From a virus: DNA of 27,799 nucleotides. Below are positions 1 to 27,799 of this stretch, piece after piece (the first letter of the stretch is position 1; each line of letters starts with the position of its first letter). The translations under genes were made by a program, and so were the position numbers. The notes beneath the pieces are model-generated. The model saw only the letters and a program-made list of their open reading frames with translations. It was not told the origin of the DNA and searched no databases. The stretch is from IMG/VR virus record IMGVR_UViG_3300012954_000054, positions 1 to 27,799 of that record; one strand, 5' to 3'.

Positions 1-2
1 AT

Positions 3-95
3 AATCGACAAATTGCAGCTATTAGATTTAGACCAACTGAATTTCCTTCAAAGAAAACAATAGCTTATGTCAATAAATTAAAAAAGAGGTATTAA
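3..95 (+). CDS. 3' end of an unidentified gene (partial)
   Basis: The frame is open from the left edge and ends at TAA 93-95, giving 30 residues of a C-terminus that is basic (it ends KKRY). It stops 2 nt before the next start codon and shares its strand, so it belongs to the same operon. Too little is present to name a product. Its place just upstream of the primase-helicase suggests a replication or early gene, but that is inference only. Confidence 0.6.
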   Translation, partial: NRQIAAIRFRPTEFPSKKTIAYVNKLKKRY

Positions 96-97
96 AC

Positions 98-298
98 ATG
101 AGAGTATCTCCGATAGCTCCAGCGCTTTGGCTGGCTGCAATGGGTTCTCTAGCAGTAGGATTACTTGACTATGTAATGGGATATAAATTTTTTGATCCTA
201 TTATTGCTGTTATTTGTTATTTGTTTTTTCAAGAATTAAGTAAATTTATAGCTGAATTAACGATGGAAGACAATAATGGGCAGAATAGTAACTCGTAA
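98..298 (+). CDS. Small membrane protein, two predicted TM segments
   Basis: A 66-aa protein, not recognised as a family. Residues about 7-28 and 32-48 are hydrophobic and separated by a short polar turn (MGYKFFDP), so two membrane segments are likely. The C-terminus is polar and acidic, rich in D, N and S. An AGAGG ribosome site sits 8 nt upstream of the ATG. The last 23 nt overlap the start of the primase-helicase gene, which suggests translational coupling. It is not obviously a holin, because it lies far from any recognisable lysis gene. Confidence 0.65.
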   Translation: MRVSPIAPALWLAAMGSLAVGLLDYVMGYKFFDPIIAVICYLFFQELSKFIAELTMEDNNGQNSNS

Positions 299-1901
299 TC
301 AACCCTGTGAAAAATGTGGAAGTAGTGATGCTAAACAAGTTTATGAAGATGGATCTGCTTTTTGTTTTTCATGTAGACAGAATTTTTTAGCCCCAAGAGA
401 GGGTATAATAATGCCAGATAATAAAGACTGGTCTAACAAATTGCGAGAGGTTGAACATGATTACTCTACTCGCGGTTTTAAAGAGCGCAATGTATATAAG
501 GAAGTATCTAAACATTATGGTGTCAAAATTTCTTACGATCTTGACGGTAATATTGATAGTCATTATTATCCTTACTTCACTGGCTCACAACTTGTGGGCT
601 ACAAAGTCCGAAAGCTACCCAAAGACTTTACCTCAATTGGAAAACTTAACGGTGGACTTTTTGGACAACAACTTTACTCATCAGGAAAAAGAGTAGTTAT
701 AACAGAAGGCGAACTAGATGCTATGGCAGTACAATCTGCATGGTATAAAAAATATAAGACCTTTTATCCTGTTGTAAGCTTAAGAAGTGCTAGTTCAATA
801 AAAGATTTAATTGAATGTAGAGAGTACTTAAGAAACTTTGATGAGATAGTATTATGGTTTGATAAAGACGAAGCAGGTGAAATTGCTACAAAAGAAGCAG
901 CACGTATAATTGGTTATGACAAAATAAAAATAGTCACTTCCGAAGAAAAAGATGCTAGTGATTTGTGGATTAAATCTCCTGATGAAGTCTTGAAATGCAT
1001 TTATAATGCAACAGAATACACACCTGCAGGTATACTCACTAAAGATGAACTGTGGGCGCAATTAGAACGTTATAACGAAATTGAGTCTGTTCCTTACCCT
1101 TCTTTTATGGAAGGTTTAAACGATAAACTAAAAGGTATGAGATTCGGTGAAATTACTTTGTGGACTTCTGGTACAGGCAGTGGTAAATCTACTTTATTAA
1201 GAGAAATAGCAGTACACTTGTTAGAAAATACAGAAGACAAAATAGGTATTATTTCACTTGAAGAATCACCTGCTGAAACTGCTAGAAAAATGGCAGGTAT
1301 GGCAATTAGTAAAAATCCAGCACATGAGGAGATACCATTAGATGAACTTAAGGTGGGATTTGATAATATTTTCGGTGATGATCGTGTTATGGTTCTTGAC
1401 CATCAAGGTAGTATTTCAGATGGGTCTATTATGGATTTTCTTGAGTACATGTGCCTTAGTGGGTGCAATTATTTATTTGTGGATCATATCACCATATTGG
1501 CTTCCGAAGGTACTGAAGGCCTTACAGGAAACGAAGCAATAGATAAAATTATGAATGATCTTTTAAGGCTAGTTAAAAAACATGAAGTTTGGATTGGTCT
1601 TATTAGTCATCTTCGTAAAACAGATAACAAAGGAAAAAGTTTTGAAGAGGGCAAATTACCTTCAATGGACGATATTCGCGGTTCAGGTTCAATTAAACAA
1701 ATTAGTATGGATATTATTGCTTTTGCTAGAAATGTTGGTTCTGATGAAGAAGAAGAAAGAAACACTATTAAAACAAAAGTTCTTAAATGTCGATACACAG
1801 GCTTAACTGGACCATCAGGAACTCTTTATTATAACTTTGAAACAGGGAGATTAAAAAAGGGATCTGATGAATTCGAAAAACAAGAAGAAATCACAATCTA
1901 A
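276..1901 (+). CDS. T7 gp4-like bifunctional DNA primase-helicase
   Basis: A 541-aa replication protein expected to unwind the fork as a ring helicase and lay primers for lagging-strand synthesis. An N-terminal zinc-binding domain has Cys11, Cys14, Cys30 and Cys33. A TOPRIM primase domain follows, with VITEGELDA at 141-149 and the acidic DKDEAG motif at 196-201. A linker leads to a RecA/DnaB-type helicase: Walker A GTGSGKST 299-306, Walker B-like LFVDH 400-404, SHLRK 444-448 and the DnaB-family DIRGSGSIKQ segment 466-475. The length is close to T7 gp4 (566 aa). The start is supported by GGAAGA upstream, and an internal Met46 just after the zinc domain has its own ribosome site (see findings). 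The order zinc finger, TOPRIM, helicase makes the call firm. Confidence 0.95.
   Translation: MGRIVTRNQPCEKCGSSDAKQVYEDGSAFCFSCRQNFLAPREGIIMPDNKDWSNKLREVEHDYSTRGFKERNVYKEVSKHYGVKISYDLDGNIDSHYYPYFTGSQLVGYKVRKLPKDFTSIGKLNGGLFGQQLYSSGKRVVITEGELDAMAVQSAWYKKYKTFYPVVSLRSASSIKDLIECREYLRNFDEIVLWFDKDEAGEIATKEAARIIGYDKIKIVTSEEKDASDLWIKSPDEVLKCIYNATEYTPAGILTKDELWAQLERYNEIESVPYPSFMEGLNDKLKGMRFGEITLWTSGTGSGKSTLLREIAVHLLENTEDKIGIISLEESPAETARKMAGMAISKNPAHEEIPLDELKVGFDNIFGDDRVMVLDHQGSISDGSIMDFLEYMCLSGCNYLFVDHITILASEGTEGLTGNEAIDKIMNDLLRLVKKHEVWIGLISHLRKTDNKGKSFEEGKLPSMDDIRGSGSIKQISMDIIAFARNVGSDEEEERNTIKTKVLKCRYTGLTGPSGTLYYNFETGRLKKGSDEFEKQEEITI
396..413 (+). promoter_or_regulatory. Internal ribosome-binding site and second start in primase-helicase
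   Basis: AGAGAGGG at 396-403 is followed, after 7 nt, by the in-frame ATG 411-413 (Met46). Met46 lies immediately after the zinc-finger domain (last Cys at residue 33). T7 makes its helicase-only 4B form from an internal start just after the same domain, so this site may produce an equivalent short form. The site is visible in the sequence; its use is inference. Confidence 0.55.
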
Positions 1902-2115
1902 TATGGATGAACAACATTTAGTTCAACTATCAATAATATGTCAGCTTCTAGATTCAGGGGCTGACATTTCTCAACTTAATCCTAATATACAACAATATTT
2001 ATTAGGTATGGCAGATGATTTAAGTCAAGAAGATGATGATACTTTTGACTCTGTTTATTATTATGCTGATACCTTTTTTAATATAGTTAATAAAAACGAA
2101 AGGATGCTACATTGA
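1867..2115 (+). CDS. Hypothetical small acidic protein
   Basis: An 82-aa protein of unknown function. The N-terminus is basic (NSKNKKKSQ) and the rest is strongly acidic, with a D/E cluster near residues 60-70. No membrane segment is seen. The start at 1867, 35 nt inside the primase-helicase gene, has an AAAAAGGG site at good spacing; the alternative ATG at 1903 has only a weak, distant AG-rich site. The stop overlaps the TTG start of the next gene. Confidence 0.65.
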   Translation: MNSKNKKKSQSNMDEQHLVQLSIICQLLDSGADISQLNPNIQQYLLGMADDLSQEDDDTFDSVYYYADTFFNIVNKNERMLH

Positions 2116-2471
2116 AAGCAGAATTCGATAGATTAAAAAGAAAAGGCTATACAAATGAAGCTTTTCATAAATATATAAATAATCCTAATACTAAAAAAAT
2201 ATTTACTTCTGAGCAATTAACTGAATTACACAGTATGTGGTGTAAAGATCATCCTCAAGGCGAAGAAATTAATGTATCTATAAACGATGATACAGTTACT
2301 ATGACTTCTGATGTTGACTTAGAAGCTATGAATAAAGATGAATTAGATGAGTATGCTATTAATACTCACGGAATTGATTTAGATAAAAGATTTAAAAAAG
2401 AAACTATGATTGAAGAACTTGAAGATGAACTAAAAAAACAACATCCTTCAGTTTACAATCACGAAGAATAA
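2112..2471 (+). CDS. Hypothetical protein with a HeH/SAP-like helix motif
   Basis: A 119-aa charged protein starting at TTG 2112, which overlaps the upstream stop as TTGA. An AAAGGA site lies about 8 nt upstream. The C-terminal region (residues about 75-110) reads MNKDELDEYAI then a short loop and DKRFKKETMIEEL. This is the helix-extension-helix pattern often found at the ends of phage proteins and related to SAP/LEM nucleic-acid-binding folds. The N-terminal part is basic. A DNA-binding or accessory replication role next to the primase-helicase is possible but inferred. Confidence 0.65.
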   Translation: MKAEFDRLKRKGYTNEAFHKYINNPNTKKIFTSEQLTELHSMWCKDHPQGEEINVSINDDTVTMTSDVDLEAMNKDELDEYAINTHGIDLDKRFKKETMIEELEDELKKQHPSVYNHEE

Positions 2472-2504
2472 TTGACTTACCATTTATTATAAAGGGGAAA
2501 TAAA

Positions 2505-4376
2505 ATGGATCCATACCAGAGCTTTATCCATCTGTCTCGTTATTCGCGTTATCTAGATGATGAAAATCGTCGTGAAACGTGGGATGAAACAGTAGATCGA
2601 CTTATTGGTTTTTGGCAAGAGCAAGTTGGGGATAATACCTTAACAGAAAATGAATTTAATAAATTACACAATTCAGTGTATAACCATGAAGTAATGCCTT
2701 CAATGCGATCTATGTGGTCAGCAGGTAAAGCATTAGCACAAAATCATTTCAGAGGTTATAATTGTAGTTTTGCTGCAATTAATCATCCAAGAGCATTTGA
2801 TGAAATACTTTTTATATTAATGGCAGGTACAGGTGTCGGTTTTAGTGCCGAAGCTAAATATGTCAACAAACTTCCTATAATTAATGATGCTTTCGCTACA
2901 ACTGAAAGAATTATTCAAGTAGAAGATTCTGCTGAAGGTTGGGCTAAAGCCTTAAGAAAACTAATAGCAGATTTATATTTAGGAAACATACATGAATGGG
3001 ATTATAGTAAAGTACGTCCAGAAGGCGCACGACTTAAAACTATGGGTGGAAGAGCTTCTGGTCCGAAACCACTTATGGATCTTTTTGACTTTGTAACTAA
3101 AACATTTAAAAATGCAGCAGGTCGAAAATTACGCCCAATTGAAGTACACGATATTGTTTGTAAAATAGCAGAAATAGTTGTAGTAGGTGGTGTTAGACGT
3201 TCAGCACTTATATCAATGTCAGATCTTAGTGATCCTGAGATAAGAGATTGTAAGTCAGGTCGTTGGTGGGAAACTGAAGAACAACGATCTTTAGCAAACA
3301 ATTCTGCAGTATATGATCAAAAACCTTCTATGAGTGTTTTTATGGAAGAGTGGGTTTCTTTAATGAAATCAGGTTCAGGTGAACGTGGTATATTTAGTCG
3401 TTATGGTGCTCAGAAACAAAACAATGATGGTCGTAGAGATTCAACATTAGTTGAAGGTAGTAATCCTTGTGCTGAAATACTTTTAAGATCTAATCAATTA
3501 TGTAATTTATCCGAAGTCATTTGTAGAGAAAATGATACAGAAGAAGATCTCGCAGATAAAATTAAAGTTGCTACTATATTAGGTACATTACAATCAATGT
3601 TAACTGATTTTAAATATGTACGAAAAGTATGGCAAAGAAATTGCGAAGATGAAAGATTATTAGGGGTTTCTTTAACAGGTATTCAAGATTGTAGAATATT
3701 AAGAAATCCAGATCCTGCAATGTTACGCAGATTAAAGCAAGTTGCAGTAGATACAAATAAAGAATATGCTGAAAGATTGGGAATTAAACCGTCTACAGCA
3801 ATAACAACAGTTAAACCAAGCGGTACAGTTTCACAGCTAGTAGATAGCAGCAGTGGTATACATGGTAGATTTTCTCCTTATTACATAAGAGCAGTAAGAC
3901 AATCTAATAATGATCCATTAACAGAAATGTTAAAAGATCAAGGTGTACCCAGTGAAGCTGATTTAATGAATCCTTTAAAGACAACAGTCTTTTATTTTCC
4001 AGTAAAATCACCATCAGGTGCTACGCTAGCCAATGAACAAACAGCTATACAACAATTGGAAAACTGGCTTAAGTTTCAAGAAAACTGGTCAGAACATTCT
4101 GTCTCAGTAACTATTTATGTTAAAGAAGACGAATGGATGGAAGTTGGTGATTGGGTGTATAAACACTTTGATCAAATAACAGGTATTAGCTTCTTGCCTT
4201 ATTCAGAACATACTTATCAGCAAGCACCTTATACTGCTTGTTCTGAGCAAGATTGGATTAAAGCAGTTAAAGCTATGCCTTTAGTAGATTATTCATTACT
4301 TCCTAATTATGAACTAGAAGATAATACTGAAGGTTCTCAAACTTTAGCCTGTTCAGCAGGGGGTTGTGAGATATAA
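2505..4376 (+). CDS. Class II (adenosylcobalamin-type) ribonucleotide reductase
   Basis: A 623-aa enzyme expected to reduce ribonucleotides to deoxyribonucleotides for phage DNA synthesis. The active-site pattern is complete: NCSF with Cys87 and LCNLSE with Cys333 as the reducing pair, and NPCAE at 320-324 with Cys322 as the likely thiyl-radical cysteine and Glu324 beside it. A shuttle pair, Cys616 and Cys621, sits at the C-terminus (CSAGGC). The segments PSGT, DSSSGIHGRFSPYYIRA and LLGVSLTGIQDC match the monomeric B12-dependent branch (Lactobacillus RTPR type). No NrdB-like gene and no glycyl-radical motif are seen nearby, in line with class II. It is shorter than the roughly 740-aa Lactobacillus enzyme. 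The start has an AAGGGGAAAT ribosome site. A glutaredoxin 2 kb downstream may re-reduce the shuttle pair. Confidence 0.92.
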   Translation: MDPYQSFIHLSRYSRYLDDENRRETWDETVDRLIGFWQEQVGDNTLTENEFNKLHNSVYNHEVMPSMRSMWSAGKALAQNHFRGYNCSFAAINHPRAFDEILFILMAGTGVGFSAEAKYVNKLPIINDAFATTERIIQVEDSAEGWAKALRKLIADLYLGNIHEWDYSKVRPEGARLKTMGGRASGPKPLMDLFDFVTKTFKNAAGRKLRPIEVHDIVCKIAEIVVVGGVRRSALISMSDLSDPEIRDCKSGRWWETEEQRSLANNSAVYDQKPSMSVFMEEWVSLMKSGSGERGIFSRYGAQKQNNDGRRDSTLVEGSNPCAEILLRSNQLCNLSEVICRENDTEEDLADKIKVATILGTLQSMLTDFKYVRKVWQRNCEDERLLGVSLTGIQDCRILRNPDPAMLRRLKQVAVDTNKEYAERLGIKPSTAITTVKPSGTVSQLVDSSSGIHGRFSPYYIRAVRQSNNDPLTEMLKDQGVPSEADLMNPLKTTVFYFPVKSPSGATLANEQTAIQQLENWLKFQENWSEHSVSVTIYVKEDEWMEVGDWVYKHFDQITGISFLPYSEHTYQQAPYTACSEQDWIKAVKAMPLVDYSLLPNYELEDNTEGSQTLACSAGGCEI

Positions 4377-4379
4377 ACT

Positions 4380-4529
4380 ATGCTAGATATTGGTGGTTTA
4401 GTTTGGTGGCAGTGGTGGCTATTATTGATGGTCACCATTAACACTTGTTTAAATGCTATTACTTTTTACAAACACAGAAAAACTAGCAGACAAGGTAAAA
4501 AAGAGATACCTGACGTTAAAGAACAATAA
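4380..4529 (+). CDS. Small single-TM membrane peptide
   Basis: A 49-aa ORF starting 3 nt after the RNR stop. Residues about 7-28 are hydrophobic and tryptophan-rich (LVWWQWWLLLMV), followed by a basic, polar tail. One inner-membrane helix is likely; the function is unknown. The last seven codons overlap the 18-bp repeated motif at 4506-4523, so the tail may be constrained by that site rather than by protein function. Confidence 0.5.
   Translation: MLDIGGLVWWQWWLLLMVTINTCLNAITFYKHRKTSRQGKKEIPDVKEQ
4506..4523 (+). promoter_or_regulatory. Repeated 18-bp motif, copy 1 (candidate phage promoter)
   Basis: ATACCTGACGTTAAAGAA, identical to copy 3 (23838-23855) and one base different from copy 2 (8747-8764). 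It ends 17 nt upstream of the ATG of the next gene and opens the block of small genes. A promoter for a phage RNA polymerase is the favoured reading (inference). Confidence 0.55.
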
Positions 4530-4540
4530 GGTAAATTACC

Positions 4541-4753
4541 ATGAGAGAATTTGTATTAGTAATAAGTTTGTGGGGTAACGATGGTTTTCAATGGGTTTAT
4601 ACTGGAAATCAATATGTTATGCAAGAGGCTTTTACAATAGAGCAGTGTCAAATTATTACTAATAATGATAATTGGCAAGTATATCAAGAGAATCCTTATT
4701 ATAGATTACAGTTTGATTGTTTTCATAAGGATGCAAATGTAAGTAAGGAGTAG
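4541..4753 (+). CDS. Two-cysteine small protein family, member 1
   Basis: A 70-aa protein. A short hydrophobic N-terminal strand (FVLVISLW) is followed by aromatic and polar residues, a central Cys36 and a second Cys60 near the C-terminus (FDCFHKD). The same plan, a start Met, L/I/V/F/W run, one middle Cys and one late Cys, recurs at 4954, 5834 and 10629, so these are probably paralogues. Function is unknown. The hydrophobic run is too short for a confident TM or signal peptide, so it may be a beta-strand. An AAGG site precedes the ATG, which lies just after the 18-bp motif. Confidence 0.65.
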   Translation: MREFVLVISLWGNDGFQWVYTGNQYVMQEAFTIEQCQIITNNDNWQVYQENPYYRLQFDCFHKDANVSKE

Positions 4754-4756
4754 TAA

Positions 4757-4954
4757 ATGAATAGTCCAAGAGAATTAGCAGAAATAGAGGCAAAGAAAAC
4801 ATTTGAAGGTTTTATTAAATGGAGTAAAGTTTCATTTTATTGGATAATGGCAATATTAGTTATATTAGCATTTAATGACTTTTTTACTGACCGAAATACA
4901 GGTAGTCAATATAATGGTGAAGTTTATGCGCCAATGAATATAGGGAAAGATTAA
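4757..4954 (+). CDS. COX4_pro_2-like single-TM peptide
   Basis: A 65-aa membrane protein. The segment KKTFEGFIKWSKVS (residues about 13-26) leads into a TM helix, about 27-42 (FYWIMAILVILAFN). This layout, acidic N-terminus then K-T-(F/Y)-x-G-F then one helix, resembles the small subunit IV of alphaproteobacterial aa3-type cytochrome c oxidase (COX4_pro_2 family). The 23 residues after the helix are longer than usual. An oxidase-binding role would be inference; a generic phage membrane peptide is the alternative. A strong AAGGAG site precedes the start, and the stop overlaps the next ATG. Confidence 0.55.
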   Translation: MNSPRELAEIEAKKTFEGFIKWSKVSFYWIMAILVILAFNDFFTDRNTGSQYNGEVYAPMNIGKD

Positions 4955-5127
4955 TGTGGGCTTTAGTATGGTTACAATTATTAGCTAATGATGGTGGAGT
5001 TAATTACTATCATTTAGGAACTTACGGTAATAAAGATGTGTGTGATCGAGAAAAAGAAAAAGCACTTATTATAGTAGAAAGCTCTAATGAGGGATTAGCT
5101 TGTTTAGAATTATCAAGGAGTAAATAA
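4954..5127 (+). CDS. Two-cysteine small protein family, member 2
   Basis: A 57-aa protein beginning MWALVWLQLL, with Cys30 and Cys50. Its layout matches the members at 4541, 5834 and 10629; the closest N-terminus is the 10629 protein, which begins MWTLVFIWLY. The start overlaps the upstream stop (TAATG) and its own stop overlaps the next start, which is typical of coupled translation. Function is unknown. Confidence 0.6.
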   Translation: MWALVWLQLLANDGGVNYYHLGTYGNKDVCDREKEKALIIVESSNEGLACLELSRSK

Positions 5128-5339
5128 TGATACCAGTTAGAAGAAAATCTATACTATCAGGAAAAGTAAATGTTATGCATTTAGATGTTACAGAAGAACA
5201 ACTAGAAAGATATAATGTAGGTGTTGAACTTTTACAAGATGTTTTTCCACATTTAGATGTTGGGGAAAGAGAATTTATAAAAACAGGAATTACTCCTGAA
5301 GAATGGGATAATATGCATGGCAAAAGTAATAGGCTATAA
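5127..5339 (+). CDS. Small phage protein with an EWD-type C-terminus
   Basis: A 70-aa protein with no membrane segment. The N-terminus is basic (PVRRKSILSGK). The middle reads DVTEEQLERY and the end FIKTGITPEEWDNMHG. I recall similar short proteins with a REFIKTGITPEEWD end in other marine phages, but no function is known for them. The start overlaps the previous stop by one base. The 3' end overlaps the next small gene by 23 nt in another frame. Confidence 0.7.
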   Translation: MIPVRRKSILSGKVNVMHLDVTEEQLERYNVGVELLQDVFPHLDVGEREFIKTGITPEEWDNMHGKSNRL

Positions 5340-5454
5340 AAAAATAACTTTTAGTAAACCTAAAAAGACATCTATTGGTAAAAAAAATATAAAAACATCT
5401 TCAATGAATAAACATAAGCGCAGAAATAAAGGAATGGCACATGTCGGCAGATAA
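5317..5454 (+). CDS. Small basic peptide of the 'NKHKRR' type
   Basis: A 45-aa lysine/arginine-rich peptide (MAKVIGYKKITFSKPKKTSI, then a run ending NKHKRRNKGMAHVGR). Short phage peptides with a PK-TSIG core and an MNKHKRR end are common, as I recall, in T7-like and marine phages; the function is unknown, and nucleic-acid binding would fit the charge. It overlaps the genes on both sides (23 nt upstream, 14 nt downstream), so it is easily missed. Confidence 0.6.
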   Translation: MAKVIGYKKITFSKPKKTSIGKKNIKTSSMNKHKRRNKGMAHVGR

Positions 5455-5578
5455 TAAAAGTCTTATGGAATCTTTAGGAAAACTAACAGGCAGTTTTTTT
5501 GGTTTTATAATTATTTCTACTATAACGACTTGGACTGGTTTAATAGTTCTTAACTATTTAGATTGGTTGCCTGTCTAA
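5441..5578 (+). CDS. Small single-TM membrane peptide
   Basis: A 45-aa peptide with a polar N-terminus (SADNKSLMESLGKL) followed by one hydrophobic stretch, residues about 17-40 (SFFGFIIISTITTWTGLIVL). One membrane helix is expected. It overlaps the previous gene by 14 nt. Function is unknown and no family is recognised. Confidence 0.55.
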   Translation: MSADNKSLMESLGKLTGSFFGFIIISTITTWTGLIVLNYLDWLPV

Positions 5579-5582
5579 TGAA

Positions 5583-5834
5583 ATGAATAACATTATTGAT
5601 ATAAGTGAAAAACTTAAAAAGAAACAAGAGTCTGATACTGAAGAAAAATACTTTGATGCTCATACTCATGTTTTAAATGCTTGTGATGAAGTTTTTGCTT
5701 ATGGGGCTATCGTAATAGAAATTACTGAAGATAAGTCTATAAATATTTCTTCAACTGGAGAATTATTACCTGATGCTATGATTGATGCTCTTGTATCTGC
5801 AGCTTTTAGAATTAAAAGTGAAAGTGAAAACTAA
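5583..5834 (+). CDS. Hypothetical small protein
   Basis: An 83-aa soluble, acidic protein. The N-terminus reads NNIIDISEKLKKKQ, and the C-terminal half (residues about 34-78) looks like an alpha/beta segment: FAYGAIVIEITEDKSINI, then a loop, then a helix PDAMIDALVSAAF. No catalytic motif is recognised. Its TAA overlaps the next ATG (TAATG). I recall similar short proteins between metabolic genes of marine phages, without a function. Confidence 0.65.
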   Translation: MNNIIDISEKLKKKQESDTEEKYFDAHTHVLNACDEVFAYGAIVIEITEDKSINISSTGELLPDAMIDALVSAAFRIKSESEN

Positions 5835-6034
5835 TGTATATATTAGTATTTATAATGTTTTTAGAGCCTAGCGTTTATAAAATTGGATCAAACCAAATTA
5901 TCTATCAAACAGCAGACGAATGTTTACGTGATAGAGTTATTTTAGCACAGGCTTTAGAAAGCACAAAACCGACAAAAGATTCATTTGCAATTACAAGATG
6001 TGTGCAAATGATAAATAAAGGAGTATCTATATAA
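5834..6034 (+). CDS. Two-cysteine small protein family, member 3
   Basis: A 66-aa protein starting MYILVFIMFL, with Cys30 (DECLRDR) and Cys56 (TRCVQM). The spacing and hydrophobic N-terminus match the members at 4541, 4954 and 10629. It starts on the last base of the previous stop and ends on the first base of the DUF1127-like gene's ATG. Function is unknown. Confidence 0.65.
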   Translation: MYILVFIMFLEPSVYKIGSNQIIYQTADECLRDRVILAQALESTKPTKDSFAITRCVQMINKGVSI

Positions 6035-6228
6035 TGCTTAGATTTTGGAAATATATTATTCGATGGAGATCACACCGTAATATTATAAAAGAATTAAATC
6101 AATTATCTGATAGAGAGTTAATTGATATTGGATTTAGTCGATCACAAATTAATAATTTAATTTGGTTAGATGAAGATATTTCAAAACGTGGAGAAAAGAC
6201 CCGAAGAGGTCCAGAAAAACAACTTTAA
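6034..6228 (+). CDS. DUF1127-family small protein
   Basis: A 64-aa basic protein. Residues 1-40 carry the DUF1127 pattern: an aromatic, arginine-rich helix (FWKYIIRWRSHRNI), then ELNQLSDRELIDIGFSRSQI, matching the family's L-s-D-x-E-L-x-D-I-G-(I/L)-x-R motif. Bacterial DUF1127 proteins are abundant in Alphaproteobacteria, and some members are linked to RNA binding and to control of phosphate or carbon metabolism. A phage copy could alter host regulation (inference). The tail after residue 45 is charged (KRGEKTRRG). It is coupled to its neighbour by overlap. Confidence 0.8.
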   Translation: MLRFWKYIIRWRSHRNIIKELNQLSDRELIDIGFSRSQINNLIWLDEDISKRGEKTRRGPEKQL

Positions 6229-6236
6229 GGTAAAAC

Positions 6237-6443
6237 ATGTCTGATAAAAAAGAAGAAGAATTAGAAGAAATGATTGATGAAATGTTTGATTCATATATTC
6301 AAGATGGATTTGAATTTAACAGCGATATGTCATTTACAGAAGTATTTAAACAAATATTTTCTGATGCAGTTAAAACAACTATAGAAATTTTAGAAAATGT
6401 CGATGAGCCTAATGAAAATGAAGACAAAGAGGCAAATGAATAA
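6237..6443 (+). CDS. Hypothetical small acidic protein
   Basis: A 68-aa, extremely acidic protein: the first 18 residues are mainly E, D and K, and the end is ENVDEPNENEDKEANE. The middle (SFTEVFKQIFSDAVKTTI) looks helical and amphipathic. No family is recognised. An AAGGTAAA site lies just upstream and the stop overlaps the glutaredoxin start. Acidic phage peptides sometimes mimic DNA, but nothing here shows that. Confidence 0.6.
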   Translation: MSDKKEEELEEMIDEMFDSYIQDGFEFNSDMSFTEVFKQIFSDAVKTTIEILENVDEPNENEDKEANE

Positions 6444-6673
6444 TGTATTATATAATAGGTAAAAATAACTGTATATGGTGTGACCGAGCTAAAAGTTTTT
6501 TAGACAAAAAACAAATACCTTATGTATATAAAAATTTAGATGAAATGTCTAAATCTCATAAAGACAGATGGGTAGATTTAATTACAGATGATTTTACTAT
6601 GAAAACATTACCAGTAGTATTTAAATTAACTGGAACAGCTATAGATTTAGAGGAAGAATTTGATGATGACTGA
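6443..6673 (+). CDS. Glutaredoxin
   Basis: A 76-aa thiol-disulfide oxidoreductase. The active site is C10-I-W-C13, near the N-terminus after a short beta-strand (YYIIGKNN). The cis-proline motif TLPVVF is at 55-60 (Pro57). The expected order strand, CxxC helix, strand (YVYKNL), helix, cis-Pro is present. Glutaredoxins pass electrons from glutathione to ribonucleotide reductase, and the class II RNR upstream has a C-terminal cysteine pair, so that is the most likely partner. The acidic C-terminus (LEEEFDDD) is unusual but short. It overlaps the next gene. Confidence 0.9.
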   Translation: MYYIIGKNNCIWCDRAKSFLDKKQIPYVYKNLDEMSKSHKDRWVDLITDDFTMKTLPVVFKLTGTAIDLEEEFDDD

Positions 6674-7088
6674 AGAAGTCGTTAAAAAGAAAAGGGGTAG
6701 AAAAGCTGGAGTTAAAATGACTCCTAAAATAAAATTAAAACATAACCCCAAAACAGCTAGAGAAGATTTTCTTAAAAAGTATAAAGATACTACGGACGTT
6801 GGCATATATGGTATGGACGAGTATGCCTATGAAATAATTAATTATTTGTGGGAAAACCCTGAAAAATGTTTTTTTGTTACAGATAGTAACAGATCAAGAT
6901 TAGATAATGCAAATAGATATTATGGACAAAGAAGTTTTTCTATGTATAGATGGAACATTTGTTCAGAATCAGGATTTATTGAAACACCTTATGTAGACGT
7001 AATACTTGTCTCAAAGGATTGTTTTAATAATGTCAAGGATCGTCCGAATCCTTATAATGTTGAAATAATAGTATTGGAAGAAATATGA
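6663..7088 (+). CDS. Rossmann-like protein with an AT-hook-like N-terminus
   Basis: A 141-aa protein of unknown function. The N-terminus has a basic KKKRGRKAG segment (AT-hook-like) and a lysine-rich linker. From residue about 45 the sequence reads VGIYGMDEYAYEIINYL, a G-x-G-x-x-x-Y/A turn after a strand, then FFVTDSN and VDVILVS. This alternation of strands and helices resembles a nucleotide-sugar-type Rossmann core, but no family is certain. I chose ATG 6663, with AGAGGA 8 nt upstream, rather than the in-frame TTG at 6660. It overlaps the glutaredoxin gene by 11 nt and ends ATGA with the next gene. Confidence 0.6.
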   Translation: MMTEEVVKKKRGRKAGVKMTPKIKLKHNPKTAREDFLKKYKDTTDVGIYGMDEYAYEIINYLWENPEKCFFVTDSNRSRLDNANRYYGQRSFSMYRWNICSESGFIETPYVDVILVSKDCFNNVKDRPNPYNVEIIVLEEI

Positions 7089-7291
7089 AAGAACATTTTA
7101 TACCTTATGATCAAACTAAAGAAATGTTACCTGTTAGAGCCTGTTGGCATCCTAACAATCAATTTCATTATGTTAGAACTGATTACTCTGATGTACCTTA
7201 TATGTTAGAGTGGGATAATAAATACAAATATTATCGTGGTGTAATAGATGGTGTAGAAGGCTATGTAGCTGATGCTTCAAGTCCACTTTAA
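7085..7291 (+). CDS. Hypothetical small protein
   Basis: A 68-aa protein rich in Tyr, Trp and His, with short strand-like segments (FHYVRTDY, YKYYRGVIDGVEGYV). No signal peptide or membrane segment is present. The start overlaps the previous stop (ATGA). I do not recognise a family. The composition resembles small beta-barrel proteins, but this is weak evidence. Confidence 0.6.
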   Translation: MKEHFIPYDQTKEMLPVRACWHPNNQFHYVRTDYSDVPYMLEWDNKYKYYRGVIDGVEGYVADASSPL

Positions 7292-7306
7292 AAAAAGGAA
7301 AATATT

Positions 7307-7423
7307 ATGTTAAAAAACATGGGAATGGCAAAAAGCTTAAAAGCAGCAATTATGGATAATAAAAAACCACTTATAGCAGGGATTGTTATTGGTCTTGTTA
7401 TAGGACATCTTACTGCTGTTTAA
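7307..7423 (+). CDS. Very small single-TM peptide
   Basis: A 38-aa peptide. The N-terminus is basic with several Met (MLKNMGMAKSLKAA), and residues 21-38 form one membrane helix (PLIAGIVIGLVIGHLTAV) with G-x-x-x-G spacing. AAAAAGGAAAAT precedes the start. It is the last ORF before the tRNA. Function is unknown; the TM run and ribosome site support a real gene. Confidence 0.5.
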   Translation: MLKNMGMAKSLKAAIMDNKKPLIAGIVIGLVIGHLTAV

Positions 7424-7435
7424 AATTAACTATGC

Positions 7436-7509
7436 AAGGGTGAAGTGTTACGGTAGCACAAGGGATTCCAAATCCTTTAGCGTGGGTTCGACTCCTACCA
7501 CCCTTGCCA
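7436..7509 (+). tRNA. tRNA-Trp (anticodon CCA)
   Basis: A 74-nt cloverleaf. The acceptor stem pairs 7436-7442 with 7499-7505 (7 bp), followed by discriminator G7506 and an encoded CCA at 7507-7509. The D-stem is GTGT/GCAC (7445-7448 with 7456-7459). The anticodon stem AGGGA/TCCTT (one G-T) encloses the loop TTCCAAA, with anticodon CCA at 7468-7470. The T-stem GTGGG/CCTAC (one G-T) encloses TTCGACT. Position 8 is A instead of the near-universal U. It lies between two protein genes, within the operon. Confidence 0.9.
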
Positions 7510-7525
7510 TTTAAAAGGAATAATA

Positions 7526-7822
7526 ATGTTTTCACCTACACTTACCTACTCAGTTTATGCATTGTGTGAGCATAATCCTGAGACTAGTTATCATGAAAGT
7601 TGTGGATATGAACACTATGACGCTGCACAAAAAGAAGTAGAAAGACTAAGCAAGCTAGGTTATTTAGTTAAACTATACTGTAATAACCCTATATTGATTG
7701 ATACTGTTCAACCTCAAGAAGAAGAGGATGAGGAAGAAGAGTATGAAGAACCTGATATTGATGAAGAACAAGAGTGGGAAGACCTTTATCCACAAGGACA
7801 AGGCAACGCTCTTTTTTATTAA
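7526..7822 (+). CDS. Hypothetical protein with an acidic tail
   Basis: A 98-aa protein. Residues 1-55 have an alpha/beta look (TYSVYALCEHNPE ... DAAQKEVERLSKLGYLVKLYC) with three Cys (14, 26, 52). Residues about 63-88 are almost purely acidic (E/D runs). The end (GQGNALFY) is neutral. Function is unknown. An AAAGGAATAATA site precedes the start, 16 nt after the tRNA. Confidence 0.6.
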   Translation: MFSPTLTYSVYALCEHNPETSYHESCGYEHYDAAQKEVERLSKLGYLVKLYCNNPILIDTVQPQEEEDEEEEYEEPDIDEEQEWEDLYPQGQGNALFY

Positions 7823-7837
7823 AGAAGGAAGTTAATA

Positions 7838-8047
7838 ATGAAAGTTAAACGTATTGTAAATCCTGTAGCAAAGGCATTAATGACGCCTAAGTTCAGACCT
7901 AAAGTAGTTATTAACAAAAAGAAGAAAAAGAAACCTAAACATAAAAAGCTGGAGGCTCCCTCAAAGTGTATCTATATGGTATGCTTTGAGGGGGTCTCCC
8001 CTATTTTTTTTTTTTTGAGATGCTGCAGAAGCAGGTCTCGTAACTAA
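7838..8047 (+). CDS. Small basic phage peptide whose frame runs through a terminator
   Basis: The first 38 codons encode a lysine-rich peptide (MKVKRIVNPVAKALMTPKFR, then a K-rich run ending KPKHKK). I recall similar short basic peptides ending in K-x-KHK in marine phages. No stop follows: the frame stays open through the whole terminator hairpin and T-tract (7951-8016) and stops at 8047. The last 30 or so residues are therefore translated terminator, so a message ending at the T-tract would have no stop codon. The natural stop may have been lost. AAGGAAGTTAAT precedes the start. Confidence 0.5.
   Translation: MKVKRIVNPVAKALMTPKFRPKVVINKKKKKKPKHKKLEAPSKCIYMVCFEGVSPIFFFLRCCRSRSRN
7951..8016 (+). 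terminator. Strong intrinsic (Rho-independent) terminator
   Basis: A 16-bp stem pairs 7951-7966 (GGAGGCTCCCTCAAAG) with 7984-7999 (CTTTGAGGGGGTCTCC), with two G-T wobbles and no mismatch. The loop is 17 nt. Thirteen T's at 8004-8016 begin 4 nt after the stem. It marks the end of the small-gene block before hsp20. Confidence 0.93.
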
Positions 8048-8066
8048 TGCCGAAAGGATTAAGCGC

Positions 8067-8450
8067 ATGTTAAATAAAGATTTTTTTGTTGGTTATAGTC
8101 GTATGATGAAAGACTTGGAACGCTTTAATAAGATTCCAGGATACCCTCCACACAATATCATTGAAGACAAAGATAAATTTGTCATTGAGTTAGCTGTGGC
8201 AGGGTTCGACAAAAAAGATATTGATATTACTCTTAAAGAGAAGAAGCTAACTATTGTTGGCAGTAAATCCAGTGACTCTTCCACAAAATATATTTACAAG
8301 GGTGTGTCGTCAAAAAATTTTAGTAAAAGCTTTATGCTAGGCGATTACATGGAAGTAATTGATGCTACAGTTAAGAATGGTATGCTTCTTGTTACTATTC
8401 AGGAAGTTGTGCCAGATGAAAAGAAACCATTAAAGGTAAAGATTAAATGA
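8067..8450 (+). CDS. Small heat shock protein (Hsp20/IbpA type)
   Basis: A 127-aa ATP-independent chaperone that would bind unfolding proteins. The alpha-crystallin domain spans residues about 28-112: PPHNIIEDKDKF, the IELAVAGFDKKDIDI strand-turn (40-54), LTIVGSK, the IbpA-like GVSSKNFSKSFML (79-91) and the A-x-V-x-N-G-x-L signature (100-107). A short N-terminal arm and a basic C-terminal end (PLKVKIK) replace the usual I-x-I tail. AAAGGATT lies 9 nt upstream. It is the first gene after the terminator, so it probably has its own promoter. Hsp20 genes are frequent in marine cyanophages and related phages. The stop overlaps the next gene (ATGA). Confidence 0.93.
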   Translation: MLNKDFFVGYSRMMKDLERFNKIPGYPPHNIIEDKDKFVIELAVAGFDKKDIDITLKEKKLTIVGSKSSDSSTKYIYKGVSSKNFSKSFMLGDYMEVIDATVKNGMLLVTIQEVVPDEKKPLKVKIK

Positions 8451-8719
8451 ACTTGAGAGATAAAATGATAGGTGCTTTGGAAAACCACGCTAAAGCAAAC
8501 ATAGAGAAACACAAAATGAACGTTGAAGTATTCTTAGAGAATGCTGTTGGAGTAGGTGAGCATTCTTCTGTTATGGAGTCTATTGAAACACAACTGGGTA
8601 TGATTGAGAAGTATGAAGGTCAGCTAGAAATTTTAGCAAAACACTTTCCGAAATCTTACAATGGTGCTTTGTTGTGTGAATGTGAAGAAAACAATGAAAC
8701 TTGCCAGTGTGACTCTTAA
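8447..8719 (+). CDS. Conserved-looking hypothetical protein
   Basis: A 90-aa mainly helical protein. It begins NLRDKMIGALENHAKANIEK and continues with HKMNVEVFLENAVGVGEH, then a helix (MESIETQLGMIEKYEGQLEIL). The C-terminus carries four Cys (CECEENNETCQC), a possible metal site. I recall hypothetical proteins with the same HAKxxIxKHKMNVEV...GVGEH pattern in marine phages; no function is known. It is translationally coupled to hsp20 and is the last gene before the regulatory gap. Confidence 0.7.
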   Translation: MNLRDKMIGALENHAKANIEKHKMNVEVFLENAVGVGEHSSVMESIETQLGMIEKYEGQLEILAKHFPKSYNGALLCECEENNETCQCDS

Positions 8720-8746
8720 AAAGTTGCAAGGATTATTCAAAAATAA

Positions 8747-8764
8747 ATACCTGACGTTTAAGAA
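8747..8764 (+). promoter_or_regulatory. Repeated 18-bp motif, copy 2 (candidate phage promoter)
   Basis: ATACCTGACGTTTAAGAA, one base different from copies 1 and 3. It lies in the gap before the packaging and structural genes. Flanking bases can pair as GCAAG/CTTGC and TATTC/GAATA (8726-8738 with 8762-8774, with a 3x3 internal loop). Confidence 0.6.
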
Positions 8765-8783
8765 TAAAACTTGCTAGGCTCTG

Positions 8784-8894
8784 CCAAAGTGATACTCTGG
8801 ACTCTCTTACTGGTACTTGAAAAGAGATGTTCCGTATGCCCCCCGATAGTACCCTCCCCCCAAATAATCGGGGGGTTATTAAGTATCACTTTGG
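8784..8894. repeat. Nested inverted repeats: three-way-junction-like element
   Basis: A perfect 13-bp inverted repeat, CCAAAGTGATACT (8784-8796) with AGTATCACTTTGG (8882-8894), encloses two further hairpins: TCTCTT/AAGAGA (8803-8808 with 8822-8827) and CCCCCCGAT/ATCGGGGGG (8839-8847 with 8867-8875). Three stems in 111 nt, in a region with no gene, suggest a structured RNA or a protein-recognised DNA site. Confidence 0.75.
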
Positions 8895-8910
8895 TATCCT
8901 TAGTGTAGTT

Positions 8911-8940
8911 ATAATTTATTGTTATTAATTAATAAATTAT
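8911..8940. repeat. AT-only 10-bp palindrome
   Basis: ATAATTTATT (8911-8920) and AATAAATTAT (8931-8940) are perfect inverted repeats around a 10-nt spacer. A TATAAT box (8910-8915) overlaps the left arm. The surrounding 100 nt are almost pure A/T. It may be an operator, a -10 element or a DNA-unwinding region. Confidence 0.4.
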
Positions 8941-9034
8941 TTAATGTTTTCATATAGTTATTTATTATTTTTATTAATTATTTGAAAACTATTAAAAAAA
9001 TTTTGAATTGAAAAAGAATCTAAAAGGAAAGATA

Positions 9035-9397
9035 ATGGCAAATCCTCATCCGACTAAACCTCAGATGGGCGGTCGCAGAGAAGGTGCTGGACGTCCTAAA
9101 GGATCTAAGAACATTAATTCTATGGCTTCTGTAAAGAAACTTGAAGAGTTAGGTTTTGATCCCATTGAGATGATGGTTCAAAAATATAATGAGATACAAG
9201 AAAAGTTAGCTGATGGAACTGTTAAAGATGGTTCTGGAGCACAAGCCCAGTTAATAGCGACACAAGGCACATTAATAAATAACTTAATGGCTTATGGCTA
9301 TAAGAGAATCCCTGATAAAATTGAGCAAGAGGTTACTGAAAAGAAACCTATCTCAATACTACTCACTGATAATAAAAAGGAAGAAGACAATGAGTGA
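9035..9397 (+). CDS. Probable terminase small subunit
   Basis: A 120-aa protein that begins with the GGRREGAGRPKGSKN segment (residues about 12-26), which I know from the DNA-binding N-termini of many phage small terminases. After it comes a helical region (VKKLEELGFDPIEMMVQKYNEI ... LIATQGTLINNLMAYGY) and a charged tail. Small terminases recognise the packaging site and load the large terminase, which lies 1.8 kb downstream. I chose ATG 9035, preceded by AAAAGGAAAG, over the in-frame TTG at 9008. Confidence is moderate because the N-terminal motif also occurs in other phage proteins. Confidence 0.7.
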   Translation: MANPHPTKPQMGGRREGAGRPKGSKNINSMASVKKLEELGFDPIEMMVQKYNEIQEKLADGTVKDGSGAQAQLIATQGTLINNLMAYGYKRIPDKIEQEVTEKKPISILLTDNKKEEDNE

Positions 9398-9656
9398 TCA
9401 GGATTCATGGCATCTCTCTAAGAGTGTGCCAGTAACATTTATTGTTGCTATTATATTTCAGACAGCAGCTTTAGTATGGTATGTATCAACACTAGACAGT
9501 GCTATTAAACAAAACCAAAAAGATATTCTACGTAATGAGACTAGACTAGATACGGTAGAACGTATTGTACAAAATCAAGCAGTAACACTTGGTCGTATGG
9601 ATGAAAATATCAAAGCCATTAGAGAAAATGTAGAAAAAATGGCAAGGGATAAGTAG
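9390..9656 (+). CDS. Membrane protein with coiled coil, holin-like
   Basis: An 88-aa protein: a short polar N-terminus (SDQDSWHLSKSVP), one TM helix (residues about 14-33, VTFIVAIIFQTAALVWYVST), then a predicted coiled coil with regular polar heptads (KQNQKDILRNETRLDTVERI). This resembles the short one-TM lysis or holin-like proteins of marine phages placed near terminase genes. No endolysin is seen beside it, so the lysis role is inferred. A GGAAGAAG site precedes ATG 9390, which overlaps the small terminase gene by 8 nt. Confidence 0.6.
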   Translation: MSDQDSWHLSKSVPVTFIVAIIFQTAALVWYVSTLDSAIKQNQKDILRNETRLDTVERIVQNQAVTLGRMDENIKAIRENVEKMARDK

Positions 9657-9660
9657 TCAC

Positions 9661-10137
9661 ATGGATCCTGTAAGCTGCGTGATGATGGCCACTGGAGCAT
9701 TTAAAGCCGTTAAGAGTGCTATAGGTGCAGGTAGAGATATCCAAGACATGACTTCACAATTAGCTACTTGGGGTAAAGCCTTTAGTGATTTTACTAATTT
9801 AGAAGAACGTCAAAAGAATCCTCCTTGGTGGAAGAAGACTTTCAAAGGCAGTGATGAAGAAACAGCCATAGAAATCTTCGCTCAGAAAAAGAAGATGGAG
9901 CAGATGCGAGAAGAGATTAAAGATCACATCTCATGGAATTATGGTCCATCCGCGTGGAAAGAAGTATTACAGATCGAAGCGAGAATGAGAAAAGCTCGTA
10001 AAGATGAGCTTTACAGAAAACAAGAAATGATAGACAACGCTATTAATATGGCAATAGGTATAGTTATATTTGCTGTTGGCGCTGCTGTATTATTGTTTGT
10101 CTTTTGGTTAATAGGTAAAAGCCAAGGAAGATGGTAA
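9661..10137 (+). CDS. Hypothetical phage protein with C-terminal TM
   Basis: A 158-aa protein. The N-terminus (MDPVSCVMMATGAFKAVKSA) has alternating small and hydrophobic residues and looks like an amphipathic, membrane-active helix. A central charged helical region contains ETAIEIFAQKKKMEQMREEI and DHISWNYGPSAWKEVLQIEA. One TM helix lies at residues about 127-150. I recall similar 'DPI/VS...' proteins in marine phages near lysis or packaging genes. The function is unknown; a lysis or internal virion role is possible. Confidence 0.65.
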   Translation: MDPVSCVMMATGAFKAVKSAIGAGRDIQDMTSQLATWGKAFSDFTNLEERQKNPPWWKKTFKGSDEETAIEIFAQKKKMEQMREEIKDHISWNYGPSAWKEVLQIEARMRKARKDELYRKQEMIDNAINMAIGIVIFAVGAAVLLFVFWLIGKSQGRW

Positions 10138-10289
10138 AGAAAAAGAAATCTAAAAATAAAGTATTTATGTTAAGACAAAAATATAACTATGTTATTTATG
10201 ATAATGACGGTTATATTATTATAATAAGTCGTAATAAAAGAATCGCTATAGATTATGCGAAAGGAAAATATAATGGCAGCAGGGGTTAA
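10131..10289 (+). CDS. Small basic hypothetical peptide
   Basis: A 52-aa ORF starting in the last codons of the upstream gene, with GGAAG just before it. The N-terminus is basic (MVKKKKSKNK) and the rest is Tyr/Ile-rich (YNYVIYDNDGYIIIIS), looking like a short beta-hairpin. The end overlaps the next gene by 17 nt. No family is recognised; it fills an otherwise empty 130-nt gap. Confidence 0.45.
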   Translation: MVKKKKSKNKVFMLRQKYNYVIYDNDGYIIIISRNKRIAIDYAKGKYNGSRG

Positions 10290-10452
10290 ACATTATAAAA
10301 GAAATGGTACTCTATTCACAGGTAAAATGCACAGAATGCCTGATGGATCTTTACATTCAGGTGCTAAACATAACAGTAAAAGTGTAAAGCTGTATCATTA
10401 TAAAGAATTAAGTAAAACAGCAAAGGCTAAAGCCTTAAAATCAATGAAATAA
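10273..10452 (+). CDS. Small conserved phage peptide (VKHYKRNGTLF type)
   Basis: A 59-aa basic peptide, MAAGVKHYKRNGTLFTGKMH followed by RMPDGSLHSGAKH and a KELSKTAKAKALKSMK tail. I recall this histidine/lysine-rich pattern (VKHYxxxGxxxxGxxHxxPxGxxHxG) as a common small ORF near phage terminase genes. The function is unknown. The ATG at 10273, with AAAGGAAAATATA upstream, fits better than the in-frame ATG at 10255. Confidence 0.65.
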   Translation: MAAGVKHYKRNGTLFTGKMHRMPDGSLHSGAKHNSKSVKLYHYKELSKTAKAKALKSMK

Positions 10453-10464
10453 AGGAGACTTTAT

Positions 10465-10587
10465 ATGCCTATGGGGAAAGGTACTTATGGTAGCAAAATG
10501 GGAAGACCCCCCAAAAAGAAAAAGAAAGCACCAATGAGTAATAAAGACAAAATGGCTAAACTTAGAGCAATGAAAAGGAAAAAGTAA
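10465..10587 (+). CDS. Tiny basic peptide (MPMGKGTYG type)
   Basis: A 40-aa peptide starting MPMGKGTYGSKMGRPPKKKK. The MPMGKGTYGSKxGRPPKKK opening is a recurrent small phage ORF in my memory. It is mostly Lys, Met and Gly, so it is probably disordered and nucleic-acid binding, but no function is established. The ribosome site AAAGGAGA is strong. The stop overlaps the start of a 13-aa ORF. Confidence 0.65.
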   Translation: MPMGKGTYGSKMGRPPKKKKKAPMSNKDKMAKLRAMKRKK

Positions 10588-10628
10588 TGGGATACGGCAA
10601 GAAAAAAGGTGGCGGTAAAAAGAAGTAA
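10587..10628 (+). CDS. Candidate 13-aa peptide
   Basis: MGYGKKKGGGKKK, starting on the last base of the previous stop (TAATG) with AAAAGGAAAAAG just upstream, and ending immediately before the ATG at 10629. The exact packing between two genes and the good ribosome site favour translation. It could also be a spacer that couples the flanking genes. Confidence 0.4.
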   Translation: MGYGKKKGGGKKK

Positions 10629-10805
10629 ATGTGGACTCTAGTATTTATATGGCTATATAATGGAGAGCCTGAAATACGAAAAGTAGGCGTATTTGACAAT
10701 ATGTATAGTTGTTTTCAAGAGTATGACAATTTATATAATGCTATGATGCCAGAACAAAGACAAGGCATCAGACTAACTTGTATAGAAGGAGACACTAATG
10801 GGTAG
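10629..10805 (+). CDS. Two-cysteine small protein family, member 4
   Basis: A 58-aa protein, MWTLVFIWLYNGEPEIRKVG, then FDNMYSCFQEY with Cys28 and LTCIEGD with Cys51. The hydrophobic strand, central Cys and late Cys match the members at 4541, 4954 and 5834. This copy sits with the packaging genes, about 5 kb from the others, so the family is spread across two modules. The end overlaps the next gene by 8 nt. Function is unknown. Confidence 0.65.
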   Translation: MWTLVFIWLYNGEPEIRKVGVFDNMYSCFQEYDNLYNAMMPEQRQGIRLTCIEGDTNG

Positions 10806-11181
10806 ATCTAATCCTAAATTATGGGAGTCTGCAAAGAAGGCTGCTGTAAGACGTATGGGCGGTAGACACTCTGCTAGAGCTATGCAGTTAGCAGCTAAGA
10901 TATATAAAGAACGTGGCGGTAAATATACAGGTGGAAAAACCAAAGCACAGAAGTCTATGACCAAGTGGACTAAGCAAGATTGGGGTACTAAAAGTGGTAA
11001 GAATAGTGTTCATGGTAAAGATGCTACTGGTGAGCGTTATCTTCCTAAAAGAGATCGTGAGAAACTTACCAAAGCACAGTATGCCGCCACAACTAGAAAA
11101 AAGCGAAGTGATCTTAAGAAGGGTAAGCAATTCTCCCAACAACCCAAAAAGGTCAAGAAAAAACTAGGTCGTAAAAGATAA
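10798..11181 (+). CDS. Basic phage protein of the DUF5872-like type
   Basis: A 127-aa lysine-rich protein. It begins GRSNPKLWESAKKAAVRRMG, then has RHSARAMQLAAKIYKERGGKY, a central KWTKQDWGTKSGK, then ATGERYLPKRDREKLTKAQY and AATTRKKRSDLKKGKQFSQQP. This order matches, from memory, a conserved protein often next to phage terminases (W-x-x-x-x-W-G-T-x-S-G-K and GERYLPK motifs), annotated as a domain of unknown function (DUF5872-like). The function is unknown; packaging or DNA-associated roles fit the place and charge. GAAGGAGA precedes the start. It lies 1 nt before the terminase gene. Confidence 0.75.
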   Translation: MGRSNPKLWESAKKAAVRRMGGRHSARAMQLAAKIYKERGGKYTGGKTKAQKSMTKWTKQDWGTKSGKNSVHGKDATGERYLPKRDREKLTKAQYAATTRKKRSDLKKGKQFSQQPKKVKKKLGRKR

Positions 11182-11182
11182 A

Positions 11183-12514
11183 ATGTCAGATATACAGTTA
11201 CATGAAAAACAGTCAGAAGTTATTAGAGACTTATTTGTTGAAGATAATTGTCGTTACGCTGTTGTTAATGCTAGCCGAGGCTTTGGAAAGTCTTACCTTG
11301 CAGCAACAGCCGCTATAATAGCTGTACAAGAATTAATGAATCTAGATGAGTCAGTGCCTAATAAAAATGTGGCACTCATCGCCCCTACTTACAGCCAAGC
11401 AGTAGATATTTATTATCCACTGATAGCTTGGCAACTAGGGATGGAAGGCTTTGCAGATAAAGCTTCCAAGGCAGCAGGTCAATTCTGGTTTCCTAATAAC
11501 GTACAACTTAAGCTATGGTCTTATGAAGCGTCTCTTAGAATGCGTGGTACAGGTCAATACTTTGTAGTAGCCGATGAGGTTACTTCGTGGAAAGGCGCAG
11601 GGATGAATCTCAAAGAATCTTGGGAATCAATTATACAACCTTGTGTAGCTACTAGGTGGTCACCTATGAATGCTAAAAAGTTTAATGCCAACTCTGGTAG
11701 AGCACTAATTATTAGTACTCCTAGAGGCTATGACTATTTTTATGAAATGTACAACAGACAAGATTATGACAAAGATTGGAAGAGTTATACCTATACATAT
11801 AGAGATTCTCCTCTTTTAGATGAAGAAGAGATTGATCAAATAAAACTAACACTTGATCCTTTAAAGTTTGCCAGAGAGTATATTGCAAGCTTCGAAGACT
11901 CTGGTAGCAATGTGTTCTACACATTTAACCGTAAGGATCATATTGACCAAAACTTAATTAAGTTTGAAGATGGTGAAGATGTTCATGTAGCTATTGACTT
12001 TAACGTTGGTATAATGGCTAGTGTTATCTTTGCTATTAGAGGTGGTCAGATACATATATTAGATGAAATGCAAGGTCATCCTGATACTGAATCTTTAGCA
12101 AAGGCATTAACTGATAAATATCAAGGACATAGGATAATCAGTTATCCAGACCCTTCAGGTAGAGCTAGAAAAACTTCTGCTGCTGTAGGTGTTACAGACT
12201 TTCGTATACTAGAAACACACAAAATAATCACTAGAGCACATAGTAAAGCACCTCCTATAATTGATAGTGTAGCTGCTGTAAACAAAAAGTTTAAAAATGC
12301 TAACGGTGATATTGATATGTTAATTCATCCTAAATGTGTAAACACAATCAAATCGATTGAAAGAACTCAATGGTTAGAATCAAATCCTGATTCAGCTACA
12401 ATAGATAAAAAAGAAGGAATAGAACACTGGACAGATGCCTTACGGTACGCTGTTGAATATCTATATCCTATCCGAGCAGGCTCAAAAGTAACAACTAGAG
12501 GTTTCGGATTTTAA
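11183..12514 (+). CDS. Terminase large subunit (packaging ATPase-nuclease)
   Basis: A 443-aa motor that cuts the replicated concatemer and pumps DNA into the prohead. The N-terminal ATPase has a Walker A variant, SRGFGKSY at 31-38, Walker B with catalytic acid FVVADE at 127-132, and the coupling segment LIISTPRG at 175-182. The C-terminal RNase H-like nuclease shows VAIDFNVG (Asp272), ILDEM (Asp294/Glu295), YPDPSG (Asp323) and HWTDALRYAVEY near residue 415. Length is normal for the family. In most tailed phages portal and capsid genes follow; here two basic proteins and tail-fibre genes follow instead. The ribosome site is weak, suggesting coupling to the upstream gene. Confidence 0.93.
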   Translation: MSDIQLHEKQSEVIRDLFVEDNCRYAVVNASRGFGKSYLAATAAIIAVQELMNLDESVPNKNVALIAPTYSQAVDIYYPLIAWQLGMEGFADKASKAAGQFWFPNNVQLKLWSYEASLRMRGTGQYFVVADEVTSWKGAGMNLKESWESIIQPCVATRWSPMNAKKFNANSGRALIISTPRGYDYFYEMYNRQDYDKDWKSYTYTYRDSPLLDEEEIDQIKLTLDPLKFAREYIASFEDSGSNVFYTFNRKDHIDQNLIKFEDGEDVHVAIDFNVGIMASVIFAIRGGQIHILDEMQGHPDTESLAKALTDKYQGHRIISYPDPSGRARKTSAAVGVTDFRILETHKIITRAHSKAPPIIDSVAAVNKKFKNANGDIDMLIHPKCVNTIKSIERTQWLESNPDSATIDKKEGIEHWTDALRYAVEYLYPIRAGSKVTTRGFGF

Positions 12515-12528
12515 AGGAGAATTAAATA

Positions 12529-13374
12529 ATGGCACTAAAAAGAAAAGTAAGCAGACGACTTAAAGGCGCAGGGATGCAAATCCGTTCACGCTTTAAGCGT
12601 GCAAAAGCTTCAGCAAGTAAATTTAATTTTACTTCTGCTCGTAAAATGGCACTTAAAAAGGCACAAGAAGCTTCTGCAAAGGCTCGTAGGTTAAGCACTA
12701 ACAAAAGCGCAAGAACTTTAGCGGTTAAAGGCGCAAAAATGAAAATTCGCTCTAAATTTAAACAGAGCAAGGCAGGTCAAGCAACTATTAAAGCAACTTC
12801 ATCAGCAAGAAAAACAATTAAAGCTAAGACTAAAGGCATTAATAGAGCTTCTATAACTGCTAAAGCTAGAGGATTACAGTTTCAAGCTCTTGGTATGGCA
12901 CAACAAACCAGAAAGAAAGCAGCTACCAGAGTAACAACTTTTAGAACTAATATGAAAGCAAGAAGAATAGGTCAAACAAGTAGAAACTTTGCACCTGTAA
13001 ATGGTGCTCAAGCTAAATTTAATAAAAGATCAACTAGTAAATTTAGTAATCGTAAGTTACAAGGAGGAATGGCTAGTACTTCTAAAGCTTTTTCAAATCC
13101 AAGAAGATATAATGTTGGTAAAGCTAAAAATAATCCAACTTCTCAATTACAAGTAATGGGTGCAACTAAAAACAGAGCACAAACTGCTAATATGCAAAGA
13201 AGTCTTGTAAGTGCAGGTATGACTACTTTAGGTGGCACTAAGCAAGGAGCTAGTAAAAACAACGCTTATAGATCTCCAATTTTAGAAGGTGTTAGACAAA
13301 ATCTTATGTATGGCGGTAAATTTCAATCTAGAATTCTAGAAAGAGCTAGGAAAGCTTATACTGGATATAAATAA
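12529..13374 (+). CDS. Lysine/arginine-rich repetitive protein 1
   Basis: A 281-aa, extremely basic protein made mostly of K, R, A, S and T; no family is recognised. It holds an internal duplication: LKGAGMQIRSRFKRAKA (about residue 11) and VKGAKMKIRSKFKQSKA (about residue 66). The rest resembles histone-H1-like low-complexity sequence. The C-terminal quarter (from about residue 220) is less biased and may be folded. Possible roles are internal virion protein or DNA condensation; both are inference. AAAGGAGAATTAAATA precedes the start. A second basic protein follows 11 nt later. Confidence 0.7.
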   Translation: MALKRKVSRRLKGAGMQIRSRFKRAKASASKFNFTSARKMALKKAQEASAKARRLSTNKSARTLAVKGAKMKIRSKFKQSKAGQATIKATSSARKTIKAKTKGINRASITAKARGLQFQALGMAQQTRKKAATRVTTFRTNMKARRIGQTSRNFAPVNGAQAKFNKRSTSKFSNRKLQGGMASTSKAFSNPRRYNVGKAKNNPTSQLQVMGATKNRAQTANMQRSLVSAGMTTLGGTKQGASKNNAYRSPILEGVRQNLMYGGKFQSRILERARKAYTGYK

Positions 13375-13385
13375 GGATTAAGCTA

Positions 13386-14039
13386 ATGGCTATAAAAAAA
13401 TATCTTGGGAAAAAAGCATTAAAGTTTGGTAAAAAACTTTTTGGTAAGAAAGCTAGAAGTGCTGCACAAAAACGTGCTTTAGCAAAAGCTGTTAAAATTA
13501 GTGCAATGAGAAGGTCTAAAAATAAAGTAGCTAAAACTACTATTGGATTTTTTAAACCTAAAAAGGTTGTTACTAAAACTAGTTTTAAAGTTGCAAAAGC
13601 GGTTAAATATAAAGGTGGTAAAAAAGTATCTAAAGCTGCTGCTGCCAAGTTAGCTCAAAAACAATTAGCAAAACAAAGCATTGATAATATAGATACAGCA
13701 ATGAGTTTTGGAGATAAAGCTAGATTAACCTTAGCAGGTACATATTTAGCAGGTGCTGGAGCTTTTTATGTTGGAAATAAAATAGAAAATGCAAGATTTA
13801 GAAAAAGGCTAAGAGCTTATAAAAATGAGGTTATTACAGAAAGAAACGCCAGAATAGATAAGCGTAGAAATAGAACTGCACCTCCTCAACTTTCTCCTGA
13901 ATTAGAACTAAATGCTCAAAAACAAAAAATACAAAATGAAACTGAAAAGTACTTAAGAGAGATGAGGCGTAAGCTAGAACAAGAAAAGAGAAACGCTAAA
14001 AATAGTATAATTCAAAATCGAAAAACAGGAACAATATAA
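13386..14039 (+). CDS. Basic protein 2 with one TM segment
   Basis: A 217-aa protein. Residues 1-95 are lysine-rich and repetitive (KKYLGKKALKFGKKLFGKKA). A TM or amphipathic stretch lies at about 112-130 (LTLAGTYLAGAGAFYVGN). Residues about 135-210 form a highly charged, probably coiled-coil region (KQKIQNETEKYLREMRRKLE). The combination of a basic head, a membrane helix and a coiled coil is like some ejected internal virion proteins, but this is inference. The stop overlaps the next start (TAATG). Confidence 0.65.
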   Translation: MAIKKYLGKKALKFGKKLFGKKARSAAQKRALAKAVKISAMRRSKNKVAKTTIGFFKPKKVVTKTSFKVAKAVKYKGGKKVSKAAAAKLAQKQLAKQSIDNIDTAMSFGDKARLTLAGTYLAGAGAFYVGNKIENARFRKRLRAYKNEVITERNARIDKRRNRTAPPQLSPELELNAQKQKIQNETEKYLREMRRKLEQEKRNAKNSIIQNRKTGTI

Positions 14040-14665
14040 TGGCAAGAAGTCGTATAATTAAACCTGACGTTAATGATCTCATTACAGACGCAGGTAGTGT
14101 GCTATTTTCTTTAGTTAAAGGAGAACAGCTAGAATTCCCTGTTACCTTAAATTTTGTTGAAGATGCTACAAATAATTATACGTTTGAAGCTGCTGTGGTT
14201 GAAGCAGCAAATACTTCAACACAAACAGGACTTTTAAATGCTGATACACAAACTTATGATAGACCTACATCTATCGAACCTAATGGCGCTAAAACAAGTT
14301 TAGCTGTTCGAGTTCCTACAAACAGAGGAACATGGCAAGACGTACAAGCTTACAATAGAGAAGAAATTGTATTATATAACTCAGTATACTATAAGCTATT
14401 AGAAGGCGCAGCAAGAGTCAATTCAACAACTCCTGATCAAGACCCTCTTTGGGCAGTAACAGCATTAAATAAAATTTATGTTCAATTTCCTGATACATTA
14501 GCAAATGATTATGCATTAACCCCTTCTGTATCTTCACCTGTATATGGTTTCTTTGAGCTTCGTGTAACAGAACCAACAGATTCTATTTATAGCAGAACTT
14601 GGAAACCAATTAGAGGAATGGTTGAATTTTTGTTTAGTCCTACAGATATTACTCCTGACAATTAA
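14039..14665 (+). CDS. Virion protein with a CBM5/12-like segment
   Basis: A 208-aa, beta-rich protein. The N-terminal part (FSLVKGEQLEFPVTLNF ... YTFEAAVVEAANT) looks like a beta-sandwich. Residues about 100-141 (TWQDVQAYNREEIVLYNSVY, then PDQDPLW) follow the W...Y...V-x-Y...Y...P...W pattern of CBM5/12 carbohydrate-binding repeats, the same pattern repeated six times in the 969-aa fibre. The C-terminus (YSRTWKPIRGMVEFLFSPTD) completes the beta region. Probably a tail or fibre component. A 15/18 match to the repeated promoter-like motif lies at 14060-14077, inside the gene. Confidence 0.65.
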   Translation: MARSRIIKPDVNDLITDAGSVLFSLVKGEQLEFPVTLNFVEDATNNYTFEAAVVEAANTSTQTGLLNADTQTYDRPTSIEPNGAKTSLAVRVPTNRGTWQDVQAYNREEIVLYNSVYYKLLEGAARVNSTTPDQDPLWAVTALNKIYVQFPDTLANDYALTPSVSSPVYGFFELRVTEPTDSIYSRTWKPIRGMVEFLFSPTDITPDN

Positions 14666-14675
14666 GTGAGGTAAA

Positions 14676-15653
14676 ATGGCTAATAAGAAAACAACTTTTA
14701 CAATTAATTCAAAAGAAGTCTCTAGTAGTGGAACTACTGATAAAGAGATAACAACAACAGTAACAACGCCTAATATACAATCTAATAGAGACAATATTGT
14801 ATTAGAAGTTGATTTAGCTAATCTTGGAGAACATAGACAACCTGATAATACTCGTTTTATATTTGAGCCTGAAATTCTTAATCTTCCAGAGCATCAAGTA
14901 TTTAATGTTGATAAAATTAGCTTAGACATTTCTAGTGCTAAAGATTTAATACAAAATATTAGTAGTATTCCAAAATTTGAAATACTTGAAACACCTGACT
15001 TTGTAGAACTTTTACCAAATAAAGGTGTTCCCAATACAGTCGATCTTACAGAATTTGTAGAACAGACTATTAGAAAAGTTAATTTAGATATTTCTACTGC
15101 TAATGATACAGATGAAAAATTAATAGAATCAGATAAGTTTGACGAAGTTGCAACTCCTGAGTTAGTAGAAAAAGTTTTATTTAAGTCTATATTTGATACT
15201 ATAGGCACAACAGATGACTTCTTTGGAAGTGCAGATCCAGATGATGATCAAACAGCACATGTTCGAGATAGCAACTTTGATATTAGTGGTGTAACAGATT
15301 TTAGTTATAGAAATATATTTAAATCAATAGTTGATACCGTTAAAATGGTAGAAGATTTTGAAGCCGAAGATGGTACAACAAAAGATTTTACTTCTATACT
15401 AGATATATTTGCAGCGCATATGTCAAGACCTAGAGAAGATACATCTTCAACAACCGACTTTGCAGTATTTAATACCAACTTAGGAAAACCACACACTGCA
15501 ACAACAAACGATATTCTTTCAACCGTGATCACATTCTTTAGAGATTATGTAGACACTGCTACTGCTGCAGATAGTGGCAGATTTAATTTACATAATTATA
15601 CTTTACAAGAATATATGTTGGAAGATTATACTGGTACAAATACATTCGTATAA
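14676..15653 (+). CDS. Repetitive acidic virion protein
   Basis: A 325-aa protein rich in D, T, S and F. Several loosely repeated units of about 30-45 residues share an F-K-S-I-x-D-T-(I/V) element followed by acidic positions and TDF or DFF (for example residues about 170-190 and 212-232). The end (RFNLHNYTLQEYMLEDYTGT) is aromatic. I recall similar repeat proteins in the tail-fibre regions of marine phages. It is probably a fibrous virion protein. TGAGGTAAA precedes the start. Confidence 0.65.
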   Translation: MANKKTTFTINSKEVSSSGTTDKEITTTVTTPNIQSNRDNIVLEVDLANLGEHRQPDNTRFIFEPEILNLPEHQVFNVDKISLDISSAKDLIQNISSIPKFEILETPDFVELLPNKGVPNTVDLTEFVEQTIRKVNLDISTANDTDEKLIESDKFDEVATPELVEKVLFKSIFDTIGTTDDFFGSADPDDDQTAHVRDSNFDISGVTDFSYRNIFKSIVDTVKMVEDFEAEDGTTKDFTSILDIFAAHMSRPREDTSSTTDFAVFNTNLGKPHTATTNDILSTVITFFRDYVDTATAADSGRFNLHNYTLQEYMLEDYTGTNTFV

Positions 15654-15665
15654 AGGATCCTTAAT

Positions 15666-16121
15666 ATGATTAACGATAAACTAGCGATGAAAGGTAATGT
15701 TACTTTTATCTTATCATCCCCTGATAAAGAAGATCAGGTAGTAGAAATTAAAAACTTAGTTGTTTCTACAGGTCTTGCTTTTATTGCAAGCCGTATGAAA
15801 GATACAACAAATGATGTAATGTCTCACATGGCAATTGGCGCAGGAACTACTGCTGCCGCAGGTGCAGACACAGCTTTAGGTAGTGAGTTAGCTCGTGTAG
15901 CTCTTACCTCAACAACTATTGTTACTACCACAGTAACAGATGACGCAATACAGTACGTTGCTACTTTCCTTCCTGGAGTTGGAACAGGCGCAGTAACAGA
16001 AGCAGGTACATTTAATGACGCTTCTGCAGGTACTATGCTTTGTCGTACAGTATTTCCTGTGATTAACAAAGGTCAATATGATACTTTGACAGTTACTTGG
16101 AAAATCACTATTGAACCATAA
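15666..16121 (+). CDS. Tail-fibre-type structural protein
   Basis: A 151-aa beta-rich protein with the pattern VKNLVVSTGLAFIASRMK, then MSHMAIGAGTTAA and a C-terminal DTLTVTWKITI strand. The 'N-L-V-(V/T)-x-T-G...I-A-S-R-M...M-A-(I/V)-G-(A/S)-G-T' layout is one I know from phage tail-associated proteins. It may be a fibre or collar component. AAAGGATCC gives the ribosome site. The exact role is unknown. Confidence 0.7.
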   Translation: MINDKLAMKGNVTFILSSPDKEDQVVEIKNLVVSTGLAFIASRMKDTTNDVMSHMAIGAGTTAAAGADTALGSELARVALTSTTIVTTTVTDDAIQYVATFLPGVGTGAVTEAGTFNDASAGTMLCRTVFPVINKGQYDTLTVTWKITIEP

Positions 16122-16133
16122 TAGGAGGGTACT

Positions 16134-16310
16134 ATGACAGCTAGTCTTACTTTAAGACAAGAAGGTAGCAGCCCTAAAGGAACTCCACTTACAAATAAAG
16201 AAGTTGACGATAACTTCATAGCATTAAATGCTGACGCTGAAAGAATAGAACAATCTATTCCAGTTATTGCTAATGAAGAAGCTTTAATTCTATCAATAGC
16301 GTTAGGATAA
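16134..16310 (+). CDS. Small fibre-type protein with PLTNKEVDDNF motif
   Basis: A 58-aa protein: TASLTLRQEGSSPKGTPLTN leading to KEVDDNFIALNADAERIEQS. The P-L-T-x-x-E-V-D-x-N-F-x-x-L motif is frequent at the N-terminus of phage tail fibres, where it attaches the fibre. Here it stands alone, with a short helical tail. A strong AGGAGGG site precedes the start. It may be a small attachment protein or a detached fibre N-terminus. Confidence 0.6.
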   Translation: MTASLTLRQEGSSPKGTPLTNKEVDDNFIALNADAERIEQSIPVIANEEALILSIALG

Positions 16311-16314
16311 TGTC

Positions 16315-16983
16315 ATGGCAACTAGTTTTATAAATAAAGCTTCTAAAGAAGTTGGAACAACGCCTGTTGCAATGTATTCTACTCCTTCAAATAGTAAATC
16401 TATTCTTATAGGAGCAAATATTGCTAATGTAACAGGTTCAACAGTACCTTTTGATATTTATGTAACTAAAACCCCTGCAACTACTACAACTACTTATACA
16501 GTAACGGCTGCAGGTGGTAAATATTATATTGATGGAGTTATAAATCCTACTTTGACTTTTATTAAAGGTCATACATATATATTTGATCTAAGCGATAGTT
16601 CTAATGCAACTCATCCTCTAAGATTTTCTACTACTTCAGATGGAATACATGGAGGTGGAGTTGAGTATACTACAGGAGTAACTGTAACTGGAACACAAGG
16701 ACAAGCTGGAGCTAAAGTAACTATTGTTGTAGATAGTAATGCTCCTAGTACTTTATATTACTATTGTGTAAATCATAGTGGAATGGGCAATTCAATAACA
16801 GTAAATAATGTTACTTATACTGATTATTATGTAGTTAAATACTATAGAGTTGAAACAGGAAACAACGTTGAAATTATGAAAGGCAATAAACTTGTATTAG
16901 ATAATAATGATGTTGTTTATGTTAAATCTCAAGTTAATAATAGTATTGATGTAGTTCTTTCAATTCTTAGTGGGGTAACATAA
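16315..16983 (+). CDS. Virion protein with an inserted cupredoxin-like domain
   Basis: A 222-aa protein. Residues 1-52 (SFINKASKEVGTTPVAMYST ... VPFDIYVTK) and about 170-222 (DYYVVKYYRVETGNNVEIMK ... VVLSILSGVT) together look like a normal small phage structural protein, split in the middle. The insert, residues about 56-165, resembles a cupredoxin (blue-copper) fold and keeps a full type-1 set of candidate ligands: His100 in ATHPLRFS and Cys151, His154, Met157 in YYYCVNHSGMGNS. A similar insert, about 70% identical, is in the gene at 24334. Copper binding is unproven. The stop overlaps the next start. Confidence 0.7.
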   Translation: MATSFINKASKEVGTTPVAMYSTPSNSKSILIGANIANVTGSTVPFDIYVTKTPATTTTTYTVTAAGGKYYIDGVINPTLTFIKGHTYIFDLSDSSNATHPLRFSTTSDGIHGGGVEYTTGVTVTGTQGQAGAKVTIVVDSNAPSTLYYYCVNHSGMGNSITVNNVTYTDYYVVKYYRVETGNNVEIMKGNKLVLDNNDVVYVKSQVNNSIDVVLSILSGVT

Positions 16984-17282
16984 TGAGTTATTCAAGTTCA
17001 AATAGTAGCAGTAGCACAATGACTTCTGCACAAAACAGTGCAGTAAGTGGAATTTATGAAGGCTCCGCTCTCGCAGATAAAACCTTTTACGGTTTTAAAT
17101 TAACAAAAGATGGAGATTGTAATGTTGAAATTATTAGCCAAACAAGTAATGATATTATAAAATTGCCTGAAAGTGAATATATTCTTGACAGCGATGATTA
17201 CAAACATTGGATTTGGTCATCAGATACAATCGAATTTTACTTTAATGAAAGTAATGGTCATCTTATAATGAAAACGATATAA
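16983..17282 (+). CDS. Hypothetical virion protein
   Basis: A 99-aa protein with a serine/asparagine-rich start (SYSSSNSSSSTMTSAQNSAV) and a beta-rich body (KTFYGFKLTKDGDCNVEII ... HWIWSSDTIEFYF). It lies between two fibre-region genes and is coupled to the one upstream by TAATG. Composition and place suggest a small tail or fibre component. No family is recognised. Confidence 0.6.
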   Translation: MSYSSSNSSSSTMTSAQNSAVSGIYEGSALADKTFYGFKLTKDGDCNVEIISQTSNDIIKLPESEYILDSDDYKHWIWSSDTIEFYFNESNGHLIMKTI

Positions 17283-17294
17283 GGAAGTAAAAAA

Positions 17295-20204
17295 ATGCCA
17301 CAATTAATAGATCTAGGCAAGTTACGATTTTACTTCGCAGGGGAATGGAGTTCATCTACAACCTATGAAGTAAATGACATCGTTAAATACGGTGGTAACA
17401 TTTATGTTTATACTTATGGATTAAAAACAAGTTCAAACCTTCCAACTGACACAACATATTGGCAGTTAATGATTGAAGGTATAAAATTTGAAGGTGTATA
17501 TGATAATACAGCTTCTTATCAAATTGGTGATGGTGTTTCACATGGTGGTAAAGTTTATGTTGCCATTGCAGACACAGTAGGTAATACACCTCCTAATGCA
17601 ACTTATTGGTCACAATTTGCAGACGGTATTCAATGGGAAGACGTCTATAATAATACAACAGCTTATCAAAAGAATGACGTAGTTACTTATGGTGGATCAG
17701 CTTATATTGCTTTACAAGATACTACAGGTAACTTACCTTCTGATACTACTTTTTGGCAAAAATTTGTTGAAGGTATTGATTATAAAGCTGTATACAATAA
17801 TACAACTGCCTATGTTGAAGGCGATATTGTTGCTTATGGTGGTGGTTTATATAAAGCACTTGGTGATACAACTGGAAATTTACCTACAGACACAACTAAA
17901 TGGGTTGTATTTCAAACAGGAATAAATCCAAAAGGTGATTGGTCTACTTTAACAGAATATTTTCCTGACGATGTAGTGACTTATGGAGGTAATACTTATA
18001 AAGCATTACTTGCTCATTCTTCAGGTACTTTTTCTGCTGATTTAGGTGCAACCCCTCCTAAATGGATAAAATTTAATGGTGGTGTTCGCTACAGAGGCGA
18101 ATGGCAAACTTCTTCTTACTATTTAGTAGATGATATTGTTAAAGACGGTATTTCAAGCTATATTTGTTTAGAAGACCACCAAGGAGGTACTTTTGCAACA
18201 GATTTGGCTGCTAATAAATGGGAATTCTTTGCAAGAGGCGCGGCTGACGTTCTTCCTGTTCTTACCGCAACAGATACTGGTAAATCTTTAACAGTTGCAG
18301 CAGACGGTATTAATTATCAATGGATTGGTGCTACCAATTCAAATAACGTATTTTATGTTGCACCACATGGTACAGACGCAACAAATTCAGGTAAATCAAT
18401 GGCTACGCCATTTCTTACTATTAAATATGCCTGTGCTACAGCTCCAGCAGATTCAGTAATTTTTGTTAAAAATGGTACTTATACAGAGCAATTGCCTATT
18501 ACTGTAAAAGATACTCAAGCAGTTATTGGTGATTCACAACGTAGCGTTATTGTTCAACCTGCTTCAGGTAATTCTGATGACGGTTCAACACCAAACAACG
18601 AAGCAACTATGTTTCTATTAAGTAATGGGTCTCTTCTAAAAGGTATGACTTTTAGTGGAATGACTGGTTGGACTGCTGCAGCTTCACCAAATCAAGACAA
18701 TATTGCATCTTCAACACCTAAAGGTATTTGTGTTGGGCTTAATCCTGTTGGTTCAATAACAACAAAATCACCGTATGTAATGGAATGCTCTGCTATTGGT
18801 AGTGGTTGCATTGGTGCTTATGTAAACGGTAATGCTCATTCAAGTGGTAATAGAAGTATGTTATTTCATGCTTATACTGTTATTGCAGACAATGGTGTTG
18901 GCTTTTGGATTGCTAACGGAGCTAAAGCAGAAATTGTTTCTTGTTTTACTTATTATGCATATTTTGGTTATGCAGCTGATCATGGCGCTCAAATACGTGC
19001 GCTTAATGGTAACAACTCTTATGGTACTTGGGGCGCAGTCTCAGTAGGTTTTGATCAAAATGAAACACCACTAACAGGTGCAGTTAAAGGTTCAAGGCTT
19101 CATCTTGATAATTTTCAAACTGCTTCTTTTCAAGTAGGAGAAACATTAACAGGAGGTACTTCTAGTGCAACTGCTGTTGTTACTAACGTTCAACAAGCTG
19201 CAGGTTACGTATATGTAAAAGATGTAACTGGAACATTTCAAGTTAATGAACAAGTTACAGGCGGCACTTCTGGTGGAACTGCTGATGTTGATAGTAATGC
19301 TATTGAAGATCAAAAAGGTTTTGTTATTGTAGCTGATGGGTTTTCAGATCCACCTCAACCTGGACGTAGTATACAGTTTACAGGCGACACTATTGCTTAT
19401 GTTATTCAAAGTGTTTCTGGTACTTATGCTGATGCAACTAGTGAAATGATATTAGTTCTTGCACAAGAGAAAACAACAGGTTCTGCTGATAATACAGCTA
19501 TTACAATACGTAAAGGCTTTTCACAAATCAGGCTAACAGGACATGATTTCTTAAGCATTGGTACAGGTGGTGTTACTACTACTAACTATCCTGGAATTCC
19601 AACTCAAGCTGCTGCACAAGGTAATGAAGTTCAAGAAAACTTCCCTGCTAGAGTCTATTATATTTCAACAGACCAAGACGGTAATTTCCGTGTAGGTGAA
19701 TATTTTAGAATCGAACAGGCTACAGGTAAAGCAACACTTAATGCTAGTGCCTTTGATTTAGCAGGTCTAACTTCACTTAGACTTGGATCTATTGGTGCTC
19801 AATTAGGTGAACAAATTAATGAGTTTTCTTCTGATACAAGTTTATCAGGGAATTCTAATACAGCAGTACCAACTGAAAATGCAGTTAAAACTTATGTAGA
19901 CGCTGAAGTAATAGCAGGTGCAGAAAAGCAAACTGTTGTTGCAGTTAGTGGTGCTACAACTTTAACTTTAGGAAAAGTATTTGCCGTAGATGGTGCTCAT
20001 ACACTTACCCTCCCTGCCAGTGCAACAGCAGGTGATACAATTAAAATCGTAGATGTTTCTGGGGCAGCAAGCACAGCAAACATTACAGTTGCACGAAACA
20101 GTCACAATATTGCAGGTGCAGCAATTGATCTTACCATAGATGTAAACAATGCTGGAATTGAACTTGTATATATAAATTCAACTTATGGATGGGGAGTATT
20201 ATAA
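17295..20204 (+). CDS. Large tail fibre with CBM5/12-like repeats and beta-helix
   Basis: A 969-aa protein, probably the main receptor-binding fibre. Residues about 14-320 hold six tandem CBM5/12-like units (GEWSSSTTYEVNDIVKYGG, W/Y...D-I/V-V...Y...W pattern, about 45 residues each). After a linker, from about 352, the pattern VFYVAPHGTDATNSGKSMAT is the usual start of a DUF1565-type right-handed beta-helix (NGTYTEQLPITV and following turns), seen in phage fibres and depolymerases. Residues about 610-680 carry two GETLTGGTSSATA / NEQVTGGTSGGTA repeats. The end has AVPTENAVKTYVDAEV and a beta-rich tip (ITVARNSHNIAGA). AAGGAAGTAAAAAA precedes the start. Confidence 0.85.
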   Translation: MPQLIDLGKLRFYFAGEWSSSTTYEVNDIVKYGGNIYVYTYGLKTSSNLPTDTTYWQLMIEGIKFEGVYDNTASYQIGDGVSHGGKVYVAIADTVGNTPPNATYWSQFADGIQWEDVYNNTTAYQKNDVVTYGGSAYIALQDTTGNLPSDTTFWQKFVEGIDYKAVYNNTTAYVEGDIVAYGGGLYKALGDTTGNLPTDTTKWVVFQTGINPKGDWSTLTEYFPDDVVTYGGNTYKALLAHSSGTFSADLGATPPKWIKFNGGVRYRGEWQTSSYYLVDDIVKDGISSYICLEDHQGGTFATDLAANKWEFFARGAADVLPVLTATDTGKSLTVAADGINYQWIGATNSNNVFYVAPHGTDATNSGKSMATPFLTIKYACATAPADSVIFVKNGTYTEQLPITVKDTQAVIGDSQRSVIVQPASGNSDDGSTPNNEATMFLLSNGSLLKGMTFSGMTGWTAAASPNQDNIASSTPKGICVGLNPVGSITTKSPYVMECSAIGSGCIGAYVNGNAHSSGNRSMLFHAYTVIADNGVGFWIANGAKAEIVSCFTYYAYFGYAADHGAQIRALNGNNSYGTWGAVSVGFDQNETPLTGAVKGSRLHLDNFQTASFQVGETLTGGTSSATAVVTNVQQAAGYVYVKDVTGTFQVNEQVTGGTSGGTADVDSNAIEDQKGFVIVADGFSDPPQPGRSIQFTGDTIAYVIQSVSGTYADATSEMILVLAQEKTTGSADNTAITIRKGFSQIRLTGHDFLSIGTGGVTTTNYPGIPTQAAAQGNEVQENFPARVYYISTDQDGNFRVGEYFRIEQATGKATLNASAFDLAGLTSLRLGSIGAQLGEQINEFSSDTSLSGNSNTAVPTENAVKTYVDAEVIAGAEKQTVVAVSGATTLTLGKVFAVDGAHTLTLPASATAGDTIKIVDVSGAASTANITVARNSHNIAGAAIDLTIDVNNAGIELVYINSTYGWGVL

Positions 20205-20205
20205 T

Positions 20206-21708
20206 ATGACATCTCTTTCAACTTTATTTGGCGGTGGTGGAGAAAAAGACGATCCGCGCAAAGAAGGTCTTCCATGTATAGCAACATGGACAATGAACGA
20301 CGACAATGCTCGACAATATGATTGTGTCGTTTATAACAGTAATGGCTTAAGGATAAGTAATGCTTGGGCAACATCAAACCATAGTAGTCCGAGTAACTAC
20401 TCTGGTGGTAATATAAAAGATAAATATTGGGGTTACAGCGGTGATAATGGAAACCCTTATCGAACAAATTCAGAATTAAGTAGTGGTAGTTCTACTTATA
20501 TGATTCAAGCTTGTACTTATAACAGTCATTTACCTAATAATGCAATGATGAATATAGCACCAAATGGATCATTTGGCTCTAATAGGTATACAAGCGGAAA
20601 CAGCGTAATGCACATGATTCGGTATATGTGTACTCAAGTATTACCAGAAGGAATTCGCCCAAGATGCGGTTTAACTAGAAGTGATCAATTTCTTTATAGA
20701 AGCAGTGTTGTAAATCATGCTATAGAAGCTGGTTCTCCTGGAGGTGAAAGAGTAGATCTTTGGGATGATAGTGATTTAGTTACAATATTTGGACAAGCAA
20801 ATATGTCTCCTAAAAATACAAGAAGTAATTGTTACCATGGTAATGGTGCTTGCGGTTATAATGAAAGAACTAAAACTTTTGTTATATTTTGGAGAGAAAA
20901 CAACGATACAAGATGTTTTATTACTAAATGGAAGCTTACAAAGAATTTAAACGATTTATCTATTCCTTTAAAAGAAATTTTTGAAACTGCATCAAGTGTA
21001 ACAACAGGTAGTGAATTTCAATTAGGCTATAGTGGTTCACAAGAAGAACATCGTTTTTCAATTACAGTAGGCGACAATGATTATATTCGAGCTAGTTGTT
21101 TTCAACCAAGTAGTAGAATTATGACTTGGTTGTTTGATCCTGATCTTACAGTAGGTGCTGGTTTTCATCAAACTAATGGTCAATCAAATATAAGTAACAC
21201 AACTTCATATGGAATGGAGCAAGGTTGGCCGTATATAGGTCAAACATATAATTCTACTTGGGATAATAAATGGCATATTCATTATAGTCATTATTATTAT
21301 TATGGTTGTGGAATTAATGGATTTATAACAAGCACAGAAGACCCTCGACTTTATTATAGAATAAGTTATACAGGTACTTCTTGGGGATCTTCTCCTCATG
21401 CTTGGGGTAGAACAGGATTTATATTTAATCATGGTGGTAACACCGATAGTAGCGATCATAGAGTTTTCAATTTAGATTTAAAGAGCATGAAAACTACAAC
21501 AGAAGCTTATAGTGCTGGAGCTGGATACTATAGTTCTTATGGTGATTACAATCAACCTGGAAATAATACAGCCCTTAATATTAATGATGTTGCAAATTGG
21601 TTTCCAGCACACGGATATCATTCAACAAACTATCCAACATTATTAGTTGTAAATTGGTGGCCAACTGAATCTGGAATAACGTCTTATCCAGGAGGTATAA
21701 AACAATGA
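20206..21708 (+). CDS. Aromatic-rich adhesin or fibre protein
   Basis: A 500-aa protein very rich in Tyr, Trp, Ser, Asn, Gly and His. The repeated aromatic strand pattern (IRASCFQPSSRIMTWLFDP, NKWHIHYSHYYYYGCG, YYRISYTGTSWGSS) suggests a beta-propeller or beta-sandwich, as in phage receptor-binding proteins. The start (TSLSTLFGGGGEKDDPRKEG) is polar. It directly follows the large fibre, so an accessory fibre or adhesin is likely. ATG 20206 is preferred because the in-frame ATG at 20185 lies inside the previous gene. The stop overlaps the next start (ATGA). No family is recognised. Confidence 0.7.
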   Translation: MTSLSTLFGGGGEKDDPRKEGLPCIATWTMNDDNARQYDCVVYNSNGLRISNAWATSNHSSPSNYSGGNIKDKYWGYSGDNGNPYRTNSELSSGSSTYMIQACTYNSHLPNNAMMNIAPNGSFGSNRYTSGNSVMHMIRYMCTQVLPEGIRPRCGLTRSDQFLYRSSVVNHAIEAGSPGGERVDLWDDSDLVTIFGQANMSPKNTRSNCYHGNGACGYNERTKTFVIFWRENNDTRCFITKWKLTKNLNDLSIPLKEIFETASSVTTGSEFQLGYSGSQEEHRFSITVGDNDYIRASCFQPSSRIMTWLFDPDLTVGAGFHQTNGQSNISNTTSYGMEQGWPYIGQTYNSTWDNKWHIHYSHYYYYGCGINGFITSTEDPRLYYRISYTGTSWGSSPHAWGRTGFIFNHGGNTDSSDHRVFNLDLKSMKTTTEAYSAGAGYYSSYGDYNQPGNNTALNINDVANWFPAHGYHSTNYPTLLVVNWWPTESGITSYPGGIKQ

Positions 21709-21959
21709 GTGAAACAGCATTAGTATTTCGCAGTAGTGAAGGTAATAAAATTGTTTCAATAAATGAAAATTCAATTGCACCTGACGATAATCATTTTGTA
21801 GTTTCATTACCTGATGGTATTGAACATTGGAGATTTTCAATAGATTCAGATGAAAATCTTGTTATTAAATTTGAGGGTCAGGATACAGCTACAGCAATTG
21901 AATCTTTACTTGCAGAACAAGCAGCAACTGAAGCTGCTAACAACCCAAGCGAAGAATAA
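21705..21959 (+). CDS. Small protein, possible fibre chaperone
   Basis: An 84-aa acidic protein with an alternating strand pattern (ALVFRSSEGNKIVSI, HFVVSLPDGIEHWRF) and an Ala/Glu-rich helical tail (SLLAEQAATEAANNPSEE). It overlaps the adhesin stop by 4 nt. Small genes right after fibre genes often encode assembly chaperones, so that is a guess from place only. The heme oxygenase starts 3 nt after its stop. Confidence 0.6.
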   Translation: MSETALVFRSSEGNKIVSINENSIAPDDNHFVVSLPDGIEHWRFSIDSDENLVIKFEGQDTATAIESLLAEQAATEAANNPSEE

Positions 21960-21962
21960 TAA

Positions 21963-22496
21963 ATGGCACTTAGAGATCATATAAAAGAAAATCATGATCT
22001 TGCTGAAAAGCACCCCTTTGTAAAACTTTTGTTTTCGGGGGGTGTTTCCTCAAAAATTTACGCTGAGTATTTATTTAATCAATATTTAATGTATAATGTG
22101 TTAGAGAAAATTGCTTTAGAAAAAGGTTTATTAAAAGGTGTAGAAGACGTAATAAGAGCAGAATTAATATTAAAAGATTTTATAGAGTTAAAAGAAACAG
22201 ATATTAAAGTTCATGGTTGTTCGTTAGACTACATTAAATATATACAGACAAGAGTATCTAAAGAAAATTTAATGGCACATATTTATGTACGACACTTTGG
22301 AGATTTATTTGGTGGACAAATGATGAAAAAAGTTGTTGTAGGTTCTGGTAAGATGTATGATTTTAAAAATAGATCAAAACTTATTCAAGAGCTAAGAAGT
22401 CGATTAGATGATAATTTAGCAGAAGAAGCTAATAACGTAATGTTATGGGCAATTAATTTATTTATGAGTATAGCAGATGAGCATGATATTCGATAA
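21963..22496 (+). CDS. ho1: Heme oxygenase (biliverdin-forming)
   Basis: A 177-aa enzyme expected to open heme to biliverdin IXa, CO and iron, using reduced ferredoxin. The likely proximal ligand is His11 in KENHDLAEKHPFVK, aligning by eye with the His of the E-x-H-x-x-A-E pattern of HO-1. The distal-helix signature is GDLFGGQMMKK (residues about 117-127), with Phe where GDLSGGQ is usual. It is shorter than cyanobacterial HO-1 (about 240 aa), as in phage copies. The start follows a GAAGAATAATAA stretch. The next gene starts inside it (20-nt overlap) and would use its product, so the two form a pathway. Confidence 0.9.
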   Translation: MALRDHIKENHDLAEKHPFVKLLFSGGVSSKIYAEYLFNQYLMYNVLEKIALEKGLLKGVEDVIRAELILKDFIELKETDIKVHGCSLDYIKYIQTRVSKENLMAHIYVRHFGDLFGGQMMKKVVVGSGKMYDFKNRSKLIQELRSRLDDNLAEEANNVMLWAINLFMSIADEHDIR

Positions 22497-23127
22497 CTTA
22501 GAAAAAATTCATTATGATATTTTGGAAATATTTTCCAAATATAAAGAAGTAAAAGAAGAACATTCTTTTTCTTGGCCTAACTATATATACTCAGATAAAA
22601 AATTTAGAAGAGCACATTTGGATATAGTTGATGCAAGAAACACAAAAAATCTTTATATGTTACATCTTTGCGTATTTCCGCATATTAACGATCCTGCCCC
22701 GATATTTGGATTTGACATTATCGCAGGACCAAAAAAAGTAACAGGAGCTTTTCATGACTTTAGCCCTGTTGGAAGAAATCATTGGTTATTAGACTGGTTT
22801 AAAGATAGTACTAAAAAGTTTAAAGCAAGTAAAGAAAGAGAATTACCTGATTGGGCAAAAGCTATTTTTAGTGGAAATATGATTGCAGCAGGTAATGTTA
22901 GATCTGAAGAAGAGCTTTCTGAAATATTAAAAATGGTTACAACTAATCTTGAATTTTATTTAAATAATATAGGAGAGACTGGTGACGCTACTTTTAAAAT
23001 GAAACAAAATTTTTATTGCGAAAAACAAAAAGAAAACCCTCATACTCCAAAAGTAATGACCTCTCTTGGTTTAGATCCTGAAGAAGTCCGTTTCTTCATA
23101 CAAGAAGGGTTATTCCCAGAAATATAA
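22477..23127 (+). CDS. pcyX: Ferredoxin-dependent bilin reductase (PcyX/PebS-like)
   Basis: A 216-aa enzyme that should reduce biliverdin IXa to a phycobilin with electrons from ferredoxin. Family marks: AHLDIV (46-51), MLHLCVFP with His63 (61-68), PIFGFDII with Asp80 (75-82), KVTGAFHDFSPV (87-98), LPDWAKAIFS (123-132) and the NFYCEKQKENPHTPKVM end. The position matching PcyA Glu76 appears to be Asp49. PcyA keeps Glu, while PebA/PebS/PcyX-type enzymes differ there, so a phycoerythrobilin-type product is more likely than phycocyanobilin. That, and the choice PcyX over PebS, rests on memory and eye alignment. It could start at ATG 22477 or 22483. It is coupled to the heme oxygenase. Confidence 0.85.
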   Translation: MSMIFDNLEKIHYDILEIFSKYKEVKEEHSFSWPNYIYSDKKFRRAHLDIVDARNTKNLYMLHLCVFPHINDPAPIFGFDIIAGPKKVTGAFHDFSPVGRNHWLLDWFKDSTKKFKASKERELPDWAKAIFSGNMIAAGNVRSEEELSEILKMVTTNLEFYLNNIGETGDATFKMKQNFYCEKQKENPHTPKVMTSLGLDPEEVRFFIQEGLFPEI

Positions 23128-23136
23128 AGGACTTTT

Positions 23137-23819
23137 ATGTCAAAAAGAAGATCTCGTTATGCTCTAAAAAACAATATACATAGAATAGGCTTTCATGTTA
23201 TACCTAAAAATGAAAAACAAAATAGACTTATTCGATCTATTCAAATGTATCCTATTGTTGTTACTATCGGTTGTGCAGGTACAGGTAAAACCTATTGTAG
23301 TACAGGCACAGTTGCATCGTTATATCAAAAAGGCAATTATGAAAAAATTGTAATAACTAGAGCAAATGTTCCAACTGGAAAGACTTTAGGTCATTTTCCT
23401 GGAACTATACAAGATAAAATGACACCATGGCTTATGCCTATGTTAGAGGTATTAGAAGAAGCTTTTAGCAAAGATAAGTACAAATATATGCTAAATAAAG
23501 GTGAAATTGAAATACAACCAATAGAAACAATTAGAGGAAGATCTTATAAGACTCGTTAGTCTTAGTAGACGAAGCTCAAAACTTATCAATAGAAGAATTA
23601 AAAGCTATTACAACAAGATTAGGAGAAAATTCTAAATTAATATTGATGGGAGATCCAGCTCAGTCAGATGTTAAAAACGGACAAGATTTAATGACATTTT
23701 GTAGCTACGTAGAAAATTCAGGAATTCTTTTACCTGTAATAGAATTTACTGTAGAAGATATTGTAAGAAGCGATATTGTTGCCGAGCTAGTTAAAATGTT
23801 TATAGAAGAAAAAATATAA
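23137..23819 (+). pseudogene. phoH: PhoH-like P-loop ATPase, split by a frameshift
   Basis: Reads from ATG 23137 as a PhoH-family NTPase: Walker A GCAGTGKT (residues about 46-53), then ITRANVPTGKTLGHFPGT, a family hallmark. The frame then stops at TAG 23557 after GRSYKTR. In the -1 frame, from GAC at 23550, it continues DSLVLVDEAQNLSIEELKAI, with Walker B LVDEAQ and the ILMGDPAQSD sensor segment, to TAA 23817-23819. One missing base near 23547-23550 (AAGAC where AAAGAC is expected) restores the full 227-228-aa protein. It may be a true deletion or a sequencing or assembly error. PhoH genes are common phage auxiliary genes; their exact role is unsettled. Confidence 0.9.
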
Positions 23820-23825
23820 TAATTT

Positions 23826-23868
23826 CTAGGGGTTACAATACCTGACGTTAAAGAAGGGTAGCCCCTAG
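23826..23868 (+). promoter_or_regulatory. Hairpin holding repeated motif copy 3
   Basis: CTAGGGGTTA (23826-23835) pairs with TAGCCCCTAG (23859-23868) over 10 bp with one G-T. The 23-nt loop holds ATACCTGACGTTAAAGAA (23838-23855), identical to copy 1, followed by GGG at 23856-23858. It lies between phoH and the tail-tip module. A promoter, a weak terminator or a processing site are possible; no strong T-tract follows. Confidence 0.65.
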
Positions 23869-23887
23869 TTATATTTAAGGTATTATT

Positions 23888-24331
23888 ATGTACTATGATA
23901 AAGAAGAATTATTAAATGCTTTAATTAAAGCTACTATTATTATAAATAGAAGAACTAAAAATACAGAAAAGTTTACTTGGGGATACAATGATTGCTTTTG
24001 TTTTCTTATCGAATATGATAAAGCATTAAGAGGTAAAAAATCACAAGCAAACACACTTAACTTATATTACAATAATGCAAAAGAATATATAAAAGAATTA
24101 CGTAATAAAGGTCATACTATAAAGTCTTTTGCAGAATATTGTAATTATGAAATACGAAACGATTTAAGACCACAATTTGGTGATATAGGATATCAAGATG
24201 GTTCTGCAACAATTGCAGGGAATGGTCACTGGGTCACAACCGATGAAAATAATCTGGGAGTAAAAAAAGACAGACGCTATTTCTTTTTAGATCGTCATTT
24301 AAGTCTTTTAGCCAGACCATTAAGGAGTTAA
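23888..24331 (+). CDS. NlpC/P60-like tail-tip protein
   Basis: A 147-aa protein. FTWGYNDCFCFLIEYDKALR (residues about 29-48) places Cys36 at the start of a helix, as the nucleophile in NlpC/P60-type cysteine peptidases. QFGDIGYQDG (about 96-105) and NGHWVTT with His114 supply the rest of the usual pattern (G-D-(I/V) ... H). Phage tails use such proteins at the tip for peptidoglycan cleavage or assembly. It fits the DUF6950/NlpC group from memory. The expected place beside DUF2163-like and J-like genes supports the call. AAGGTATTATT lies upstream. Confidence 0.7.
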   Translation: MYYDKEELLNALIKATIIINRRTKNTEKFTWGYNDCFCFLIEYDKALRGKKSQANTLNLYYNNAKEYIKELRNKGHTIKSFAEYCNYEIRNDLRPQFGDIGYQDGSATIAGNGHWVTTDENNLGVKKDRRYFFLDRHLSLLARPLRS

Positions 24332-24333
24332 TT

Positions 24334-25176
24334 ATGAAGAAATATCAATTTGAAGGGTATGATATTATTGCACCTCTCAGTATTGCTTCAAACGAACCAA
24401 TGTTTGATTCAGATTCAATTTCACTTAAAAAACAAAGATCTTCACAGGGTGTTCAACGTTGGGAGCTTTCTTTTGGAATAGTAACAAGTGATCCATCAAC
24501 ACTTTTATCATCTATTGTTGATTTTGATACTGTAAAAACAATGACAATGCCACAATTAAATGATGTTAATAATAGAGTTGGAACTACTACAGGAAGTTCT
24601 CCAACAACTACAACTTATACAGTAACCGCAGCAGGTGGTAAGTTTTATATTGATGGTGTTCAAAATCCTACATTAAGCTTTACTGAAGGTAATACATATG
24701 TATTTGATCAAAGTGATAGTTCAAATGGAGCACACCCATTAAGATTTTCTACTAACGCTAATGGATCTCCAACTTATTCAACAGGAGTAACTGTAAATGG
24801 CACACAAGGTCAATCGGGATCTAATACTACCATTGTTGTTGCTACTGGCGCTCCCTCTACTTTATATTACTATTGTACTAATCACGCTAACATGGGTAAC
24901 TCTATAACGGTTAGTGCAGCTTCTGGAACTACTATTAATTATCCAAAAGGTGCTTTTGTAACAGGAAGTGATAATAAAGTTTATATGATTAAAACTGATG
25001 CAAGTTCAGTTGTAGATTCAAATCTTTATCCAACACCTCCATCTGGATTAACTTATTCAACAGTTGATAACGCTACAATTAGATATTATCGTAGCATTGA
25101 TAATCTTAAAGGAATAACTTTTTCTGATGGTTTAATAGCAAATCCTGGAACTGTAAATATTATTGAGGCTTTGTAA
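24334..25176 (+). CDS. Tail protein with an inserted cupredoxin-like domain
   Basis: A 280-aa protein. Residues 1-83 (KKYQFEGYDIIAPLSIASNE, then SSQGVQRWELSFGIV) and about 200-280 (INYPKGAFVTGSDNKVYMIK ... RYYRSIDNLKGITFSDG) look like one tail protein interrupted by an insert. The insert, about 90-195, matches the cupredoxin-like insert of the protein at 16315, with His134 (AHPLRFS) and Cys181, His184, Met187 (YYYCTNHANMGNS). The place before the DUF2163-like gene suggests a DUF2460-like or similar tail-tip role, but the flanks are not firmly recognised. AAGGAG precedes the start. Confidence 0.7.
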   Translation: MKKYQFEGYDIIAPLSIASNEPMFDSDSISLKKQRSSQGVQRWELSFGIVTSDPSTLLSSIVDFDTVKTMTMPQLNDVNNRVGTTTGSSPTTTTYTVTAAGGKFYIDGVQNPTLSFTEGNTYVFDQSDSSNGAHPLRFSTNANGSPTYSTGVTVNGTQGQSGSNTTIVVATGAPSTLYYYCTNHANMGNSITVSAASGTTINYPKGAFVTGSDNKVYMIKTDASSVVDSNLYPTPPSGLTYSTVDNATIRYYRSIDNLKGITFSDGLIANPGTVNIIEAL

Positions 25177-25742
25177 TGAAAACATTTAGCACAGCAGTTC
25201 AAAATATAATTAATCAAAATAAAATAGATTTTTTCTTTTTAGTTGATTTAGAATTTAGCACTCATCATAGACTTTCATCTTTACCTTATGATGTTACATA
25301 TGATGGAAATACTTATACAGCTAATAGTGCGTTATTAGAAGTAGATTCGCCTAAATTTTCTTCTGTTGTTGATAGAGAATCTTATAGAGTTGTTATTGCA
25401 GAAGATGCTAATAATACTTTTAAGACAGAAATAGACAATAATGTAGTAGGAAAAAATATTGAAGTTAGAATAGGATTTTTTGATTCTAATGATAATCCTA
25501 TACTATCACCTACTAGTGATGTTCTTTTAGCTTATAAAGGATTTGTTGATAGCCCTAGTATTCAAAATAATTTTGATGCAAAAATAATTACTTTTCAAGG
25601 AACTTCACCAATGTCTGATTTAGATATGGTAATTCCTTTTATTGGATCTAGAGATGGTATTAAACAAAAAGATTCTAATGATGATAGTTTTGAAAATCTT
25701 TATGGAGATTCAGTTATTAAGTTAAAGTGGGGTAAAATCTAA
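25176..25742 (+). CDS. DUF2163-like tail-tip protein
   Basis: A 188-aa protein. The N-terminus, FFFLVDLEFS and then YDVTYDGNTYTANSALLEVD, is the pattern of phage tail proteins that build the distal tail or hub; residues 60-150 are beta-rich (FSSVVDRESYRVVIAEDANN, IEVRIGFFDSND). I recognise it as DUF2163-like from order and length; the exact family is uncertain. It starts on the last base of the previous stop and ends on the first base of the next start (TAATG), which fits a tight tail-tip operon. Confidence 0.65.
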   Translation: MKTFSTAVQNIINQNKIDFFFLVDLEFSTHHRLSSLPYDVTYDGNTYTANSALLEVDSPKFSSVVDRESYRVVIAEDANNTFKTEIDNNVVGKNIEVRIGFFDSNDNPILSPTSDVLLAYKGFVDSPSIQNNFDAKIITFQGTSPMSDLDMVIPFIGSRDGIKQKDSNDDSFENLYGDSVIKLKWGKI

Positions 25743-27799
25743 TGGGTCAGGTTGCTTTTCAAATACTTAGCTTAGTAGTTTCAATTGCTTATCAACAAGC
25801 TCAAGCTAGACGTTTAAGGCGTGAAGCTGATAAGCGTAAAGGTTTTAAAATAAATAAAAGAGGCGAAGCGTCTCATATTCCTATTGTTTATGGAAAACAA
25901 GCAGTTGGTTTTATTGAAGCAAATCATTTAGTAAACAATAATTATACTTATACATCTGCAGGTACAGGTGGCACTGAATTTTTAAGTAAAAACAAATATT
26001 TAAATCAAAACAGAGCTGCAAAGAAAAATCAATTGCTTTTAATGAATGGTGCAATTTGTCAAGGCGGTATAGAAGAAGTTAAAGCAATAGAAGTTGATCA
26101 AAGTATACATAATAAAGATAAAGATCATAGACATATTTTTCACACTTATAATGATCAACTTACTAATACTGCACCATTAGGTTCTTCTAATGGATTTGGA
26201 ACTAATCAAAAGTTTACAAGTTGCGCTCATGCTACAGCAGCATTCTTTTTAAATAGAGAAGACTATAATTATAATGGTATTCCAAATTGTGCTTTTTTTG
26301 TAAAAGGAAGAAAAGTACGTCCTGTACTTCAAAGTGGAAGTGATTATACCTTAGGTAGTTATATATTTTCTAATAATCCAGCTTATGTTTTATTAGATTA
26401 TTTATTAGGAGATTTTGGAAGAAATTTAGATGATGGTACTTCAACTCCCTCCTCTATTAATTTAAAATCTTTTTATGATGCAGGTCAAATTTGTGCATCT
26501 ACAGTTATGACAGGTGCAACTGTTGCAGGTACAGTTAATGATAGTAATCCTATAGAAGCTTGGAATACTTTCTCTGATTTTCCTGGATCTCCTAGTGGAA
26601 CTAGTGTTTCTGTAACAGATGAAAATGTAAATCCTGATGTTATTTATAAAGATAACAGTAATGGAAATTATTATAGTTTTACAGAAACATCAAGAAATGA
26701 TGATGAAAATACTATTACAGGAGTTTATTCAAGTACTACATTATCAACAAGAAATATACCTCTTTATGAATGTAATATTGTTTTAGATTCTGAAGCTAGA
26801 GTTAGAGATAATGTAGAAGCTATTTTAAATACTATGCCTTTAGCTGTTCTTACATGGACTTCAGATGGAGAATATAAACTTCAATTAGAATATCCTTCAA
26901 ATCAAACACAATTAGAAGCTTTAGCAGTTAAAACTTTTAATAATGATAATGTAGTCAGGGATTCTGTAGACCTTCAATGGTTATCCGCAGCAGAAAGATA
27001 TAATTCTGTAACTGTTAGCTTTTTAAACGAACATGAAGATTTTAAAGAAGATAGTAAATCTTGGCCTGATAAATCTACTTCAGGAGGTCAAACTCTTTAT
27101 AATACTCTTTTAAGTCAAGATAATAATCAACCGATGTCAACAGACATGAGGCTTGAAGGCGTAACAGATCCTTATCATGCTTTAGCTCATGCTGAACAAA
27201 TAGGTCGTCAATCTAGAACTTTTCATACTTGTTCTTTCATAGGTACAAAAGACGCTATAGGAGTAGAACCTGGAGATTTTATTAAATTAGAATTACCTTT
27301 ATCAGATATTGATGGTGTTTATAGAGTTAATGCAATAGAAATAAAAGAAGATTTAACAGTAGCAATAGATGCTTATTTTATTGATATTAATGCTTATGCT
27401 TGGAATGTTTCTGATAATGACCTTCCAGGAGTTGTTTCTACTAACACACCAACTTTTACACCTGATTTAATTAGTAACTTAACATGGTCTACTACTGCTA
27501 TTTATAATGGAGTAGCTTCAGGTAATTTAAGTTGGACAGCTAGTACTAGTTCAGATGTTTTATACTATATTGTTGAAGTTTCAACAGATGCAACTAGTTG
27601 GGATGATTTAGGAACTACTTCAACAACAAGTTTTGATGTTATTTCTCTTAAGCAAGGAACTTATTATTGGGGAGTTAGAACAGTAACTTCAGGTGGATTA
27701 ATTTCTAAAAGAGTTACAATTGGTCCATATACTCTAGCTTATACAGGTCCACTTACTCAAGACTATATTTATGGAACTACTTCTGCTCAAGATACTAAT
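25742..27799 (+). CDS. Tail-tip central hub protein, J-like (3' end missing)
   Basis: The frame is open from ATG 25742 to the window edge (686 codons), so the gene is cut. The N-terminus has a hydrophobic helix then a basic run (AYQQAQARRLRREADKRKG). HIPIVYGKQAVGFIEA (about residues 47-62) matches the P-(V/I)-V-Y-G segment of phage lambda J-like hubs. The middle (VTVSFLNEHEDFKEDSKSW and following) fits the hub's repeated beta domains. From about residue 578 an FN3-like domain begins (NLSWTASTSSDVLYYIVEVS, then TYYWGVRTVT). J-like hubs close the tail and bind the receptor. It follows the DUF2163-like gene, as expected. Confidence 0.85.
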   Translation, partial: MGQVAFQILSLVVSIAYQQAQARRLRREADKRKGFKINKRGEASHIPIVYGKQAVGFIEANHLVNNNYTYTSAGTGGTEFLSKNKYLNQNRAAKKNQLLLMNGAICQGGIEEVKAIEVDQSIHNKDKDHRHIFHTYNDQLTNTAPLGSSNGFGTNQKFTSCAHATAAFFLNREDYNYNGIPNCAFFVKGRKVRPVLQSGSDYTLGSYIFSNNPAYVLLDYLLGDFGRNLDDGTSTPSSINLKSFYDAGQICASTVMTGATVAGTVNDSNPIEAWNTFSDFPGSPSGTSVSVTDENVNPDVIYKDNSNGNYYSFTETSRNDDENTITGVYSSTTLSTRNIPLYECNIVLDSEARVRDNVEAILNTMPLAVLTWTSDGEYKLQLEYPSNQTQLEALAVKTFNNDNVVRDSVDLQWLSAAERYNSVTVSFLNEHEDFKEDSKSWPDKSTSGGQTLYNTLLSQDNNQPMSTDMRLEGVTDPYHALAHAEQIGRQSRTFHTCSFIGTKDAIGVEPGDFIKLELPLSDIDGVYRVNAIEIKEDLTVAIDAYFIDINAYAWNVSDNDLPGVVSTNTPTFTPDLISNLTWSTTAIYNGVASGNLSWTASTSSDVLYYIVEVSTDATSWDDLGTTSTTSFDVISLKQGTYYWGVRTVTSGGLISKRVTIGPYTLAYTGPLTQDYIYGTTSAQDTN

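Follow-up and report, generated by a model that had tools for sequence, protein, structure and literature searches.

A conserved pseudoknotted RNA element at the predicted 5′ end of late transcripts in uncultured marine phages

What does a perfect inverted repeat do in the gap between two open reading frames, directly ahead of the late genes of a phage? The question was raised by a 27.8-kb fragment of an uncultured phage (27,799 nucleotides; hereafter the window), the gap lying between the open reading frames at 8447-8719 and 9035-9397. The first-pass annotation of this locus had proposed a three-way-junction-like structure that could be a leader RNA, a noncoding RNA, a replication origin, or a packaging signal. 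The nearest isolates of the window virus are the roseophages DSS3_PM1 and DSS3_VP1, with terminase large subunit identities of 66 and 64%, respectively; for the primase/helicase, identity is 50%, and to phage CRP-7 it is 55%. The element belongs to a common group of uncultured marine phages, and the window virus is marine. Upstream of the element, the window also carries a tRNA-Trp (CCA) gene in the early region (7436-7509), an Hsp20-like gene, and a ribonucleotide reductase gene.

The annotated repeat was found at 8784-8796 and 8882-8894 and is the sole perfect 13-bp repeat with a gap of 30-150 nt in the window. Of 300 dinucleotide shuffles of the complete window, 36 contained such a repeat, and 3 did when at least five G/C were required in the arm. 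Also present were the reported C6/G6 arms (8839-8844 and 8870-8875) and, 20 nt ahead of the repeat, the motif copy (8747-8764). The three-way-junction layout stood as far as the stem and the two hairpins inside it are concerned, but its extent had been drawn too short on both sides and a further helix, P0 (8770-8778 with 8898-8908), was added; the pseudoknot, in which GGTACT in the P2 loop (8812-8817) pairs with AGTACC (8848-8853), had been missed. As redrawn, the element occupies approximately 8768-8910 on the + strand (∼140 nt) and consists of P0 and P1 stacked on each other, a three-way junction, P2, P3, and the 6-bp pseudoknot, joining the P2 loop to the strand just inside the base of P3. 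For 8764-8914 on the + strand, folding yielded −53.9 kcal/mol (z −5.6), a value reached by 0 of 200 shuffles; the − strand gave −48.4 kcal/mol (z −3.9). The pseudoknot is outside what the folding programs used here model. At 8854-8876, and also in relatives L003 and L004, there is a second C6 run that can take the G6 arm as its partner in a competing local hairpin.

Relatives were collected starting from the downstream gene (9035-9397, + strand), the first late gene in the window. Searching viral contigs with its protein yielded 91 relatives, of which 80 loci were kept; another 25 contigs came from scanning for the P1 arms around any interior, and scans for the core itself added to these. The list of carriers was compiled, and duplicates removed, by hand, resulting in the window and 62 other viral contigs with the core, representing 26 distinct cores. 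L139, with a loop-partner match but no P2 helix, was excluded as doubtful. Since the core scans fixed the letters of the pseudoknot, independent evidence for this pairing comes from the members found by the downstream-protein search and the P1-arm scan. Twenty-four main-type sequences were aligned using MAFFT, with the structure read from one row, giving alignment A2. This alignment omits one near-duplicate (L087) and the divergent L043, L059/L070/L071, L063, L118, L122-L124, and L126, so that its statistics apply to the main type of the element.

Standard pairs were found in 98.6% of the 1109 pair cells of A2, compared with 40-53% when the 3′ partners were slid. Two-sided changes occurred in 22 of the 47 pairs among these 24 relatives and in 131 cells; shuffles gave 37 such cells and the slid controls no more than 26. 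A measure of further pair types gave no excess over shuffles in either test, as expected where few pair types recur. In P0, 5 of 11 pairs had changed on both sides and 96.1% of cells were paired. P1 (8782-8796 with 8882-8896), which contains the 13-bp arms and whose 3′ strand is placed by both the inverted repeat and the pair statistics, was paired in 100% of cells, with two-sided changes in 4 of its 15 pairs and 10 invariant. The P2 hairpin (8799-8833), with its 13-nt loop of ACU, the pseudoknot strand, and UGAA, showed two-sided change in 7 of 8 pairs and 98.9% of cells paired. In P3, CCCCCCG (8839-8845) with CGGGGGG (8869-8875) was paired in 97.6% of cells, and 4 of 7 pairs were invariant. 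The pseudoknot alone was paired in 144 of 144 cells, with two-sided change in 5 of its 6 pairs; family-wide, six different pseudoknot pairs were encountered, every one complementary at 6 of 6 positions. Conservation drops directly beyond the 3′ strand of P0, which forms the 3′ edge of the conserved element. Compensatory changes, the absence of which in homologues had been set beforehand as a ground for abandoning the structure, are thus clearly present.

The same alignment identifies the strand. G-U cells numbered 87 and A-C cells 1 over all A2 cells, and G-U pairs were retained at 10 pair positions; a DNA palindrome would not keep G-U, and the RNA is therefore read from the + strand. Covariance model R1 was searched against 52 sources (the window and 51 loci), and its 12 full-length main-type matches scored 124-166 bits on the + strand and 23.5-33 bits on the other strand. 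Together with the position behind a phage promoter, covariation and strand bias strongly support the annotation's options of a leader or noncoding RNA. Judged from sequence comparison, the locus almost certainly encodes a structured, conserved + strand RNA located where late transcripts are predicted to start.

The same data bear on the options of a replication origin or a pac/cos packaging signal built on the inverted repeat, which would act as DNA. The repeat does adjoin the terminase genes, and in 12 of 80 loci the contig breaks off no more than 350 nt before the downstream gene, versus 1 of 80 within that distance on the other side. However, contigs can be expected to break at strong hairpins and variable sites as well, and these ends are probably assembly breaks at the hairpin or at a variable cassette; in L026 and L027 the sequence stops within P1. 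The element is spanned by contigs of 60.8, 59.9, and 47 kb, G-U at 10 pair positions makes poor DNA palindromes, and the covariation of P2 and the pseudoknot is at the RNA level, where the signal also accounts for the symmetry. As a genome-wide DNA binding site the P1 half-site was rejected, 12 matches with at most one mismatch being found in the window against 8.9 expected. The origin and packaging options are thus unsupported, and a DNA function is very improbable, although a headful pac site is conceivable.

Comparison of close relatives revealed how the element varies. Between the window and L003/L004, the promoter, P0, P1, P3, the 3′ flank, and the downstream gene are near-identical, while the whole P2 hairpin and its separate pseudoknot partner have both been exchanged. 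Two pairing types, GGTACT/AGTACC and GACATC/GATGTC, are common, and these alternate among L045/L049/L052 and L047/L048/L051. In a phylogeny of the downstream protein that has many weak forks (51 rows, 24 of them different), at least 10 changes of pseudoknot type are required. Such a pattern fits a cassette exchange between conserved P1 and P3 anchors.

The core was present in 50 of the 80 downstream-gene loci. Of the 30 others, 8 are cut at most 350 nt upstream, whereas the remaining 22 have more sequence, in each case at least 600 nt, and still lack the core. Model R1 gave no match in DSS3_PM1 or DSS3_VP1 either, and the element is therefore not essential to the whole group. A model search of 15 larger records gave matches in 10, at one place each. 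Using a looser search for the P2 loop and its partner in 31 loci, only the already known L043, L059, L070, and L122 were recovered. No match to the RNA was found by blastn against isolated phages with the window region and the L124 element as queries, and bacterial and archaeal genomes gave 0 matches to the GACATC-type core, the one pairing type covered.

Among carriers, the main-type P1 retains the core AAGTGATA. Other helices take the place of P1 in L063 and its relatives, L118 and its relatives, and L123; L043 has a 24-bp helix there, and L122 one of ∼40 bp. Extra hairpins occur in J1/2 (L013, L040, L124) and in J2/3 (L118, L123, L126). In L059/L070/L071, P1 has only ∼5-6 bp, and P2 starts ∼6 nt, and its loop 16 nt, after the predicted +1. 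Since P1 can be replaced and the junctions can take up extra hairpins, the invariant part of the element consists of the P2 loop, the pseudoknot, and P3. Near-invariant unpaired bases are located in the P2 loop (ACU and UGAA), behind P3, and in the loop between P0 and P1. Conserved GAAA and CUGA letters had suggested a hammerhead- or pistol-like ribozyme, an idea that was dropped; Rfam gave no support.

Some relatives without the core carry other structured leaders at the same place. In L054 (2473-2937), L057 (2644-2937), and L080 (2006-2586), structured G-rich sequence follows a promoter-like site (...CCCTTATGA); in L054 and L080 it comes after a strong hairpin of terminator type with a run of T. 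In DSS3_PM1 (L107, 3930-4340) and DSS3_VP1 (L108, 2130-2540), a very strong terminator-like hairpin is followed by AATAGGGTGCGTTAAAG-like copies and then by a structured stretch in which a hairpin loop with UGAA at its end holds the palindrome GGGATCCC; when this leader type was considered as a homologue of the element, a search for it gave only 2 contigs. L101, an 88.9-kb contig without the core, contains several AAAGTGATAC-like repeats in both orientations and looks unrelated.

Directly upstream of the element lies a predicted phage RNA polymerase promoter of the form AATAC-N11-G (8746-8762, + strand), here in its late-class copy TTTAAGA. Its predicted +1 was placed at G8762 from T7-type promoter spacing. 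The motif ATANCTGACSTTWAAGA gave 30 exact matches in 8 records, on one strand per record, and the reversed pattern used as a control gave 0. One relative has CCTGACCTT in place of CCTGACGTT in all 6 of its promoter copies, and other clades have their own promoter versions with the same spacing, AATA[C/G]-N11-G; the promoter sequences thus differ between clades while the leader core is the same. After 3 of the 63 carriers that are cut too close upstream had been set aside, a phage promoter was found directly upstream of the element in 60 of 60 testable carriers (55 with the main version, 5 with a variant). In the window and six relatives (G001-G006), the element is preceded by the TTTAAGA version. 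A T7-like RNA polymerase (PF00940, E 1e-80 to 1e-88) was detected in 4 of the 6 IMG/VR relatives searched, and the upstream motif is predicted to be the promoter of the phage's own T7-type single-subunit RNA polymerase.

Several further observations were made on promoters and polymerases. In three relatives, a second late-class promoter precedes another operon, with a different leader that has its own hairpin; this hairpin, of the form GAGACAGA...TCTG..GTCTC, is similar in all three (L140, L141, and L142, corresponding to G001, 25.9 kb, G002, 11.1 kb, and G004, 28.9 kb). A third promoter copy in the window (23826-23868) lies inside an inverted repeat (CTAGGGGTTAC ... GGTAGCCCCTAG). No second promoter copy was found in L122 within its 8.9-kb contig. 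Besides the T7-like RNA polymerase detected in most of them, G001-G004 and DSS3_PM1 show another RNA_pol match, a weak one (E 1e-8 to 1e-9); it falls in open reading frames that measure ∼1450-1510 aa when complete and may represent an N4-like virion polymerase. A resemblance of the P2 loop to promoter letters was put down to coincidence, since both change independently between clades.

As had been annotated, an open reading frame (9035-9397) follows the element, but its product is small-terminase-like by inference, having no Pfam match and matching a PHROG of unknown function. An ordinary terminase large subunit gene follows at 11183. The genes behind the element were surveyed in 53 carriers, 10 of the 63 being set aside (9 missed by the end-of-P0 pattern and 1 cut). 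The first gene was small-terminase-like in 34, PHROG 8198-like in 11, and another in 8. A start codon with a Shine-Dalgarno match was located 23-244 nt behind the element in 52 of these 53, and in 51 of them the gap measured 23-227 nt. A further copy of the promoter motif between the element and the first gene was found in 0 of 53, and no terminator-like site was found in the corresponding stretch of the window, so the late genes appear to depend on transcripts that run through the element. Because the first gene varies, the element is not tied to one gene, and a gene-specific switch is less likely than action on the whole message.

The explanation best matching these observations, which we hold at about an even chance, is that the element forms a structured 5′ leader acting in cis on the fate of the late mRNA, probably on its lifetime or processing. 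The late polycistronic mRNA would be made from the late-class promoter by the phage's T7-like RNA polymerase, its transcript starting ∼5-35 nt before P0, and the leader would fold during synthesis and act in cis whichever gene comes first. A compact 5′-terminal fold might resist host RNases and so set the lifetime of the late message; alternatively, the long P0-P1 helix might be a site of recognition and cleavage, through which the message is processed. That unpaired bases are conserved points to recognition of the fold by a protein or another partner. Conserved loop and junction bases exceed what a plain stabilizer needs, and this counts against such a role.

The main rival to a cis-acting leader is a noncoding RNA that is cut or released from the leader and acts in trans, for example by binding a host factor or as a structural part. 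It would account for the compact fold, the conserved unpaired bases, the sharp 3′ edge, and the indifference to the identity of the first gene, and by analogy with T7 the long P0-P1 helix, whose internal loop is conserved, might be cut by RNase III. The element is nevertheless followed by no terminator in the window, the genes behind it have no other copy of the phage promoter motif, and a ribosome-binding site can be as near as 23-26 nt (L015/L016 and L063/L065/L067), leaving a trans-acting RNA unlikely. We regard as similarly improbable a regulatory leader through which a ligand or a late phage protein switches the late operon, in the manner of a riboswitch or of autogenous repression. Its attractions are the three-way junction closed by loop pairing and the near-invariant unpaired bases, but with spacing that varies from 23 to 244 nt (52 of 53) and a changing first gene no common expression platform is visible, the window stretch has no terminator-like site, and no Rfam riboswitch was matched.

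Among known RNAs, a like topology is seen in the prohead RNA (pRNA) of phi29, described (PMC6765105) as a basal stem and a three-way junction with two arms whose loops are complementary. The topology and the two mutually complementary, covarying segments are shared, and pairing within or between molecules would fit the sequences equally well. A packaging RNA in which intermolecular loop pairing builds a ring on the packaging motor is nonetheless highly unlikely here: the phage has an ordinary large terminase, Rfam gave no pRNA match even with E relaxed to 10, the element appears continuous with the late mRNA, neither a terminator nor a second promoter having been found, and intramolecular pairing explains the data as well. 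The complementarity also differs in comprising 6 bp with one partner just inside P3 and not in an end loop, and the element would be an mRNA leader in a phage of the TerL type. Only a slim chance is given to a released leader that would act in trans and pair with itself through P2 loop and P3 into a dimer or ring, with the swapped pairing types as self-recognition types; it could then serve the adjacent packaging motor as a pRNA analogue in a large-terminase phage.

The cis-acting leader, in turn, may be compared with other structured RNAs. Late mRNAs of T7-like phages have structured 5′ leaders and RNase III sites, which are simple hairpins. A stem at the 5′ end of transcripts of a single-subunit phage polymerase, ahead of late genes, is common to both, whereas the element described here spans ∼140 nt, combines a three-way junction with a covarying pseudoknot, and is conserved between clades with differing promoters. 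The purine riboswitch is a three-way junction with two arms joined by loop pairing; junction and loop pairing are alike, but the present element has no matching core, Rfam match, or expression platform. GOLLD, ROOL, and other ornate RNAs are phage-associated and structured as well; compared with GOLLD and ROOL, the element is far smaller and again without an Rfam match. In Rfam 15, no match in the element was obtained at the gathering thresholds, and at E up to 10 the best sub-threshold match was abiF (20 bits versus 37 needed, E 0.22), which sits on the competing hairpin at 8854-8876. No description of the element was found in the literature searched; a 2023 survey of viral candidate structured RNAs may list it. 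With its strong covariation and covarying pseudoknot, the element is a structured RNA family undescribed in Rfam and in the literature searched.

For the biology of these phages, the recurrent swap of P2 together with its pseudoknot partner amounts to a natural double-mutant experiment. The finding places an elaborate RNA at the predicted first nucleotides of the late mRNA, and it raises the question why a phage with its own RNA polymerase would have such an elaborate RNA fold at the 5′ end.

Follow-up and report, generated by a model that had tools for sequence, protein, structure and literature searches.

A heme oxygenase and PcyX-type bilin reductase gene pair in a Naomviridae-like phage, predicted to lead from heme to phycoerythrobilin

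The virus record IMGVR_UViG_3300012954_000054 of IMG/VR, all 27,799 bases of which were analysed here and are referred to as the window, contains a heme oxygenase (HO) gene that overlaps a gene for a ferredoxin-dependent bilin reductase (FDBR). We consider it very likely that the two genes form an auxiliary metabolic cassette of a Naomviridae-like phage, the host of which is probably a non-photosynthetic marine alphaproteobacterium, that this cassette would lead from heme to phycoerythrobilin, and that its bilin step is under selection. Cassettes of this type have already been published for non-cyanobacterial phages (PMC11480375, PMC7892664), and the purpose for which phages of non-photosynthetic bacteria would make a light-harvesting pigment has been called "still enigmatic" (PMC11480375). 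The HO-PcyX cassette is known from pelagimyophages; what appears to be new is its Naomviridae-like carrier, for which we found no earlier report. This would extend the cassette to a lineage for which the nearest named relatives are phages of culturable Roseobacter-group bacteria; for this reason, there may be a phage-host system that is tractable.

The overlapping gene pair and its predicted enzymes

The HO gene (positions 21963..22496, + strand) encodes 177 amino acids, and the reductase gene (22477..23127, + strand) encodes 216. In a Pfam scan of the window proteins both were matched above the curated cut-offs, the former by Heme_oxygenase (1.2e-15) and the latter by Fe_bilin_red (4e-18). 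According to the ORF coordinates, the end of the HO gene and the start of the reductase gene share 20 nt (22477..22496, + strand), and translational coupling is probable; the overlap of about 20 nt between an HO-like and a bilin reductase-like reading frame, as reported in the preliminary description, is thus confirmed on the same strand. The pair is located between tail-fibre-type genes and phoH. Two close relatives of the window (IMG/VR contigs L003/G001 and L004/G002) have the same arrangement and retain both genes intact at the same position. In comparison with close relatives, dN/dS values of 0.13-0.17 for the reductase gene and 0.23 for the HO gene indicate purifying selection and, therefore, that both genes are maintained. 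The gene pair is real, and chance is excluded as its origin.

The view that the HO and reductase genes no longer have a function and are decaying as cargo could draw on the downstream phoH gene, the frame of which is broken in the window contig (23137..23559, + strand, with the remainder in another frame to about 23819). However, this break amounts to a one-base gap relative to the intact phoH copies in the two close relatives, and it may be an assembly error or genuine. In addition, the catalytic residues of both enzymes are all kept, and neither the dN/dS values nor the intact pairs in the two relatives are in line with decay, which we regard as exceedingly improbable.

The AlphaFold models of the two proteins were built from alignments of related phage loci. 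For the HO, the model had a pLDDT of 96.7, and its Foldseek matches were solved heme oxygenases. The protein has the traits of the HO-1 type (PF01126), namely a proximal histidine, a distal GDxxGG helix and the all-helical HO fold. The proximal heme ligand, His11 (21993..21995, + strand), was located by alignment with the NH/SH..AE motif of Synechocystis HO1, and every one of the 80 phage HOs with a residue at this position has histidine. Asp114 of the distal-helix motif GDLFGGQ (residues 113-119; 22299..22319, + strand) is invariant in 83/83 phage HOs. It had been pointed out beforehand that GDLFGGQ replaces GDLSGGQ, the form of the motif in many HOs, and the substitution itself is evident from the alignment of the two motifs. 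Any special meaning is contradicted by the distribution of residues at the Phe position in the 83 cassette HOs (Tyr in 47, Phe in 18, Ala in 9, Ser in 7, His in 1 and Asn in 1). As this position is freely variable, we rejected the motif as a functional novelty. The window HO is predicted to open heme to biliverdin IX-alpha.

The reductase scored 66.3 bits against PF05996 (cut-off 31). Its AlphaFold model (pLDDT 94.2) matches solved FDBRs, and all of the top structural matches belong to this family. The best PDB sequence match was PcyX_EBK42635 (5OWG; E 6.4e-65), with PcyA next (1.8e-13). Superposition of the model on 5OWG gave a Z of 23.6 and an rmsd of 1.1 A over 168 residues with 46% identity, and most PcyA entries gave an rmsd of 2.4-2.5 A. 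In a tree of 97 FDBRs, the reductases of the window, 5OWG and the Pelagibacter phage Mosig EXVC030M (MT647606) formed a PcyX clade with 82 other phage-type sequences (SH-aLRT 99), outside of which fell PcyA and the PebS/PebA/PebB/HY2 group; the retrieval of PcyX-like sequences by PcyX-like patterns favours such a tidy clade, and the tree was built without the alphaproteobacterial PcyA (AX clade). The preliminary description had named two placements that would speak against its PcyX assignment, inside PcyA or outside the FDBR family, and neither occurred in this tree.

The FDBR alignment places His63 (22663..22665, + strand) and Asp80 (22714..22716, + strand) of the window reductase at PcyA His88 and Asp105, respectively. 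Asp49 (22621..22623, + strand) is placed by the FDBR and 5OWG alignments at PcyA Glu76 and PcyX Asp55, the latter number being that of the 5OWG chain minus an assumed 8-residue tag; an aspartate at the Glu76 position had been noticed previously and is here confirmed as Asp49. In the Glu76 column, Asp occurs in 90 of the 100 aligned rows, and the six PcyA rows all have Glu. The His88 column holds His in 96/100 rows, with Asn in PebS, PebA and PebB and Asp in HY2, and 99/100 rows have Asp in the Asp105 column. The window reductase does not have the PcyA trait Glu76, and it differs from PebS in having His63 instead of Asn and in belonging to a separate branch. With PcyX it shares the clade of 5OWG and Mosig, the Asp49/His63/Asp80 pattern and an adjoining HO gene. 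Tree, residues, structure and operon partner bear out the proposed PcyX type, and the assignment of the window reductase to PcyX can be regarded as supported. By likeness to the characterised PcyX, its product would be phycoerythrobilin. Ledermann et al. (2018) reportedly found that the PcyX Asp is not itself catalytic, and that an Asp to Glu swap did not convert PcyX to PcyA. We therefore view Asp49 as a marker of the clade and not as a proof of the product. One jumbo-phage PcyX homologue (L008:9905-10594) has Asn at the Asp55/Glu76 position, being the only phage PcyX-type sequence aligned with this residue, and its product may differ.

A PcyA function of the window reductase, with phycocyanobilin as the product, seems unlikely to us. 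It is true that the best NCBIfam match of the protein is the PcyA model, at a sub-threshold score, and that the CB_2 reductase, encoded beside hemO in a freshwater phage, was expected to be a PcyX and yet made phycocyanobilin (PMC11480375). The activity of CB_2 was, however, attributed to the absence of PcyX Asp55 (PMC11480375), and the window reductase has this residue. Furthermore, Glu76 was reported to be a PcyA-specific residue that PcyX does not have and that is needed to reduce the 18-vinyl group (PMC10151467), and both the tree and the PDB similarity group the window reductase with PcyX.

Carrier phage, host and spread of the cassette

Sequence similarities suggest that the carrier is a Naomviridae-like phage with its nearest relatives among the Roseobacter phages. 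The window protein scan identified a terminase large subunit (11183..12514, + strand) with 66% identity to that of the Ruegeria DSS-3 phage DSS3_PM1 (Naomviridae), and the primase and class II RNR of the window are 55% and 59% identical, respectively, to those of Roseobacter phage CRP-7. Terminase, phoH, small tail genes and the J protein come in this order in both the window and DSS3_PM1. The terminase, primase, phoH and J genes are homologous and collinear, but J is only 30% identical, the RNR class differs, and the window genome is incomplete. The presence of DUF1127 and the GC content of 33% fit an alphaproteobacterial host without proving it, and we consider the host to be probably alphaproteobacterial. 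The view expressed in the preliminary description that the host is non-cyanobacterial is supported indirectly by the Roseobacter-phage-like terminase, primase and RNR, by DUF1127, and by the finding that no window protein matched phycobiliprotein or phytochrome families.

Upstream of the cassette lies a tail fibre gene (17295..20204, + strand; phrog_9851 tail fiber, 3e-220), homologues of which are also found near the cassette in several other phages. Two further ORFs in the structural region (16315-16983 and 24334-25176) have no Pfam match over the cut-off; a repeated domain common to both shows a His...Cys-x-x-His...Met pattern that, by eye, recalls a type I copper site.

A profile scan detected at least 566 IMG/VR contigs that encode a relative, and no relatives of the reductase were found on plasmids. 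HO was present in 83 of the 87 reductase loci analysed and usually overlaps the reductase start. Indeed, HO/FDBR overlap is the rule in related loci, with -20 as the commonest value. Among 80 loci found by their HO, 77 carry the reductase downstream on this strand at a distance of no more than 3 kb, and three have HO without reductase, one of them being cut by the contig end; both locus samples (87 by reductase, 80 by HO) were chosen by similarity to cassette members, and stand-alone HOs of other types may be missed.

The cassette is located near neck and sheath-stabiliser genes in T4-like phages, near phoH in Naomviridae-like phages, and near the phrog_511 internal virion protein in a further group. 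It is also found in podovirus-type phages (fam 16/25; nearest named relatives DSL-LC04 and HTVC023P) and, in jumbo contigs, in the order DnaK-Hsp20-ClpS-HO-reductase. Mapping of these contexts on the reductase tree requires 7 changes, with a minimum of 4. To judge from the tree, this suggests that the cassette moved several times between phage lineages.

The Hsp20 - ClpS - HO - reductase cluster is conserved in jumbo-type contigs, often with DnaK upstream (L008, L064, L065, L068, L072, L073, L077, L080, L086-L088, L090, L092, L095, L097 and others). A species collection of bacterial genomes gave three reductase matches, one of them on a 3.3-kb contig. The other two, PcyX-type genes in metagenome-assembled genomes (MAGs) of a Neomarinimicrobiota (L104) and a Rickettsiales (L106), have the same Hsp20/ClpS neighbours as the jumbo phage contigs and, therefore, are probably phage DNA in MAGs. 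Beyond the probable phage contig of G008, a search of the 385 genomes of its class yielded a pair of divergent FDBR-like genes in one genome and one sub-threshold match.

Proposed function and candidate bilin acceptors

In the mechanism that we propose, HO would cleave heme of the host, which would yield biliverdin IX-alpha together with Fe2+ and CO. With four electrons drawn from host ferredoxin, the PcyX-type reductase, the translation of which is probably coupled to that of HO, would then convert biliverdin via 15,16-dihydrobiliverdin to phycoerythrobilin. This chemistry is carried over by analogy from the characterised PcyX, and the position of the pair would suggest late expression alongside the tail genes. 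The electron donor is presumably host ferredoxin, because neither the window nor any of 33 related contigs was found to encode a ferredoxin. A phage-encoded donor was considered and found only in Mosig among the 35 records.

An alternative view is that the cassette serves mainly in heme salvage, freeing iron from host heme for iron enzymes of the phage or host. The bilin would then be waste, and the reductase would merely drain biliverdin to keep HO turnover going. Iron supply has already been proposed for such cassettes (PMC11480375). In line with this, Mosig has a ferrochelatase gene and several 2OG-Fe(II) oxygenase genes just upstream, and families of this oxygenase are found near about a quarter of the eligible loci (20/74). 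However, there is no nearby 2OG-Fe(II) oxygenase at the window or the jumbo-type loci. Moreover, HO alone would free iron, yet HO hardly ever occurs without the reductase in the 80 loci described above. For this reason we prefer a role of the bilin step over iron release alone. The retention of the pair across unrelated phage lineages, between which it seems to have moved, likewise suggests that selection acts on the whole route from heme to bilin. These findings favour, without being proof of it, selection on the bilin product or on biliverdin removal. The coupling of the two genes would be explained just as simply by a need to drain biliverdin so that HO can continue its turnover, and we judge iron release to be at most a side benefit. 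Heme salvage as the main purpose is, in our view, possible but rather doubtful.

The idea that 2OG-Fe(II) oxygenases always accompany the two cassette genes as a third partner was rejected, since the 20 loci represent a minority of the 74. Where present, such genes can be arranged closely: they lie directly upstream of and overlap pebS in P-SSM2 (L113:560-2097) and pcyA in Sf-CH3 (L111:1-949), and a run of them precedes HO-PcyX in Mosig (L002:10599-15684).

No phytochrome (PHY) was found in the cassette phages, and no phycobiliprotein domain in the window or its near relatives G001 and G002. A phycobiliprotein search of the cassette contigs gave two weak matches, both inside a 2515-aa giant tail-fibre protein (8592-16139) of the cassette-bearing jumbo-type contig IMGVR_UViG_3300032240_001991 (G006, also L123; 326,658 bp). 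This fibre protein scored 30.2 bits with PF00502 (cut-off 22.2). Of its ten CxRD motifs, nine lie in tandemly arranged repeats that are each about 160 aa long. A profile of 26 CxRD-repeat copies from jumbo phages and cyanophages matched C-phycocyanin alpha in the PDB (1.1e-7), and its 60 best PDB matches were all phycobiliproteins or close kin, aligned across the chromophore Cys. The repeat recurs in four jumbo-type contigs that carry the cassette, and copies are also contained in 304 cyanophage records, where they are annotated mainly as tail or structural proteins; none is present in the window, G002, Mosig or DSS3_PM1. Besides some cassette-bearing jumbo phages, many T4-like cyanophages have giant tail-fibre proteins in which such repeats stand in tandem. 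No paper connecting phycobiliproteins with phage fibres was found in the literature searched.

These repeats represent a concrete candidate bilin acceptor in some cassette phages. Should the putative CxRD fibres bind bilin, the cassette would provide the phage particle with a pigment that its hosts do not make themselves. The data do not support a particular association of the repeat with FDBR carriage: 304 cyanophage records contain the repeat, versus 21 phage records with an FDBR match. The Cys of the CxRD motif is kept in most copies, with or without an FDBR in the phage, and therefore the repeats appear to have no special tie to the cassette. We consider it very unlikely that the pigment serves as chromophore in a protein of the phage, perhaps even in one of its virion. 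The window does not contain the repeat but is a fragment, and the bilin acceptor of its phage, if any, could be another protein.

Comparison with known systems

The closest parallel to the gene pair itself is Mosig, in which hemO and pcyX are in the same order, overlap and lie between tail-fibre and other structural genes. Its reductase is 51% and its putative heme oxygenase 34% identical to the window proteins. Unlike the window phage, Mosig is a myophage of the T4-like type; downstream of its cassette lie gp13-type neck genes, and it carries the upstream 2OG-Fe(II) oxygenase and ferrochelatase genes and a ferredoxin gene that the window fragment does not have. In the window, where the backbone is Naomviridae-like, the cassette is followed by phoH.

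The phycoerythrobilin synthase PcyX_EBK42635 shares with the window reductase the fold, the Asp-His-Asp pattern and the clade, but it is only 46% identical over the aligned structure and belongs to the sub-clade of Mosig and not to that of the window. CB_2 resembles the window in combining a phage HO with a PcyA/X reductase and in its proposed alphaproteobacterial host; it differs in its broken cassette and in having alaS nearby (PMC11480375), a gene that was not identified among the window proteins scanned. PebS of cyanophage P-SSM2 is, like the window reductase in its predicted role, a phage enzyme that converts biliverdin to phycoerythrobilin with one polypeptide. In contrast to the window reductase, it belongs to the PebS branch, has Asn for His88 and functions in a cyanobacterial host.

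Lastly, the phages DSS3_PM1 and DSS3_VP1 (Naomviridae) of Ruegeria pomeroyi DSS-3 resemble the window in their terminase (64-66% identity), their primase (50%) and the order terminase - phoH - J-type tail protein. They differ in having a two-subunit RNR, whereas that of the window is class II, and neither of them encodes an HO or a reductase. In DSS3_PM1, phoH directly follows the terminase gene, whereas the two are separated in the window by the cassette and by fibre genes that span about 10 kb.
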